DNA of 64,000 nt from NCBI GenBank assembly GCA_005881495.1, contig VBHI01000226.1, forward strand, positions 1 to 64,000. The letters are read 5' to 3'. The stretch comes from Chloroflexota bacterium (GTDB lineage: Bacteria; Chloroflexota; Ktedonobacteria; Ktedonobacterales; Ktedonobacteraceae). This document shows positions 1-64,000 of this stretch, in pieces. The translations under genes were made by a program, and so were the position numbers. The notes under the pieces are model-generated. The model saw only the letters and a program-made list of their open reading frames with translations. It had not been told where the DNA came from and ran no database searches. The stretch's first letter is position 1. Each line of letters starts with the position of its first letter.

Positions 1-72
1 GACTTTGAGCAACTATACTACAACCCCCAAACTGGAGAGCGCGACTATCGCGAGTCAAGCCACCAGGATTGA
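1..72 (+). CDS. 3' end of an unidentified upstream gene
   Basis: An open frame runs from the window edge to a TGA at 70-72 and gives a hydrophilic 23-residue tail (ends ...RDYRESSHQD). The stop overlaps the TTG that opens the longest frame of the next gene, so the two are probably co-transcribed and translationally coupled. Too little is visible to name the product. Confidence 0.5.
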   Translation, partial: DFEQLYYNPQTGERDYRESSHQD

Positions 73-1316
73 CCGCTACCCTCGAAGCAGTGTATCATAG
101 AGTCGCTATGAAATATTCATCATTCTGGGAAAACCTACAAAAACCAATAATCGGACTAGCGCCGATGGACGGCGTAACCGACGCGCCCTGCCGCACTATG
201 CACGGCCTCTATGGACGTCCGGACGTGGTGCTGACAGAGTTTACCAACGTCGAAGGGCTATGGCGTGGGAGTGACCGCATCTATCGAGATTTTCTCTACA
301 CGCCCGCAGAGCGGCCTGTGGTAGCACAGATATTTGGCTGCAAACCAGAATACTTTTACAAAGCAGCACATGTCGTCTGTGAACTGGGCTTCGACGGCCT
401 CGATGTAAATATGGGCTGCCCGGCCCGAACAATAGCCAACCGGGGAGGAGGCGCAGCCCTCATCCGCGTGCCCGACACCGCGAAGGCTATTATTCGCGCA
501 GCGCAACAAGGCGTGCGCGACTGGGCGAATGGTCAGACCCTGGAAGACCTGGCAATGGATCCTGAGCGTATCAAGCGCATTCGCAAAATGAACGAAGAGC
601 GGGTGCGTGTCTGGGGTGATAAGCCGGAGATTGAACGCCGTCTCATTCCAGTTTCTGTCAAGACACGCCTGGGCTACGATTCAATCGTAATAACTGATTG
701 GGTGCGAGAGCTGTTGGAATTAGAGCCACATCTTATCTCAATTCATGGGCGCACGCTGGCTCAGCACTACAAGGGTGAGGCTAATTGGGATGCGATTGCT
801 GCTGCCGCTGAAATTGTGCGCAAGACCGATACGTTAATTTTTGGCAACGGAGACATACAGAGTCTCTACCAGGCGGCGCAGCGCATTCGTGCCTCAGGCG
901 TCCATGGTGTATTAATTGGCCGGTCGAGTTTTGGCAATCCCTGGCTCTTCCGCGACCGTGAGCAATTGAAAAAACTGCTCAAGGACGGTATCAATCCAAC
1001 GCCGGAGGATTTACCTGAGGCAGCACCCAGTCGCGAGGAGCGCCTGCTGATGGCCCTTGAACATGCGCGCGTCCACGCGAAGCTCAAGGGGGAAGACCAC
1101 TTTGTCGAATTACGCAAACACATGGGCTGGTACCTGGGCCATTTTCGCGGCGCCAAAAGGGTGCGCAATGAATTGGTGCGTATCAATAGTCTGGCGGATG
1201 TTGAATGCATTATCATGGCGGCGTTAGAAGAGCACGACGATATCGAGTATGAAGGAGTGGATGTTACTCCAGAAGATGTGCGGGACGCCGAGCTAGACTT
1301 GACCTGCGCATGTTAA
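69..1316 (+). CDS. tRNA-dihydrouridine synthase (Dus family)
   Basis: FMN- and NADPH-dependent enzyme that reduces specific uridines of tRNA to dihydrouridine. The TIM-barrel start (LAPMDGVTDAPCR), the catalytic-cysteine loop NMGCPA followed by a glycine-rich stretch, the HGRT...YKGEANWD segment, the phosphate-binding GNGDI and GVLIGR strands, and the C-terminal helical domain (LRKHMGWYLGHFRGAK) are all present in family order. At 415 residues it is longer than many Dus proteins because of an insertion around residues 155-195. The frame opens with TTG at 69, overlapping the upstream stop; an ATG at 108 is an equally possible start and has only a weak ribosome site. Which Dus subgroup it belongs to is not clear from sequence inspection. 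Confidence 0.93.
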   Translation: MTATLEAVYHRVAMKYSSFWENLQKPIIGLAPMDGVTDAPCRTMHGLYGRPDVVLTEFTNVEGLWRGSDRIYRDFLYTPAERPVVAQIFGCKPEYFYKAAHVVCELGFDGLDVNMGCPARTIANRGGGAALIRVPDTAKAIIRAAQQGVRDWANGQTLEDLAMDPERIKRIRKMNEERVRVWGDKPEIERRLIPVSVKTRLGYDSIVITDWVRELLELEPHLISIHGRTLAQHYKGEANWDAIAAAAEIVRKTDTLIFGNGDIQSLYQAAQRIRASGVHGVLIGRSSFGNPWLFRDREQLKKLLKDGINPTPEDLPEAAPSREERLLMALEHARVHAKLKGEDHFVELRKHMGWYLGHFRGAKRVRNELVRINSLADVECIIMAALEEHDDIEYEGVDVTPEDVRDAELDLTCAC

Positions 1317-1342
1317 ATACAACCTTCAATAGTAAAGAAGCT

Positions 1343-1711
1343 CTAGGAACGTTCTGGATCATACGTTACTTCGTACAAAGTTCCATTGGGGCCGCGGAAG
1401 TGTTGCCAGGCATAGCCATCCGGCACCCTTTGCAGCGGCCCAACCAGTTCGATGCCTGCCTGGATGAGTTCGTCCCTTGCCTGTTCAATGTCGTCCACCA
1501 GAAAACCGCAGACCGGTGAATCGGGCACAAAGTCCTGGTTAGGCCCGCTCGGTCCAAAAACTTCCACCTGGTCCTTGTTGGGTAGTTGGAAGACGACGAA
1601 ATCCCGTTCTTCGCTCATGACGGGCAAGTTCAACACCTCCCGAAAGAAGCGCGTCAACTCATCGAATTTCTCCGTCTTTACTCCCATCCACGAGATTGCT
1701 TTTACATACAT
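1343..1711 (-). CDS. VOC (glyoxalase/bleomycin-resistance fold) protein
   Basis: A 122-residue single-unit VOC protein with two beta-alpha-beta-beta-beta modules: residues 1-55 (start MYVKAISWMG, FFREVLNLP, ending in the metal-ligand-like Glu of VEVFGP) and residues 60-120 (GFLVDDIEQARDEL, then FRGPNGTLYEV). It resembles small glyoxalase-like enzymes of unknown substrate. The ATG at 1711 is chosen because a clean GGAGG lies 8 bases upstream; the longer frame to 1771 adds 20 residues with no family similarity. It converges on the dus gene with 26 bases between stops. Confidence 0.85.
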   Translation of the reverse strand: MYVKAISWMGVKTEKFDELTRFFREVLNLPVMSEERDFVVFQLPNKDQVEVFGPSGPNQDFVPDSPVCGFLVDDIEQARDELIQAGIELVGPLQRVPDGYAWQHFRGPNGTLYEVTYDPERS

Positions 1712-1944
1712 ATAACAACCCTCCTTTGTGCCATGTGCGTTGATCACTGCTCTGATTGTACAGCATGACACGTTTCTAAAACATCTCGTTCAGCATTATA
1801 TCTCAACTGTTTGACATTTTACAATAATGCGAGGTATGCTCGTAGGAGCAAGACCAGGGCATTTCAGTTCTCGCTAGTAACAATACCAAACGCTTCTATT
1901 CAGGGAGGTATACCGCCTGAACTGAGGCAGAAGGGAAAGAACCT

Positions 1945-3381
1945 ATGAGTACAGCACACGATACTCAGTTTGGTGTAGTTGAGCGACGCGGCATAGAGCT
2001 GGTACCCGAGAGTGAGCGCCATGGAAGGCCTCGTGACCTCTTCTTTGTCTGGGTTGCCTCTAATGCGAATGTGTTCTCTATCGTCAACGGGGCGCTGCTC
2101 ATTTCGCTCGGATTGAACTTCTTACAAAGTGTGATCGTTATTGTGCTCGGCAATATCGCCGGTTTTTTTCTCCTCGGCCTTACGAGCATCCAGGGACCTC
2201 GTACTGGGACCGCAACCTTCACCATTAACCGTGCCGCCTTTGGTCGCAATGGAGGTCGCCTGCTTGCTTTCTTCAACTGGCTGACCCTGGTTGGGTGGGA
2301 CAGTTCAGGGGTAGCGCTGATGGTTATTGCTCTTCTCACCCTGACTCACGTGGTGGGCTGGTCAATCGGTGATACCACCTGGTTCAAGGTGGCAGTTATT
2401 GTGTTCGTGGCCGCAGTGCAATTGTCTATCCCGGCTCTGGGGCATGCAACGATCATGGTGGTGCAGAAGATTATGAGCTGGGCCTTTGTCTTCTTCTTTC
2501 TCCTCGTTACTTTGATGCTCGCGGGGAAAGCCCAGCTGACCGGTGGCCAGGCAGGGACGTTTGCCACCGTGAGCTTAGGTTTTGCTTTAATTGTGTCGGC
2601 GGGCGGCATTTCCTGGGCAAACACCGGGAGCGATTATTCCCGCTATCTCCCCAGAACAGCTCGACCCGGCGCGATCATCTGGGCAGCATCGCTTGGTGGC
2701 ATGATCCCCGCTACTCTCCTACAGATCGTGGGCGCAGCAGTGGCAACGAAGTTACCCGGTGCATCCGATCCCATCTCCGGCCTGCCCTCCGCTCTCCCTG
2801 CGTGGTTCCTGGTGCCCTATATGGTCTTGATCTTCTTCAACCTCTTATCTTCGAACGTGCTGAATCTGTATTCCTCCGGCCTGTCTTTGCAGACGATCGG
2901 TTTCTCCCTCAAGCGCTGGCAGGCAACGCTCATCGACATGGTAATCTGCACGGTGCTGGCAGCCATTGCTATTTTCAACGCCAACTTCAACACGCTGTAC
3001 GGCCAGTTCCTGTCGTTGATCATTGTATTTCTCGCTCCCTGGTGTGCCATCTATCTCACCGATGCCTGGTTGCGCCGGAACACGTACGACGCGGCTGGCC
3101 TGCTCGCCCGCATCGGGGGACCATACTGGTACCAGGGTGGTATCAATCCGGCTGGCTTGCTCGCGATGATTGGCGGTATGATCGCCTCCGCCCTCTGGCT
3201 GAACTCTACCTTGCTGCAAGGTCCCCTGTCACACCTGTTTGGAGGCTCTGATATGAGCATTTTTACGGGTTTTATTGTAGGCGGCGTTCTCTACTGGATT
3301 CTCGCACATGTATTCACGCTACAAATGAACCCTGCTCACCTTGCACACCATGCCATCGAGGTTGAGCCATCAGATGGGTAA
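1945..3381 (+). CDS. NCS1-family nucleobase/cation permease
   Basis: Integral membrane transporter of the NCS1 (cytosine, purine, allantoin, hydantoin, thiamine) family, expected to bring a nucleobase-like solute in with a cation. The 478-residue protein has the conserved N-terminal cytoplasmic segment (GIELVPESERHGRP), then about 12 hydrophobic segments. Family signatures include the first helix FVWVASNANVFSIVNGA, the RAAFGRNGG loop and the discontinuous-helix stretch ending in SDYSRYLPR. Start is ATG at 1945 with GGGAAAG upstream. It stands alone on its strand. The neighbours give no clue to the substrate, so cytosine/purine specificity is only the commonest case. Confidence 0.9.
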   Translation: MSTAHDTQFGVVERRGIELVPESERHGRPRDLFFVWVASNANVFSIVNGALLISLGLNFLQSVIVIVLGNIAGFFLLGLTSIQGPRTGTATFTINRAAFGRNGGRLLAFFNWLTLVGWDSSGVALMVIALLTLTHVVGWSIGDTTWFKVAVIVFVAAVQLSIPALGHATIMVVQKIMSWAFVFFFLLVTLMLAGKAQLTGGQAGTFATVSLGFALIVSAGGISWANTGSDYSRYLPRTARPGAIIWAASLGGMIPATLLQIVGAAVATKLPGASDPISGLPSALPAWFLVPYMVLIFFNLLSSNVLNLYSSGLSLQTIGFSLKRWQATLIDMVICTVLAAIAIFNANFNTLYGQFLSLIIVFLAPWCAIYLTDAWLRRNTYDAAGLLARIGGPYWYQGGINPAGLLAMIGGMIASALWLNSTLLQGPLSHLFGGSDMSIFTGFIVGGVLYWILAHVFTLQMNPAHLAHHAIEVEPSDG

Positions 3382-3451
3382 GCCCTCTTTCGCGCCTCCA
3401 GGGGTGAGAAAAAAGCTTTGGGTAAGCCATACGCCCAGGAGCATGGCGAGC

Positions 3452-5444
3452 TTATACACGACCTGGGATGCACACGCAGATACGCGCCCCAGCGCCCGGC
3501 GTACTCTCGATCTGGAACGTCCCGCCCAGGTTGGCGACGCGCTCGCGCATCGAGTGCAAGCCCAGGTGGCCCGGAAACGAGGCAGTTGTATCAAATCCCA
3601 CGCCATCGTCCCGCACTTCCATCGTAATACCATCGGCAGTCTGTTCCAGGCTCAGCACCACCTCGCTCGCGCGTGCATGCTTCACGGTGTTGTGCATGGC
3701 CTCTTGCGCGATGCGGTAGAGTTCCTGCTTGGTACGCAGCGGTAGATCGGGTTCGTCGCACAGCTCGGTCGAGACGGCTATCTCATATCTCGCTTGCAGC
3801 GCCGCCGCCTGCTTCGTAAGCGCCGAGACCAGCCCTTCCATCTCCAGCGATTCCGGGCGCAGTTCGAAGATCAGCGCGCGCATTTCGGCAAGGCCGGCCT
3901 CGGCCAGTGAGAGGACGTAGTCGAGCGGCTCAGCCACGTGATCAGGATCGCGGGAGAGAGCAATACGAGCAGCATGCGTCCCCAGCGAGATGCCGTAGAG
4001 CGCCTGGGAGACTGAGTCGTGCAACTCGCGCGCCAGCTTCTGCCGCTCCTCCAGCGCCGTAGTAGTCTGGTTGACTATGGCTCGCACTCAGCATGCCAAT
4101 CACATGATCTTTGAGCTTCAGTGGAACAGCTACCCACGAACGAATGTAACGGAAGGTTGTCTCCAGGAGTTCGCCAACCGCCTCCCGGTAGCCCTGAGCC
4201 AGGGAAGTTTCATTTTGCACGTTGTCAATGATGACCGGCTCCCCGCGACAGAGTATCTCCCAAATAGGTCCCATTTGCTTCAACGGGAAACGACGCTGCA
4301 CGATGTGTTCTTCAGATTGGGGCTCGCGTGTGCCAACGAGCACCAGATCTTCATTCTCTAAGATAGTGATGGCAGAGCCAGTAGAATCTACGACAACCTT
4401 AAGTTGATCGAGGATCAGATCCAGCAAAGGTTTCAGCTCAATCGTCGAGGCCACGTTGTGGGAGACCTCCAGCAGGGTAGACAACTCGCGCGTACGCTCC
4501 TCCACGCGCCGCTCCAGCAGTTGTTGGGCCTGCACGCGCTCGGTGATATCGCGCGCTATTCCCAGGATATGAGGCTTGCCCAGGTAGGTGAATGCCGTTC
4601 CGCGCGCCTCAACAGGGAACGTAGTGCCGTCTTTGCGTAGGGCGATTAATTGGTTTGGTACCTGGCCCCCACTCTGAATGATCCGGAGCGATTCTGCGAT
4701 GAGATGGTAATAATCGGGGTGGAGAGTAGCTGTGGTAGGTAAGCCGATAAATTCCTGGTGGCTGTAGCCGTACATCTGGCAGGCCGCAGGGTTCGCCTCG
4801 ACAATGCGGCCGTCCAGGCCGGCGATGAACATGGCATCGCTGGCGGCCTCAAAGATACTGCGGTATTGCTCTTCCCTCTCGCGCAATTGCTGCTCGGCCA
4901 GTTTGCGCTCTGTGATATCCGTATTTGACCCGGCCAGGCGGTACGCTTTGCCGTTTGCGTCGCGTAGAGCAGCTCCACGAGCGAGAATCCAACGATAGGT
5001 GCCATCCTTGTGCCGCAGGCGGTATTCGATTTCATAGGAGTCTGTCTCACCATTGATGTAGGCCCGGCCAGCCGCTAACGTCCGATCGATATCATCGGGG
5101 TGTATGCGTTTGCGCCACTCTTCGACATTATCAGCGATCTCATGTTCCTCATATCCCAGCATGCTTTTCCACCGCGTCGAGAGATGGTATTCGTCGGAGG
5201 AGATATGCCGGTCCCACAACCCATCGTTGGCGCCTTGCACCGCCAGCCAGAAGCGTCCCTGGGTATCAAGCCTGTCCTGCTGGCGCTGCTGGAGTCGTTC
5301 TAGCGCGGCGCGAAAGCTGGTGAGCAGGCGCCGTTGCCCTGCATCTTCCGGCCAGACCTCGGTTGGCACGGCAGGTATCCGATCAGGGTCTTCGATGATC
5401 TGGTGGAAGAGGTCCAGGAGGGTATCCTCAATGGTCGCGTTCAT
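3452..5444 (-). pseudogene. PAS-PAS-GAF NarL-type sensor histidine kinase, broken by internal deletion and frameshift
   Basis: The first frame (5444 to about 4060) encodes PAS 1 (about residues 66-190, WKSMLGY...IHPDD), PAS 2 (190-310, EANPAACQMYGYS) and a GAF domain (335-460) ending at SHSQPDYY, then runs into unrelated sequence. A second frame (from about 4060 to 3452) carries the HisKA_3 phospho-acceptor box (LARELHDSVSQALYG), the N-box (EAMHNTVKHA) and the ATP-lid GVGFD of a NarL-family kinase. The roughly 30 residues that normally join the GAF end to the ALEERQ motif are missing and the frame changes at the same place, near 4055-4065. The start ATG at 5444 has AAGGGCAAGG upstream. It lies 36 bases after the response regulator gene, its likely partner. 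As written, no full kinase is made. Confidence 0.85.
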
Positions 5445-5480
5445 ACCTTGCCCTTGTTTCTTGCTTGACGAGAGGTATCC

Positions 5481-6131
5481 TCATTCTGCCTTCTCTGCTG
5501 AATCGAGCGAGACCAGGCCGGTGCGGATGGCAAAGAGTGTGGCCTGGGTGCGGCTCTGCACGCCCAATTTGGAGAGGATTCTACTGACATGTGACTTGAT
5601 GGTCCGCTCGGTATTGTGCAGGCGGTAAGCGATTTGTTTGTTAGATTGGCCCTGGGCGAGCAGACGCAGCACCTCGGTCTCGCGTTTGGTCAGCGCTTCG
5701 GGGCTTTCAGGAATACTCACCGCCTGCATCAAGCGCGCCGCCGCTCTGGGCGTCAACTGTACTTGCCCGGCTGCCGCCGCTTTGATGGCCTGGCACAGCG
5801 CCTCTGCCTGCGTATCTTTGAGCAGGTAGCCGATCGCCCCCGCGCGCACCGCTCCCACCACCGAGGCATCCTCTAAGACGCTGGTGAGGGCCAGCACCTC
5901 GGTATCGGGCAGTTCGCGCCGGATGGCGGCGGTGGCGGCGATACCGTCCATCACCGGCATCAGCAGGTCCATCAACACCACGTCCGGCTTGAGTTCTCGC
6001 GCCTGGCGCAGCGCCTCCGCGCCGTCCGACGCTTCGCCCACCACCTCCAGTTCGGGATCATATTTCAGGAACAGGCGCAGTCCCTGGCGCACGACGCTGT
6101 GATCATCGACGAGCAGAATACGAATGGTCAT
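5481..6131 (-). CDS. NarL/FixJ-type LuxR-family response regulator
   Basis: A 216-residue regulator. The receiver domain (residues 1-120) has the acidic pocket DDH, phospho-acceptor Asp in VVLMDLLMP, a Thr in LALTS and Lys in YLLKD. A LuxR-type helix-turn-helix follows (residues 145-205, LTKRETEVLRLLAQGQSNKQIA, TIKSHVSRILSKL). The ATG at 6131 is preferred over an upstream in-frame start at 6170 because AAAGGGGG lies just upstream and the receiver begins at once. It is followed 36 bases later by the broken NarL-type kinase, forming a regulator-kinase operon that would need the kinase to be intact to work in the usual way. Confidence 0.93.
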   Translation of the reverse strand: MTIRILLVDDHSVVRQGLRLFLKYDPELEVVGEASDGAEALRQARELKPDVVLMDLLMPVMDGIAATAAIRRELPDTEVLALTSVLEDASVVGAVRAGAIGYLLKDTQAEALCQAIKAAAAGQVQLTPRAAARLMQAVSIPESPEALTKRETEVLRLLAQGQSNKQIAYRLHNTERTIKSHVSRILSKLGVQSRTQATLFAIRTGLVSLDSAEKAE

Positions 6132-6393
6132 GTACCACCCCCTTTTCATAGCGGTGCTCACCCCTACCAAAGTATGAGAAGAAATCCATCGTTTGCCAGA
6201 TGCGTTACCGGGTTGCCGGAAACTATACTTGCTCTAGAAAGAAGCAGTGACTGGGACTTGTACCTCAAAGCTGATCTGATCATTGATCGATGTCACAGCC
6301 AGCAAGTGAACGGTTCTGCTTCGTATTGTAGCACATAGCTGTTTTGCTTCTGGGAAAGTCAGAAACGCGCAGAGACTAGCAGACGAGGTACTG

Positions 6394-6777
6394 ATGATTC
6401 GCGTGTTGCTTGTCGATGATCAAGCCGTCGTGCGGCGCGGATTGTGTGTGCGCTTCCACCTGGAGCCGGATCTGCAGGTCGTTGGAGAAGCCAGCACCGG
6501 CAGAGAGGCGCTGACGCTCGCGCAGACCCTCACGCCCGACGTGGTGCTGATGGATATCGAGATGCCGGGGATGGATGGCATCGAGGCCACCGCAGCCCTG
6601 CGGACGATTGTCCCGCAGAGCGCCGTCGTGATCCTGAGCATCCATGACGACGTACAGACACGAGGACGGGCACAGGCCGCCGGAGCGGTCGCGTTTGTGG
6701 AGAAGCGTGGAGGAACCGATAGGCTGCTCTCTGCCATTCGCCAGGCAGCCGGGCAGGCAGGAAAGAGCCGCGAGTAA
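6394..6777 (+). CDS. Single-domain response regulator (receiver only)
   Basis: A 127-residue stand-alone receiver with the Asp pair LVDDQ, phospho-acceptor in VVLMDIEMPG, Ser at the conserved Thr/Ser position (ILSIHDD) and the conserved Lys (VEKRG). No output domain follows before the stop at 6777. GACGAGG lies 5 bases upstream of the ATG. It is divergent from the NarL-type regulator across a 262-base gap. It probably acts through protein contact or as a phosphate sink; the partner is unknown. Confidence 0.88.
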   Translation: MIRVLLVDDQAVVRRGLCVRFHLEPDLQVVGEASTGREALTLAQTLTPDVVLMDIEMPGMDGIEATAALRTIVPQSAVVILSIHDDVQTRGRAQAAGAVAFVEKRGGTDRLLSAIRQAAGQAGKSRE

Positions 6778-6925
6778 CTGATCAGCTCCTCCCGCTGTTC
6801 TCGTGGAGGCTTCGGCAAGAAAGGAGGGATACCCGCCAGCAAAGCGCATACAAAAGCATGGCTCTCATTTGTTGCAGATGACATCTCCTGAGAGCACACC
6901 TCAGGAGACACACAGGAGGTTCATT

Positions 6926-7621
6926 ATGGCTAATCACAAGTTGCTTCGTCTGTCAGCGACGCTGCTGTTCATCGGTTTAGTGGTCTTCGGCGTAACGATT
7001 CCCCTGCACCCGCCAGGTGCCAATGACCACCAAGCCGCGTTTACCGCGTACGCGAATAGCTCGAGCTGGGCCGCTATCCACCTCGGGCAGTTCGTCGGGA
7101 CGGCGGTCATCATTGCGGGACTGCTGGTCCTGTTCTTCGCGCTCAACGTCTCGGAGGGAACACCGCGCTGGCTGGGGTTCTTCGGGGCCATTGCGGCAGG
7201 GGTGGCACTGGCGCTGGCCGGCGTCCGATTTGCCGTGGACGGGGTGGCCCTCAAGCAGGCGGTGGATGCGTGGGTAAGCGCACCAGCAGCGGAGCAGGCA
7301 GCACGCTTTGCCAGTGCGGAAGCCCTCCGGTGGCTGGAGTGGGGGACAACAAGCTATCAGGACTTCATGTTGGGTCTCGCGCTGGTGCTGTTCGCGATCG
7401 TGATCGTGTGGACGGCAAGAGTCCCCAGGCCGGTCGGCTACCTGATGGGATTGTCGGGCCTGGCCTCGCTCGTACTGGGCTGGGTGATCGGTGCCGAGGG
7501 CTTCGCGCCCATCGGTGAGGTGCCATCATATGCAGCCCCAGTCTTTCTCTTTGCGTCGATCATCTGGCTGCTCATCGTCGCCTGGCGGAGGAAGGAGTCG
7601 GCCCAAGCCGCTCCCGCATAA
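6926..7621 (+). CDS. Multi-pass membrane protein, function unknown
   Basis: A 231-residue protein with about six hydrophobic helices: residues 8-25, 55-75, 85-108, 150-170, 175-195 and 207-225. There is a soluble stretch at 25-50 with an LHPPGANDHQAAF motif and a charged C-terminal tail. The start ATG at 6926 has AGGAGG 7 bases upstream, so the longer in-frame extension to 6803 is not used. It looks like other four-to-six-helix proteins of unknown function. No catalytic motif is visible. Confidence 0.75.
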   Translation: MANHKLLRLSATLLFIGLVVFGVTIPLHPPGANDHQAAFTAYANSSSWAAIHLGQFVGTAVIIAGLLVLFFALNVSEGTPRWLGFFGAIAAGVALALAGVRFAVDGVALKQAVDAWVSAPAAEQAARFASAEALRWLEWGTTSYQDFMLGLALVLFAIVIVWTARVPRPVGYLMGLSGLASLVLGWVIGAEGFAPIGEVPSYAAPVFLFASIIWLLIVAWRRKESAQAAPA

Positions 7622-8080
7622 GCCATCCACCGGCGGCCTCCGGAAGTGCCCCAGGGAAAGGAACTTCCCTTGAGGAAGCTCGTAACACTTGGGCCAAAAG
7701 TTCCTCTGTATTAGAGCCATTATGTGGATCAGCTTTATCGTGTCCTGATCTCACAACACTGCCGGGGACACAGTACATCTGGCCTATTTGCACCATTTCC
7801 ATTTCCCCTGATACAATAAAAAGCACATTGTTTGGTCGGACACTCTTTGATATCCCCTCAAATATAAGAGAAGGGCTTTACGGGCAACCTGTGTCGCGTC
7901 AAATAAAGACATAAGACGTTGTTGATATTCATGAGAGGTCACCTGAAAAAACTTATCAGCAATGGATATAGCTGGATACAGGTATTGTGGATATGCTTGC
8001 ACGTGGGCAGGCGCTTCTGGCGCTGGCGAATACAACTCTGGCTCCAGCAATTACATATAACGGAAAGCACGCATACTGGA
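7622..8080. other. Intergenic stretch with a possible 88-codon minus-strand frame
   Basis: No recognised gene. On the minus strand 8050-7784 is an open frame of 88 codons (TTG start, no good ribosome site) whose amino acid composition looks protein-like (ISIADKFFQVTSHEYQQR). It could be a relic or a small gene. No tRNA or strong terminator was seen. Confidence 0.3.
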
Positions 8081-8776
8081 ATGAAACAAACCCTGCTTCT
8101 TATTCGACATGGGCAGACAACCTGGAATGCTGATCACATACTCCCTGGGCAATTACCAGGGATTGAGTTGAATGATAAAGGAAGAGAGCAAGCAGCGCGC
8201 CTCGCGAATGCCCTGGCTCTTATTCCGATCAGTGCCATTATTACTAGTCCACTGGAACGAGCACGCGATACCGCAGAAATTATCAATCAGGGGAGAGATC
8301 TTACTATACAGCTTGAGCCGAATTTGATGGACACCAATGTTGGCCGCTGGGCGGGACAAAAGTTTGACGAACTTGCTAAAATCGATCCCGATTGGAAAGC
8401 CTACGTCCAGGATCCATCAGTTGCTCCTGAAGGTATCGAGACGTTTCCCCAGGTACAGCAGCGAGCCCTGAAAGCAGTTGAACACTGGTGCACAAAGGAT
8501 TCCATTGGGGCCTACCCGGTATTTGTAGCTCATGCCGATGTCGTTAAATTGCTTGTGGCACATTACACAGGTCTGGAGGCTGGCAAGGCAGGCAAACTTT
8601 TCATTGATAATGCCTCTGTAAGCCTCGTCGAAATTGATAGTGAGCAACTCCAGCACACGCGGGTCATTGCCGTTGGTTGGAGCCCGCACCCAGGATGGCT
8701 CAAACCTGCAATAGTAGAAGCAAAGAAAGATAAGGAAGATACTTCCTTAAACGAAAACAACGAACAGAAAAAGTAG
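8081..8776 (+). CDS. Histidine phosphatase family protein (phosphoglycerate mutase-like)
   Basis: A 231-residue member of the histidine phosphatase superfamily. The catalytic RHG motif is in LLIRHGQTTWN near the N terminus, followed by ELNDKGREQAARLA, the SPLERARDTAEI helix, the acid-loop Glu region and the second catalytic His in FVAHADVVKLLVAHY. It probably removes phosphate from a small molecule, or acts as a mutase. The ATG at 8081 starts directly at the fold; the longer frame from a TTG at 7919 has no homology-like character. The C terminus is a charged, Lys-rich tail. It precedes the CpaF-like ATPase by 45 bases. Confidence 0.9.
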   Translation: MKQTLLLIRHGQTTWNADHILPGQLPGIELNDKGREQAARLANALALIPISAIITSPLERARDTAEIINQGRDLTIQLEPNLMDTNVGRWAGQKFDELAKIDPDWKAYVQDPSVAPEGIETFPQVQQRALKAVEHWCTKDSIGAYPVFVAHADVVKLLVAHYTGLEAGKAGKLFIDNASVSLVEIDSEQLQHTRVIAVGWSPHPGWLKPAIVEAKKDKEDTSLNENNEQKK

Positions 8777-8821
8777 AAGAGAACGAAATTCTATAGATTG
8801 CGTACCGAAGGGAGTGCTAGT

Positions 8822-9670
8822 ATGTTTGATCCACGAGATCCCATGGAACGCTATTATTGGCATTATGAATCCAGGCGACAACTCTCCATTGCACAGATCA
8901 TAGCCATGGAAAGTGTTGATGTAGAAACAGTTGCACTGACCTGGTTATTGCTGGAACATGGGACCTCACTGACAGTATCAGGGCCGACCGATCCCCAGCC
9001 AGGTGTGGGCAAAACCACGACACTGAATGCTCTACTCCAGTTTCTCCCAGAAGGAACGGCGCTGGCCTATATGTCGGGTATGTATGAAAATTTTGCCTTT
9101 ACTCGCATACCCAATATCAATCCTGCCACGACCTATGCATTGTGTAACGAAGTAAGCGACCATCTGCCAATCTACATGTGGGGTAGAGTAGCGCGTCGCT
9201 ATTTGACGCTACCAGCGCAAGGTTATCATATCGCCACAAGCGTTCATGCAGACACTGTTCAGGATGTCATCTCCTTGTACCATCACGACCTGCATCTCAG
9301 AGCAGAAGATGTGCGCCGCTTAGGCCTGGTTGTCAATATTGGCCTGGTGGGACACGTGTATCCCCTGCGTCGCCGCTGGTTTACCACGTATGTTTTACAG
9401 CCCGACGCCGATCCCAAACATCCTGATGAGATTGTACCTATTCCGCTTTCTCTCTGGAATGAGTTTGACGATACCTTTGAGCACGCGGACCAGCCAATTT
9501 TAGACGACCTGGCGAAATGGGCCGGAATAGCGGCAAACCAATTTGCCCCTGCCCTCAAACTGCGCATTGACTGTTTACGTCAGGTGTCACAGGGGCATGG
9601 AGTTGATCACAGTCAAATGTACGATGCTATTGACGAAGTGCGGCAATGTGAAAAGAACAACCTCCCTTGA
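8822..9670 (+). CDS. CpaF/VirB11-like secretion-type ATPase
   Basis: A 282-residue P-loop ATPase resembling the core of type II/IV secretion ATPases. The nucleotide-binding loop reads SGPTDPQPGVGKTTT, four residues longer than the usual GPTGSGKTT. It is followed by a short N-box-like region and by ATSVHADTVQDVISLY, which matches the His box of CpaF/VirB11. Part of the family's N-terminal domain is missing. ATG 8822 has GGGAG upstream. No pilin, prepilin peptidase or other secretion gene is in the window, so it may be an orphan member or have a different role. It sits between the phosphatase and the glycosyltransferase, all on the plus strand. Confidence 0.75.
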   Translation: MFDPRDPMERYYWHYESRRQLSIAQIIAMESVDVETVALTWLLLEHGTSLTVSGPTDPQPGVGKTTTLNALLQFLPEGTALAYMSGMYENFAFTRIPNINPATTYALCNEVSDHLPIYMWGRVARRYLTLPAQGYHIATSVHADTVQDVISLYHHDLHLRAEDVRRLGLVVNIGLVGHVYPLRRRWFTTYVLQPDADPKHPDEIVPIPLSLWNEFDDTFEHADQPILDDLAKWAGIAANQFAPALKLRIDCLRQVSQGHGVDHSQMYDAIDEVRQCEKNNLP

Positions 9671-9729
9671 AATAGATAAGCCATTCCATTTGTTCCAACT
9701 AATGATCAGATAAAGAAAGGAGTTTTCAG

Positions 9730-9795
9730 ATGCTCATACGTAAGCAAGAAGCAAACGAAGGGCGCTGGCCGCGTATCTGTAATGAACGTCCATAA
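9730..9795 (+). CDS. Possible 21-residue leader peptide
   Basis: A short frame (ATG at 9730, TAA at 9793-9795) starts MLIRKQEANEG and has a strong AAAGGAG ribosome site 8 bases upstream. It ends 24 bases before the glycosyltransferase start. The peptide is basic and hydrophilic with one Trp and one Cys. The ribosome site is better than that of many larger genes here, suggesting real translation and perhaps a coupling or leader role. Confidence 0.45.
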   Translation: MLIRKQEANEGRWPRICNERP

Positions 9796-9819
9796 CAATA
9801 GAAGAGGAGCACACTGGCT

Positions 9820-11043
9820 ATGAGTTATTCTGTTGCCATGCTCAGTGTCCACACGTCCCCGCTTGATAACCCGGGGAGCACAAAGGATGCTGGCGGCATG
9901 AATGTGTATATGCGCGAACTTGCAAGTAAGCTAGGTCATCGCCAAACGACAGTCGATATCTTTACCCGTTGGACAAATGAACACAGCCCTCGCATCGTTC
10001 AGCTTAGCACAAATGTGCGCGTTATTCATATAAAAGCTGGGCCAATAACCCCCATCCACAAAAACGAGCTTTACCAGTATCTGCCGGAATTTATCCACAA
10101 CATCGAAACATTCAGACGAAGCAAAGTAAGACAATATGATGTCCTGCACAGCCACTACTGGCTCTCTGGAGTAGCCGCTATGCAGCTCGCACAGCGCTGG
10201 GCAGTTCCCCATGTCACCATGTTTCACACGCTAGCACGCCTGAAGCAGTTGGCAAATCCAAAGGAGAAGGAACCCGCATTGCGCCTTGAGATGGAGCAGC
10301 AGTTAATAAAACAGGCTGACCGCATCATTGCTGCAACCGCCGACGAGCGCATGCAGCTTATCCGCTATTGTGGCGCTACCTCAAGCCAGGTAGAGGTCAT
10401 TCCATGCGGCGTCGATCTCAGGCTTTTTGTGCCGCAAAACAAACTAGAAGCAAGAAATACACTTGGTCTCCCACCCTCTCAACCTGTTTTGCTCTTTGTA
10501 GGGCGACTCGATCCATTTAAGGGACCAGATTTGTTGCTGCGGGCCGCCGCTATGATGGAAGAAGAGGCACAGGTCGTAATCGTAGGGGGAAAACTTGAAG
10601 GCGATAACGAGCTAGAACAACTCAAGTCGCTGTCGTTCGACCTTGATATCAGCGAACGAGTCCATTTTTTAGGAGCGCGGCCGCAACGAGAACTGCCTGC
10701 AGTGTACAACGCTGCCGATGTGACTGTCATGCCTTCCTACCATGAAAGCTTTGGCCTGGTGGCGGTTGAGTCGCTAGCCTGTGGTACGCCAGTAGTGGCA
10801 ACCCGAGCAGGGGGGCTAACAACCATCGTGAGACACGGTGAAACGGGATACTTAGTGCCGCGTTGTCCCGGCTTTTTCGCCGAGCGATTGGATACGCTCT
10901 TACAAGATCGAGTATTGTTGGAGCGGATGCGCCTGGCAGCCCGACCGTCTGTGCGACATTTTAGCTGGAAAAGTGTCGCCGACCAGGTAAGCAGCCTGTA
11001 CCAGGAGATGATAGGCGAGATGGAGCAATTGCTGGCACTATAG
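9820..11043 (+). CDS. GT4-family glycosyltransferase, MshA-like
   Basis: A 407-residue GT-B glycosyltransferase. N-terminal half: the nucleotide-sugar glycosyltransferase start with SVHTSPLDNPG and the glycine-rich DAGGMNVYMREL loop shared with MshA and sucrose-phosphate synthases, and HSHYWLSGVAA. C-terminal half: LLFVGRLDPFKGPDLLL, then the donor-binding PSYHESFGLVAVESLACGTPVVAT with the E-x7-E pair. It likely transfers a sugar from a nucleotide donor to a small polar acceptor; mycothiol synthesis would be only one possibility and no other mycothiol gene is present. A GAGGAG box lies about 11 bases upstream of the ATG. A strong hairpin terminator follows. Confidence 0.9.
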   Translation: MSYSVAMLSVHTSPLDNPGSTKDAGGMNVYMRELASKLGHRQTTVDIFTRWTNEHSPRIVQLSTNVRVIHIKAGPITPIHKNELYQYLPEFIHNIETFRRSKVRQYDVLHSHYWLSGVAAMQLAQRWAVPHVTMFHTLARLKQLANPKEKEPALRLEMEQQLIKQADRIIAATADERMQLIRYCGATSSQVEVIPCGVDLRLFVPQNKLEARNTLGLPPSQPVLLFVGRLDPFKGPDLLLRAAAMMEEEAQVVIVGGKLEGDNELEQLKSLSFDLDISERVHFLGARPQRELPAVYNAADVTVMPSYHESFGLVAVESLACGTPVVATRAGGLTTIVRHGETGYLVPRCPGFFAERLDTLLQDRVLLERMRLAARPSVRHFSWKSVADQVSSLYQEMIGEMEQLLAL

Positions 11044-11055
11044 AAGATTCTGAGC

Positions 11056-11108
11056 ATGAGACAAACTTGCAGTGAGCCGATCACCAGCTCACTGCAAATT
11101 TGTCTCAT
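11056..11108. terminator. Bidirectional hairpin between convergent genes
   Basis: Two 22-base arms, ATGAGACAAACTTGCAGTG(AGC) and its complement at 11087-11108, differ at one position and flank a 9-base loop. The stem lies between the glycosyltransferase stop and the peptidase stop, so it can serve both. No long T tract follows on the plus strand. Confidence 0.7.
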
Positions 11109-11118
11109 ACATACCCAC

Positions 11119-12993
11119 CTACTGGTTCAGCTCAAGTTGCAAGACGTTGTTAAAGTTCGGAGAACCCCAACCTGTGGCGTAGCTCCAGCCCTTTGTAGCT
11201 TTATAGAAGAGCAGATCGCTGACCGTGCTATCATCAGCAGTGATATTGGTATAGGGATGGAAGTTACCAGGATGATTCGCCAGGTTATAGAACTCGGGTA
11301 CTCCTCCCAAGGCAGGCTTCCCCTTTTGCTGTAATGCCTGGTCGATGAGCAATGCGCCAGCAGCCCAGATGGGAGCCGCAGCACTGGTACCACCAGAAGC
11401 AACCCAGGCGCCCTTGTAGTATACAGCGATATTGGGATAGGCGGCCGCGGCAACATCTGGCACCTGGCGCAACCCGTTAGGCGCTACGACCGTTGCAGCA
11501 AAATCCAGGGGTCTGATGAAGACATGCGACAATGAACCATCATACTGGGTAGTTGTTCCTGGGCCTACCTGCCAGGACGGGCGCTTAAAATCAGGGTTCT
11601 CGCTTACCCCACCACCACTCCCCCAATTGTTGGAACAGAGTGGTAAATCGTCTCCAGGCCCCCAGGCCGTCTCACTGGTGCGCACATTACTATCATTTAC
11701 CTGCAAGTGTGTGCCGCCGACAGCGATAGCATAGACAGCGCTGGCGGGAAAGGACACTACAGCGATATGTGGCAGACGTTGCGAATAGGCTCCACAATCA
11801 CCGCTACTGATGAAGACCGAAATGCCCTCGGCAGACAGGCTGCGGAGACTCCTGTTGACGGCTGCCAGTTCAGTGCTGCTGAATGCGCTTTCAAAGGTCC
11901 CATAGCTGACGCTTAACACCTGCACTTTGTGGTCAGTTGCGACGCGGTTAAAGACATCAACCATCGACTGGGCAAAGGAGGTACTCTTGCCATCGGTCTG
12001 ATAATCGAGGATCTGCGCCTTTGGAGCGAGTCCTGCAATAAGTTCAAGATCCATGATCGCCTCGCCCTGCCCCGAACCGGCTGCGAGGTGGCCGTCAACA
12101 TCAATATTCTGAACATTCGGCGCAGCGATACCTACACAAGCAGCATAGCTTGCAAGGTCCTGGGGATTGTAGGTATCACCAAACTCGGCCACGCCGATGG
12201 ACATGCCCTGCCCCTGGTACCCCTGCTGATAAAGCTGATTCACCTGATATGCCGCCGCAAGTTTGTTGCGAGTAAGCGTCTGTTTTGCTCCGTACTTGCT
12301 ACAATCGCTGGAAAGAGATGTGGCATCTCGTGTGGCAAAACCAAACGGCGGTTGGAATTGAGGGAGAGCAAAGTTATCCAGGCCAATAACCGAAGAGACC
12401 AGCGAGGAAACAGGCTCTGGAAGCTTCGGTTCACCCTCCTGCAAAAAGAACTGGTAGCCATTAATCGTATATGCATTGAGTTTGATATTCAGGGTTCGTT
12501 CGATCGTAGCGACCGTAGCATGGACTTTGATCGAGGTGTGCAGAGCATCGGTTGAATCAACGGTATAACCATGCTGTGTCAACCAGTCTATTGCCTGCCG
12601 CTGTTGCGCATCCGAAAGAGCATAGCGTTGCACAATCTGATCTGGAGTCAGATACTGGTGGAACGTGGCAGAGCCAGGCTTATACATTTGTGCAACATCC
12701 TGCTCCATTGCCGCATCATTGTAAACGAGAGTAAAGGCCAGCGGTTTGACTTCATTCTGCGGTAATGGTGTGCCATTGGGAAGTTTTCCAGTGCCAGATG
12801 GTTGACCTGCCACTGGATGAGTAGTTTTTTTTGAGGTTGGAGTAGGCGTTAGTCCCGAGGTTCCCGTGGTCTTCGAAGGCGTGGCTGATTGTGCTCCCGG
12901 CAGCGAACACGCACTGACCAGGAAGGCAATGATGGCGATACCTAAGGCCAACTGAAGAGGGAACCAATTGGTAATGGTAACTTTATGATTCAC
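11119..12993 (-). CDS. Secreted S53-family peptidase (sedolisin/kumamolisin-type), likely lipoprotein
   Basis: Serine-carboxyl peptidase active at acid pH. A signal segment ends in a lipobox-like LVSAC about residue 30, followed by a Thr/Ser/Pro-rich linker (35-65). The inhibitory pro-domain (about 70-205) includes YLTPDQIVQRYA. The catalytic domain holds the Glu/Asp pair in EAIMDLELIAGLAP and LDYQT and the nucleophile in SGGTSAAAP. The C-terminal calcium site resembles NITADDS...GWSYATGWGSP. The GTG at 12993 is chosen because GGAGG sits 5 bases before it; the TTG at 13005 lies inside that ribosome site. Length (624) fits pre-pro-enzymes of the family. Confidence 0.92.
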   Translation of the reverse strand: MNHKVTITNWFPLQLALGIAIIAFLVSACSLPGAQSATPSKTTGTSGLTPTPTSKKTTHPVAGQPSGTGKLPNGTPLPQNEVKPLAFTLVYNDAAMEQDVAQMYKPGSATFHQYLTPDQIVQRYALSDAQQRQAIDWLTQHGYTVDSTDALHTSIKVHATVATIERTLNIKLNAYTINGYQFFLQEGEPKLPEPVSSLVSSVIGLDNFALPQFQPPFGFATRDATSLSSDCSKYGAKQTLTRNKLAAAYQVNQLYQQGYQGQGMSIGVAEFGDTYNPQDLASYAACVGIAAPNVQNIDVDGHLAAGSGQGEAIMDLELIAGLAPKAQILDYQTDGKSTSFAQSMVDVFNRVATDHKVQVLSVSYGTFESAFSSTELAAVNRSLRSLSAEGISVFISSGDCGAYSQRLPHIAVVSFPASAVYAIAVGGTHLQVNDSNVRTSETAWGPGDDLPLCSNNWGSGGGVSENPDFKRPSWQVGPGTTTQYDGSLSHVFIRPLDFAATVVAPNGLRQVPDVAAAAYPNIAVYYKGAWVASGGTSAAAPIWAAGALLIDQALQQKGKPALGGVPEFYNLANHPGNFHPYTNITADDSTVSDLLFYKATKGWSYATGWGSPNFNNVLQLELNQ

Positions 12994-13005
12994 AAACACC
13001 TCCAA

Positions 13006-13948
13006 ATCGAGTTCATAGGCAAAAGCTTCAGCGGCGGAAACTCTTCCACTATTGAGTATCCATAGTATAACAGGATTTATTTACCATAGTATAGAGTTTT
13101 TGTCGCTGGAATGCAGTGAACAGGGCAATATTGTCATCGTGAAGCAGGCCACACCTTATTGTACAGTTTAAGAGGGGTCAGATGACCTTCGTTTGAGACG
13201 GCACAATTTCGAGACCGCACTGTCATGCTGAGCGCAGCGAAGCATCTCGTGTCAGATGACCTTCGTTTGAGACGGCACAATGTAGAGAGACTCTCTATCA
13301 CAAAATGTTCACAAAAGAAAATCAACCCCCTGCTCAACAGCATAATGGCCATTTTTGTCAGATTTTGGGATGGACAATCCTCTTTTCGTATGGTATAATC
13401 AATCCAATTACAAGGAGATTTCCAAGTTTGCACGTTCAGCCTATATTTCCTGGTGTTGGTCATGTGGGCATTACATTCGGCTCTTTTCTCGCCGGGTGAG
13501 GATGATTTATATAAACATGGATTCAGTCTCATTGGCATCACAGGTTACATCACTGAAAGAAGCGGTGATGACACGCGGTGGCACATAACATACACACTGG
13601 GGGAATTTTGCCCTGGTGTTTTTTATTTCGCACAATTTATTTTTTATGCGCACTGGATGCCGGGATCATCGATTAGTTTTCATTCATTGTCGATGGCCAT
13701 CGAGTCTAGTCAGGAGATTAGACAAGTATTGCAAGAGGTCTAAGCAAGGTATCTTGCAGAGAGGAAGGAGGTAAGAACACTACCTTTTTGAATGGAACAT
13801 CTTGCCTTTGTGCTGGATGAGAGGAGTTTGAAACACACAAACCAGGTGCGCGACATAAAAAGATACGCCTCTATAAATGTATAGAGAGTGCAATTGAACG
13901 AAGATGTGGACACGGAGTGGTTGCAACATATAAAGGAGAGTACCGATC
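13006..13948. other. Gene-poor stretch with one doubtful ORF
   Basis: Between the peptidase and the SWIM gene I find no recognisable family. The best candidate is a plus-strand frame at 13453-13743 (96 codons), with aromatic-rich sequence and no good ribosome site. An overlapping frame ending at 13499 carries GHVGITFGSFLAG, so a frameshifted relic is possible. A 31-base direct repeat lies at 13177-13281. Near 13055-13100 the decamer TATACTATGG occurs twice on the minus strand, upstream of the peptidase, and could include its promoter. Confidence 0.35.
13177..13281. repeat. 31-base direct repeat flanking a GCAGCGAAGC-type dispersed repeat
   Basis: The 31-base sequence starting GTCAGATGACCTTCG occurs exactly at 13177-13207 and 13251-13281. 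Between the copies lies GTCATGCTGAGCGCAGCG..., a sequence of the kind found scattered in intergenic DNA of several bacterial phyla. The 74-base period suggests a duplicated repeat unit. Confidence 0.75.
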
Positions 13949-14230
13949 ATGAACTCAAGTATGATCAGTAAGATCGCAAAAGCCAAGCGTTACGCGGAAG
14001 AACCAGAGCGAATACAATTTACTCGCTTTGAAGCAACGTTCCGGGGCGAAAATGATATACACACGACCATTTTTGATAATGGTGAGTGGATATGTACCTG
14101 CCGTTTCTTTCAAGACTGGGGCGACTGCAGCCATACTATGGCTATGCAGCGAGTATTGGGCGTCACTATTCCCGCGGCCCATCGGCATGGGATTCCAGCA
14201 GGGTTAGGTACCAGCCCACTCGTACACTGA
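13949..14230 (+). CDS. Small SWIM zinc-finger protein
   Basis: A 93-residue protein. The central motif CTCRFFQDWGDCSHTMA matches the SWIM pattern C-x-C-xn-C-x-H, preceded by an aromatic strand (FDNGEWIC). SWIM domains bind zinc and occur in helicases, MULE-type transposases and small stand-alone proteins; they are thought to bind DNA or protein. The start ATG has AAGGAGAG 9 bases upstream. It lacks any larger partner domain, so it is a stand-alone SWIM protein or the remnant of one. A hairpin terminator follows. Confidence 0.82.
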   Translation: MNSSMISKIAKAKRYAEEPERIQFTRFEATFRGENDIHTTIFDNGEWICTCRFFQDWGDCSHTMAMQRVLGVTIPAAHRHGIPAGLGTSPLVH

Positions 14231-14296
14231 GCTGGTCAACGCATTCATGGCGTTGAGGGCTATCCGGCCTCTATACAAGCCACCCGAAACAATAAA

Positions 14297-14338
14297 AAGA
14301 AGCACTGGAAACTGAAACGAAACAGACCAGTGCTTCTT
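14297..14338. terminator. Hairpin terminator between convergent genes
   Basis: AAGAAGCACTGG at 14297-14308 pairs with CCAGTGCTTCTT at 14327-14338 across an A-rich 18-base loop. On the plus strand it is followed by a T-rich run (CTCTTGTATT). It separates the SWIM gene from the oppositely oriented membrane protein. Confidence 0.7.
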
Positions 14339-14349
14339 CTCTTGTATTG

Positions 14350-14793
14350 CTAACGGCCAATGCCCGGTACGAAGCTCAAGATGATAAGAGCACTAAACAT
14401 AATGGTAGCCAGTATGGCGATTAGCCTTAAATCCTGACGCACATAGGCGTAGTGTTCTGCGGTGACCAGGGTAGCAGCGGCCCGCTGCTGAGCTTTTTGC
14501 GTTGCCTGGCGACGAGAGGCTACTCGGGCAGCGGCGCTCCCCTTTGGGGAGGCTACAGTGGTAGCAGTCGTGTCTTTCGCCTCACTCTGCTTTGTCTCGC
14601 TACGTTTGGCTGTACTTTGCCTGTCTTCAGCAGGGGCTGCGACAGCCGTTACGCTGGCGGCAGCAGGTTCAGCATTACTGGTGTCCTCAAGCTCCTGTTC
14701 AGCCGGGACTTGACGCACCAATTCAATATTTTTCTGTACTTTTGGCCTATTACGCTGTGCTCCACCCCGCGTGGACGTAGTCTTCTTTGGCAT
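14350..14793 (-). CDS. Single-pass membrane protein with a charged low-complexity N terminus
   Basis: A 147-residue protein with a basic start (MPKKTTSTRGG), a long Ala/Thr/Glu/Lys-rich region (residues 25-105) and one hydrophobic helix near the C terminus (LIAILATIMFSALIILSF). The topology suggests a tail-anchored protein with the soluble part in the cytoplasm. An AAGGAG lies about 9 bases before the ATG. No enzyme motif is seen. Confidence 0.7.
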   Translation of the reverse strand: MPKKTTSTRGGAQRNRPKVQKNIELVRQVPAEQELEDTSNAEPAAASVTAVAAPAEDRQSTAKRSETKQSEAKDTTATTVASPKGSAAARVASRRQATQKAQQRAAATLVTAEHYAYVRQDLRLIAILATIMFSALIILSFVPGIGR

Positions 14794-14891
14794 CCTTCAT
14801 CACTCCTTGCCCGAAAAAATGTACATATATTGAGGTCATTATACACGAAGGAACAATATCAGTCGAGAGGGTAACTGAATCGAGTTCACAT

Positions 14892-15512
14892 TCAAGAAAA
14901 GGAACGGCTTTCCACCATACCGTTATGCACCAGCAAAGGTCGGCAACTGGAACGTTCAATCAACTCGACTGGCAGCGTGATTTGCGTAGACTGCTTGTCG
15001 GGCTGTTGAATACGTTCGAGTAATAAGGCGATACATGTCTGTCCCATAGTAGCAATAGGTTGCGCTATCGTAGTGAGGGCGGGTTGAAATGCGGAAGCGT
15101 AGAAGATATCGTCATATCCAATAATGGAGAGGTCTTCGGGCACTCGAATTCCCTGTTTATGAAGCGCGTTCATCGCACCAAGAGCCATCAAATCATTAAA
15201 GACGAAGACGGCAGTAAGATCGGAGCGACGTTGGAGGAGTTCTTGCATGGCCTGATAACCGCTATCATAGCGTCCGTTCCCGATAGCAAAGTCCTCCGTG
15301 GTGAGTTCGATCCCGGCCTCAGACAGCGCCTGTCGAAAGCCGACAATTCGAGATGTTACGTAAGAAAGAGGTTGAGAGAAGGTGATGCATCCTATACGCC
15401 GGTGATTCAGACGGAGCAGATATTGCCCTGCAAGATACCCTCCCTGATGGTTGTTGACCATCACCTGATCCATGCCAGGTACAGGTATATCGATATTCGT
15501 GAGTATAAATAG
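14892..15512 (-). pseudogene. 3' fragment of a LacI-family regulator
   Basis: This frame encodes the sugar-binding half of a LacI/GalR repressor: IDIPVPGMDQVMVNNHQGGY, GYLAGQYLLRLNHRRIGCI, AVFVFNDLMALGAMNAL, RVPEDLSIIGYDD and the C-terminal LLLERI. The helix-turn-helix and the first half of the periplasmic-binding-like fold (about 150 residues) are absent. Upstream, around 15505-15520, the sequence changes abruptly to the middle of a GH3 glucosidase in another frame. The fragment therefore looks like the product of a deletion that joined two neighbouring genes. An internal ATG at 15473 opens the reported frame but is not a natural start. Confidence 0.85.
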
Positions 15513-16115
15513 GAGTTTTCCGAGGCGGAAATGCCGTTCACCAGGTTATAGGCGGCCATGATAGTCCACGGCTGGGTCTCGCGTACAGCGGCGCGGAAGG
15601 GCAGCAAATACATTTCGCGCAGCGCCCGTTCGCGCACCTCGGAACTGATGCTGAAGCGCTCGAACTCTTCGTCGTTACAGACATAATGCTTGATCGAGGC
15701 ACCCACCCCTTCCTGTTGTAGACCAGTGATGTAGGCCACGGCCAGGCGAGCAGACAGGTAGGGGTCTTCGGAGAAACATTCAAAATTGCGTCCACCGAGT
15801 GGGGAACGCTGGATGTTGACTGTGGGTGCCAGGAGCACCCTTCATGTGCGCTTCCCGCGCCAATGCCTGCCCAACCCGTTCAAGCAGGTCGATGTTCCAT
15901 GTCGAGGCAAGTGAAATCTCTGCCGGGAAGCAGGCAGCCTTCACACCGCCCGTGATACCTCCCGCTCCACGGGCTCCATTGGGGCCGTCGGTCATTTTTA
16001 AGGAGGGGATACCCAGTCGCTCTACCGGGACCGTATACCAGTCATGCGTGCCAGCAAGCAGCGCGACTTTTTCCTGGAGGGTCATCTGACCAAGCAGTTC
16101 TTCTACATCAGGCAT
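15505..16115 (-). pseudogene. 5' fragment of a GH3 beta-glucosidase, with an internal frameshift
   Basis: The first frame (16115-15836) begins MPDVEELLGQMTLQEKVALL and carries GH3 motifs LGIPSLKMTDGPNG and CFPAEISLASTWN. Near 15835 the frame must shift to continue as LLAPTVNIQRSPLGGRNFE, SEDPYLSARLA, IKHYVCNDEE, and stops being homologous after AAYNLVNGISASEN at about 15515. About three codons (normally HV after KGA) and one frame are lost at the shift. Only about the first quarter of a full GH3 enzyme is left, so it cannot be active. It is fused out of frame to the LacI fragment. The ATG is 20 bases downstream of the oxidoreductase stop. Confidence 0.87.
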
Positions 16116-16135
16116 AGTTTCTTTACTCCTTTCGG

Positions 16136-17236
16136 CTATTTAGCCCAATCCATGGGGGCCGGCTGTGGAAACTCCGAGGTGATCTGCACCCGACGCCCTT
16201 CGCGAAACGCCGTCTCAATGCCACAGACGATATCTACGACATGCGCGGCTTGCGCACCGGTGATCCGTTGCGGGCGATTTTCTTGCATGGCCTCGGCCAT
16301 ATCCAACACACCGCGACTCCATTCTACACCAGCATGAGGGTCTTCTGCAGTATTGCCAGCATAGGGTTCTTTCACATAAGGAAGCGGTTCGTATATGCCG
16401 CCAAAATCCGCATACTCCACCGTGCCATTAAAGTCATGCCAATTGCTCAAAAACAGCGAGCCTTTGTCACCATGGAACTCAATCCCCCGTTGCTTGCTCT
16501 GAAAGCTCACATAGAAGTTGGTCGTCAAGCGTGCCACCGCTCCATTGGCAAATTCGATCGCCGCGATGGAGAAATCGGGCGTCGTAATGTGGAAAGGAAC
16601 TCCTTCTTGCGTGACCCGATCAGGGTAGAGGACCTTCCCAAAGGCGGTCACACTACGTGCAGGACCGAAGATCGTCGTCAGAATGGTCAGCGGATAGACC
16701 GCGACATCGAAGAGCGGACCGACCTCGTAAAAAGGGTCAGGTGCAGGGTGCCAGGACTCGATGCGCCCCCAGTTGACCTCCGCGTAGGCCACACGCACTG
16801 TGCCAAGCAGATCATCGCGAATAGCTTTCCATGCGGTCTGCTGCCCTTCACCCAGCATCGTGATAGGAGCACACCCAAAATAGCGGCCTTTTTCCTCTGC
16901 CAGTGCGACCAACTTCCAGGCTTCTTCTGACGTGAGCGCAATGGGCTTTTCGCTGTAGACGTGCTTGCCTGCATTCAGACACTGTGTAATCACGTCAACG
17001 TGCGCATGGTGAATGGTCAGATTGATGACCAGCTCGACTTCATCATCCGCTAAAATCGCGTCGAGGGAGGGATACACCTTGCCCCCAAAGATGGCAACAA
17101 AGTCCTCGGCGCGTTTGAGCGTACGAGATGTGGCTCCCAGCAATTTCAGTTGTGAATAGGGCCGCAATGTTTTTCCGTAGGCTTCGGCGATATTGCCACA
17201 GCCGACGACCGCAATGTTGAGGGGTTTGTGATCCAT
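16136..17236 (-). CDS. Gfo/Idh/MocA-family oxidoreductase (first)
   Basis: A 366-residue NAD(P)-dependent sugar or polyol oxidoreductase. The Rossmann start LNIAVVGCGNIAEAYG holds the dinucleotide motif, and the signature GKHVYSEKPIALTSEEAW contains the catalytic-type EKP lysine. The C-terminal alpha/beta domain includes the ...GVEWSRGVLDMAEAM helix. It probably acts on a sugar or inositol derivative, fitting its place in a former sugar operon. Start ATG 17236 is preceded by a GAAAGGGAAAG ribosome site. The reading frame is full length and undamaged, unlike the flanking GH3 and LacI pieces. Confidence 0.93.
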   Translation of the reverse strand: MDHKPLNIAVVGCGNIAEAYGKTLRPYSQLKLLGATSRTLKRAEDFVAIFGGKVYPSLDAILADDEVELVINLTIHHAHVDVITQCLNAGKHVYSEKPIALTSEEAWKLVALAEEKGRYFGCAPITMLGEGQQTAWKAIRDDLLGTVRVAYAEVNWGRIESWHPAPDPFYEVGPLFDVAVYPLTILTTIFGPARSVTAFGKVLYPDRVTQEGVPFHITTPDFSIAAIEFANGAVARLTTNFYVSFQSKQRGIEFHGDKGSLFLSNWHDFNGTVEYADFGGIYEPLPYVKEPYAGNTAEDPHAGVEWSRGVLDMAEAMQENRPQRITGAQAAHVVDIVCGIETAFREGRRVQITSEFPQPAPMDWAK

Positions 17237-17327
17237 ACTTGCTTTCCCTTTCTCGTTTCCATTTCGGACTTCTCTCTGCTCTGCAGAACGAACTACTCAC
17301 GTCTTCTCCCAGAGTGAATGTACCTGT

Positions 17328-17409
17328 GTGATCGCCTCCAGGAGGCAAGGGTCTGCCCGCGAATCAGCAGCACTCGTGGGAGACACTCCCTGCTCCCGAA
17401 GGCGATCAC
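17328..17409. repeat. Spaced inverted repeat GTGATCGCCT / AGGCGATCAC
   Basis: Perfect 10-base arms at 17328-17337 and 17400-17409 enclose 62 bases that hold further short GC-rich hairpins (for example GGGAG...CTCCC). It lies in the 248-base gap between the two oxidoreductase genes. It could be a regulatory mRNA structure or a degraded repeat. Confidence 0.4.
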
Positions 17410-17484
17410 TCTTTCACAGCGAGGTTTTTTCATGCCGCCTCCTGAGAGGCCGAAGGGGCCACTTGGGAGAGCGGGCAAGCCACG

Positions 17485-18561
17485 TTATTCGCGTAGTGCG
17501 TCGATAATCATCTCAAAGAGATCAAGATCGTTCAGGAAATCCTCAGCTGTCGTCTTGGGTTGCAAGTTCTGGCTGACGACCTCATGGAAGTGGAGCAGTT
17601 CTACAGTGTACGCATCGGTGAAGGTCGGTCGAAGCTCGCGCTCTTCAAAGGCCTCGCCCTGCGTTTCATTGATAAAGAGCCGCGTGGGCAGCTGGCGAAT
17701 GTAGGGGGTGTCATATTGGACACGGATCTCTTTGGTCTCACTATAGACGGTGAGATGGGCATCGAAGCGACGATTGTGATCGATGCCGGTTTCAAAGCTG
17801 ACCGTGAAGTTCTCATACTCAAAGAGCGCGGTCAGGAAGCTGCCCCACTGCCGTGCTGCAATGACCCTCCTGGGCATACCGAGCAATTCGCGCATGGCTG
17901 AGAGATCATGGCTGCTCAATCCACAGAGCAGGCGATAGGTACCCACCAACTGCGGGGGAGCACCGCCGATCGCTTCCTTGACCAGTCGGCTGGCACGCTC
18001 AGCACGATCTTGCATCGCCTCTGGTGGAATATCTCCTGGACGCAACACGACACTGGATTGCTCCACAAATTGGGTGTTCTGACCAATAATGTCGCGTACC
18101 CTGGCATAATTGATCTTCTCAAGCGCATGGATGTGCTCCGCAGCCTCGACAAAGGCGGGAGCATAGCGGCGCATGTAACCTACCATGACCTGGACTCCTG
18201 CCTCGTCGCGAGCTTTGATGATCGCCTCGGCATCCTGGCGTGTCAGGCACATGGGTTTCTCAATCAGGACATGCTTGCCATGTTGAATGGCGGCCAGGGC
18301 AGTATCGGTGTGATATTCATCGCTATTCAACACGAAGACCGCGTCGAGATCGCTTTGTCCGGCCATATCGGTATAGTCGGTATAGCGGTGTTCGGCAGGC
18401 ACGTTATAGCGTTCTCCCAGGGCGCTGAGCAATTCCTGCGAGATATCACAGATGGCCGTAATCTCAAACTTATCTGAGTATTCCTGCAGAATGGGCAGGT
18501 GGACGATCTGGGCGATTTCGCCTAACCCGACCAGTCCTACTTTGATCTTCGTCATTGTCAA
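17485..18561 (-). CDS. Gfo/Idh/MocA-family oxidoreductase (second)
   Basis: A 358-residue NAD(P)-dependent oxidoreductase. Rossmann motif IKVGLVGLGEIAQIVH, catalytic signature GKHVLIEKPMCLTRQDAEAI, then the (R)RYAPAF stretch and a C-terminal domain ending ...LNDLDLFEMIIDALRE. It shares the fold but little sequence with the neighbour and is a distinct subgroup. A second Met three residues in is an alternative start. It lies between the ABC permease fragment and the first oxidoreductase, all on the minus strand, consistent with a former sugar uptake and catabolism operon. Confidence 0.92.
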   Translation of the reverse strand: MTMTKIKVGLVGLGEIAQIVHLPILQEYSDKFEITAICDISQELLSALGERYNVPAEHRYTDYTDMAGQSDLDAVFVLNSDEYHTDTALAAIQHGKHVLIEKPMCLTRQDAEAIIKARDEAGVQVMVGYMRRYAPAFVEAAEHIHALEKINYARVRDIIGQNTQFVEQSSVVLRPGDIPPEAMQDRAERASRLVKEAIGGAPPQLVGTYRLLCGLSSHDLSAMRELLGMPRRVIAARQWGSFLTALFEYENFTVSFETGIDHNRRFDAHLTVYSETKEIRVQYDTPYIRQLPTRLFINETQGEAFEERELRPTFTDAYTVELLHFHEVVSQNLQPKTTAEDFLNDLDLFEMIIDALRE

Positions 18562-18615
18562 TGCTGCTTTCTCACTTAGAGGTGTTACGTATGCGCTTTA
18601 CGATTTTCGCATCCC

Positions 18616-18855
18616 CTAGCCTTTGACCGCTCCTGCGACCACCCCCTGCACCATGTATTTCTGTATGAACAGGAAGAAGATAATGGTAGGAATAGACGCC
18701 AGGCTGGCCGCCGCCATCAAGCTTCCCCAGTCCGTTGAATACTGCTGCATGAACATCTGGATACCCACCGGAATGGTCATCGTATTGGGGTCGCGCAGGA
18801 AGATACTGGCGATCAGGAACTCATTATAGCATAGGCGGAATACAGTGAAAATATC
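18616..18855 (-). pseudogene. 3' fragment of a carbohydrate ABC transporter permease (MalG type)
   Basis: Reading the minus strand gives IFTVFRLCYNEFLIASIFL, then TMTIPVGIQMF, DWGSLMAA(S)LASIPTIIFF and the family C terminus FIQKYMVQGVVAGAVKG before a TAG at 18616-18618. This is the typical end of a MalG-type inner-membrane permease of a sugar ABC importer. The frame closes at a TAG near 18880, and the EAA-loop and upstream helices are missing. Only about 75 of an expected 280 residues remain. It lies directly upstream of the second oxidoreductase. Confidence 0.8.
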
Positions 18856-18929
18856 GCGTGAAGGACTGGACTTGAGGAAGGACTACTGTAACAAAGAAGC
18901 GCTCAAAAGGTGCAAAAAGCGACGGAGCA

Positions 18930-19250
18930 TCAAGTACGTGCGAGAAAGCCGAACCAGAGGAGCAAAGCACCAACCACTAAAAGCGTGATGGCCAGTTGAA
19001 AGACGATCCCATCCGAATCGCGGGGCAAGAGAAGGAAGAGAAGACCACAGAGCAGCACACTGAAGCCAATGCTCACGAGCCGACCAAGTTGATGCTCGAA
19101 GGACCGATGAGATACGATCCTGTTGCAGTCCTCGCAAGAAGAACGTTGCAGGTGATGAAAGCAGAAGCACTGCAGACAAGACGGACAAATTGTGCCGGGC
19201 TGAGAACAACCTGGTGCCTCACACATACACTTCTCCTCTTGCTGGTCCAT
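18930..19250 (-). CDS. Small Cys-rich zinc-binding membrane protein
   Basis: A 106-residue protein. The N-terminal 50 residues are packed with Cys and His: CMCEAPGC, ICPSCLQCFCFHH and CEDCN, a spacing that recalls AN1- or B-box-type zinc fingers. Two hydrophobic helices follow (about 60-78 and 84-102). The ATG at 19250 is chosen because GAGAGG lies 7 bases upstream; a longer frame begins at 19286. The role is unknown; the zinc module probably faces the cytoplasm. Confidence 0.72.
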   Translation of the reverse strand: MDQQEEKCMCEAPGCSQPGTICPSCLQCFCFHHLQRSSCEDCNRIVSHRSFEHQLGRLVSIGFSVLLCGLLFLLLPRDSDGIVFQLAITLLVVGALLLWFGFLART

Positions 19251-19460
19251 CGGCTTCCTCTCTACGAAATGTGCAGAAACTTTCATTTTCCAGGCTGGCT
19301 ATCGTCTCTCGTTCATCAATATGGTAATCTTGTATTATTATATGACAATAAAGGTCAATGTTGGATAAGCATGTCATAATTTACCTGTTTCACTACAGCC
19401 CTGGAGCAGAAATATCTATTTTCTCTAGTACGAGATAGTACGACTACAGGAGCAATCGCC

Positions 19461-20294
19461 ATGAAAAAAATTGTCGTCACGGGAGGTAGTGGGAAGGCGG
19501 GTCACGCAACGATCAAAGAACTCGTGGAGCGTGATTATGACGTTTTGAACGTGGATCTCTTACCACCACGCGAGCGTCTGTGCCCCTATCTCAAAACGGA
19601 CCTGATGGAGTTGGGGCAGGTCTTTGAAGTACTCCAGGGAGCCGGTGCAGTCATCCACATGGGCGCCATACCGGCCCCTGATCTCCAGCCACCAGAGTCG
19701 ATCTTCCGTCACAATACCCTGACCACGTATAACGTTTTCAGCGCGGCGGTCTCACTTGGGTTACAAAAAGTGGTATGGGCGTCGAGCGAAACGACGCTAG
19801 GCTTACCGTTTGACCGTGTGAAGCCGGCTTATGCGCCCATCGATGAAGGCCATCCGCTCTATCCTGAATCCAGCTATGCGCTCTCCAAGGTCATCTCTGA
19901 AGAAATGGCACGCCAATTCAATCGCTGGAGTGGTATCCCCTTTGTAGGGTTGCGCTTCTCCAACGTGATGCTGCCACAGGACTATGAGCGCTTTCCTTCG
20001 TTCTCCAAGGATCCCACTCTTCGGAAGTGGAACCTGTGGGGGTACGTTGACGCCCGTGATGTCGGTCAGAGCTGTCGGCTCGCGCTGGAGGCGGATACCA
20101 CCGGAGCTGAGGTCTTCATCATAGCGGCGGCGGATACGGTTATGAATCGTCCCAGCCGCGAACTGCTGGCAGAAGTCTTCCCAGGCGTCCCACTGCGCGG
20201 CGAGATCGGGGAATTTGAGTCGCTGCTTTCCAGCGAGAAAGCGCGTAACGTGCTCGGCTATCGCCCGCAGTACTCCTGGCGCACTGCCTCCTGA
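19461..20294 (+). CDS. NAD-dependent epimerase/dehydratase (extended SDR)
   Basis: A 277-residue extended short-chain dehydrogenase. The cofactor motif VVTGGSGKAGHATI is at the N terminus, Asp in NVDLLPPRE suggests NAD(H), the substrate-site Ser is in VWASSE, and the catalytic pair is in YALSK. Such proteins act on nucleotide sugars or sugar acids. Similar proteins accompany sugar-catabolic operons, and this one borders the sugar-gene remains, though on the opposite strand. Length is somewhat short of UDP-glucose 4-epimerase (about 330). The start ATG has AGGAG about 12 bases upstream. Confidence 0.88.
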   Translation: MKKIVVTGGSGKAGHATIKELVERDYDVLNVDLLPPRERLCPYLKTDLMELGQVFEVLQGAGAVIHMGAIPAPDLQPPESIFRHNTLTTYNVFSAAVSLGLQKVVWASSETTLGLPFDRVKPAYAPIDEGHPLYPESSYALSKVISEEMARQFNRWSGIPFVGLRFSNVMLPQDYERFPSFSKDPTLRKWNLWGYVDARDVGQSCRLALEADTTGAEVFIIAAADTVMNRPSRELLAEVFPGVPLRGEIGEFESLLSSEKARNVLGYRPQYSWRTAS

Positions 20295-20330
20295 GAGAGC
20301 GCAAGAGCACATGCGGTCAACCTGCCACTA

Positions 20331-20358
20331 TTCATACTCTTTCCAGGTATGCTATAAT
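20331..20358 (+). promoter_or_regulatory. Putative promoter for mnmA-lepA
   Basis: A perfect -10 TATAAT at 20353-20358 follows TTCATA at 20331-20336 with a 16-base spacer. Transcription would start near 20365, run through the hairpin at 20390-20421 and reach mnmA at 20456. Confidence 0.5.
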
Positions 20359-20389
20359 ATGCTTGTTTGCAGCGCGTGGAACAGGAAGA

Positions 20390-20421
20390 GACTAGCCCAC
20401 ACCATAGGCTAGTCCTTTTTT
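20390..20421 (+). terminator. Intrinsic terminator in the mnmA leader
   Basis: GACTAGCC (20390-20397) pairs with GGCTAGTC (20407-20414) and is followed by a run of T residues. It lies between a good -10 box and the mnmA start, on the sense strand, so it is either an attenuator or the end of a very short RNA. Confidence 0.7.
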
Positions 20422-20455
20422 CTACCTGGCAAGTTAGATACAGGAGCAGAGCATT

Positions 20456-21628
20456 ATGTCGAGAATAGTCGTCGCAATGAGCGGCGGCGTGGATAGTTCG
20501 GTCGCCGCCGCACTATTGCAAGAGCAAGGCCACGAGGTAATTGGGATCATGTTGCGCCTCTGGTCTGAACCGGGTGTTATCGAAGACGATGGTGTTGAGC
20601 GAGTCGTCCAAAATAAATGCTGCTCCCTAGAATCAGTTGATGACGCAAGACGTGTCGCACGTTTGCTCGATATTCCGTTTTACCTGGTTAACGTAGAGCA
20701 GGAGTTTAAGAATACAGTCGTGGACATGTTCTACGAGGAGTACGTGGCAGGCCGCACACCCAACCCCTGCCTGACATGCAACCGCCATATTCGCTTCACA
20801 GTGATGCTTAACCGGGCACTCGCGCTTGATGCGGATTACCTGGCAACAGGCCATTATGTGCGCGTGGATGACCATCCTATTACAGGCAAGCGCAGGTTAC
20901 GACGCGGGATTGATGCTGAGAAGGACCAATCATATGTACTGCATGTGCTTAACCAGCACCAACTCGCTCATGCTTGCTTTCCACTCGGCTCGTTCACAAA
21001 ATCACAGGTTCGAGCGATGGCAGCAGAACGCGGCATGACGGTGGCGACAAAGGCAGAGAGCCAGGAAATATGTTTTGTTGCACAGAACGATTATCGTGGT
21101 TTTATTGATCGCTATGGGGCCAGTGCTCTAGCGGAACGAGAACCCATTAGCACAGGCGTAGACGGTACAGCTTACGGCGCAAAGCCGCTGATTTCACTGC
21201 CAAGGCCAGGCCCAATCTTTGATCAAATTGGCACACCTTTGGGTCGCCATCGCGGACTCGCCTTCTACACCATCGGGCAGCGCAAAGGTCTCGGCCTGAC
21301 CTCTCGCGAACCCTTGCACGTACTCAAGATCGATGCTGCTCAAAATGCGCTCATCGTTGGCCCTGCAACGGCGTTAGAGAGAACGAACTTTACTGTTGGA
21401 AAAATGCACTATGTGAGCGGCGATATTCCAACCAGGCCGTTCGAGGCAAACGCACGTATACGCTATAAGGCACGAGAGGAACATGCGCTGGTGACTCCCC
21501 TGGAGAGGAATCGTGTGAACGTGACACTTTTACGCCCACAGCGTTCGATTACACCTGGACAAGCAGCCGTCTTCTATGGCGGTGAGGAGGGTGATGAGGT
21601 GTTGTGTGGAGGAATTATTGAAGAATGA
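20456..21628 (+). CDS. mnmA: tRNA-specific 2-thiouridylase MnmA
   Basis: Makes 2-thiouridine at the wobble position 34 of Lys, Glu and Gln tRNAs, using ATP and a relayed persulfide. The PP-loop [13 protein letters not shown] is at residue 9, the first catalytic Cys in [16 protein letters not shown] follows, and the second catalytic Cys is in ESQEICFV. The C-terminal beta-barrel follows, including GQRKGLGL. The 390 residues are slightly above the usual 360-380, mostly from a short insert near residue 45. GGAGCAG lies upstream of the ATG. lepA starts inside its stop codon (ATGA), so the two are coupled. Confidence 0.97.
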
Positions 21629-23362
21629 CCGATCAAGCACATATTAGGAATTTCTGTATTATCGCGCACATTGATCATGGAAAGTCAACATTGGCAGATC
21701 GCCTGTTAGAATTTACGGGAACTGTCTCCAGGCGGGAATTGATGGAACAGACGCTAGACCAGATGGATCTAGAGCGTGAAAAGGGCATCACCATCAAAGC
21801 CCAGGCGGTGCGCATGCGCTACACGGCGCTCAATGGCGCAGAGTACGAATTGAACCTGATAGATACTCCCGGCCATGTCGATTTCACCTATGAAGTGTCG
21901 CGCAGCCTCGCCGCCTGTGAAGGGGCATTACTGGTCATTGACTCCACGCAGGGCATTGAGGCACAGACGCTGGCTAACCTGTACCTGGCACTTGAAGCCG
22001 ATCTGAGCATCATTCCTGTTATCAATAAGATTGATCTGCCCAGCGCCGATCCTGAACGCGTCTTGCAAGAGGTCGAGGAGGTCATTGGACTGCCGAAAGA
22101 CGAGTGTATTCTTGCTTCGGCCAAAGAAGGTATCGGCACGCAGGAGATTTTAGAAGCCATTATCATGCAAGTTCCGCCTCCCAGGGGCAATCCTGCCGCG
22201 CCACTACGCGCCCTGGTCTTCGATTCTCACTATGATTCGTACAAGGGTGTCATCGCCTATGTGCGCATCGTTGATGGACAGTTGCACGAAGGGGAACGGC
22301 TGTCAATGATGGCAGCTGGCAGTACAACCGATATATTAGAAGTGGGCTATTTCCAGCCGCGCCTGATCTCCGCAGGCATACTCACTGCGGGAGAGGTTGG
22401 ATATATCGCGACTGGGTTCAAAAATGTGAAAGATTGCCGTGTAGGTGACACAGTGACTACTCCCACCGCACTTGGTCACGTCGAGGCACTACCCGGCTAC
22501 AAACCGGCCAAACCGATGGTTTTCGCGGGAATCTATCCAGTTGAAGGAAGCGACTATCCGCTTTTACGTGATGCACTTGATCGTCTGAAGTTAAACGATG
22601 CCTCCCTTTTTTACGAGCCAGAAACCTCAAACGCGTTAGGCTTTGGCTTTCGCTGCGGCTTTTTGGGCCTACTACACATGGAAATTATCCAGGAACGGCT
22701 GGAGCGGGAGTACGACATGGACATACTGGCCACCGCTCCAAGTGTAGAGTACTATGTCACACCTACGAACGGGCCATTGGTCAAAGTGGATAATCCATCA
22801 GATTTTCCTGCCTCCGGAGATATCGAGAAGATCGAAGAACCCTGGATGGATATATCCATTTTCACGCCTTCACGCTATATCGGAACGATTATGGACCTTG
22901 TTACCTCGCGGCGCGGCATCTTCAAAGAGATGAAGTATATCGAACCTGAGCGCGTCTTATTGATGTATATCATGCCGCTGCAAGAGCTGATTGTCGATTT
23001 TTACGACCAGCTCAAGTCGCGCACACAAGGATACGCGTCGCTCGACTACAGCTTTGGCGGCTATCAGGAAGCGGACCTGGTGAAGTTGGACATTCTCGTC
23101 AATGGTTATCCAGTGGATGCGCTATCACTGATTCTCCACCGGGACAAGGCCTATGCCCAGGGAAGAACGCTCACGCATTATTGCTCGCGAATCGGTCAAA
23201 GCGTTGCGCAAAGACGTGCTGGCCAAATGTTACGGCGGTGACATTTCGCGTAAACGTAAATTGCTGGAGAAGCAAAAAGAGGGAAAGAAGCGCATGAAAA
23301 TGGTGGGTAACGTGGAAATTCCACAGGAAGCTTTCATGGCGATATTATCACTGGGTGATTAG
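21625..23362 (+). pseudogene. lepA: Elongation factor 4 (LepA) gene with a 3' internal deletion and frameshift
   Basis: LepA is a ribosome-associated GTPase. Frame 1 (21625-23241) has all G motifs: [10 protein letters not shown], the switch regions, [16 protein letters not shown], and the LepA-specific [14 protein letters not shown] and the [10 protein letters not shown] segment. At about 23165 the conserved stretch that should follow (about 24 residues, including the family's ELIPRQ region) is absent, and the frame changes. Frame 2 then gives the genuine C terminus [40 protein letters not shown]. The frame-1 protein ends in 20 unrelated residues after AYAQGR and lacks the tail that reaches into the ribosomal A site. 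It overlaps the mnmA stop by four bases (ATGA). Either the gene is damaged or the sequence is in error here. Confidence 0.9.
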
Positions 23363-23398
23363 AATAGAGGGGGGAAAAAAAGATCTTGTAATGCCAGC

Positions 23399-23429
23399 AA
23401 GGACTAGATACTCTTGTTATCTAGTCCTT
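23399..23429. terminator. Hairpin terminator after lepA
   Basis: AAGGACTAGATA (23399-23410) pairs perfectly with TATCTAGTCCTT (23418-23429) around a 7-base loop, followed by GTGTGTTTCTTTT. It ends the mnmA-lepA operon and could also stop the opposing minus-strand transcript. Confidence 0.8.
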
Positions 23430-23668
23430 GTGTGTTTCTTTTCTGCACAACTCCCGTGTCACGTCAACCGAGATTTATTGCAAACATACGGGCAAGATAG
23501 ACATTGTAATGCTGTTATGCCCTTAGCAACATCCCTCTGCTTACCCCCGCCAACCTGCGACATTAGCTGTCGTTTGGTACCGGCTACTCTGTGCAAACAA
23601 GAGATAGACGCGGATAAATCAGGAAATGGTCAGACGCTCAGAGGCTCGGATGCCCGCCTGCACGGGCT

Positions 23669-23728
23669 CTACTTGTCAATCTGAAATACCATCCCTAAGA
23701 GGCGTACTGGTTTCTTCATTGGCTTCAT
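23669..23728 (-). CDS. Possible 19-residue peptide with a structured leader
   Basis: ATG at 23726-23728, TAG at 23669-23671. The peptide begins MKPMKKPVRLLGM and is basic and mildly hydrophobic. The ribosome site AAAGGAG sits 5 bases before the ATG, which is near ideal. It is preceded by a strong promoter and three hairpins in about 90 bases. The region beyond it (23430-23668) has no recognised gene. The function is unknown; it may be a leader or signalling peptide, or an RNA whose peptide is incidental. Confidence 0.5.
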   Translation of the reverse strand: MKPMKKPVRLLGMVFQIDK

Positions 23729-23755
23729 AAGGTCTCCTTTCGGATTTTACCAATG

Positions 23756-23820
23756 CAGGGCAGTCGCCCTGTGCCAGGGTTTCTTTGCTTCCCTGGTATG
23801 TTCCTTTTGTTTGGAACATA
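23756..23820 (-). ncRNA. Three-hairpin 5' leader
   Basis: Three adjacent perfect stems: TATGTTCC/GGAACATA (23797-23820), CCAGGG/CCCTGG (23774-23796) and CAGGGC...GCCCTG (23756-23771). All lie between the promoter at 23825-23853 and the 19-codon frame. The packing suggests a functional RNA leader. It matches no riboswitch class I can name. Confidence 0.45.
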
Positions 23821-23824
23821 ATCA

Positions 23825-23853
23825 AGTGTATCATAGTATATCAAAAAAGTCAA
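23825..23853 (-). promoter_or_regulatory. Strong sigma-70-like promoter on the minus strand
   Basis: Minus-strand TTGACT (23853-23848), a 17-base spacer and TACACT (23830-23825). The predicted start at about 23818 falls just before the first leader hairpin. This is among the best promoter matches in the window. Confidence 0.6.
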
Positions 23854-24175
23854 GTCAACACATCACTTCAAAAAGGGAAGTATCGCCACTAACTCTTTTT
23901 CCATCAACAAAGTGCGCTATCAGGTGTCATCCGATAAAATCTCAGGTAGTTGCCCTATTTCCCAGGACTTGCACCCCGCTCTATGATATGGAATAGAATA
24001 TTGTATAGACTTGCATTCATCCCAAAACAAACGCTCTGTGCACAATCGGCACCTGGGTATTTGCATTAAAATAGAAGATTGTGGCACATGTGCAGAGCGC
24101 CCAGGGAAACGTGGGAGACTGTTGTTGCCATAAGAAGATGAACAGCAGAAAAATCGTATGAGAGGAATTAACGTC

Positions 24176-24610
24176 ATGAGTACAAAGCGATTAGGATTTC
24201 TAACAATGTCAATTGTTGTATTAGCGTTGGGGAGCATTCTATTTGCCGCCTGTACACGGCCAGGCACTACCCCTACAGGAAACGCCGGAAAAACACCAAC
24301 GACAGAAGCTGGTGGCGGGGGAACAACGGTGCACATGAATGCATCGAATTTTGTGGTATCCAGCACTACAATTCCTAAGGGATCTAAACTCACCCTTATC
24401 GACGATGTAGGTGTGCCGCATATCATACAGAATGGCACATATAGTGCCAGCGGGGTACCCATACCTGGTAAGACACCAGGTGCGCCAGACGTGAACGTTC
24501 AATTCGCAGGGAGTGATACGAAAGATATCGGCCCATTTACCACGGCTGGAACGTTCCACATTTATTGTACGATTCACGTAAATATGGCTTTGACGATTAC
24601 AGTGAAGTGA
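24176..24610 (+). CDS. Cupredoxin-domain lipoprotein
   Basis: A 144-residue exported protein. A signal sequence ends in a lipobox (ILFAAC), then a Thr/Gly/Pro linker, then a plastocyanin/azurin-like fold from about residue 50. The copper ligands are visible: His in VPHIIQ, then Cys, His and Met in YCTIHVNMALTI. This is a type 1 blue-copper site, anchored outside the membrane, likely to carry electrons. The ATG at 24176 is preferred over 24158 because GAGAGGAA lies just upstream. It stands alone; no copper oxidase gene is next to it. Confidence 0.88.
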   Translation: MSTKRLGFLTMSIVVLALGSILFAACTRPGTTPTGNAGKTPTTEAGGGGTTVHMNASNFVVSSTTIPKGSKLTLIDDVGVPHIIQNGTYSASGVPIPGKTPGAPDVNVQFAGSDTKDIGPFTTAGTFHIYCTIHVNMALTITVK

Positions 24611-25015
24611 CAACTCCCCATGTCTGAAACCAGCTGCTTTACGCCGCGACTTGGTAATTCGTAAATGAGAGAGGGGCAATGTTGATGAGAGTCATTGCAT
24701 GTTCACCGGAACGTTGCCCTATCAAATTGGGAAGAGATTCCATTACAATATTGCCCGAATAGGACTCTTGGTAGACCCGATTTGGATTTTTCTGTCGTCT
24801 AATGTATTATAAGCATGGACACAGGTTTTGAATAGATAGAAACCAGCAAGAACAGATCGTCGTTATTCAATGTAACCATTTGCCGTTGGCTGACGTATTG
24901 AATAATGAAAGTAGTATCGTTTAGAGTGCGTGCTAGTTCTTCGTAGTTTACCATTCACATAGATAGTCTCGTCGAAATCGTGATGTAATCTTTTGACACC
25001 AAAGAGGTAAAAACA
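24611..25015. other. Intergenic region with a possible promoter
   Basis: No gene seen. TTGGAT (24782-24787), a 17-base spacer and TATTAT (24805-24810) form a moderate promoter pointing at the small gene at 25016, giving a leader of about 200 bases. Nothing else is recognised. Confidence 0.4.
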
Positions 25016-25216
25016 ATGGAAGCTGCAATGATGGACAACAACCTCAACCGCGCACTTGAGCTACTCGGGGGTTCTATTGACCCGGAAATCGAGGAGTCTT
25101 ACGCGTCGATCGAAGCCCGTATCCTGGCCCAGGCTTTGGAGAACGTGGAATTGGCTGAACGTCGCCTGCGCGAGATACGAAAACTTGTAGGTGACTTCGA
25201 GGAAATCCTGGATTAA
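25016..25216 (+). CDS. Small acidic helical protein, function unknown
   Basis: A 66-residue protein that is almost all helix-forming, with alternating charged and hydrophobic residues from residue 25 to the end (ARILAQALENVELAERRLRE), which suggests a coiled coil. AGAGGT lies 9 bases before the ATG. A second ATG four codons in is an alternative start. No family is recognised. Confidence 0.6.
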   Translation: MEAAMMDNNLNRALELLGGSIDPEIEESYASIEARILAQALENVELAERRLREIRKLVGDFEEILD

Positions 25217-25521
25217 TCGCTGAGAAAAGGTAGTGAAACCCCTTTATTTGCTCGTTCAGAGGGAACGTATAACCTTTTTCTGTTGATACGGCCAGGTACT
25301 TCCTCCAAAGCAACCATTTTCGTTTCCAAACGACCTCTATAATGATCTCCTCTATAAGCTGCTTCACGTGCTAAACGTTGGGAATTGTCTCGCTGCTACG
25401 GAAATCCCATATCCCAAAAAATTACAGCATCTTCGTCTAAATAAGTAGAGCCGAATCTCTTTTCCTGTTGTAACATGGACATTTCCACCTCTTTACTGCT
25501 CCTGTACGCTGGAGGCCAGGT
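25217..25521. other. Gap before the TIR gene
   Basis: No gene can be supported. Minus-strand frames here overlap the TIR gene start and look like shadows. The TIR gene's ribosome site (GGAGG, 25511-25515) is at the end of the stretch. Confidence 0.4.
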
Positions 25522-26894
25522 ATGAACGTATTTATCAGCTACCGGCACAAAGACTGGGGGATTGCGCGACAAATCGCCGAACAATTGCGGCGGCGCATCA
25601 ATGGGTATGTATTCTTTGATGAAAGAAGCATCGATCAGGCCGACTTCGAGAGGAGCATTCTCTCCCACCTGCGGCAAAGTCAGGTTGTGGTCATCATTGT
25701 CACGGAGAACACTTTCGCTGCCGAACGCATAAGACAGAGCGATGATTGGATTCGCCGTGAGATGAAAGAGGCTTTATACCAGGGGAAAGACATCGTACCC
25801 GTGAGGATTAACGCTCCTTTTCCTCCGACGCACCAGCTTCCCCCCGACATCCAGCGTATTGCGCACATGAACAGCCTCGAACTGCATCCTGGTCATCGCG
25901 TCTTTGAGGCAGGCCTACAGAACCTCGTCGATTTTATCAATAGAATCTCAGGATCTGAAGGGGAGAACATCCTCTACAAAACAAAAGAAGCTTTGCTGCA
26001 AGGGAACTATCTGGGCGCGCGGCGCGAACTTGAAAAGGTCTTAGACGTGCTTGATACCTACGCCGAGCCACAGTACATTGCACGCGGTGATTTCTACCGG
26101 GCGCTCATCCAACTCAATGGTAGGCGCCCCTATATACAAACATTTCCAAACATGCGTGAGGTCGAGACCTGGATGAGATCAGCCATCAGCCGGCACAAAA
26201 CCGCAACCTATCTGCTTGGGCTTGGTCTGTTCACACTCGATTTCCTATTGTTCTAGGCTTCATCATCGTAGTCCGTAGCTCACAGCCAACTGATCAGGAA
26301 TATGATCAGTGGGTGGACAAGCAGAGAGCGCTCATTGCCTCAACTGCACTACAAAAGGTGCATATGGACCCAAGCGAGCTCATCAGAGAGTCATTATCCC
26401 TTCACGGGATAATCCTACCTGGTTCGGCTGAAGCAAATCCATATAGGGACAACATTTATAGTAAGAAGGGCAAAGACGGCTTTTACCGCTATAGCGTGAA
26501 CGTCTTTACCTACTTTTTCCCGGCTGAGCACCACATAGCCGTCTTGTCATGTGACGTTGATGCACTCGACCAGCGAATTCATATTCAGCACACTGATCAC
26601 TACTTTTACACAGATATGGTGGGCATCAATACGGGAGAGGGACGGTTACAAGATGAGAAGGAGAGGACCACCCTGCTGATTCAAGGATTTTCTTTGAGAG
26701 TCGCGAACGGTGATGCTATCGGTATCGGTGGAGTGCTGAGCGTGAAGGTTCTCGACTCCAAGAATAAGAAGAGCGGCCCGAAAGTTGCTTTCGTTGATAC
26801 TGAAGTGAGCAAAACGGTCCAGGCATTGCTCATGTTGCTGCGACAGAAAAAGCAAGATCAGCCGCAGCAGATTCAGAGGATGAGGCAGTATTAA
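25522..26894 (+). pseudogene. TIR-domain membrane protein, split by a frameshift at the transmembrane helix
   Basis: Frame 1 (25522-26256) has an N-terminal TIR domain (residues 1-140): MNVFISYRHKDWGIARQIAE, VFFDERSID, VVVIIVTENT, and WIRREMKEAL with Glu80 at the usual catalytic NADase position. A helical linker (about 150-225) follows, then the start of a membrane helix, YLLGLGLFT. The frame ends at TAG 26254. The next frame, read through the same bases, continues FPIVLGFIIVVRSSQ and then the 193-residue C-terminal domain (26313-26894; VNVFTYFFPAEHHIAVLSCD). A single missing base near 26235-26240 would restore one protein of about 457 residues: TIR, helix linker, membrane helix, extracytoplasmic-type domain. 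GGAGG lies 6 bases before the ATG. The C-terminal domain is not recognised. Confidence 0.8.
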
Positions 26895-26918
26895 CATCTT
26901 CTATAACCTGAGTCGGCA

Positions 26919-26958
26919 GTCCCCTGGCTCATTTCTCTAGAGAAATGAGCCAGGGGAC
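26919..26958. terminator. Perfect 40-base palindrome after the TIR gene
   Basis: Two 20-base arms (GTCCCCTGGCTCATTTCTCT and its complement) meet with no loop. It lies 25 bases after the TIR gene's last stop and could act as a terminator, but no T tract follows on the plus strand. A perfect no-loop palindrome of this length is uncommon. Confidence 0.55.
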
Positions 26959-27120
26959 CCGCATCAAGGGTAAAGGGTCATGGCGCATGAACTTTACAAT
27001 CAACTGGCCATTGATTTATGTTCCATCGTTGTCGTAATATGTCAACATATCTACATGAATAGCGTTACCTATAGAGTCGCCATGATTGGCGGCTTTTTAT
27101 TCCTCTAGGAAAAGAGCGAG

Positions 27121-28101
27121 ATGGATTTACCCAACGATCTGCGTATTGCCCTGGAAAGCGAACTGGCGAGCGTCCCGCAAAAAAACGTGGCCAACGCAGC
27201 GGGAAAGCTCTCAAGGCGCTACCGTGGGGGTCAACTTCCTGAAAGCAGCTCATTCTTGCGCTCGCGCAGCGACGTGGTTGCCTACACAGCTTATCGACTT
27301 CCAGCGACCTTCGCAGCAATTTACGCTGCACTCAACGAGGTGCGAAAGAGGCGCCCGGCGTGGCAACCACGCACATTCCTTGATGCTGGTACTGGTCCGG
27401 GAAGCGCTTTGTGGGCAGCGTGTGAGATATGGCCTGAGTTAGAACAGATCGCGCTGCTCGAACGAGATGAACATATGATCGCTTTTGGCAAACAACTGGC
27501 TACCCATACGCGCTCTGCTGTCGTGAACCGGGCAAGCTGGCAGAAAGTCGATCTGCTCGGGCAATGGGAAAGTGAGCCAAGAGACCTTGTGACAACGACA
27601 TATGTAATTGGGGAATTGCCCATATTACAACGTGAAGGATTGATCAATAAACTCTGGTCCATTACAGCGGATACGCTGGTAATTGTTGAGCCTGGAACAC
27701 CTGTCGGTTTCTCGCACATCCGGCAAGCGCGTCAACAATTGATTGACACAGGCGCATATATCATCGCGCCCTGCCCTCACGATCTGCCCTGTCCCATGGG
27801 AGAGAACGATTGGTGTCATTTTGCGCAACGAGTAGCGCGAAGCCAACTGCAGCGACAGGTAAAACAAGCAACGTTATCTTACGAAGACGAGAAATTCTCT
27901 TATATTGCGGCAGCTCGTACCAGGTGTTTGCCTATCGGAGGTCGGGTTATCAGGCATCCCCAGATTCGTTCTGGACATATCCACCTGGAACTCTGCACAC
28001 CTGCTGGTTTGGAAAGTTCTATCGTAACGCGCAAGAACAAAGAGGCATTTCGGGAGGCCCGAAATATTGAGTGGGGCGACAGCATTCCCCCAAAGTATTG
28101 A
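27121..28101 (+). CDS. Rsm22-family small-subunit ribosomal methyltransferase-like protein
   Basis: A 326-residue protein of the family that includes mitochondrial Rsm22/METTL17, needed for small ribosomal subunit assembly. The SAM-binding fold begins at TFLDAGTGPGSALWA, with ERDEHMI and TTYVIGELP as later strands. The family's Cys cluster is present in APCPHDLPCPMGENDWCHF, followed by EDEKFSYIA; in homologues this cluster binds iron-sulfur. The start ATG at 27121 has AGGAAAAGAG upstream. It stands alone between the palindrome and the 9-base tandem repeat. Methylation activity has not been shown for all members. Confidence 0.88.
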   Translation: MDLPNDLRIALESELASVPQKNVANAAGKLSRRYRGGQLPESSSFLRSRSDVVAYTAYRLPATFAAIYAALNEVRKRRPAWQPRTFLDAGTGPGSALWAACEIWPELEQIALLERDEHMIAFGKQLATHTRSAVVNRASWQKVDLLGQWESEPRDLVTTTYVIGELPILQREGLINKLWSITADTLVIVEPGTPVGFSHIRQARQQLIDTGAYIIAPCPHDLPCPMGENDWCHFAQRVARSQLQRQVKQATLSYEDEKFSYIAAARTRCLPIGGRVIRHPQIRSGHIHLELCTPAGLESSIVTRKNKEAFREARNIEWGDSIPPKY

Positions 28102-28209
28102 GAAGACATTGACACCATCAAGCGTGATTTCCTTCCGAAATACTATGGAGCAATTTGCTCGCTATTTGCTCGGAATTCTCGCGCATAGCAAGGAATCTCC
28201 TCACTCACC

Positions 28210-28332
28210 TGACACACCTGATACACCTGATACACCTGAAACTCTTGAAACAGTGAGCCACCTCGACTCAAACTTATCTGATACACCTGATACACCTGAA
28301 ACTCTTGATACACCTGATACTCTTGACATGCT
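28210..28332. repeat. 9-base tandem-repeat element, copy A
   Basis: Units of TGATACACC and variants (TGAAACTCT, TGACACACC) recur on a 9-base period on both sides of a 32-base core at 28244-28275 (starts CTTGAAACAGTGAGCC). The core recurs inverted at 61352-61383 with one mismatch. Both strands translate as repeats such as DTPDTPETL because the period is a multiple of three, but the two copies do not conserve a frame, so it is probably not coding. Confidence 0.75.
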
Positions 28333-28458
28333 GATTGAGTAAAGGACCGCAAGCAGACTTGCAGACCAACATACCTGATCTTCTGATCGTGGAAGAAGGC
28401 GTTTCAATTCACGTTTATTAGGATTCAATATCCAGGCTTGTTGACATACGCTACTTGT

Positions 28459-29031
28459 TTACTCTCCTCCTGTCTTACGTAGGATAGCACGGGCCGGCGC
28501 ACCATCGCTGTCGGCAATCTTGAGCGGAAGGCAAATCAACTCGTACGTCCCAGGTTCGATCTGCGAGAGATCGAGCCCTTCAATGATCCAGATATCGGCC
28601 CCTAACAGCGCCAGGTGTGTCTCAAGCCCATCCTTCGCGAATCCACCAACTGAGAGATCCTCAACAAACGTATCGGTCTTCCAACAACGGATAGAATTCA
28701 GTGTCTTGAAAAGCAGGCGTTCGCCTTGCTGGACATTATGGGGCAGAAGTTCGTCCAGCTTGATCGACTCGGGGTCGTGGATCTCGATGACGCGTGCCCG
28801 TCCAATAGCAGCGTCAAGAGGCATCTCATGAAGCCCCTTGCCCTCTAGCAGGAAGTGAAACGGGCCATCCATATGGGTACCGGTATGCGAACCCATGGAA
28901 AGCGTCGAGACAGTGCATATATCTCCACGACGTATATGCAACAGGTGTTCAACCCGCACCGGTGGATTGTCGGGCCAGTGCGCCATGCCGGTATAAATCG
29001 GGACAGAAATATCCATCCAATCGTTGCTCAT
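28459..29031 (-). CDS. Cyclase-family metal-dependent hydrolase (kynurenine formamidase-like)
   Basis: A 190-residue member of the cyclase/KynB-like family. The metal-binding motif HTGTHMDGPFHF is near residue 49-60, preceded by the DISVPIYTGMAHWPDNPP start and followed by RARVIEI and the C-terminal LKIADSDGAPARAIL. Members hydrolyse amides such as N-formylkynurenine, isatin or similar cyclic substrates; which one cannot be told here, and no tryptophan-degradation gene lies nearby. AAGGAG lies 8 bases before the ATG. Confidence 0.88.
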   Translation of the reverse strand: MSNDWMDISVPIYTGMAHWPDNPPVRVEHLLHIRRGDICTVSTLSMGSHTGTHMDGPFHFLLEGKGLHEMPLDAAIGRARVIEIHDPESIKLDELLPHNVQQGERLLFKTLNSIRCWKTDTFVEDLSVGGFAKDGLETHLALLGADIWIIEGLDLSQIEPGTYELICLPLKIADSDGAPARAILRKTGGE

Positions 29032-29069
29032 CTGCTTTACTCCTTGCTCGTTGCACGAGCGGATGTATC

Positions 29070-29249
29070 AAAGGTGATCACGTTCTTGATGCCGCCAATC
29101 CCCTGCGGGCCTACCTCGAAGCTCTAGGCATCATCCCCGGAGTAGCCCATGCCCCTGTAGAACTCGGCGCCCCCATCCTGCCAGAAAAGGGGCGCCACGT
29201 TATCTACAAACAAGGTTCAGCACTCTACCAGGCACTTTTAGGAGCCTGA
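29070..29249 (+). pseudogene. Possible 3' fragment of an unidentified gene
   Basis: A frame ending at 29249 reads GDHVLDAANPLRAYLEALGI, then APVELGAPILPEKGRHVIYK and a helical end. It looks like a genuine protein C terminus, but no start or ribosome site precedes it, and upstream it becomes the antisense of the cyclase gene. I do not recognise the family; it is probably a truncated relic. Confidence 0.35.
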
Positions 29250-29253
29250 ACGT

Positions 29254-29571
29254 CTACTTGTCCTTCTCCAGTTCCTCTTTCACCTCATCGACCATCTTAT
29301 CAAAATCGACCGCAAGTTCGCGTGCAAGCGTAGCCAGCCCACGAGTGAATTCGCGCCCAGCGCTCACGAAATGTTCCCGGGGTTCATCTGGCAGCATATA
29401 CACGGGTGCCATTGCCAGGTGTACCCCAGCTCGAAATAGCGTGCGGAAGAATTGCTGAGAAGCCTCCTTGAGTTCATCGCGATCAGATTTCTCGTCAGGT
29501 GTAGGTGTCTCAGTGCCGGGCGTCTCCGTTGTTTGTGCCTGCTCTGCTTGCATTTTCGTAGTGTCTACCAT
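29254..29571 (-). CDS. Small acidic protein, function unknown
   Basis: A 105-residue protein: a Thr/Glu/Pro-rich N terminus (residues 1-35), then amphipathic helices (FFRTLFRAGVHLAMAPVYMLP, FTRGLATLARELAVDFDKMVDEV). GGAGG lies 8 bases upstream of the ATG. The N-terminal linker and helical body recall small DUF proteins, but no family is certain. Confidence 0.65.
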   Translation of the reverse strand: MVDTTKMQAEQAQTTETPGTETPTPDEKSDRDELKEASQQFFRTLFRAGVHLAMAPVYMLPDEPREHFVSAGREFTRGLATLARELAVDFDKMVDEVKEELEKDK

Positions 29572-29943
29572 AAGTTTACCTCCATGTTTGAATTAAAACA
29601 ATTATCATGAGTCTGCCCAATTGCTATTATAAACGATTTGCGCGGCTAATGCTGCCTCTCAACTACCATTTTGTCTCCGAAATATACAATACCACGACGG
29701 ATCCTGGAAACTTCTCCCCTTCAGTTTATTGCTTCAGTTTATTGCTTCAGTTCGTCGCACCAAAACCGTCCAGAAGCCAGGAAATGCAACATCTTCACAG
29801 AAATGCTGTCAATTGTCGTTGACACGCGCTGTTGACATAGGAATAATGACCTTTTTGGCTACGTTGGTTGATAAAGAGAAACACCCAGTTCTACCATCAG
29901 GTAACAGAGACCTGGGTGTTTGATGGTTGTACTCTGTGAATTA
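29572..29943. other. Intergenic region with a short tandem repeat and a terminator
   Basis: No gene. TTCAGTTTATTGC occurs twice in tandem at 29720-29745 with a third partial copy. The remainder up to the hairpin at 29880-29920 holds nothing recognised. Confidence 0.5.
29880..29920 (-). terminator. Terminator for the acyl-CoA dehydrogenase operon
   Basis: AACACCCAG at 29880-29888 pairs with CTGGGTGTT at 29912-29920. On the minus strand it lies just after the dehydrogenase stop and is followed by TCTCTTTAT, a T-rich run. Confidence 0.65.
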
Positions 29944-31704
29944 CTATAGTGGAATAGACTGCCAATTGACCAGTGCGTCAAAGTGGTTAAGCACACTGGT
30001 ATCGTTATCTGCGGCCCAGCCGTCCGGATGGATCAGTATATGTCTATGCAAGTACAAGAGAGCAATGAGCCACTTGCGCTTCCCGGTGCCGCGAGGACCA
30101 CGCAGTAACTCAAACTCAGCCTGTTCCAGCAACAATGTGATGATCGATAATTGTGCCATGCGCTCTACGAGGCCACGTAGAGGCAACTGAGCACTGTCCG
30201 CGTCAAGCGTAGCGAGGGACTGTATGCGTTCCGAAACCTGCCGGATGAGCGTTTGCACCTCCTGAACAACAGGGACAACAATTGAATGTTGTAGAGATCG
30301 CAAACGCTGATCCAGCATCGCAAAAAGGGTTGTGTCTGCACCTTCCCTGGCAATAGCGCGTGCCACGTCCAGCGCAATGACGTTACTGGAACCTTCCCAT
30401 ACGACATTCACGATGGCGTCGCGCAGAAAACGCGGATTCGCCCAATCTTCGACATACCCATTCCCTCCGAGCATCTCCAGTGCTTCCAACGTCACATACT
30501 CGCCACGCTTTGGTATATAGTTTTTACAGAGCGGCGTGAGGATGCGCAGCAGGCGATGATCTTCCTCGGTGCCATGGCGGTCGACACGATCCAGTACCGC
30601 CACCGTCTCAAAAGCCAGAGCGGCACAACCTTCCACCTCGATGAGCAAGTCTACCAATTGGCGACGCATCAAGGGATGTTCGGCCAGTGGACGATCGAAG
30701 GCAACGCGGCCCCTTGTATAGGTTAACGCCTCTAGATAACTGCGGCGCATCGCTGAAAGCGACCCGATAGCCGCCCAGATACGGGTGAGATTGATCATCT
30801 CAGTCATCTGAACAAAGCCACGATCAATTTTACCAACGAGATATGCTTGTGATCCGTGCAGCGTCACTTCACCTGTCGCCAGCGAACGCGTGCCCAGTTT
30901 ATCCTTGAGGCGATTGATCGTGTAGGAATTGCGTGCACCATCATCAAGCATCCTGGGAACTAAAAACAGGCCGAGACCGCGAGTTCCGGCGGGAGCACCT
31001 TCTGGACGTGCCAGCGTCAGTATGAGGTCAGCTGAGACATTGGAGCAAAACCACTTATCTCCCCATAATTCCCACTCAGGCTGGAGTGTATAGTGTGCAT
31101 TAACAGATCGAGGCCGTGCGACTGTAGCAGTCTGACCCACATCTGAGCCGCCCTGCTTCTCAGTAAGAAACATGGCAGCCTGTTGTAATTCGACCATGGA
31201 AGTGGCAGTTAAAGCAGGCAGAAAGCGTCGTTGTAGGGGTTCGCTGGCATAACGTTCAAGTACGCGAGCAAGAGCGTCGGTCATAGAGACAGGGCAGAAT
31301 ACGCCTGATTCCGCTTGCATTCCGAGGTAACCCAGGGCAAATTTGACCCGCTGCGGCACTCTGCCCGGCCAACCCAGAGCGCCTTCCCGGTGTGAGCAGG
31401 CAGCAATGGCAAAATCCTCGTAGGCGATACGCTCCAGTTCGTGATAGGCTGGATGAAATACTACCGCGTCAACGCGCTGACCACGTTTATCATATTGTAC
31501 CAGCACAGGCCCCTGGCGATTCGCAACCTGGGCCAATCCGTCCATTTTCTGTGAGGCGACCTCTCCCATCTGTTTCAGGATTGTGTGCGCTCGCTCAAAA
31601 TCCTCTGGTGAGAGGGAATGTTGTAAAAGATGTGATAGGTCAGGATCAGCGGTATAGAAATTTATTCCGCTCGTATCAGGCATGAGTGAGTATAGATCAG
31701 CCAT
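29944..31704 (-). CDS. Acyl-CoA dehydrogenase-like flavoprotein (AidB-like)
   Basis: A 586-residue FAD enzyme. It has the extended N-terminal region of AidB-like proteins, the flavin-site signature MFLTEKQGGSDVGQT, the substrate-site WELWGDKWFCSNVSADL and the GTRGLGLFLVPR strand. The C-terminal helical domain carries the family EMLGGNGYVEDW and RDAIVNVVWEGSSNVIALD. This matches the AidB group (alkylation-response protein with weak dehydrogenase activity) more than short-chain dehydrogenases, but the true substrate is unknown. The ATG at 31704 is chosen over 31767 because AAGGAT lies 8 bases upstream. It follows the DUF929 gene by 19 bases, suggesting one transcript. Confidence 0.88.
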   Translation of the reverse strand: MADLYSLMPDTSGINFYTADPDLSHLLQHSLSPEDFERAHTILKQMGEVASQKMDGLAQVANRQGPVLVQYDKRGQRVDAVVFHPAYHELERIAYEDFAIAACSHREGALGWPGRVPQRVKFALGYLGMQAESGVFCPVSMTDALARVLERYASEPLQRRFLPALTATSMVELQQAAMFLTEKQGGSDVGQTATVARPRSVNAHYTLQPEWELWGDKWFCSNVSADLILTLARPEGAPAGTRGLGLFLVPRMLDDGARNSYTINRLKDKLGTRSLATGEVTLHGSQAYLVGKIDRGFVQMTEMINLTRIWAAIGSLSAMRRSYLEALTYTRGRVAFDRPLAEHPLMRRQLVDLLIEVEGCAALAFETVAVLDRVDRHGTEEDHRLLRILTPLCKNYIPKRGEYVTLEALEMLGGNGYVEDWANPRFLRDAIVNVVWEGSSNVIALDVARAIAREGADTTLFAMLDQRLRSLQHSIVVPVVQEVQTLIRQVSERIQSLATLDADSAQLPLRGLVERMAQLSIITLLLEQAEFELLRGPRGTGKRKWLIALLYLHRHILIHPDGWAADNDTSVLNHFDALVNWQSIPL

Positions 31705-31723
31705 TGGCACGTATCCTTTTCCT

Positions 31724-32658
31724 TTACTCTTGTTGGCGTAGAACCGCTTCACGAACAGCGAGAACACTCATTGGCGGGCTGCCCGTGTTATAGGCTGTCT
31801 TGCCGAGAGCCTTCTCAATTTGTGGTATAGGGGCGGCTGAACAGGCGGAGGCGGGCTGCTGGTTTGTCATCAAACAAATAGCAGCCGTCAGATAATTTGC
31901 TGAACCAACAATCCCTTTAGTTACGTCTGAGCTCGGATCTGACAATTTGTTGGCGATATCCTCCAACGTGAGATTAGCAAGCACCTGTGGGGAATAGTTG
32001 GCCCCCTGCATCGCGTACCGGTTGGCAATATCGATAAAGGGAATGCTGCCAGCGCTGGAAAGGTAGGGTGGTCCATCATATGTCTGAATCAGATTGTGTA
32101 GGCACTTTGATAAAAGCTAAAGGTTGCTGTATTCGGAAAACTATCGGTTGCGGAGGACGTTGTCTGATTGAGTTTACTGAATGTGCCAAAACGGCTAAGC
32201 ACCACCACAACTGCCCAGCGCTGGGCAGCACAGAAGGGGCAATATTCCGCGCCTGCGTAGAAAAATTCTGGTTTGCCGTTTGGCCCAGTCAGCGCTGGTG
32301 GAGGAGGTGACCCTTTGAGAGGCGTCAATACGTTATTCTGCCCACCGGTGCCAACTGCCGCCGATACTGCAGGACTCACATTGGTCACTGCTTGCAACAC
32401 AGCGGGACCGGTAGTAGCCTCAGTTGTGGGTGTGGGACTCCCATTACTTGTTGACTGCTTTGACAGGAAGAAAAAAATACCAATGATCGCTGCTATCACA
32501 AGCAGCACTACACCGATAAGAAGCCATGGACTTCGATTTGGCTTCTTTTGTGCTCGTCTCTTATTTGGATTATTTGATGATTGCCTCTGTTGGCGTTGTT
32601 TTTTCACTTCTTCACGCCGTTTTGAGGCTGATGATGATGGTTGTTTCGCTTTTGCCAT
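31724..32658 (-). pseudogene. DUF929 thioredoxin-like membrane protein, broken by deletion and frameshift
   Basis: Frame 1 (32658-32089) has a basic N terminus, one membrane helix (LLIGVVLLVIAAIIGIFFFL), a Ser/Thr linker and the DUF929 core: FFYAGAEYCPFCAAQRWA with its thioredoxin-like CxxC, then FGTFSKLNQTTSSATD and NTATFSFYQSAYT. Frame 2 resumes with NLIQTYDGPPYLSSAGSI, PFIDIANRYAMQGANYSP and ANYLTAAICLMTNQQPASAC. About 30 residues normally between these parts are absent and the frame changes at about 32090. DUF929 proteins are membrane-anchored and presumed redox-active outside the cell; this copy as written makes only the first part. It precedes the acyl-CoA dehydrogenase gene. Confidence 0.85.
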
Positions 32659-32742
32659 AACGCTGCACTTTCACTGATAAGTAGATTTCTTCATTGTATC
32701 ATGGCTGCCTGGGATTGAAAACTGTGTACCGGCTCATTTTTC

Positions 32743-32771
32743 TTGACAAAGCACCAGCATTAGAGTACAAT
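32743..32771 (+). promoter_or_regulatory. tRNA-Glu promoter
   Basis: Consensus -35 TTGACA (32743-32748), a 17-base spacer and -10 TACAAT (32766-32771), placed 18 bases before the tRNA. This is close to an ideal housekeeping promoter. Confidence 0.85.
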
Positions 32772-32789
32772 CCAGACTGTGATCTGTAA

Positions 32790-32863
32790 GCCTCGTTCGT
32801 CTAGTGGCCAAGGACGCCGCCCTTTCAAGGCGGAGATCACGGGTTCGACTCCCGTACGAGGTA
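32790..32863 (+). tRNA. tRNA-Glu (anticodon UUC)
   Basis: Acceptor GCCTCGT pairs with ACGAGGT, followed by discriminator A. The anticodon stem CCGCC/GGCGG encloses CTTTCAA with anticodon TTC at 32824-32826. The T arm is CGGGTTCGACTCCCG. CCA is not encoded. MnmA, encoded in this window, is expected to thiolate this tRNA at U34. Confidence 0.96.
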
Positions 32864-32957
32864 CTTATTTTTAGACAAGCCTGGCATTCCTGCTTATTTT
32901 GGTTTGCCAGGCTTGTTTGCATCCATCTCTTCAAAGGACGGAAAGGAGACTAGTACT

Positions 32958-34178
32958 ATGATGAGCGTAGAAGAGGCCCTTGCGCGGATACTCACTGAGA
33001 TTTCGCCCCTCAGCGTCATGCAGATACCGCTGCCCGAATCTTCTGGATTGGTACTGGCCCAGGATATTGTGGCGCAAGAAGATATTCCGCCATTCGCAAA
33101 CTCAGCTATGGATGGTTTCGCATTGCTCAGCCGCGACAGTCAGCCAAAAGAAGGACAACCTCCACGCCTGCTTATCACGGGTGGCGTGGCGGCGGGTTAT
33201 GTGGCAGATCACGCGGTTGTAGAGGGGACAACCATGCGCATTATGACAGGCGCGCCTGTACCAGAAGGGGCTGACAGCGTCATACAGGTAGAGTTGACAC
33301 GCTCCGAAGAGCCAAACGGTGAATGGGTAGAGATCCTGGAAGTGGCTCCCCCAGGCAATAACATCCGTCCAGCAGGTGAAGATATGCAGCGAGGTCAAAC
33401 GGTGTTGCAACAGGGCAGCGAGATCGGGCCCTGGGAAATCGGCGTACTGGCCACGCTGGGTTGGGCAAGTATCCCGGTAATACGACGCCCTCACGTAGCT
33501 ATACTTGGGACAGGGGATGAGGTAATCGATGTCAATGAGCCGTTGAGACCAGGGAAGATTCGCAACAGCAACAGTTATCTTCTCGAGGCGGCTGTACGAC
33601 GTGTAGGGGCGATACCTCACCGCTTAGGAGTTGCTCGTGATACAATAGAGAGCCTGAGGGAGAAGTTTAGCGAGGCTATTCAATATGATCTCATCATCAC
33701 TTCAGGCGGCGTCTCAGTTGGAGACTTCGACCTGGTGAAGAATATCATGGCAGAGCAAGGGCAGATTAACTTCTGGCGCATTAATATGCGGCCAGGCAAA
33801 CCAGTTGCGTTCGGACACATTCGTAGTGTACCTCTTTTAGGGCTTCCCGGCAATCCTGTTTCAGCCGCCGTGACATTCGAACTATTTGGTCGTCCAGTGA
33901 TACGCAAGATGATGGGGCATACGCATCTTGTACGCCCACAAGTTGATGTAATCGTGGAAGATGGAGTGAGTGATCGCGCTATGCGCCGGCATTATGTGCG
34001 GGCACGTGTGGAATGGCACGATGGTCGCTTTATAGCCCATACAACCGGCAATCAAGGCTCGCACATTATGACTTCGTTGCTGAACGTCAATGCCCTGGTA
34101 ATAGTACCTGAAGGTGGAGTTGAGGTTCATCCTGGAGATTCAGCAAAAGCAATGATGCTTGATTGGCCAGAGATATAG
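32958..34178 (+). CDS. moeA: Molybdopterin molybdenumtransferase MoeA
   Basis: Inserts molybdate into adenylylated molybdopterin to finish molybdenum cofactor. The 406 residues show the family's four-domain order: MSVEEALARI start, NSAMDGFAL, the GTGDEV strand, ITSGGVSVGDFDLVK (MoeA/MoaB signature), MRPGKPVAFG and GLPGNPVSA, then the C-terminal domain ending HPGDSAKAMMLD. The ATG at 32958 is chosen since AAGGAG precedes it by 9 bases; the frame upstream to 32904 overlaps the tRNA trailer. No other cofactor-synthesis gene is in the window. A terminator follows. Confidence 0.96.
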   Translation: MMSVEEALARILTEISPLSVMQIPLPESSGLVLAQDIVAQEDIPPFANSAMDGFALLSRDSQPKEGQPPRLLITGGVAAGYVADHAVVEGTTMRIMTGAPVPEGADSVIQVELTRSEEPNGEWVEILEVAPPGNNIRPAGEDMQRGQTVLQQGSEIGPWEIGVLATLGWASIPVIRRPHVAILGTGDEVIDVNEPLRPGKIRNSNSYLLEAAVRRVGAIPHRLGVARDTIESLREKFSEAIQYDLIITSGGVSVGDFDLVKNIMAEQGQINFWRINMRPGKPVAFGHIRSVPLLGLPGNPVSAAVTFELFGRPVIRKMMGHTHLVRPQVDVIVEDGVSDRAMRRHYVRARVEWHDGRFIAHTTGNQGSHIMTSLLNVNALVIVPEGGVEVHPGDSAKAMMLDWPEI

Positions 34179-34191
34179 TAACGCAAACAGA

Positions 34192-34223
34192 AGGCATCCA
34201 GAGAGTTTCTGGATGCCTTTTTT
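34192..34223 (+). terminator. Intrinsic terminator after moeA
   Basis: AGGCATCCAGA (34192-34202) pairs with TCTGGATGCCT (34208-34218) and a T run follows to 34223. Confidence 0.88.
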
Positions 34224-34269
34224 GATTATCTTCAGGGTGTTTACGATGGTTACCATGTTTCGTATGAGA

Positions 34270-35577
34270 CTAACGGCCACTCCCGATGGGAGCATAGACG
34301 CCATTTGTAGCGTAGAGCGGACCACTTGGCTGTACAGGCTGCACAGGCTGAGGATTAGCAACCCAACCTCGTCCAGGAACAAAAGTTGCACCATTACCAC
34401 CATTGCCCCATTGGGACATCGTCTCAAAGGGAACAGATACACCAAAAGAAGGGGAAAATGAATCCGTAGTGGAAGTAATAGCAACCCAGGGTTGCGGAGT
34501 AATTGTGACATACCCGTTGGAAACAGAGTCATTGTTAGTAGCAGGGGAGATGAGGTCTCTTGAAACGGGTGGCAATTCGTTCATTGACACCTGCTGCAGA
34601 GGTATTGATACATGTATTACACCAAGTGCTATGAGTTCGCCAGCAACCTGACACAGTATATCAGCCGGCATTCCTAGTTCCAGGCAAGCGCATTGTAGTG
34701 TCGTGCGTCCATCTACTCGCGTAAGAACAAACCACTGCTCAGGTGTAATAGGCAAATGCAGACCTTGCTGACGTAGAGCAGAAAGATCAAGCGGTATTAA
34801 CACCATTTCAGGCCTCATATAGGATGTATCAATACGCAGTGGAGGCAGGGGTTGACTTATGCGCATTGGCGGTGAGAGCTGAGGGAAATTTTGCGCATCG
34901 GCATCGCCAAACATATTCACAGTGCGCACGGATGACACAGGTGAGGGAAATGAGGCATATATTGGCGGCGCTTCGGTGATAAGCTGTGATGCACTTAGTA
35001 ACCCAGCAGATTGAGCCTGAACAGAGGCCAGTAATTCATTCTGCGGTTGCCTATTCTGGAGCCTGACTTCACCAGCTTCATCCTGTGTATTGTTTGCCGA
35101 CGTGGTAGCTGACTGTGTAGATGGCAACAAAGAACAAGGAGAAAGCGCGACGAGGAGGCGATCAGCTGGCGGTTGCATTCCGTCCTCAAAATATATTTCA
35201 CCGCCTGGCCATGTGAGGAGTACCTGTATGACGCCACTCGCTTCTTTCATCGCCCAGGCACGAAGATCCTCATGACTGATATATCCGAGGTCCATCAGCG
35301 TCAGAGCTATCCTGGTCTCACCAGATTGTGCTATATCCAGGGCTGCTGAAGTATCTTGCAATGCTGATGACGAGATTACGCCGGCGCGTAAGAGGCGATC
35401 CCTCAGGGTCATATCTGGCCGCACAGGACCAATACACATCAACCGCCCATCCCTGAAATAAAGCTCTACCCTTTGAACGTCTTGCTGTACAAGAAGCAAC
35501 CCAGTTTTCGCGTAGGTCTCAATTCCTTGTAAAACTAACGATAGATTGAGCTGCTCTAACCGACCTATAAGTGACAC
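34270..35577 (-). CDS. DUF4388-containing protein
   Basis: A 435-residue protein. The N-terminal 150 residues match DUF4388 (PatA-N-like): the MSLIGRLEQLNLSLVLQGIE start, GLLLVQQ...VELYFRDGRL and the RLLRAGVISSSALQD helix, ending FEDGMQPP. A disordered Ser/Gln-rich middle (165-250) follows, then a compact region (about 265-330; WFVLTRVDGRTTLQCACLEL) like the second DUF4388-associated module, and a Gly/Pro/Val-rich tail. Such proteins accompany MglA-type GTPases and roadblock proteins, which are encoded about 7 kb downstream here. The tail (PQPVQPVQPSG) is low complexity. Confidence 0.8.
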   Translation of the reverse strand: MSLIGRLEQLNLSLVLQGIETYAKTGLLLVQQDVQRVELYFRDGRLMCIGPVRPDMTLRDRLLRAGVISSSALQDTSAALDIAQSGETRIALTLMDLGYISHEDLRAWAMKEASGVIQVLLTWPGGEIYFEDGMQPPADRLLVALSPCSLLPSTQSATTSANNTQDEAGEVRLQNRQPQNELLASVQAQSAGLLSASQLITEAPPIYASFPSPVSSVRTVNMFGDADAQNFPQLSPPMRISQPLPPLRIDTSYMRPEMVLIPLDLSALRQQGLHLPITPEQWFVLTRVDGRTTLQCACLELGMPADILCQVAGELIALGVIHVSIPLQQVSMNELPPVSRDLISPATNNDSVSNGYVTITPQPWVAITSTTDSFSPSFGVSVPFETMSQWGNGGNGATFVPGRGWVANPQPVQPVQPSGPLYATNGVYAPIGSGR

Positions 35578-35851
35578 AATAATTCACCGCCCGTCCAAAA
35601 TCGGCTCTTTATAGCAGAGTACGCTCCGTCCCCCACTCTTGCGGATTTGTACAACGGCTTAAGAGCCCACTACGAAATGTTGCACTACAAATATACGTCG
35701 ACTCAATTAATCACGCTTCTCGACGAAGCTTTTCGAAGTTGATGGACACTGTCAACATTAGAGTTTATGCGAGGGTAACGACGATCAGTATTTTCTGAAC
35801 TAATACAGTGAATACTCATCATCAAATAATAAGGCACCATTGCCTCGTTAG

Positions 35852-35935
35852 CGGAGGGAAAGGGATTCGAACCCCTGGGGCTGTTAACCCAGCTGTTTTC
35901 AAGACAGCCGCAATAGACCACTCTGCCATCCCTCC
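35852..35935 (-). tRNA. tRNA-Ser (anticodon UGA)
   Basis: On the minus strand the acceptor GGAGGGA pairs with TCCCTCC, followed by discriminator G. Anticodon stem GCTGT/ACAGC holds CTTGAAA with anticodon TGA. A long variable arm typical of class II tRNAs precedes the T arm (GGGGTTCGAATCCC). It lies 119 bases downstream of serS on the same strand. Confidence 0.93.
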
Positions 35936-36054
35936 GTGCTTTAGTTTACCACAAGATTTATCCAAAATGGAAGTCTCCCGCACAAATGTCTCACTGGAAG
36001 TGTTTACTTTTGCAAAGAACTGCTTGTAAAACCTCCTGTATAAGCTTCCCCACG

Positions 36055-37320
36055 CTAGAAAGATACAATCGAGGTCCCCATAGAAGGGCGTAGGACTTTT
36101 GGGATAATTACCGTTCCATCTGCTTGTTGATACATCTCTAAAATCGCAGCCATGGTTCGCCCAACGGCTAATCCTGATGCATTCAACGTGTGTACATACT
36201 CAACGTGAGCACCCCTTGTAGGCCGATATTTGATATTGGCGCGCTGCGCCTGAAAGGCTTCACAGTTGCTCACCGAAGAGACCTCTACATAACGACTCTG
36301 ACCAGGCATCCAGACTTCCAAATCAAACGTCTTTGCGGCGGCGAAGGGTAAGTTGGGAGCACTCAGTGCTATGACACGATAGGGTAGCTCCAAACCGCGC
36401 AAGACAGCTTCCGCATGTCCCAACATCTGATCCAATGCGGCATATGAATCCTGGGGTGCGACGATTTGAAAAAGCTCAACTTTGTTGAACTGGTGGAGGC
36501 GCAACAAGCCGCGTGTCTGCCGCGAAGCTGAACCGCCTTCGCGCCGAAAAGCGGTAGTCCAGGCAACATAACGAAGTGGAAGGGTACCTGGCGGCAATAT
36601 CGAATCACTGTGCATTCCAACGAGGGGAACTTCAGCAGTAGGATTGAGATAGAGCTCATCTTCGGTACATTCATATGCTTGATCTTCAAATTTCGGCAAT
36701 TGGCCTGCCCCAAGCATTATCGAGCGTTTGACAAGATATGGAGGCATGATTTCGATATAGCCATGTTCACGCGTATGCAAATCGAGCATAAACGAGATCA
36801 GGGCGCGTTCAAGCCGCGCACCAGCACCTTTCAAGGTGACAAATCGGCTTCCTGCGATCTTTGTCCCTGTTTCGAAATTAATAATGCCCAGACGTTCGCC
36901 AAGGTCCCAATGAGCCAGCGCTTCGAAACCCAGAGGAACTGGTTCTCCCCAACGTTTCAGTTCATCATCTCCATATTCATTATCACCGTCCCTGACGCTC
37001 TGGTGAGGAATATTTGGTAAGCTGAGAAGAAATGGTTGAAGACGCGTGTCGATATCGACAATTTGTAGCTCAAGCTGACGTATATCCTGTGTAATGGCCC
37101 TGATTTGCCTGCTCAGTTCGGGGCGCCGCTCAATAGGAACTGTTTTTACTGTCTCTTTGAGCGGTTTCAAGGTATTATAAAGACCATCGCAGCGCGTCAC
37201 GAGTCCGCGCTTCTGTTCAGCCAGGCGGAGTAGTTCGTCGATATTTTGAGTGTGACGACGTCGATACAGCCCCTCCCGGACGACCTGGGGATTTTGGCGA
37301 ATAAAATCAAGGCTTAACAT
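36055..37320 (-). CDS. serS: Seryl-tRNA synthetase
   Basis: Class II aminoacyl-tRNA synthetase charging tRNA-Ser. An N-terminal tRNA-binding coiled coil covers residues 1-110 (DFIRQNPQVVREGL start). Motif 1 lies near LERALISFMLDLHTREHGYIEI, motif 2 at FRREGGSASRQTRGLLRLHQFNKVE, and motif 3 at ASGLAVGRTMAAILEMYQQ. Length 421 is typical. The ATG at 37320 begins MLSLDFIRQNP; a GTG two codons earlier is possible. It is read toward the adjacent tRNA-Ser gene and divergently from the receiver gene. Confidence 0.97.
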   Translation of the reverse strand: MLSLDFIRQNPQVVREGLYRRRHTQNIDELLRLAEQKRGLVTRCDGLYNTLKPLKETVKTVPIERRPELSRQIRAITQDIRQLELQIVDIDTRLQPFLLSLPNIPHQSVRDGDNEYGDDELKRWGEPVPLGFEALAHWDLGERLGIINFETGTKIAGSRFVTLKGAGARLERALISFMLDLHTREHGYIEIMPPYLVKRSIMLGAGQLPKFEDQAYECTEDELYLNPTAEVPLVGMHSDSILPPGTLPLRYVAWTTAFRREGGSASRQTRGLLRLHQFNKVELFQIVAPQDSYAALDQMLGHAEAVLRGLELPYRVIALSAPNLPFAAAKTFDLEVWMPGQSRYVEVSSVSNCEAFQAQRANIKYRPTRGAHVEYVHTLNASGLAVGRTMAAILEMYQQADGTVIIPKVLRPSMGTSIVSF

Positions 37321-37407
37321 GAGCACAGTATAGCATACCTCGGCTGCATTTCTTCTTCGTTGTCATTGGCGATAGCCTACATTGATAAACGGGCAATCGC
37401 TGACTCG

Positions 37408-37437
37408 TTGACGATTATACCAAATATCCCGTATAAT
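37408..37437 (+). promoter_or_regulatory. Promoter for the receiver-domain gene
   Basis: TTGACG (37408-37413), an 18-base spacer and a perfect TATAAT (37432-37437), 47 bases before the ATG at 37485. It lies in the divergent serS/receiver gap; on the minus strand a TATAAT at 37419-37414 overlaps it. Confidence 0.65.
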
Positions 37438-37484
37438 GCAGCTAACAAATTTTATAGAACTATTCCTAGCAGGAAACAAACAAG

Positions 37485-37880
37485 ATGAGAATTGGACTAC
37501 TCGAAGACAATACCGCAATCCACGAATATATTACGACAGCGCTAGAGCTAGCGGGCCATACAGTTTTCACCCATACTGTCGGTATGTCGCTCTTAAACGA
37601 ACTCTTCGCTGATACTGGTAGTCACTCCCCTTTGCCGTATGAACTGGTGATTGTTGATCTATTACTACCAGGTACTCTGTCTGGTTTAGCGGTGATCAAT
37701 TCCATACGACAAACCATTCCCCCTGAAACCCTCCCCATTATTGTTGTATCAGCAGCGAGCCAGAAGCAACTTCTGCAGATTCGCGAGCGCTTTTCCGACG
37801 TTCAGGTGCTACAAAAACCATTTCCAATGAAAAAGCTCCTACAGCTTATCGAAGCAAGCAAGGTTAGCGATACGATCTGA
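37485..37880 (+). CDS. Single-domain response regulator
   Basis: A 131-residue OmpR/PatA-like receiver: LLEDNTAIHEYI at the start supplies the acidic pocket, Asp of VIVDLLLPG is the phospho-acceptor, VVSAASQ has the Ser/Thr switch, and QKPFPM has the conserved Lys. No output domain follows; the stop is 18 bases before the IS element. The 10-base target duplication sits in its 3' flank, so the insertion did not cut the gene. Confidence 0.88.
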   Translation: MRIGLLEDNTAIHEYITTALELAGHTVFTHTVGMSLLNELFADTGSHSPLPYELVIVDLLLPGTLSGLAVINSIRQTIPPETLPIIVVSAASQKQLLQIRERFSDVQVLQKPFPMKKLLQLIEASKVSDTI

Positions 37881-37897
37881 GCCCTACCTCCCATCTT

Positions 37898-39374
37898 CAG
37901 GGCTTATGCGTTCTAAAAAAGAGAGCAAGACAAGACTTGCAAAGCAGCTTCGGGATGAATACTGTGGTAGCGCATGCGAGCAGCAATGGTAGAAAAACCA
38001 GCACGGCGGAGCAAGCTGACGACGGTATTGCGCAAAGCGGCCATGATTTTAGGTCCATTGTCTGTATGAAGGGTACTTTGATCTTCTCTCATAGTCACAT
38101 CTTTGACGTAATGTAAGCGATTTTCAATGGTCCAATGTCCCCGCTTGAGTTTGAGTAAGCGCTCAGGGATGGCGATCGCGGCAGGCAGGCTGCTTACCCC
38201 ATAATGGACGGCCTCATGCCATTGGCCATTGGATCGCCATCGACGACGGATCTCAAAGACTTGTTCCAACCCCGGCCAGTCGGAGTAGCCTTGGAGTTCC
38301 GAAGAGACGCGAATGCTTCGGAACTCCAAACGTCCATGTGCCTGGTCTTTGGTTTGAGCGTGTTGTTCCGGTAAGCGGAAGATCCCCTCCCCTGCTCGTT
38401 TTGCCGGAGAGAGGGGGGCAAAGAGCAAACGCAGATCTTCAAACAGCTGAGGCTGATTCCCCTTCACCAGAAACAGCTAATCCCCTCCTGCTCGCCGAAG
38501 CGCAGAGCACCAACATCTCTGGCAATAGAAGGCATCTCCCGTCAGTATCTTCCCTTCCCAGTCGATGTGCGCAATCAGGCGGGAAGCCACCGCCAGTTCG
38601 CTCCGCTGTTTCTTGTCTTCCTGCTCCTGCTTCTCTTTTTCCTCGGTCGGCTCGCTTTGCTGTGTTTTGGTTCTTCCCTTCTTCCTGTTTTGCTTGTCTG
38701 CCGGCTCGCTCTTCGCTTCTGGTTCTCTCGACGCGCTCTTGGTTTGCGTATCTGGTCGCTCAACATGCCCTTGGGTGAGGACTATCCCCGTCTCCTGTGC
38801 GACCATACTGACGGCATGCACGGGATAGCTCGCTTCCTCTTCAAACTTCAATCGCCCTCTTTGCGCTTTTCCATCAATGGCCAGTGCACATGCTCCCCTT
38901 TGCTCCTGGTCTTGCTTCAACATTGGCAGAAAAATACTCCGAAAAGCCGCTTCTACCTCTTCAGCACTCACTCTCCGAAAGAGCCGTTGAATGGTGCTTT
39001 GATGGGGCGTTACTCCCTTCTGAAATCCTAGCGCCTTTTTTACCTCCTCACTTTGTGCCCCTCCCCACTGGGCTATGGCCAGTTCCGACACATGATTGGA
39101 GAGCAGTGCCGCCAACGCTCATAACAAGATGGATGTGAGAGTAACCGTTGCCCTTGTTTTCTCCGGGGATCTTTCACCTGCTCACAGGCACTCTGCCAAT
39201 CAATTGGCCCTGGATGGGCCTTCGCTATTCCTTTTAGACAATCTACGACCGACTCTGTATACTGCATCTACCTCTTCTTTCTGGACGGATCGGTTTTTGT
39301 TTAGAACTCCATCCTACCAGAGAAGAGGGAGTTTGTCTCCCTTTCTTGGCCTTTTTTAGAACGCATAAGCCCTG
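37898..39374 (-). mobile_element. ISAs1-family insertion sequence (degenerate), 1,477 bp
   Basis: Ends are perfect 23-base inverted repeats: CAGGGCTTATGCGTTCTAAA... at 37898-37920 and its complement at 39352-39374. The element is flanked by an exact 10-base direct repeat CTCCCATCTT (37888-37897 and 39375-39384), as expected for an ISAs1-type insertion. It carries one transposase gene on the minus strand that has an in-frame stop and a frameshift. The intact ends and target duplication suggest a fairly recent arrival; the copy itself cannot make full transposase, though it could be moved by a partner copy. Confidence 0.93.
37913..39267 (-). pseudogene. ISAs1-family DDE transposase, interrupted
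   Basis: Three pieces in order. Piece 1 (39267 to about 39125): GPIDWQSACEQVKDPRRKQG, the family N-terminal helper region; the frame is lost near 39125. Piece 2 (39115-38477): MAALLSNHVSELAIAQWGG, VTPHQSTIQRLFRRV, the first catalytic Asp in LAIDGKAQRG, then a long Glu/Lys/Gln-rich hydrophilic insert (about 55 residues) and the second catalytic Asp in LTGDAFYCQR. It ends at a TAG at 38477-38479 that stands where the family has Tyr (GGDYLFLVK). Piece 3 (38476-37913) continues in the same frame: KGNQPQLFEDL, HGRLEFRSI, and RGHWTIENRLHYVKDVTMRED with the catalytic Glu. The stop is a simple substitution and the N-terminal break is an indel. Confidence 0.9.
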
Positions 39375-39459
39375 CTCCCATCTTCAATAATCATTGCATG
39401 TCAGGTGGATTTGAGGTAAACTATTACACGGTTAATGAGCATGTGAAAAGCATAGGAAC

Positions 39460-39921
39460 ATGATAACGGTCGTTAAACTGAATCCACGTGGGGAAACAAA
39501 GATACAGTACCAGGGTGAAGTGATCAAACGGCTATCTCATGGTTTGATTATTCAAGCGTACTGGTCACACCCAACAAAGAATCTTGGGTACGCCAGTTTT
39601 GAACCGGGCGACCGGTTTATTGAGTACTATTACTCCAACCGGTGGTATAACATCTTTGATATTGCCAGCGCGCAAGGCGCCAGGAAAGGCTGGTACTGCA
39701 ATATCGCTGAACCAGCCATTCTTATTGATGATCGTATTGAACAGGTTGATTTGCTCCTGGATGTGTGGGTTAGCCCTACTGGGGAGACCCTTATCCTTGA
39801 TGAAGATGAGTTTGCTACTGATACCACACTCAATGCAGGGCAACGAAAGGGAGCAAAACAGGGATTACAAGAACTTCTAAAGATGATCGCAGATCATCAG
39901 GAACCATTTTCGACGTTGTGA
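39460..39921 (+). CDS. DUF402-domain protein
   Basis: A 153-residue protein with the DUF402 core: a beta-rich start (KIQYQGEVIKRLSHG), FEPGDRFIEYYYSNRWYNIFDI, GWYCNIAEPAIL, and the acidic LDVWVSPTGETLILDEDEF motif followed by helices. In related proteins this fold is a nucleotide-phosphate phosphatase or an RNase-linked domain; the Asp/Glu cluster at DEDEF fits a metal site. The ribosome site before the ATG is weak. It is 75 bases past the IS target duplication, so its own promoter may lie in between or be supplied by the IS. Confidence 0.8.
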   Translation: MITVVKLNPRGETKIQYQGEVIKRLSHGLIIQAYWSHPTKNLGYASFEPGDRFIEYYYSNRWYNIFDIASAQGARKGWYCNIAEPAILIDDRIEQVDLLLDVWVSPTGETLILDEDEFATDTTLNAGQRKGAKQGLQELLKMIADHQEPFSTL

Positions 39922-39994
39922 CATAGAGGCTTGTTTAGTATGTTGAAAAAACACTGTGTAGAAGCCACAGAGGACTTCAGAAGGACATATCTTG

Positions 39995-40432
39995 ATGGAA
40001 AAAAGAGGCGCCAGGCTGTTCCAACAGGAGATTGGTACCAGTGAAACCGGTTGGAACATTGTGGAGCTAGAGGCTCGCAGACAACTTCGCCAGAAGGTAA
40101 ACGCACTCATAAGACTCTGTAACGATTCTACGCTTACCACTAGTGAAATGCATCATCATTTGCTCCTCAGCGTGGCAGAGTTTGGTAACCAACTTGCTGC
40201 GCAGCTTGTGCGTTCGCTTCAAAGCGATGATCAACAAAAACGTCAGAATGTCGTCTGGCTACTCACTCTACTAAACGGTACAGAAACTATCCCTCTACTC
40301 CAGCATATGTCTCGCAATGAGCGGCTACCCCGCCGTGTCCGGCTCTCAGCATCACTGGCGCTGGCTGGCATGGGAGCGACGGACGAAAGTACAGGGACCT
40401 ACCCGCGCGCACGCTTTTACGCTATTGGTTGA
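39995..40432 (+). CDS. Helical HEAT-repeat-like protein
   Basis: A 145-residue protein with no clear family. The last 80 residues form pairs of helices like HEAT repeats (QKRQNVVWLLTLLNGTETIP, LPRRVRLSASLALAGMG). The ATG at 39995 is chosen over a TTG one codon earlier; AAGGA lies about 11 bases upstream. Its 3' end overlaps the convergent DUF429 gene by 16 bases. Confidence 0.6.
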   Translation: MEKRGARLFQQEIGTSETGWNIVELEARRQLRQKVNALIRLCNDSTLTTSEMHHHLLLSVAEFGNQLAAQLVRSLQSDDQQKRQNVVWLLTLLNGTETIPLLQHMSRNERLPRRVRLSASLALAGMGATDESTGTYPRARFYAIG

Positions 40433-41271
40433 TCAGATGGAAGATAGTGCAATAGGGCCGGATCAACGATCCACCCTTCCCCTCTATTCGACTTTGGCGG
40501 AATGCCATAGTCATTGTTGCGCCGGGTGTATGCCCAGGCAGCCTGCAAAGCGCAGAGTAGAGCGTCGAGGTTATCACCCTTGGAGTCTTGTATACAAGCT
40601 TCAGCAAGCAAATCAGGCAGTTCAATGGTTACGCCATACTGATTTGAGAATGCAGGTAAGCACAAACCATAGACAATGTCGTGACGCGCCGTGGCTTTCT
40701 CTGATGTCTGCTTGTTACTCTCATCACTCTTGTAGCTGCGTTTGCCGATTAACTTGCGCATAAGCAGAGCAGGATACCCTTCAACCACTATCCTGTCGTC
40801 ATTCGTTGGATGACATGGGAGAATGCACACCCCTGCTGCAAGCAGGCGAGGGGCACCCTGAAAAAACATTTTCCCTACGGGCACCCTCTGTAACATCATA
40901 GGGCTACATGCGCCTGCGCACCTATCCGTTACTCTTACATGGTGTTTATCACCTGGCGGTCTGCTCGCACAATACTGAATCAGCGTTCGCTCAAACTGAG
41001 TTTTACCCATTGATGATAGAGGATAGATGTAGTCCTCCCAGGTTGAGGGCCAGCCAAGATTGGTGAGTAGTTTTTGTGGGAGACCAAATGGAAAGTCGAG
41101 AGCAGCTACCCAGGGGCCTGGCAGTTGTAAAAATGACTCAAACGCAGCAAAACTATCGATTTTGAGTATCTCGTTCACCCGCAAGAGATTATCATTCAAC
41201 TCACATACAGCAGCAGTGATAGGTTTCTTCGGGCCTGGCGCACTGGTAAAGTCAAGACCAAATATCTTCAT
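40417..41271 (-). CDS. DUF429-family protein (RNase H-like fold)
   Basis: A 284-residue protein. The MKIFGLDFTSAPGPKKP start holds the first conserved Asp of the DUF429 fold, WVAALDFPFGLPQ the second, and RVTDRCAGACSPM and DRIVVEGYPALLMRKLIG are family segments. The C-terminal Asp is in DSKGDNLDALLCALQAAWA. The arrangement of acidic residues suggests an RNase H-like nuclease or hydrolase of unknown substrate. It converges on the HEAT-like gene with a 16-base overlap. Confidence 0.85.
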   Translation of the reverse strand: MKIFGLDFTSAPGPKKPITAAVCELNDNLLRVNEILKIDSFAAFESFLQLPGPWVAALDFPFGLPQKLLTNLGWPSTWEDYIYPLSSMGKTQFERTLIQYCASRPPGDKHHVRVTDRCAGACSPMMLQRVPVGKMFFQGAPRLLAAGVCILPCHPTNDDRIVVEGYPALLMRKLIGKRSYKSDESNKQTSEKATARHDIVYGLCLPAFSNQYGVTIELPDLLAEACIQDSKGDNLDALLCALQAAWAYTRRNNDYGIPPKSNRGEGWIVDPALLHYLPSDQPIA

Positions 41272-41327
41272 GAGTAGGTTTGCCTGTTGACGCTATGCCG
41301 GTAACCTGGCACTGAGCGCCCTCTAGT

Positions 41328-41903
41328 TTACAGCTGGGCCATCACGTTTTTACTGATAGCCCTCAATGTCGCAAAAACGCCTTTGCCATTTGAGGCGATG
41401 GCCTCGTAACTGGGAACGCGGCGGCGATTGAGATAGCGTTCGAGCACGTTTACGGGGAGTGCTGATGGCACATCGCGTTTATTCCACTGCATGATGAAGG
41501 GGAAATTCCCGAGGTCTTTACCGATACGGCGCATATTGATCTCAAGTTCAGCAATGCTCTGCACATTTTCTTCAAACTTTTCGGCCTGGGAATCCACAAC
41601 AAAGACAATACCGTCAGCGCCATTCAGTACAGCCAAACGTGTGCGCTCGTAGAGAATCTGGCCAGGAACGGTGTAGAGATGGAAGCGCGTACGAAATCCG
41701 TGAACGGCGCCGATATCCAGGGGAAGAAAGTCAAAGAAGAGGGTACGTTCAGTTTCCGTAGCAATCGAGAGCATATCGCCGCGAGCATTTGGATGAATAC
41801 TTTTAAAAACGTATTGTAAATTTGTCGTCTTACCACAATAACCAATGCCATAATAGACGATCTTACAGTGGATCTCGTGGGTAGCAATATTGATGAGCGC
41901 CAT
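41328..41903 (-). CDS. MglA-like small Ras-type GTPase
   Basis: A 191-residue GTPase of the MglA/ARF-like group. G1 is in KIVYYGIGYCGKTTN, G3 is YTVPGQ (the MglA form with Thr in place of Asp), and G4 is NKRD. The MglA-type DSQAEKFEENVQSI segment follows. In Myxococcus and Thermus, MglA marks the leading cell pole and its GTP cycle is set by roadblock protein MglB. Start ATG 41903 has AGAGG about 11 bases upstream; the frame starts at 41915 (GTG) but adds only four residues. It is the last gene of the roadblock-roadblock-MglA operon, 14 bases after its neighbour. Confidence 0.93.
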   Translation of the reverse strand: MALINIATHEIHCKIVYYGIGYCGKTTNLQYVFKSIHPNARGDMLSIATETERTLFFDFLPLDIGAVHGFRTRFHLYTVPGQILYERTRLAVLNGADGIVFVVDSQAEKFEENVQSIAELEINMRRIGKDLGNFPFIMQWNKRDVPSALPVNVLERYLNRRRVPSYEAIASNGKGVFATLRAISKNVMAQL

Positions 41904-41917
41904 GAATGCTAGCACCT

Positions 41918-42412
41918 CTAATCGCGGAAGAGCAGATCTATGGTATCTTCGACGGAAGAGCGAAACTGTACGTTGATAACCGAGGATTTTGTGCGCGATG
42001 TATCGGCTCGCACCCGCTCAAGTATGCGTCCCATTTCATCCGAAGCTTTTTTCGAAAGCACTTTGACCAAACCAATATGAGTGAGTTTATCAAAAACAAT
42101 GACCAGCAGCCATTGTTCTTCGACCATTGTCGTAAATATATTTTCTTTCACGCCTTGTTGGAAAATAGTACGAAAGTCTTTTTCTCCCAGGAGCTCAGCA
42201 ATATGACGAGAGGAAGAAAATGCGCCAGCCAACAACGCACCTAAGGAGGTGGCATTACGCCGTACGCCTGTGCCTTGAGTCGCGATGACCTGCCCGCTTT
42301 TGTCAATCAACATAACAGAAGTTGCATTGGTGTCATTCATTAGTTTATTTAATGCAGTTGAGATAAAAGCAAGTTCACGATCTGAAATGACAAGATTGGT
42401 CAGTTGTTCCAT
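41918..42412 (-). CDS. Roadblock/LC7-domain protein
   Basis: A 164-residue protein with a roadblock/LC7 domain at residues 10-125: ELAFISTALNKLMNDTNATS, VMLIDKSGQVIATQG, SLGALLAGAFSSSRHIAELLG. It likely regulates or binds the neighbouring MglA. An extra helical tail with VRADTSRTKSSV lies at the C terminus. It starts 44 bases after the other roadblock gene's stop. Confidence 0.88.
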   Translation of the reverse strand: MEQLTNLVISDRELAFISTALNKLMNDTNATSVMLIDKSGQVIATQGTGVRRNATSLGALLAGAFSSSRHIAELLGEKDFRTIFQQGVKENIFTTMVEEQWLLVIVFDKLTHIGLVKVLSKKASDEMGRILERVRADTSRTKSSVINVQFRSSVEDTIDLLFRD

Positions 42413-42456
42413 CTACGGGCCGCCCTCCGTACACGCTCAATGTTCATGTAACAATG

Positions 42457-42822
42457 TTACGCTATGTCTAGAGCTTCAAGAATTTCATTACGACTCGTTT
42501 TGATTAAGTGGCGCACGCGAGCAATATTTGAGGCATTATCTGAAAGTGTGACCAGGAGAGCGAAGTCACCCAAAGGATCAACACTTACCAGTCCATTTTC
42601 ATATTCCATGAGCACGCCTATTACAGAACCTCGCGAGATTTCCAGTCCCAACGCCTCAGCTGTACTCAAGCCGGTGGTCATGATAGCCCCGACCGCCTCC
42701 ATATCGTCTTTGCCGTCACGAGTTAATCCTTCTATCATTAAACCGTCACGACCCACCAGGATGGCTTGCCACACGCCAGGAATCGATAAAAAGCGGCTAA
42801 GTGTCTGTTTAAGATCAACCAT
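42457..42822 (-). CDS. MglB-like roadblock/LC7-domain protein
   Basis: A 121-residue, single-domain roadblock/LC7 protein: the start helix LKQTLSRFLSIPGVWQAILVGRDGLMIEG, DDMEAVGAIMTTGLSTAEALG and LLVTLSDNASNIARVRHLI. The compact size matches MglB-type regulators. It heads the three-gene operon with the second roadblock gene and MglA. GGAGGGAAG lies just upstream of the ATG. Confidence 0.9.
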   Translation of the reverse strand: MVDLKQTLSRFLSIPGVWQAILVGRDGLMIEGLTRDGKDDMEAVGAIMTTGLSTAEALGLEISRGSVIGVLMEYENGLVSVDPLGDFALLVTLSDNASNIARVRHLIKTSRNEILEALDIA

Positions 42823-43025
42823 TCTTCCCTCCGCAATCGACGGGCTCTACAGTCTATATTTTGGATAACCCAGCATAAATCACCGTTATTCTAACTGATG
42901 TGTTGCTAAGTAGCAACCACATGAGACATCTTGGCTAATACCGTAGAGCAAACATCCCGCATGAGCATGGATGACACGCTAGAATACAATGATCGAGTCA
43001 TATCCTGGACCTCTATGGTGGGTCC

Positions 43026-44297
43026 CTACAAAAGAAAACGTAGAGCAAACACAATATATGCGCGTGCAGCCAGGATAACTTCAGCGACATCGACGTGTTC
43101 ATCAGGCTTATGTGCGACGCGAACATCACCAGGGCCAAAAAGTATGGCTGGAATGCCCCCATTGACTAGCAGGCGCAGATCGGAGCCATAGGGTGCACCC
43201 TCCAATTCAGGTTTATGGCCTGTGAGATCAAACATGCTTTGCTGGCAAAGCGTAATCAGTGGATGATCTAGAGGTATCTCGGCTGATTCGAACTGGCCTC
43301 CACTCCACTTGATCTCCAAAGGATGGTCACGTAACCAGGGGTCGGCTTCTGCCAGGTTCGCCAGGGTGCACTCGAACTGATGACGCACGGCATCGCTTGA
43401 TTCACCCATTGCCACACCAATACGCCCCTCAAAGATCAGTTCTTCAGGGACTGAAGAAGACCAGTTGCCAGCATGTACCCGTCCAATGTTGAGGGGATAT
43501 GGCAAGGGCAGTTTCCCGAGTAGCGGATGCTCTACCTCGCTATTTCTTTCTCGCTCCAATTGTAGCAGCGTTCGATGAATATCCAGATACTTTTCTACGG
43601 CACTGACCCCTTCAAGGCGAACACAGGCATGGGCTGATTTTCCATGTACACGCACTGCGAATGTTAGCGCCCCGGCCTGAGCAGGAATGAGTTGTAATTG
43701 TGTTGGCTCGCATACAATAGCCGCGTCTCCACTGTGGCCACGTAAGAGGCTGGCGAATGTACCCAGGCCGCCATCCTCTTCTCCAATGACGCTCTGTACC
43801 ATTAACGAGCCTTTGATAGGGAAATCTGAGTCTCTCATAGCTTTGACGGCATAGAGGGCAGCCAGCAAACCGCTCTTCATATCACAAGCGCCACGCCCAT
43901 AGATGCGGCCATCCACAAGTTCAGCTCCCCAGGGATCGTGATACCAATTGGCATGGTCTCCCTCGGGCACAACATCGATGTGCCCATTAAAAACCAGCCT
44001 CTTCCCAGTCAGGATATGTGCCTCGCTCTGCCAGGTACCTACCAGTCCAACAGCTTCGTTATCACTCCGATCCACCTCCATCCCAGGAAATCGTGGGTGT
44101 TTCTGCAGTTCCGCAACATCAATGGTCCAGAGGTCCACATCGAGACCGATCCGTTGCATGTGCTGTGCCAGCCAGTTTTGTGCTACACTCTCCTGACCAG
44201 TGATACTTGGAATACGCGCCAGGTCGCGAAAAGCCCCGATTAGCCCCTGTTCATCCAGCACTGAGAGGACATTTTGCTCCATCAGAGAAAGAGGCAT
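43026..44297 (-). CDS. M20-family deacylase (ArgE/DapE-like)
   Basis: A 423-residue zinc peptidase/deacylase. The metal ligands are in FNGHIDVVPEGD (His and catalytic Asp), GRGACDMKSGL (bridging Asp), GEEDGG (catalytic Glu pair) and the C-terminal HKPDEHVD. The dimerisation domain lies at about 205-320. It resembles the ArgE/DapE group that removes acyl groups from amino acids; no arginine or lysine pathway genes are adjacent. Its start is 6 bases after guaB's stop, with GGGGTGAG as ribosome site overlapping that stop, so it is co-translated with guaB. Confidence 0.92.
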   Translation of the reverse strand: MPLSLMEQNVLSVLDEQGLIGAFRDLARIPSITGQESVAQNWLAQHMQRIGLDVDLWTIDVAELQKHPRFPGMEVDRSDNEAVGLVGTWQSEAHILTGKRLVFNGHIDVVPEGDHANWYHDPWGAELVDGRIYGRGACDMKSGLLAALYAVKAMRDSDFPIKGSLMVQSVIGEEDGGLGTFASLLRGHSGDAAIVCEPTQLQLIPAQAGALTFAVRVHGKSAHACVRLEGVSAVEKYLDIHRTLLQLERERNSEVEHPLLGKLPLPYPLNIGRVHAGNWSSSVPEELIFEGRIGVAMGESSDAVRHQFECTLANLAEADPWLRDHPLEIKWSGGQFESAEIPLDHPLITLCQQSMFDLTGHKPELEGAPYGSDLRLLVNGGIPAILFGPGDVRVAHKPDEHVDVAEVILAARAYIVFALRFLL

Positions 44298-44303
44298 AGC
44301 TTC

Positions 44304-45873
<1,570 letters not shown>

Positions 45874-46154
45874 CTCACACCATGATAAAATGATATGAAT
45901 GTATCAATGCTACAGAAAGAGTGCATAATAAGTTTTTTTTGTAGTGTAGCACCTGAGATTGTGCAACGTCAAATGGAAGTGTACCAGCTTAGGAACATTT
46001 TACCTGACGGAATATGCCTACTTGACGCTAATAGAAGCTAAATGGTATCGTTGTAACATCCTCAAATGTAACCAGAGAGCAATACACGAGATCAGAGAAA
46101 TCACTATATAAGGAAAAGGTGGTACCTTCTAAGTACAACTTTTGGGAGCCTCTC

Positions 46155-48053
46155 ATGAGCACATCTTTATCCTCTTTCAGCAAATACCGGGCTGCGGCAA
46201 TCCAATATGAACCGATACTAGGCGAGAAAGAGAAGAATGTGACCACTCTTCTCCACCTCGTAGAAGAGGCCGCCCAACACGAAGCACGCCTCATCGTGTT
46301 GCCAGTCGAACCCATCCCTGGTCCCACAACCGGCCGCTTTCAGCACATTGCTACCAGCTATGGTTGTTTTATCGCCATCAGCCTGCCTGAAGTAGACCCC
46401 TCCACAGAAGTCTATTACAACAGCATGGCCCTGATCGGGCCTGAAGGATTGATCGGCACCTATCGTAAAATCCACTCCTACATGTCAGACTCTCGTTGGG
46501 CACGCGATGGAGACCTGGGCATGCCGGTATGGGAGACACCGCTGGGCCGTCTTGCCGCTCTGATCTGTATGGACGCCGAATTCTTCGAATCAGCGCGCAT
46601 TCCTGCCTTACATGGCGCAGATGTGCTCCTCTTCCCCACAAACTGGTTGGACGAAAATTCCCCCAGCGGCATCTGGATGGCTCGTGCATTTGAAAACGGT
46701 GTCTACTTCATTGGCGCGAACCGCTATGGCAGCGAGCGCGGCACACAATTTAGCGGAGGTAGCTGCATCCTGAATCCTGATGGTTCCATTCAAGCGTATC
46801 TCGATAACGGTGAAGGAATCGTCTATGGCGAAATTGATCTCAGCCAGTGCCGCGATAAAAGCTGGGGACCCAGCAAAGATGAACCGTGGGGAAATTGCCT
46901 CGCTGACCGTCGCCCCTCCGAGTACGTAACGATCACAAACAATACCTATCTCTGGGAGCCTTTGCGTTATCATAGCCTGTATGAACTGGGCGAGTTGCCA
47001 CCTGGGCAGCTCTCATGCGTCGCGATTATCCAGACCAATCTACAAGAATGGTGGACACAAGCAGCTAGCCCCAATGCAACACAAACATTGCGCAGCGTTG
47101 TGCAAACTCTCATCATTGACCATGATCCGGCACGCCCCGATGTACTGGTACTACCTGAATTGATACTACCAGGACCGGTCACATCCAACGCTGACGAGAA
47201 TATCATCGCCCATTTTCAAAATGGGGCCATTGTACTCCCTGGTCCAGAAACCTCCGCCCTGGTAGAACTCGCCAACGAACTGCAAATTAGCCTGGTCATT
47301 GGAGTAGCCGAGCGGGTAAACGAACCCGTCCCAACCTACTACAATACTATCCTGCTCATCGACCCCGAAGGCATATATGGCACGTATCGCAAGCTCCACC
47401 TGACGGCTAAAGATCGCCTCTGGGCAAGCCCTGGCAATCTTGGCTTGCCTACCTTTGATACTCCCACAGGTCGCATCGGGCTGGCAACCGGCTATGATGT
47501 TCTCTTTCCAGAAACATTGCGCGTCCTGGCAGGGCAAGGGGCCGACCTGGTGTGTGCACCCGCGCTACTCAATTTCCCAGATCCTATTGGCCTACCACCT
47601 TCCAGCATTCGCTACCACCGCCCAGTTGCTCCAGAGGACTTTGATCCAACCCATTATCTCATCTGGCGTGTGCGGGCCGCCGAGCACAATGTCTACCTGG
47701 CTTTGGCAAATTGGAGCGGCCAATGGCATAGTATGAGGGCCAATGGCAACAGTGGTATCTTCTCACCCTCCTGTGCCACCTTCCCCTGGTCAGAGGTCAT
47801 CGACGACGAGGGCGAACTAACCCTGACGATGATGACTATCGACACGCGCGAGCAACGCACAGGTCGTCGTTCTTCCACTCACCCTCTTAACTATGCTCCT
47901 GGTGATGTAGCAGGCTCTTTAACTGGGGAGCTTGCTTATGATATTCGCGATAGTATCCCCGGCAACGTGGTACGCAGCAAACCCTTGTTGCGCAAACGCA
48001 TACCGTACTGGTACCTTGACCTGGTTAAAAAAGATCTCCAATCGCTAATTTGA
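46155..48053 (+). CDS. Tandem nitrilase-superfamily (carbon-nitrogen hydrolase) protein
   Basis: A 632-residue protein made of two nitrilase folds. Domain 1 (residues 8-275): LIVLPVEPIPGPTTG, the Lys of GTYRKIHSYM and the nucleophile Cys in ALICMDAEFFE; the usual PE dipeptide reads PVE, moving the Glu by one position. Domain 2 (about 300-610): VLVLPELILPG has the Glu, GTYRKLHLTAKD the Lys, but GLATGYDVLFPET has Gly where the family has Cys. One half may be catalytic and the other structural, or neither. GGGAG lies 6 bases before ATG 46155. The SDR gene follows after 16 bases. Confidence 0.88.
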   Translation: MSTSLSSFSKYRAAAIQYEPILGEKEKNVTTLLHLVEEAAQHEARLIVLPVEPIPGPTTGRFQHIATSYGCFIAISLPEVDPSTEVYYNSMALIGPEGLIGTYRKIHSYMSDSRWARDGDLGMPVWETPLGRLAALICMDAEFFESARIPALHGADVLLFPTNWLDENSPSGIWMARAFENGVYFIGANRYGSERGTQFSGGSCILNPDGSIQAYLDNGEGIVYGEIDLSQCRDKSWGPSKDEPWGNCLADRRPSEYVTITNNTYLWEPLRYHSLYELGELPPGQLSCVAIIQTNLQEWWTQAASPNATQTLRSVVQTLIIDHDPARPDVLVLPELILPGPVTSNADENIIAHFQNGAIVLPGPETSALVELANELQISLVIGVAERVNEPVPTYYNTILLIDPEGIYGTYRKLHLTAKDRLWASPGNLGLPTFDTPTGRIGLATGYDVLFPETLRVLAGQGADLVCAPALLNFPDPIGLPPSSIRYHRPVAPEDFDPTHYLIWRVRAAEHNVYLALANWSGQWHSMRANGNSGIFSPSCATFPWSEVIDDEGELTLTMMTIDTREQRTGRRSSTHPLNYAPGDVAGSLTGELAYDIRDSIPGNVVRSKPLLRKRIPYWYLDLVKKDLQSLI

Positions 48054-48069
48054 AGGAGACACATAGCTT

Positions 48070-48834
48070 ATGAGGTTAGCAGATAAAGTTGCGATTATCA
48101 CCGGTGCCGCGAGCGGCATGGGCAGGTATGCGGCCGAACTATTTGCCAGTGAAGGAGCCAGTGTTGTGATCACAGACATTGCCGAAAAAGAGGGTGAGGA
48201 GATCGCCAGGGCTATTCGTGACAATGGTGGCAGGGCCATATTTGTGAAGGCAAATGTCGCCAACGAGGATGAGGTCAAACACATGGTCAACGCTGCTATC
48301 GACGCCTTTGGGCGCGTGGATGTCCTCTATAATAATGCTGGCATCATGCCCGCGGAGGACGGCAGTGTGACGGATATAAGCGAGGGCATCTGGGATAGAA
48401 TCATGGATATCAACCTCAAAAGCGCCTTTCTCTGTTCCAAATACACCATTCCTCACATGATAAAACAGGGCAAAGGCTCCATCATCAACGTGGCCTCATT
48501 TGTCGCCTTTATGGGCTGTAGCGTCCCACAAGATGCCTACACAGCCTCCAAAGGTGGTATGTTGTCGCTCACCAAATCCTTCGCCGTGCAATATGGCCGT
48601 CATGGCATACGCTGCAATGCAATTTGCCCTGGCCCTATCGAGACTCCACTGTTGCGAGTCCTCTGGACGAATGAAGAGGCCCGTGATCTGCGGCTCAATC
48701 GTATTCCGCTAGGCCGCTTCGGGGAGGCAAAAGATATTGTTTATATGGCACTCTACCTGGCTTCCGATGAATCCTCGTGGACAACGGGCGCATGGCTCAT
48801 GGTCGATGGCGGTATTTCATCAAACTATTTTTAA
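48070..48834 (+). CDS. Classical short-chain dehydrogenase (SDR)
   Basis: A 254-residue SDR. Cofactor motif TGAASGMG, NADH-type Asp in VVITDIAEKEG, the NNAG motif, then the catalytic Ser, Tyr and Lys in VASFVAFMG and YTASKGG. The C-terminal ending SWTTGAWLMVDGG is typical of 3-oxoacyl-type and sugar-alcohol SDRs. AAGGAG lies 11 bases before the ATG, in the 16-base gap after the nitrilase gene, so the two are one operon; the substrate is unknown. Confidence 0.93.
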   Translation: MRLADKVAIITGAASGMGRYAAELFASEGASVVITDIAEKEGEEIARAIRDNGGRAIFVKANVANEDEVKHMVNAAIDAFGRVDVLYNNAGIMPAEDGSVTDISEGIWDRIMDINLKSAFLCSKYTIPHMIKQGKGSIINVASFVAFMGCSVPQDAYTASKGGMLSLTKSFAVQYGRHGIRCNAICPGPIETPLLRVLWTNEEARDLRLNRIPLGRFGEAKDIVYMALYLASDESSWTTGAWLMVDGGISSNYF

Positions 48835-48948
48835 CCCCTTTCCAATGAGGAACCGTTGTTTACCTCGACACTGATTTATAATATAATGATCAAGGTTGGT
48901 TAACTTCGTCACATTTTATAAATATCATCACTAGAAGGAGCAGATAAC

Positions 48949-49299
48949 ATGGACCAAACAACCACAGACCAAATAACCGCCGCAATGGCAAGTTTTGGGC
49001 TGATTGCCGGGATTATCGGAATAGTCTCAATCGTTTTTGCCGTCATCGTCTGGTGGAGAATATTCTCCAAAGCGGGATACAATGGAGCGCTAAGCCTGCT
49101 GATGTTCATTCCCATAGCAAACCTAGTCATGATCCTGATCCTCGCCTTTGCCGAGTGGCCCATTTATGCCGAGCTTAATCAGCTCCGGATGATGAGAGGT
49201 CAACAATTCCCGCCAAATCAACCCTATCCTCAAAATCCGCAGTATCCTCAAAATCCGCAGTATCCTCAAACGCCGCAAAACCCTCAGTACCGCGGATAA
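48949..49299 (+). CDS. Small membrane protein with a Pro-Gln-rich repeat tail
   Basis: A 116-residue protein with two hydrophobic helices (about residues 16-36 and 46-68) and a short conserved-looking loop (FSKAGYNGALSLLMFIPIAN), as in small DUF membrane proteins of the DUF5684-like type. The tail from residue 85 repeats PQNPQYPQ, encoded by tandem copies of TATCCTCAAAATCCGCAG at 49226-49280. AAGGAG precedes the ATG by 10 bases. Confidence 0.78.
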   Translation: MDQTTTDQITAAMASFGLIAGIIGIVSIVFAVIVWWRIFSKAGYNGALSLLMFIPIANLVMILILAFAEWPIYAELNQLRMMRGQQFPPNQPYPQNPQYPQNPQYPQTPQNPQYRG

Positions 49300-49309
49300 G
49301 CAAAACCAG

Positions 49310-49358
49310 CTGTAGGGGCCCAATAATGATCTTAAACAGCATAATTGTGCCCCTACAG
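49310..49358. terminator. Inverted repeat between convergent genes
   Basis: Arms CTGTAGGGGCCCAATAATG (49310-49328) and the near-complement at 49340-49358 pair over about 19 bases with three mismatches. The right arm overlaps the last codons of the MFS gene. The arm contains GTAGGGGC, also found in the dispersed repeats near 60.9 and 63.0 kb. Confidence 0.55.
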
Positions 49359-50651
49359 GGTTTGCACTACCTCAGCTATGTGAGGCGCATTCCGTACATG
49401 TGGATTGAGTGTAACCACTATTGCCAGCACGAGTTGTGGGATAGCGAGCACCACCACCGTAGCAATAGGGCCTATTACCTGGAGCAAAACTCCTGTCAGA
49501 GCCAGGCCAATAGGTTGACTGCCAAAGGCGATCAGGCGAAAGACGCTGTTCACCCTCCCCTGCAGACGATCCGGGATCAAGGCAAGCCGGTAACTAAACT
49601 GCACCATCATATAGACTGGCACCACTACAAAGCCCACAAGGTTAGCCACTAACAGGACCCATGGATTAAAGGCGAAAGCATACAGTATCCACCCCAGTAC
49701 CCAGAGCCACGTTGTGCCGATCATCAACTGCCCAAAACTGAAACGCTTCTGCAGCGGAACCACCAGTAAGGCTCCGACGACGCTGCCAATACCCCCCCCA
49801 GCGAAAATGAGGCCCGTCACCACATTCGATGCATGCAAGTCCTTCGCCAATATGATAATAATCAGCACATAGCCTGAACAAGGCGTGATCAGGCCAAATG
49901 TCAGCACTGCAATGAAACGCACCAGCGGATTATGCCAGAGCCAGGACATACCCTCACCTATCTCAGTCCATAGTTTCCGTGGTTCGACATCTCTCTTTTC
50001 CTGAAACTCCGTTTTGATGAAAAACAGTGAGATAGCTGAGACTGCGTAGGAGATGCCATCGGCGAGAAACGGGATGGACCTGCCGATACCATACAGGATG
50101 GGGCCAAGGGCCGGACCAACGACACTCGATACTGAGTACAGAACCTCATTCTGTGCCACGGCGGCGGGTAGCTGCTCCTTCGACACAACCTGGGGTAGGC
50201 AGGCCGTCTCTGCCAGGTTAAAAAAGACAAAGAGCGTCCCCTCAACCAACGAGACCGCATAGAGTTGCAGATATGTCAGATGGCCAAAAGCGAGGGCCAG
50301 CGGAATACTGCTCAGGGCAATAGCTCGACCTATGTCACAGATGATCATGACACGCTTGCGATCCCAACGATCAATCAGCGCACCGGCAGGCAGGCAAAAA
50401 AGTGCAAAGGGCAACCCACGTAGAGCCGTCATTAAGCCGGTCTGTGCCGGCGAGTTCGTCAACGCGAGAATGAGTAGCGGAAACGCAACCAGCGAGACCT
50501 GCGAACCCACAGAGGACACAGCCTGGCCGCTTATCAGTAAGAGAAAATCACGGTTGCGCCATAATGGTTTTGTTGGACGTTGTTTTGGTGCAGCCACCAC
50601 TTCTACGTCAAGAAACTGTTCTTCTTGCAGCTTATCAGGTACATTTGACAT
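49353..50651 (-). CDS. MFS exporter (EntS-like)
   Basis: A 432-residue, 12-helix major facilitator of the enterobactin-exporter-like branch. The N-terminal cytoplasmic stretch (residues 1-30) is followed by FLLLISGQAVSSVGSQVSL in helix 1, then the MFS loop 2-3 motif PAGALIDRWDRKRVMI and the C-terminal half beginning near residue 215 (WLWHNPLVRFIAVLTFG). It likely exports a lipophilic or siderophore-like compound; no siderophore or antibiotic synthesis gene is nearby. The ribosome site before the ATG is a weak GGGGG. Confidence 0.88.
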   Translation of the reverse strand: MSNVPDKLQEEQFLDVEVVAAPKQRPTKPLWRNRDFLLLISGQAVSSVGSQVSLVAFPLLILALTNSPAQTGLMTALRGLPFALFCLPAGALIDRWDRKRVMIICDIGRAIALSSIPLALAFGHLTYLQLYAVSLVEGTLFVFFNLAETACLPQVVSKEQLPAAVAQNEVLYSVSSVVGPALGPILYGIGRSIPFLADGISYAVSAISLFFIKTEFQEKRDVEPRKLWTEIGEGMSWLWHNPLVRFIAVLTFGLITPCSGYVLIIIILAKDLHASNVVTGLIFAGGGIGSVVGALLVVPLQKRFSFGQLMIGTTWLWVLGWILYAFAFNPWVLLVANLVGFVVVPVYMMVQFSYRLALIPDRLQGRVNSVFRLIAFGSQPIGLALTGVLLQVIGPIATVVVLAIPQLVLAIVVTLNPHVRNAPHIAEVVQTL

Positions 50652-51358
50652 GAGTTATACCCCCTATAAAGAATATGTACAACGATTTTTATATGGGTAA
50701 ATGGAATATGAGAAAACACACTTAGGAATATAGTAAAAAGTTTGTAAGTTGGGCTGACTTCCCTGGCTCTCTGAAAACAAAAAACCGCCGCAGGCACGAG
50801 GACAGGGAGTGCCCCTTACGGCGATACACCCGAGGATAGAAGCGAGGAAGATACGTTTGCTGGTCAATGAGAAGGCGAACAGAAGATACTACTCGCAGTT
50901 GCGGGCGGTACCCGTGTGCGGGTAGATGCTTATGATAGCGCCACTTCCTGCCGCATAGGCCCGGCGTGATCGCCTACGCGGCTAAGTCGCTCATTTGGAT
51001 GAAGTGAAGGATATACATCGTGTTGCTGACCAGTATAAGTACAGCACAGCGTCTCGCTGCACGGCGTACTATCGATTATCTAACAATAGCATAGTAACAC
51101 GCAAGCTAAGATCATGTCAATGGCAGACTGAATAATCTCTTCAGGAGTAATGGGTAAAAATGGCTGCTGCGCTTTTGTGACTTCAGCACCTACTATCGCT
51201 GACGTAATAATAACCGGCTGCATGAGAAACCGCCCTCTTTTGTACCGAAAAAGTGACAAACAGCGGAAGTTTGTATATACTATCCTTAGTAACATACAAA
51301 ATCATACATATTGCGAACAGGTAGAGAGAATAGCCCAAACCAGGCACCGAGGGACCCA
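50652..51358. other. Intergenic region with GC-rich inverted repeats
   Basis: No gene is supported. From about 50780 to 51070 there are several short GC-rich stems, for example CCCGTGTGCGGG near 50931-50942 and CGCCTACGCGGC near 50971. Minus-strand frames here have no ribosome sites. It may hold a structured RNA or the promoters of the divergent MFS and kinase genes. Confidence 0.35.
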
Positions 51359-54300
51359 TTGAAAGCAAAAATAAACGATGTGCTCACTCGTGAATATTTG
51401 CAAAAGCTGGGCCGGCAAAACTACATAGCTACAACCATCTTTGTAGTGTTAGCTACCATCTCTATTTTCTGGTCTCTCTTTCACATCGGCGGCGATCAAG
51501 GCTTAATGCGTCTATCGAACATCATGTACCCCCTATCTTCAATGATTGGCGCTATCTGGGCCTTAATCACCGCCTACAGAGCGCGCCGCGGCCCTCTGCA
51601 CCTGGAACGGCATTACCAGTTGGCCTGGCTCCTTGTCGGTTTAGGCTTGCTGGCGAATTGTTTTGGTGGTATCTATTTTACGTATCTCCAGTTAAAAGGC
51701 GTCTCAGACACAGTACCCTCCCCTGGCGATATCGGGTTTACCCTTTTCTATCCGCTCACGTTTGTCGCGCTACTCATTATGCCCTCAGCCATTCCCTTCC
51801 GTAAGCGGATAGCTCTCGATTCAGTAATTACGACACTCTGCATTCTGGGGGTAAGCTGGTTTTTTTTCATCAGTACAGTATTTATGGCCAATAAAAATGC
51901 CAATGAATCGCTCTATACGTTTTTCGTTACACTATCCTACCCTTTTTGGGATATGCTGCTTATACTTGCCGTAGTATTACTTGTTCAGCGGCGCACGGAA
52001 CCTGTCCTCCGCACTTCTCTGCTCATCTTTACCATCGGTATCCTCTGCCAAATCTGGGCTGATATTGGATATGCGTATACCCTGGCAATTGGCACGTATT
52101 ACACAGGCATGATCTTTATCGACCCGTTCTGGTTTATAGGATTTTTTCTGTTTGGCCTCGCGGCCCTCTATCAATATTCTGCACTCGCGTACCGGGCATA
52201 CAATGGACAGACACTCCCTGACCAGGTAGCTGTGCAGAGAGAAACAGAACTATTTCGTCAAGGTAAAAAATTACAGCGCCGCAATGTATTACTGCAAAGT
52301 ACGTTGATCTACGTTCCGCTCGCCGTTTTACTCATATTGACGATTTATAGCGCGGTTAGTGATAACTCACTCCATAGCGATCGAACATTCTTTATGGTAA
52401 TCCTCACCGCTATTGTTGGTATCCTGGTCGCAGTTCGCTATTTAATCACCACTCTTGAGAATGAAGTTCTTCTGCGAGAGCGAGAGCAGAGCCGCCAGGA
52501 GGCTGAGCACCTGCGACTCCTGGGGACAGAGCTTTCCAATATTCTTGAACTCGACGAACTTCTTGAACACATCGTCAAGATAGCTACTTCTGACCTTGGC
52601 TTTGATGCTTCTCTACTCATTCTCATCGACAAGGACGATCATCCACTCTATGCACAATCTCGTCTCATTATCCATGCCGCTACATCTTCCTCATCAGAGT
52701 CTATCACATGGCGACTCGAGGACACGGATCTTCCGCACAATATACTGCTTCTAGAGACCGAAAAAGATGTGACCTGGATAGCACACAACATTGAGCTGCC
52801 GTCAGAGGTAGAGAAATGGCACCAGGAACAAAACATTTTCACAACGCTCTTTATGCCTTTGATCTACCAGGGGAAACATTTAGGTAGTTTAGGTTTTGCC
52901 AGCCGCACTGAAAAACATTTTAGCGAGCATGACAAAACGCTTGCGAAAGCGTACGCGGAACAGGTCGCTCCGAATATCGAACACACACGTCTCTACCAAC
53001 TATCATGTGAACAAGAGGTTATTGCGAAGTCGATGGCAAATATTGCAGCACGTCTAAACGCGGCCGCCGTAGAGCCATTCGAAATTCAAGAGCTCATTTG
53101 CACCGAGGCTGCCACTGCTCTGCGTGCTGACTATGCGTTACTTTATGGCATAGCAAATGGTGGCACACTCATACCACTTGCTCTCTATGCAGACGATCAT
53201 GAGCCTCCTACGACACTGAGCGACTGGCCACCAATCTATCAAAACGAATACGAAGCACAGGCTCTTACGGAGCTACAGCCGCTATTGATGCAATTCAATG
53301 TTCCCCGGTATAATAAAGCCCTGGCTATACCCGCCATTTCCTCGCGCTTAAAAATAACTGGCTCTTATCCAACATATACTGCATCCAGGGAGATCATCAA
53401 TGGCTTTCCCACCTCGTTCCTACGAGAAATGCTTGTACAGCGTTCTGTGCATTCAGCCATTTTTGCCCCGTTAATTTCCGGCGGAGATCCTCTTGGCTTG
53501 CTCATACTGGCTCGTTCTCTGCCACCAGGCACTCATGAAAAGCACGCGTTAACTAGCGTTGAATTGCTCCCGGCACAAGATTTCGCTGAACAAGCGGTTG
53601 TTGCGTTGACAAACGCGCAACTCTATCAGAGGCAGCGTGAGGCCAATCGCCGCCTGCAAGAGGTTGACCAGCTCAAAGATCAGTTTATGATGACCGCGTC
53701 CCATGAATTGCGTACGCCGTTGACTGCCGTCCAGGGATATATTGAGCTGATGGCACAGTACGGTGAAACGCTGCCGGCTGAGCAACGCAAGGAATTTCTG
53801 CAAAAAGCCCGCCGAAGTTGTGAGGAACTGGTCGTGCTCCTTGATAATGTCATGGATATCAGCCGTCTGGAGATGGAGGCCGGTATTCACCCTGTCCATT
53901 TAGAGTCGGTATCCGTGCAAGCCATGATTACTAGTGTGCTCAATCTCATTGAGCCTCAGTTGACGCAGGAACAACGCGAAGTTCACCTTGACATCCCGGC
54001 CCGACTGAACATAAGAGCAGACGAGGGGCAACTACGCCAGGTGCTCGTCAATATTAGCGTCAATGCCTTAAAATATTCGCCACCACGTTCACCGATTGTC
54101 TTCACTGCACGTGCCATCTTTGATCACGGACGTTATGTCGTTATCAGCGTGAGGGATAGAGGCCTGGGCATTGCGCCGCAGCATCAAGCACGCATCTTTA
54201 AGCGTTTTGTGCGCCTGGAAAGAGACATTAATAGCCCCATACGTGGTTCCGGCCTGGGTCTCTATATCTCTCGCCGCCTGATCGAGGCAATGGAGGGGAA

Positions 54301-54373
54301 AATATGGATCGAGAGTAGCGGTGTTCCCGGAGAAGGCTCCACCTTTCACATTCAACTGCCAATGGCTGATTAG
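51359..54373 (+). CDS. Large membrane sensor histidine kinase (multi-helix, GAF, HisKA, HATPase)
   Basis: A 1,004-residue kinase. Residues 1-370 hold about ten hydrophobic helices (a sensor of unknown ligand). A GAF domain follows at about 400-540 and a second GAF-like domain at about 575-750. The phospho-acceptor helix QFMMTASHELRTPLTAVQGY contains the catalytic His, then the N-box ISVNALKYS, G1 DRGLGIAPQH and G2 GSGLGLYISRRLIE of the ATPase domain. The frame opens at 51311 (TTG), but the TTG at 51359 is favoured because GAGGGA lies 4-5 bases upstream. No cognate regulator is adjacent. It is not part of an operon. Confidence 0.9.
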   Translation: MKAKINDVLTREYLQKLGRQNYIATTIFVVLATISIFWSLFHIGGDQGLMRLSNIMYPLSSMIGAIWALITAYRARRGPLHLERHYQLAWLLVGLGLLANCFGGIYFTYLQLKGVSDTVPSPGDIGFTLFYPLTFVALLIMPSAIPFRKRIALDSVITTLCILGVSWFFFISTVFMANKNANESLYTFFVTLSYPFWDMLLILAVVLLVQRRTEPVLRTSLLIFTIGILCQIWADIGYAYTLAIGTYYTGMIFIDPFWFIGFFLFGLAALYQYSALAYRAYNGQTLPDQVAVQRETELFRQGKKLQRRNVLLQSTLIYVPLAVLLILTIYSAVSDNSLHSDRTFFMVILTAIVGILVAVRYLITTLENEVLLREREQSRQEAEHLRLLGTELSNILELDELLEHIVKIATSDLGFDASLLILIDKDDHPLYAQSRLIIHAATSSSSESITWRLEDTDLPHNILLLETEKDVTWIAHNIELPSEVEKWHQEQNIFTTLFMPLIYQGKHLGSLGFASRTEKHFSEHDKTLAKAYAEQVAPNIEHTRLYQLSCEQEVIAKSMANIAARLNAAAVEPFEIQELICTEAATALRADYALLYGIANGGTLIPLALYADDHEPPTTLSDWPPIYQNEYEAQALTELQPLLMQFNVPRYNKALAIPAISSRLKITGSYPTYTASREIINGFPTSFLREMLVQRSVHSAIFAPLISGGDPLGLLILARSLPPGTHEKHALTSVELLPAQDFAEQAVVALTNAQLYQRQREANRRLQEVDQLKDQFMMTASHELRTPLTAVQGYIELMAQYGETLPAEQRKEFLQKARRSCEELVVLLDNVMDISRLEMEAGIHPVHLESVSVQAMITSVLNLIEPQLTQEQREVHLDIPARLNIRADEGQLRQVLVNISVNALKYSPPRSPIVFTARAIFDHGRYVVISVRDRGLGIAPQHQARIFKRFVRLERDINSPIRGSGLGLYISRRLIEAMEGKIWIESSGVPGEGSTFHIQLPMAD

Positions 54374-54376
54374 TAT

Positions 54377-54550
54377 TTACTTTTTCTCTTTTTCCGCGGC
54401 TGCCGCAGTCGCCTCAGCCTGTTTTTTCACGAGTAAGGGAGCATGTTGCTCACAAAAAAGAAATTTTCGCCCGCCCGGCAGCAGCTGCGCATAGGCAGCC
54501 GGCTCCCCGCAGGTATCACAACGCCCAACATGAGTCTTGACGGCTTTCAT
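54377..54550 (-). CDS. Small zinc-ribbon protein (57 residues)
   Basis: Begins MKAVKTHVGRCDTCGEPA and has a second metal pair in FCEQHAP, giving C-x2-C...C-x2-H zinc-ribbon spacing. A Lys/Ala/Glu-rich tail of about 15 residues follows. AGAGGA lies about 9 bases before the ATG. It lies on the minus strand, 208 bases past the stop of the CHAT-Clp gene and convergent with the kinase gene. Small ribbons of this kind resemble ones that bind RNA or ribosomes, but the role is unknown. Confidence 0.72.
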   Translation of the reverse strand: MKAVKTHVGRCDTCGEPAAYAQLLPGGRKFLFCEQHAPLLVKKQAEATAAAAEKEKK

Positions 54551-54758
54551 GAAACATATTCCTCTTGAATGTTTATGGTATTGAACAGGACATGCAGAAG
54601 TGTAGTCGGTCCAATCAAATGTATGTTCTTCTACAATTTATCATATCACAAAGTGACCTCCATCATTGACTACACTTGCCTTCAAGTCTTACATAAGACA
54701 AGGAAAGAATCTTCTCTATTTACCGACAAGTTTGTGTAAACAACGTTCTCCATCCCGC

Positions 54759-57700
54759 TTAGAAGAGGACTTCAGGCTGAACAATCTCAACCTGCCCAGG
54801 CTCACGAATATCGATCTCGAGATGCCCATCCCTGGCCTTCACATGGACTTCTCCATGCTCGGGTATATTGGCGAGGAGGATGCGCAGGCTGAGTGGCACG
54901 GTCAGCAAGCGTTCAATGGCACGACGCAGGGGCCGCGCTCCCTGCGTTTGGCTGAAGCCTTCTTTACAGAGCAGGTCGATAGCACTGTCATCCGCGTGTA
55001 AAGTCAATCCTTGCTCAAGCAGGCGAGCGCCTAGCTCATTCATCTGCAGGCGCGTGATGGCGCGCGCCTGTTCCTGTCCCAATGGATGGAAGATTACCAC
55101 TTCATCGATACGATTAAGGAATTCAGGGCGGAAGGTCTGGCGCAAGCGCTCTAGTAAGCGGTCGCGCTGCATCTCCTCCGCTGTTCCTTTCATCGTGGCG
55201 CGGAAGCCACTGGGCATTGATCGCCCCAGCATATCGGTACCTACGTTAGAAGTCATTATCCATATGGCATGCTGAGCATCGACGGTATGGCCCTGGGCGT
55301 CTGTCAAGCGACCGGCGTCAAACACTTGTAAGAAGAGATCAAAGACTTCCGGGTGGGCCTTCTCTAGTTCATCCAGCAAGACGACACAATGAGGACGGCG
55401 GCGCAGCTTGCCGGTCAATTGACCTTCCTGGTCGTGCCCGATATAGCCAGGAGGAGCGCCAACCATGCGCGAGACCGCGTGCTTCTCCATGTATTCTGAC
55501 ATATCGATGCGAATCAGGTATTCGTCGGAACCAAAGACTTCTGCCGCCAGGGCGCGCGCCAGTTCGGTCTTACCGACCCCTGTCGGTCCCAAGAAGAGGA
55601 AGATACCGGCAGGGCGGTTACGCGGCTTCAAACCGGCGCGGGCCACTTGAATGGCCTGCGTAACACGGCTGATGGCCTCATCCTGGCCGATAACCCTTGC
55701 TTTGAGGCGAGATTCCAGGTTCAACAGGCGATCCCGTTCCTCGCGTCCTGGTGCCCGCACGGGTATACCTGTGCGGTGTGAGATTACTTCGGCGATCATT
55801 GAAGCAGTGATCACAGGCAACTCATCCAGATCTTCGAGATCATCTTCTTGATCCGCTCCCTCTGCCGCTGCATCTTCCATTGAGAAGACACGCGCCTGCG
55901 AACAGGCTTCATCCAGAACACTGCACGCTTTGTCGGGTAGACGCAAATTGGGCAGGTACTGCACAGAAAGATGCACCGCGGCGTGGAGAGCCTCTTTGGT
56001 AATACTGACGTTGTGGTGCTGCTCATAGAGATCCCGCATACCTGTCAGAATAGTGAGGGCCTCCTCGGGGGTTGGTTCCTCGATGATTACCGGGCGCAGG
56101 CGGCGCTCCATTGCGGCATCTTTTTCAATCAGGCGGTACTCTTGCGCGGTGGTGGCGCCAATACAGCGCAATCGACCACCGGCCAGGGCAGGCTTTAGAA
56201 TACCCGCCGCGTCAATACTGCCATCAGCGGCACGCCCTGTTCCTATGAGCAGGTGCATTTCATCAATGAAGAGAATGATATTGCCGGCGCTCTCTGCCTC
56301 CTCAAGAACTTTTAAGAGCCGCTCCTCAAATTCGCCGCGGTATTTGGTGCCAGCAACCAGCGAACTGGCAGAGAGTTCGATCAGGCGCTTGCCACGCAAT
56401 TCGGCAGGGACCTTCCCATCGACGATACGCTGGGCGAGGCCGCCCACAATGGTTGTCTTCCCAACTCCTGAATCGCCAATCAAGACGGGATTATTGCGAT
56501 CCTTGAGCATCAGCGTCTGCATGAGGAGACGCAGTTCTTTCGCGCGCCCAATCAGGGGCGTCAACTGTTTAAGACTGGCCTGCCTGGTCAGGTCGCGCCC
56601 CAGGCGTTCCAGAACCGAATTGCTTCCTTTAGCCACAACATCGGGGCTTACCCCTACTGGAAGCTCAACGGATGCGTCCGCCGGATTCGCGCTGATATAT
56701 GGCAGCAGTTCGAGCAATGCTCGCGCATTGCTGGCCAGGATAAGCTCTATCAATTGCGCTGGATTAATGCCCAGTTTAGTGAGTAATTCATGTGTGACGC
56801 CATCCCCTTCACTCAATACTGCCTGCGCGATTGCTCGCTCGTCTATTGTAGGTGAGTCAGAGAGTATGGCATTGCGCTCAGCCGTCTGCAGGATCTCCTT
56901 ACAACGGCGAGTTGGGAGAATTGGCGTATCACTGGTGGCTTTCCCATTGCCCAGCGCCAGGCGAATAACATCGCGCACCTGTTTGGGAGAGAAGCCCAGG
57001 GTATGCAGCGCATCCTGTGTACACCCGCCATCTAGCTTTGTGAGAGCGATAAAAAGATGGGGAGTCCCCAGGTAGTCCTTGTGCATACGCCGCGCTTCCA
57101 TCAAAGCAAGGCCCAGCACTTCCTGCAAAAAACGGCGTTCAAGCGTGTTCGAGGAAGACATCATAGGAGGGATCAGGTGGTTATCATCAAATGCCTCAAA
57201 GCGCGGTTCGTTGCTACGCTCTTTGCTTGAAGCAGAAGCAGTCACTAAGCGTTGCGTGGGGTCGCCAAAGAGCACAAAAGACATCCAGGATGTGTCCTCC
57301 GGGTGATGCTGCGCCATACTTGATCGCGCCCGGCGCACTGCTTCACCAAGTGCCACTCCATCCGCCACATCCTGGTAGCAGAGCACCGTAAATTCGCGCG
57401 TGCGCTGAGTGCTGACAGGCCAGCGCATAGCCAGCACAGCGCCTGCCCCCGACACTAACAGGTTACGCGCCAGTTTCTCCATGGATTCTTCCCGTTCCTG
57501 CTGGCTTGGGACCGAACTACCATTGCGACTCTGCCGCTCATTTTCATGATAGCTCAGAAAAACCAGGGGACGCCTTGGTAACGGCTGCAATAATTGTTCG
57601 AGGACAGCGCTATCTAAACGGGAACTACCTCCAAGAACCAGGACAGGTTCCTCTCCCCTGGTAATGGGCAACGGCCCGGCATAATGAAGCACATGCGGTG

Positions 57701-58418
57701 AATCTGCGCTGATACGCATCTTCATCTCCAGCTGATTCGCCTGCTGGCGATAGAGAATGATACGCGACACCGATTCGGGCAGGGTTGTGCAGAGCGTGGC
57801 AACCTCTTCTTCGGCCACAGGACGGTCACCGCCAGGGTTTACAAGAAACAATACCGTCAGACCCTGTGCTTCACGACGCCCTATTTTTCGCGTAGTCCGC
57901 TCCGATACAGGGAGACGAGGTGCCCCATCAAGACCACCAGCCACCTGCCGACCTATACTGAGGTGCTGGCAAAGAAAACGCCCGGGTTTCGTTTTGCTAT
58001 CTAACAATAACTCCCAGGGAATGTCAGGTGTGTTGGTATTGATAATAAGTGGCGTGTCAAGGTGACGGAGCGCCTCTTGTATCCGGGTGGGCAGCAGATG
58101 ATCAAATAGGAAGCGTCCCAGGTTGAGCAAAGAATCATTGTTGGCGCTCGTCTTCATTGTCTGGCGTTTTACATCTGCCAGGGCCATAGTTTGCTCAATT
58201 GCCTGCATTTGTTGGGCAGTCGCCTGGGCCATAGCTTGCTCAATTGCCTGCATTTGTTGGGCAGCCGCTTGTAAAGCGCGTCGCAGGCGCTGGCGTATCT
58301 CGGGTGTGAGATCAATACTGTATTCCTGATCTCCTTGAGATGAACCCTCAGGCAGTTCGAGTCGAAAACGGTAGACAGTCTCTGTCCGTAGTATTGTAAG
58401 CAGAGCCGATTGTTCCAT
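54759..58418 (-). CDS. CHAT-domain / Clp (Hsp100) AAA+ fusion protein
   Basis: A 1,219-residue protein. 1-90: N-terminal region with a short duplicated helix (AQQMQAIEQ twice, from a DNA repeat near 58180-58260). About 100-395: CHAT (caspase-like) domain ending VSGAGAVLAMRWPV...WMSFVLFGDP; the His expected in the AGHG-like motif reads AGPL (Pro249) and the Cys of the LSACE motif reads LSYHE (His291), so the dyad is lost. About 425-560: divergent Clp_N. About 615-840: AAA+ D1 with Walker A GDSGVGKTT and Walker B ILFIDEMH; the coiled-coil M domain is replaced by an acidic linker (850-868). About 905-1110: D2 with GPTGVGKTEL and VVLLDELEKAHP, PEFLNRIDE, and an SGF at 1070-1072 near the ClpP-loop position. 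Then the C-terminal D2 small domain. The ATG at 58418 is preferred; the frame to 58529 has no added homology. A DUF4012 gene lies 120 bases upstream on the same strand. Confidence 0.9.
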   Translation of the reverse strand: MEQSALLTILRTETVYRFRLELPEGSSQGDQEYSIDLTPEIRQRLRRALQAAAQQMQAIEQAMAQATAQQMQAIEQTMALADVKRQTMKTSANNDSLLNLGRFLFDHLLPTRIQEALRHLDTPLIINTNTPDIPWELLLDSKTKPGRFLCQHLSIGRQVAGGLDGAPRLPVSERTTRKIGRREAQGLTVLFLVNPGGDRPVAEEEVATLCTTLPESVSRIILYRQQANQLEMKMRISADSPHVLHYAGPLPITRGEEPVLVLGGSSRLDSAVLEQLLQPLPRRPLVFLSYHENERQSRNGSSVPSQQEREESMEKLARNLLVSGAGAVLAMRWPVSTQRTREFTVLCYQDVADGVALGEAVRRARSSMAQHHPEDTSWMSFVLFGDPTQRLVTASASSKERSNEPRFEAFDDNHLIPPMMSSSNTLERRFLQEVLGLALMEARRMHKDYLGTPHLFIALTKLDGGCTQDALHTLGFSPKQVRDVIRLALGNGKATSDTPILPTRRCKEILQTAERNAILSDSPTIDERAIAQAVLSEGDGVTHELLTKLGINPAQLIELILASNARALLELLPYISANPADASVELPVGVSPDVVAKGSNSVLERLGRDLTRQASLKQLTPLIGRAKELRLLMQTLMLKDRNNPVLIGDSGVGKTTIVGGLAQRIVDGKVPAELRGKRLIELSASSLVAGTKYRGEFEERLLKVLEEAESAGNIILFIDEMHLLIGTGRAADGSIDAAGILKPALAGGRLRCIGATTAQEYRLIEKDAAMERRLRPVIIEEPTPEEALTILTGMRDLYEQHHNVSITKEALHAAVHLSVQYLPNLRLPDKACSVLDEACSQARVFSMEDAAAEGADQEDDLEDLDELPVITASMIAEVISHRTGIPVRAPGREERDRLLNLESRLKARVIGQDEAISRVTQAIQVARAGLKPRNRPAGIFLFLGPTGVGKTELARALAAEVFGSDEYLIRIDMSEYMEKHAVSRMVGAPPGYIGHDQEGQLTGKLRRRPHCVVLLDELEKAHPEVFDLFLQVFDAGRLTDAQGHTVDAQHAIWIMTSNVGTDMLGRSMPSGFRATMKGTAEEMQRDRLLERLRQTFRPEFLNRIDEVVIFHPLGQEQARAITRLQMNELGARLLEQGLTLHADDSAIDLLCKEGFSQTQGARPLRRAIERLLTVPLSLRILLANIPEHGEVHVKARDGHLEIDIREPGQVEIVQPEVLF

Positions 58419-58538
58419 ATTACTTATTATTCCACACTGTACCCGGAATACGCCAAATTCGCGTCCATGACGAAAAGCACACCGCGATGTTTGCAAAAGC
58501 AGTATACGAGAGGGATATGTCAGTGTCAATACTTACGC

Positions 58539-60836
58539 TTATACTCCCGGTTGTGGGTAACATCCTGCTCTCACATTTTCTCCTACCGGGAAGTTTCTCA
58601 AAACAAAGTTTGTATCTTCTCCGAGGATACCATTAAAGTATTGCCCCGCGGTTTTGAGCACGCCACAATTGCCAGGAGACGGCAGAATGGTGAGATCTAA
58701 TTCGGGAAAGGTACCCGTCTGGCGCTGCACCAGCAGAGTATAAGGAGTGGTATGCCCTGCTGGCGGAACATACCACGAGAGAGTGACAGTCATCGTGCAG
58801 TTTTTGGGCACGATCACCCAACCTCCAAACATCGCTCGCCCGGGTTCATCGCTTTGAAAACTAGTCGGCGGTCCCACGGTATCCAGTGGATGCCAGCGCC
58901 CACCATTCTCGTCGCTGAGCGAAGGGGCGGCCGCCCCTGGCTGGGATTGACCGGTCGGGCACAGCAGTTCATGGTTTGGATATACATCTGTAGACGCGCA
59001 GGCAGAATAGAACGCGCCACAGAGTGGTATCCCGGTGTCAAAGCCATCTCCCCACAAATATTTACTCGTTGGAGGGACATACACACGCACATAGTCATGA
59101 TACGTATCATAGCCATATACTGGCCCAACCTGGTTGTACACCAGGCGCAATTGCATGAGATGTGTAGCGCCTCCATCAGCATTCAGGGTCACCGTGTCAT
59201 GCATAATGGTTCTTACATACTGAGAGGCTTTGCTGGCGCTGATATTCGCCTGGACAACGTATAACCCATCGTGTGTCGTGGAGCGATCAATCTGCGCAGA
59301 ATCACCAAATTGTACCAGCGCTGCCTCTACTTGCGGATTTGTCACATAAATTTGCAAATCCTTTGTCTTCACATCATAGAGCACCTGCTGAGCAATGGCA
59401 AGAATCTCGTCTGGGGGAGCCTGACGTAGACGATCTACCAACAAGTGCGCCAATAGGGCGGTAAAACGTTTACGGCTGGACGTCGCTTTATCGCCAGGTT
59501 GATAAAGCTGTTTGAGTATGCCAACGTTATCCAGCTGGTAGTAATGCAAGCGTTCTTCAAGGTTCTGAGCCGTAATCGCGTCATTATAACCGGGCACCTC
59601 AACAGGCCCAATGACCTGTAAGATATGCTCGATCAAGAAAGGAGTGAACATGATCACTCCGTCGACCTGGTGACCAACCTCGCTTTTGTATTTAGTGATA
59701 GCGATCTGGGCGGAAGTCGGAAAATCAGCAGACAGATTTGAGTCACGCAACCCCCAATTAGCAAAAGGCCACCAGCTGCGATACTGCGGAAGCGCTCTGA
59801 CCCCAAGGGTGGGACTATTTTCGACGTACTCTACCAGCGAGATGTCCCTGAGTGAGAATGGAGCAACTCGTCCGCCGTTAATAGAAAGTTCGCCGTATTG
59901 CCCGGTAAATCCTCCTGTTGGACGCAGCTCAGCCCGGTCCATGGTCTGGACAAGAAATGTACGCGGTTCGTTCACACCAAGCATCCATCCAGCGGCGTCC
60001 AGCAGATTACGGACCTGTACCAGGTCCGTTTGCGCCTGTGGAAGCAACTGGAGCAACTGCACCAATTGGGCGCGCTGATGAGCGCTTATATTGGCTGGCA
60101 GGGCCTCCAGCGAAAACTTATGGCTCTGTGTCTGGATATCACGCAACATCGGCAGGATATTGTTGATGGTGGTGCGCACAAGCTCAAGCATAGCCGGGGT
60201 AACTAGCGGCTTGTTCGTTGCATTGAGTAGCGGTTCGCGGAATGATGGCGCGAGTATCGTCGCTGCGTGAATAAGCTCTTGCCCGATATTTGTAACTTCA
60301 ATCCCAATCTGGCTAAGGGCGCGAGTCGTGGTAACCTGGCTGCTATACTGGGGAAAATAGTGTACGACCGTGCCGATAACAGCAGCATGATCGAGAGTGT
60401 ACTGGACCTGCTGAAAATCCTTGTGAGCAGTACTAAACTCTTTCTGCGCAAGATGCAATTTGCCCAGATCAAGAAAGCCAGTTGGATGGATTTTGAGGCC
60501 AGTAAAAACTGTTTTCACGTTGAACAGGTGCTGAATACCATCATAGGCTTCGCTGCGCAGGGTCGTATAGGTAGTATAAGCGCCTATACCAAAGTTTATA
60601 GCCAGGGCGGCGGAAATGATCGTACCGCTTAAAGCCAGCAACAACAGAGGGATAACTATCCTGAGGGTCTTCTTTTTGCGCCGAGGGTGAGGAGCTGGTA
60701 GAACAGGAGGCGCTGATACGGTTGATGGTATTATAACCGATATATTTATATCAGCTATTTGACTATCCTCAAGGTTTTCTTCAGCAGGTGTTCTACCAGT
60801 CTCTAAAGGGCCGCTGTTCGGTAACGTGTCGGACAT
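58539..60836 (-). CDS. DUF4012-domain membrane protein
   Basis: A 765-residue protein. N-terminal cytoplasmic tail (1-52), one membrane helix (about 58-82), a helical region to about 285, then the DUF4012 signature: FLVQTMDRAELRPTGGFTGQYG, SLRDISLVEYVENSP, WWPFANWGLRDSNLSADFPTS and KSEVGHQVDGVIMFTPF. DUF4012 proteins are anchored outside the cell and are thought to act in cell-envelope assembly, with a distant likeness to LytR-type enzymes; the reaction is unknown. A C-terminal beta-rich domain of about 250 residues follows, with several Cys that could form disulfides. It is on the same strand as, and upstream of, the CHAT-Clp gene. Confidence 0.87.
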   Translation of the reverse strand: MSDTLPNSGPLETGRTPAEENLEDSQIADINISVIIPSTVSAPPVLPAPHPRRKKKTLRIVIPLLLLALSGTIISAALAINFGIGAYTTYTTLRSEAYDGIQHLFNVKTVFTGLKIHPTGFLDLGKLHLAQKEFSTAHKDFQQVQYTLDHAAVIGTVVHYFPQYSSQVTTTRALSQIGIEVTNIGQELIHAATILAPSFREPLLNATNKPLVTPAMLELVRTTINNILPMLRDIQTQSHKFSLEALPANISAHQRAQLVQLLQLLPQAQTDLVQVRNLLDAAGWMLGVNEPRTFLVQTMDRAELRPTGGFTGQYGELSINGGRVAPFSLRDISLVEYVENSPTLGVRALPQYRSWWPFANWGLRDSNLSADFPTSAQIAITKYKSEVGHQVDGVIMFTPFLIEHILQVIGPVEVPGYNDAITAQNLEERLHYYQLDNVGILKQLYQPGDKATSSRKRFTALLAHLLVDRLRQAPPDEILAIAQQVLYDVKTKDLQIYVTNPQVEAALVQFGDSAQIDRSTTHDGLYVVQANISASKASQYVRTIMHDTVTLNADGGATHLMQLRLVYNQVGPVYGYDTYHDYVRVYVPPTSKYLWGDGFDTGIPLCGAFYSACASTDVYPNHELLCPTGQSQPGAAAPSLSDENGGRWHPLDTVGPPTSFQSDEPGRAMFGGWVIVPKNCTMTVTLSWYVPPAGHTTPYTLLVQRQTGTFPELDLTILPSPGNCGVLKTAGQYFNGILGEDTNFVLRNFPVGENVRAGCYPQPGV

Positions 60837-60920
60837 ATTCCGCCCCCAGCCGGTACAAATAAAAATAGAGCAAGGGAAAGCCGCGACAGGTCGACCGCAA
60901 GGGTCGACCCGTCACCGGGC

Positions 60921-61053
60921 GAGCACAAGGCATCGCCCCTACTATGCGACGGCTTCGCAAGCGAGTTGAATCGGCCCCGTCACAAGGCGAGCATATGCCC
61001 CCAGACAGGGGGAGCACAAGGCATCGCCCCAACTATGTGACGGCTTCGCAAGC
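60921..61053. repeat. 42-base direct repeat with an internal GGGCGA...TCGCCC stem
   Basis: A 42-base unit starting GAGCACAAGGCATCGCCCC occurs at 60921-60962 and 61012-61053, differing at two positions. The first copy begins in a GGGCGA (60917-60922) / TCGCCC (60933-60938) hairpin. Its GCCCCTAC core is shared with repeats at 49.3 and 63.0 kb. Confidence 0.8.
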
Positions 61054-61290
61054 CGGGGTGTGCATGGTGGCAAAGGAACGTTTCTTTCCCTTCACCCGGA
61101 CATTTCACTTTATGTGTCATTCGCCAACAAAGTCTTAATTATTAGTACGTTTTAGTGGAACGTAGCGTTACAATTATGTCTTCCCCACAGGTAATTGTAG
61201 CAAACCGCAGCAAGTATTTTCTAGCTACACTGGCTTCAAATGCAGCGTCTGTGAATTATCGTGAAAATGCCATTATTGCGACTCATGCGA

Positions 61291-61392
61291 TGTTGACTGT
61301 TTCAAGTGTATCAGGTGTATCAGGTGTATCAGGTGTATCAGAGTTTCACACAAGTTTGAGTCGATGTGGCTCACTGTTTCAAGTGTTTCACC
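61291..61392. repeat. 9-base tandem-repeat element, copy B
   Basis: AGTGTATCA followed by three exact GGTGTATCA units (61305-61340), then GAGTTTCAC, and a 32-base core at 61352-61383 that is the inverted match (one mismatch) of the core of copy A at 28244-28275. Confidence 0.75.
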
Positions 61393-61433
61393 AGGAGCCG
61401 TGAATTATTCCACTATAATCTTTACCGGGCTGG

Positions 61434-62855
61434 CTATAACTTACGGGTTGCCCTACCTCTGGCCCGCGCGAGGGGCGGATAGTAAGCCTGCGTTATCGCC
61501 ACGATATCTCCAATACGTAACTGTACTTGTAAGTAGCGGTAAGCCGGTCGGTGATAATGCGCAAAGAGCATCAAAGCGTGATTAGCAATCACATCAGCCT
61601 CATCCGTATGGCGAGAGAGAATCATCTGACCACCAATCGTCTCCTCGGCGGCAGTGACGGCCACCTCTTCGCCTTCTTCATTCATCAGCAGCCTGCGCGT
61701 ATCCCGCTGCACGTTGCGATGAGGCCAGAGCATCAACGCAATGGTCTGACCTTTCAGCCGTTGCTCCCTTAAACGCTCTCCCAGATAGTTAGCAAGTTTG
61801 CGAACAGCGGCACAGGTTTCGTCTGCATCTGTGGGAGTATGAAAACGCACGCGTGCATTCTGGCTTAAAGGAGGTGCGTCAGGCACAACGAGGCTGGTAT
61901 CCTCGCCACAGGCGACCTGATACACCCACGAGCCTAGGCGCCCCAGGCGGCGGCGCAAACCCTCTTCCGTCAACGCTGCTACCTGGGCGAAAGAGTTTAT
62001 ACCGAAATCTCGCAGGTGTGCCACCAGTTCAGCTACTGCTACCGAGTCCACCTGTTCGCTCTTCCCCTCGACCTCTGGCGGACGCGAGCCAGAATTCTCT
62101 ACTTGCTCTCCCAGGTCTGGCAACGCACTCGGGATACCTGCACCTGCGGCGCGCAGTTGCAAGAGCATCGAAAGCGGTAACGTCTGTACAAATGATGCTT
62201 CGCGCCCAGCAGGGATATATAATACACCCTGGCGTCCATTTTTGCGGCTCATTAGCGCGGCGAGTTCAGCAACTGCCTTTCCATTGGCGATCCCAATCAG
62301 CGCGGTCAATCCCATCTCAGCCACCTCCGCGCATAGGCGCTCAGCCAGTGCGACGGGCGAGTCAAATGGAATTTCACAGCCACGCAGATCAATAAAAGTG
62401 TCCGCGATAGGTATCGATTCAATAATACGAGAATAGGCTTTATACCGTTCGCGCAAGCTTTGCAATACAGGTTGATAGCGATCATACGAGGCCGGCAAAA
62501 AACGAGTACGCGGAACTATACCCTTAGCGCGCCGCAAAGGCATCCCGGGACTGACGCCCAGGCGCATCGCGGCAGGAGAAGCATCAATAACACGGCCCGG
62601 TTCATTTGGTCTCCCTGTGCCGGTCCCCACGACAAAACTTTGGCCATGCAAGGAGGGATCGAACATCTCCTCCAGAGTGCAATAAAAGTGGCGAATACGC
62701 ACATGCATAATACCCTGCCGCAGACGGGCCCGTTCAGCGGCGCGAGCAGCTTCCTGCATGTCCAGAGACAGACCTGCAGGTTGATGTTCCCGAGAAGTAC
62801 CGTTCGATGGTGGCAAAGGGCTGCTGGTAGAAGTGTTGATGTTATATTGTTGCAT
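61434..62855 (-). CDS. Y-family polymerase-like protein with degenerate catalytic site (ImuB/DinB-like)
   Basis: A 473-residue protein with the layout of a Y-family DNA polymerase: finger/palm start HVRIRHFYCTLEEMFDPSLHG, VVGTGTGRPNEPGRVIDASPAAMRLGV, palm strand SIPIADTFIDLRG, TALIGIANGKAVAELAA, thumb/HhH region (LVAHLRDFGINSFAQVAALTEE) and little finger (RVRFHTPTDADETC). The catalytic acids are lost: the first Asp (of the IDMDAFF type) is Arg53, and the D of the SIDEA motif is Ala151, though the next position is Asp152. This matches ImuB-type proteins, which bridge the replication clamp and other polymerases in mutagenesis. No imuA or dnaE2 lies in the window. A hydrophilic insert lies near residues 240-275. 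The ribosome site before the ATG is weak. Confidence 0.85.
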   Translation of the reverse strand: MQQYNINTSTSSPLPPSNGTSREHQPAGLSLDMQEAARAAERARLRQGIMHVRIRHFYCTLEEMFDPSLHGQSFVVGTGTGRPNEPGRVIDASPAAMRLGVSPGMPLRRAKGIVPRTRFLPASYDRYQPVLQSLRERYKAYSRIIESIPIADTFIDLRGCEIPFDSPVALAERLCAEVAEMGLTALIGIANGKAVAELAALMSRKNGRQGVLYIPAGREASFVQTLPLSMLLQLRAAGAGIPSALPDLGEQVENSGSRPPEVEGKSEQVDSVAVAELVAHLRDFGINSFAQVAALTEEGLRRRLGRLGSWVYQVACGEDTSLVVPDAPPLSQNARVRFHTPTDADETCAAVRKLANYLGERLREQRLKGQTIALMLWPHRNVQRDTRRLLMNEEGEEVAVTAAEETIGGQMILSRHTDEADVIANHALMLFAHYHRPAYRYLQVQLRIGDIVAITQAYYPPLARARGRATRKL

Positions 62856-63273
62856 ATGGTGGTAATCTTCTGTTATTTAATCTTTTGTGTGTTACTATAT
62901 TTTCTTACCTGCACTATGTCCCTGTCAAGTCGCTCAAAAAATCGGTACTGTTCAGACTTGAGGGGGAAAGAGAGACGAGGGCGACCCAAGGGTCCCCACC
63001 CCACGTCCTCTCCGCTCCCGCCCCTACGGGTGTTTTCCCCCGGAAGGATGGAGAGCCAAAAAATCACTATTGCCAACCGATACTTATGCGTGTTATGCTT
63101 GTACTGTCTACCTCACAGGCCTTAGCGTTACTTGAGATCGTACATGTAGCACCAAAAACTTACACTTACGCTACCACTACAACCTTGTATCTTAATAAAC
63201 GCAACTTGTTCGGTTAAACAGGCACGAAAAGTATCATTTCTACGCTGTATCCCTAATAGAAAGGTATCACACA
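62856..63273. other. Intergenic region with a GC-rich dispersed repeat
   Basis: No gene. The stretch about 62965-63030 (GACGAGGGCGACCCAAGGGTCCC...CGCCCCTACGGG) is a structured, GC-rich repeat sharing GCCCCTAC with the repeats at 49.3 and 60.9 kb. The rest is AT-rich leader for the Clp_N gene. Confidence 0.5.
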
Positions 63274-63741
63274 GTGGAGAACAGGGACAGGTTTAATAAA
63301 TTTACAGAACGTGCTCGCAAGGTCTTGACACTGGCACAGGAAGAGGCTCAACGCTTCCAACACAACTACATCGGCACTGAACATCTCCTACTCGGCCTTG
63401 TGCGCGAAGGTGAAGGGGTTGCCGCCAAAGTATTAACGAACCTCGGCATACAATTGAGTGACGTGCGTGCCGCAATTGAATATATTATCGGTCGTGGTGA
63501 CCACGCGGCACCCGGTGATATTGGCCTTACTCCCCGTGCAAAAAAAGTAATTGAGCTGGCTGTTGATGAAGCAAAGCTGTTGAAGCACCAGTATATTGGC
63601 ACCGAACACCTTCTCCTGGGACTGGTACGCGAAGGGGAAGGTATTGCCGCGGGAGTACTGGCGGGCATGGGCGTGAAACTCGAGCAGGTGCGTGCAGAAA
63701 CTCTGAAAGTGCTTCAATCAATTCAAGATACAAAGGAATAA
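63274..63741 (+). CDS. Stand-alone tandem Clp N-terminal domain protein
   Basis: A 155-residue protein made of two Clp_N repeats: repeat 1 (about 5-75, FTERARKVLTLAQEEAQRF, YIGTEHLLLGLVREGEGVAA) and repeat 2 (about 85-150, LTPRAKKVIELAVDEAKLL, YIGTEHLLLGLVREGEGIAA). It is nearly identical in style to the ClpC N domain, but no AAA+ rings follow. Such proteins could bind substrates or adaptors of a Clp unfoldase, or compete with them. Start is GTG at 63274 with AAAGG 10 bases upstream. The candidate partner in this window is the CHAT-Clp fusion; a housekeeping ClpC elsewhere is just as likely. Confidence 0.88.
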   Translation: MENRDRFNKFTERARKVLTLAQEEAQRFQHNYIGTEHLLLGLVREGEGVAAKVLTNLGIQLSDVRAAIEYIIGRGDHAAPGDIGLTPRAKKVIELAVDEAKLLKHQYIGTEHLLLGLVREGEGIAAGVLAGMGVKLEQVRAETLKVLQSIQDTKE

Positions 63742-63751
63742 TTGAGTCCTA

Positions 63752-64000
63752 TCATCCTAGAAAATACAACAGATCTCCTAATACAAAACGCACCCTGATG
63801 AAGTGCCCATGCTCCAGGGCGAAATCGTACTCTACCTGGCTGATTGGTGGCTCCAAATCTTGAGGAACAAGCGGCGCTCCTGCCTGGGCGAGAATAGTCG
63901 CTACAATTTCAGGTGAGCAAACCAACGAGGAGAGTTTCGGGCGATGGACGGCTCGCCAATCGCCACAGAATTGCTCAAACCGCCGGCGGTTCTGACGCCA
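63752..64000 (-). CDS. C-terminal part of a glycerol-1-phosphate dehydrogenase-like protein (partial)
   Basis: 83 codons from the window edge to a TGA at 63752-63754. The sequence (SPEIVATILAQAGAPLVPQDL, then DFALEHGHFIRVRFVLGDLL) resembles the helical C-terminal domain of the iron-type dehydrogenases of the sn-glycerol-1-phosphate dehydrogenase/dehydroquinate synthase fold. The Rossmann and metal-binding parts lie outside the window, so the name is tentative. It converges on the Clp_N gene. Confidence 0.6.
   Translation of the reverse strand, partial: WRQNRRRFEQFCGDWRAVHRPKLSSLVCSPEIVATILAQAGAPLVPQDLEPPISQVEYDFALEHGHFIRVRFVLGDLLYFLG

Follow-up and report, generated by a model that had tools for sequence, protein, structure and literature searches.

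A CHAT domain and a two-ring Clp ATPase encoded by one gene

The window, by which we mean the whole 64-kb stretch of DNA that was analyzed, carries on its minus strand a gene that fuses a CHAT domain to a Clp ATPase (Table 1). The Pfam CHAT domain (PF12770) is covered in full at residues 100-386 (model positions 3-289 of 289; E 2.9e-18; 66.8 bits against a curated cutoff of 24) and is followed by Clp_N (438-489), AAA (645-767), AAA_lid_9, AAA_2 (935-1107), and ClpB_D2-small (1113-1193). By Pfam, the class I Clp/Hsp100 set of Clp_N, D1, D2, and D2-small is complete. Since every Pfam domain exceeds its own cutoff, the fusion architecture is not due to chance. ClpC N-domain structures match the fusion protein at residues 431-551 to 432-557. 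An earlier sequence-only reading had placed a CHAT domain and a complete two-ring Clp in a single open reading frame (ORF), and both the ORF check and Pfam bear this out.

Table 1. Features of the CHAT-Clp fusion locus, with positions in the window
Feature	Residues	Position	Strand	Basis or remark
CHAT-Clp fusion gene	1219 aa + stop	54759..58418	minus	ORF from ATG, Pfam, relatives
N-terminal head part	1-182 (approximate boundary)	57873..58418	minus	565-residue model, fold alignments
CHAT2	183-395	57234..57872	minus	Pfam CHAT 100-386, fold alignments, dyad alignment
Best conserved head stretch noticed	186-236	57711..57863	minus	Column identity, 264 proteins
Pro249 codon, catalytic His position	249	57672..57674	minus	Alignment of 264 proteins
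His291 codon, catalytic Cys position	291	57546..57548	minus	Alignment of 264 proteins
Clp N-terminal domain	431-575	56694..57128	minus	Pfam first repeat 438-489; ClpC N-domain structures
D1 ATPase ring + small domain	600-846	55881..56621	minus	Pfam, alignments
D1 Walker A, GDSGVGKT	648-655	56454..56477	minus	G[DE][SLF]GVGKT in 209/209
D1 Walker B, ILFIDE	715-720	56259..56276	minus	Kept in 208/209
Acidic linker at M-domain position	848-867	55818..55877	minus	Alignment, family linker survey
D2 ATPase ring + small domain	868-1200	54819..55817	minus	Pfam, alignments
D2 Walker A, GPTGVGKT	944-951	55566..55589	minus	Kept in 209/209
SGF, D2 loop	1070-1072	55203..55211	minus	PDB alignment with B. subtilis ClpC
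Promoter-like element (sigma-70 type), TTGACA-17 bases-TATACT		58501..58529	minus	Ends 82 bases before ATG
DUF4012-domain neighbor, upstream, syntenic		58539..60836	minus	Pfam, locus comparison

The head has a predicted separase-like fold and has lost the catalytic dyad

A separase/caspase-like fold of the head is seen in the predicted model, which gives a CHAT/separase module at residues 1-394; the proposal that residues 100-395 form a CHAT fold was not refuted. In the model, residues 1-182 comprise strands (5-36), a helix (39-75), and further helices (81-118 and onward), and the fold-search alignments of the head start at residue 1. Residues 1-182 are predicted to be the counterpart of the pseudo-caspase CHAT1 half of Csx29 and separase, and residues 183-395 (CHAT2) are predicted to be the caspase-like half, which bears the dyad in active relatives. 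A CHAT profile found nothing meaningful among the sequences of solved structures, although the fold search did find matches. The Clp_N part is weak in the 565-residue model (36 to 81 in ten-residue blocks from residue 411). The full-length model is poor and unusable for the Clp part; with a mean pLDDT of 54.3, it is therefore uninformative on how the head is placed on the ring.

The dyad was judged against four CHAT domains (L027, L028, L029, and L030) that come from other genomes in the phylum and have both catalytic residues. They read H-[YF]-[AS]-G-H (HYAGH, HYSGH, or HFAGH) and [SN]-A-C, whereas the fusion protein reads HYAGP and LSYH, and alignment with them upheld the earlier assignment of Pro249 in place of His and His291 in place of Cys. 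Two protein searches with the head as the query, scoring the 7993 and 7996 candidates that shared the most words, yielded a family of 240 proteins: the window's own, 120 listed of 360 matches, and 119 new ones from the 120 listed of 420. Adding 24 proteins from fetched loci, one of which equals a database row or is part of one, gave 264. Position 249 in these 264 proteins (database matches listed plus fetched loci) is occupied by P (250), A (9), S (3), or V (2); position 291 in the same set holds Y (105), H (96), F (39), Q (10), L (8), V (4), R (1), or T (1). Homologues keeping the dyad were looked for, and a catalytic His or Cys was present in 0 of the 264 family proteins examined. A search with the dyad-keeping L028 CHAT returned 37 proteins, five of which have Clp domains. 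All five belong to the fusion family. Four of them had been collected before; P0270, the only newcomer, carries P and H at the dyad positions.

Simple mutation of the window copy was rejected, as dyad loss is common to every family member examined. With neither position catalytic in any of the 264 proteins, the head is a pseudo-protease by sequence and is predicted to be incapable of acting as a standard CHAT protease. This dead-head design recurs across one bacterial lineage.

The Clp motor is intact and forms a separate clade

Motor motifs were counted in the 209 proteins longer than 1150 aa among the 240 family members. Alignment showed both rings of the window protein to have intact Walker A and B motifs, as had been read from it earlier; the second Walker B motif, VVLLDE, is kept in 208 of 209 proteins. 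Arginine fingers and aromatic pore loops are also present in both rings, and the pore loops TKYRGE and GY[IV]G each occur in 209/209.

The M domain is replaced by an acidic linker, again as proposed, both in the window protein (20 residues, rich in D/E) and in 114 family proteins with a length of 900 aa or more, in which the linker spans 11-32 aa (median, 19) and is on average 49% D/E. The UVR motif of the ClpC M domain had no match in a Pfam scan of the fusion protein; the ClpC-like L032 of K. racemifer carries it. The absence of an M domain is not in itself unusual, being shared by Escherichia coli ClpA.

The D2 loop SGF aligns with VGF of Bacillus subtilis ClpC, part of the ClpP-binding loop of that protein. 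Across the 209 proteins the loop reads SGF (169), HGF (28), GF with a gap (4), VGF (3), ISF (2), TGF (1), GGF (1), or PGF (1); GF is thus kept in 207, and it is preceded by S or H in 197. In known ClpP binders the D2 loop is aliphatic-G-F/L. Because S or H stands where those have an aliphatic residue, ClpP binding could be weak or lost. Among the paralogues, an MGF or IGF loop occurs in two ClpC-type proteins and in three shorter ones with an N-terminal Cys cluster (our label for these is ClpE-like); four ClpB-type paralogues, one of which (L034) scores above the cutoff of the ClpB model, have no D2 loop.

The fusion protein falls below the cutoffs of the NCBIfam equivalogs for ClpA (TIGR02639; 654.4 bits against 993.15) and ClpB (TIGR03346; 740.2 bits against 1232.1). 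The ClpB model gives the best NCBIfam score; apart from the score, the short linker and the GF loop set the fusion apart from ClpB. In a quick tree of the AAA core, with three long branches among the paralogues, the fusion proteins group together on a long stem (0.92) and are separated from the 12 paralogues compared, which come from three genomes.

In the sampled genomes the fusion is confined to one clade, and its head is constrained

Of 47 genomes of the class, 28 matched strongly (E 2.3e-126 or better) with a single gene apiece; a looser tally of 33/47 at E 0.001 takes in weak matches to other CHAT proteins. Two of the 28 carriers hold a fragment (G033; 729-aa open frame) and the decayed copy of Dictyobacter vulcani (G032). 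When 400 genomes sampled from the phylum were searched, these 28 came up again, and the next best match was at 2.3e-27. Outside the phylum, the search covered the head-query protein searches and a scan of genome contigs. The latter gave 26 loci, and every one of them belongs to a record whose name is Ktedonobacteria, Ktedonobacterales, Ktedonobacteraceae, or a genus within that group. The fusion is restricted to one clade of the sampled genomes. A phage or mobile origin found no support, as none of 42 pattern matches in viral contigs was confirmed.

An unrooted tree of RpoB fragments from 37 of the 47 genomes (the ten absent include three carriers; three of the ten were without a match) separated 25 carriers and one noncarrier from 11 noncarriers with an SH-aLRT of 100. 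Presence of the fusion requires two changes on this tree, one of which is the noncarrier on the carrier side (G046). The genome of G046 is 3.2 Mb and perhaps incomplete. One gain followed by vertical descent fits the tree, the 11 noncarriers having either never had the gene or lost it. In each of six Ktedonobacteria genomes, a whole-protein search found exactly one fusion gene beside several ordinary Clp genes, and there were at least two ClpP matches per genome.

Family members share on average 71% identity with the window protein in CHAT and 91% in D1 and D2. Pairwise omega for the CHAT part was 0.029-0.200 in 11 of 12 hand-chosen pairs, with dS saturated in the remaining pair; several dS values exceed 1, so these figures are rough. 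The pairs came from 25 coding sequences, without the partial L002 and the decayed L023. The head thus evolves faster than the motor and yet is constrained, under purifying selection. Mean column identity reaches 0.889 across residues 186-236, versus 0.766 across 183-395, making this stretch a candidate contact surface. In the D. vulcani copy (L023), the protein match is broken into four pieces that switch back and forth between two frames, and the DNA of this copy aligns to that of another Dictyobacter in three pieces with 55 gap openings, compared with none for two other species. The fusion gene can therefore be lost.

Genomic neighborhood and other CHAT proteins

In 18 of the 23 loci whose upstream stretch measures 1.5 kb or more, the closest gene upstream is a DUF4012 gene on the same strand. 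A small opposite ORF (L017) or other ORFs (L016) intervene in two of the exceptions, and the fetched upstream stretches of L008, L011, and L023 contain no DUF4012. Syntenic clusters among 27 loci include DUF4012 (20), a kinase (17), and a polymerase-like protein (16); as much of the neighborhood is syntenic, the link to DUF4012 is weak evidence of function. TTGACA-N16-18-TATACT occurs in 14 of 25 upstream regions, and these promoter-like elements, together with the other syntenic genes, weaken the case for a tight operon with DUF4012. Rough CIRCE, HspR-like, and CtsR-like patterns for heat-shock operators had no match in the 25 upstream regions, and a Pfam scan of six neighboring proteins found no ClpP. 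A known anti-phage system was rejected, since PADLOC matches were only partial and inside the AAA regions.

The 27 loci reach up to about 10 kb on each side of the fusion, except that the window spans 64 kb, and a profile built here found no second CHAT protein among their 330 predicted ORFs. Farther off, Ktedonobacter racemifer has a TPR-CHAT protein (HLATHG and SGC) at a distance of about 29 kb from the fusion gene, and match coordinates place CHAT matches 26-41 kb away in four more genomes (G002, G037, G038, and G039). A CHAT-NACHT-TPR protein with intact HFDGHG and [SA]-A-C was present in 3 of 3 fusion-bearing genomes examined. Four fetched other CHATs match the family profile at E 1.3e-5 to 3.6e-4.

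Proposed function and alternatives

The double-ring motor is intact, the ClpP-type loop is retained, and the head is dead yet constrained; together these features argue for a ClpP-partnered unfoldase with a docking or regulatory head. We therefore favor, with a probability of about 0.55 for the reading as a whole, a lineage-specific Hsp100/Clp unfoldase that works with ClpP and carries its pseudo-protease CHAT head as a built-in adaptor. The sequence-only reading, an ATP-driven unfoldase with a nonproteolytic CHAT head, fits best, and neither the fold nor the dyad check refuted it. ATP would be hydrolyzed in two stacked rings, and substrate proteins would be threaded through the pore into ClpP. 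The head would have the separase/Csx29 arrangement of two caspase-like halves, with the cutting half devoid of both catalytic residues. Most likely an adaptor, it would grip a peptide, a partner protein, or a marked substrate and hand it to the pore; in ClpC, separate adaptors and the M domain perform this docking job. The head probably selects or controls what the motor unfolds, and it may do so as a sensor or recruiter, with ClpP as the partner. We infer the hexamer, the engagement of ClpP, the docking role, and the identity of the substrates.

The strongest rival is a remodeling chaperone or disaggregase independent of ClpP, in which the head recruits aggregates or complexes that the rings pull apart with no degradation, as in ClpB or ClpG. 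It owes this rank to the S or H, rather than an aliphatic residue, that opens the loop in most family members. The top NCBIfam score for ClpB, far under its cutoff as it is, and the several other Clp ATPases already present in each of six genomes also favor it. However, the fusion retains GF where the four ClpB-type paralogues have no loop at all, and it lacks the long M domain through which ClpB cooperates with DnaK; we regard this alternative as rather unlikely. CHATs with intact residues in the same genomes make two further relations possible. In one, which we consider improbable, the head is a degradation receptor that reads separase/Csx29-type substrate peptides, such as ends produced by an active CHAT protease of the same cell, and delivers the cut protein to ClpP. 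If true, this would be a two-step relay of cutting and then unfolding and degrading, with a reader evolved from the cutter's fold. In the other, slightly more doubtful still, the dead CHAT is a decoy for an active CHAT protease of the same cell, which it would pair with, titrate, or activate while the ATPase remodels that protease or its products. Dead caspases that control active ones, such as FLIP (PMC7586951), set a precedent, and the CHAT-NACHT-TPR and TPR-CHAT proteins with intact residues in the same genomes, the latter about 29 kb away in K. racemifer, could be the partners. Against this decoy stand the lack of any other CHAT in the ORFs of the 27 loci and the distance in sequence of the other CHATs.

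The faster evolution of the head would suit a relic or spacer with no specific role. This is very unlikely in view of the low omega values (several dS being near saturation), the 51 head residues of high column identity, and the absence of headless subfamily copies from six genomes in the whole-protein search (head-query searches cannot reveal such copies). Least credible of all is a head that retains enzyme activity through a displaced active site, such as one at the nearly invariant C210 and H245, each kept in 239/240. H245 is the first His of HYAGH and is present in the four intact CHATs too, and C210 lies in a model helix (200-212), not at the end of the nucleophile-bearing strand.

Comparison with known systems

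Clp unfoldases are instructed by N domains, M domains, and separate adaptors. Steering an AAA+ protease by a covalently linked pseudo-caspase of the separase/Csx29 type would be new, and it would provide a bacterial case of a death-protease fold kept as a binding module after catalysis was lost. The gene is kept as a single copy across a Ktedonobacteria clade, and several carriers are named strains with genomes, so ordinary biochemistry is feasible. The earlier suggestion that the fusion is an undescribed system held in the open-access literature: nothing was found there on a CHAT domain together with an unfoldase or ClpA, CHAT domain with Clp and AAA gave Csx29 only, and Ktedonobacter with Clp and CHAT gave no relevant title among the matches listed. 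A description elsewhere is possible, and relatives do bear the automated JGI name "ClpA/CHAT domain-containing protein." The CHAT and Clp parts are each well known, and bacterial pseudo-caspases have been described (PMC6426788).

The ClpC/ClpA class (B. subtilis ClpC, 3j3s; E. coli ClpA, 1ksf) has Clp_N, D1, D2, the Walker motifs, the pore loops, and the D2-loop position in common with the fusion. The fusion differs in its extra head of about 430 residues, in having no M domain (like ClpA), in forming its own long-stemmed clade, and in scoring under the cutoffs of the matching NCBIfam Clp models. Csx29, the TPR-CHAT protein of type III-E CRISPR, has catalytic H615 and C658 and TPR repeats (PMC10028731); in contrast, the fusion head has no dyad and is attached to an unfoldase. 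Compared with the separase protease domain (5fby and 5fc2), the head has no dyad, 15% identity, and a Clp partner. The bacterial pseudo-orthocaspases, caspase relatives without the His-Cys dyad that are reported for K. racemifer among others, are p20 proteins, most often with Tyr-Ser (PMC6426788); the paper makes no mention of AAA. The AAA_16-CHAT proteins of Anaerolineales and other Chloroflexota (L028; P0241-P0269) are among the nearest outside CHATs, at about 28% identity. The one examined, L028, keeps its dyad (HYAGHG and SAC) and has AAA_16 as its ATPase, whereas the fusion has lost the dyad and carries Clp.

Variation in the fusion gene and its neighbors

At residues ~50 to 80, the head of the window's CHAT-Clp AAA+ fusion protein carries about 20 additional residues, within which the unit QQMQAIEQ(A/T)MA is repeated. 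This stretch is as long in only 4 of the 240 listed family proteins, counting the one from the window. Directly 5' of the fusion ATG, a leader, GGGAAG..TGTGGAAGAGAAG, is kept in many loci, and the window has a diverged form of it.

Among the neighbors, the window's small protein with two Clp_N repeats belongs to a cluster (cluster 10) present in 4 of the 27 loci compared, counting the window; one possible role for this protein is that of a Clp N-domain decoy or adaptor. The DNA polymerase IV-like protein scores far under the NCBIfam cut-offs, and its cluster is present at 16/27 loci.

Separately, two long RpoB matches each were seen in Ktedonobacteria genomes G001, G002, G006, G030, G036, G037, G038, and G039.

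Features of the window and of the fetched loci (L0xx)
Feature	Position	Strand	Details
Stretch of the fusion head, residues ~50-80	58179-58271	-	~20 additional residues
Diverged pre-ATG leader	58421-58437		Immediately upstream of fusion start codon
DNA polymerase IV-like protein, diverged	61434-62855	-	IMS domains
Clp_N-only protein	63274-63741	+	155 aa; Pfam: two Clp_N repeats, no further domain
Decayed fusion gene, Dictyobacter vulcani	L023:9794-13326		
CHAT-NACHT-TPR protein	L081:1144-5082		~1300 aa; domain scan
CHAT-NACHT-TPR protein	L082:1625-5647		~1300 aa; domain scan
CHAT-NACHT-TPR protein	L083:2267-6001		~1300 aa; cut by fetched stretch; domain scan covered L081 and L082
Multidomain CHAT protein	L027:3992-8875	-	1,627 aa, single open frame; domain scan

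Other CHAT proteins

The CHAT-NACHT-TPR proteins of L081, L082, and L083 keep both the catalytic His and the catalytic Cys, between which sits a zinc-ribbon-like Cys cluster. In L081 and L082, the gene adjoins an ORF that resembles Obg. The open frame of L027 combines CHAT, guanylate cyclase, AAA_16, TPR, and solute-binding protein domains.
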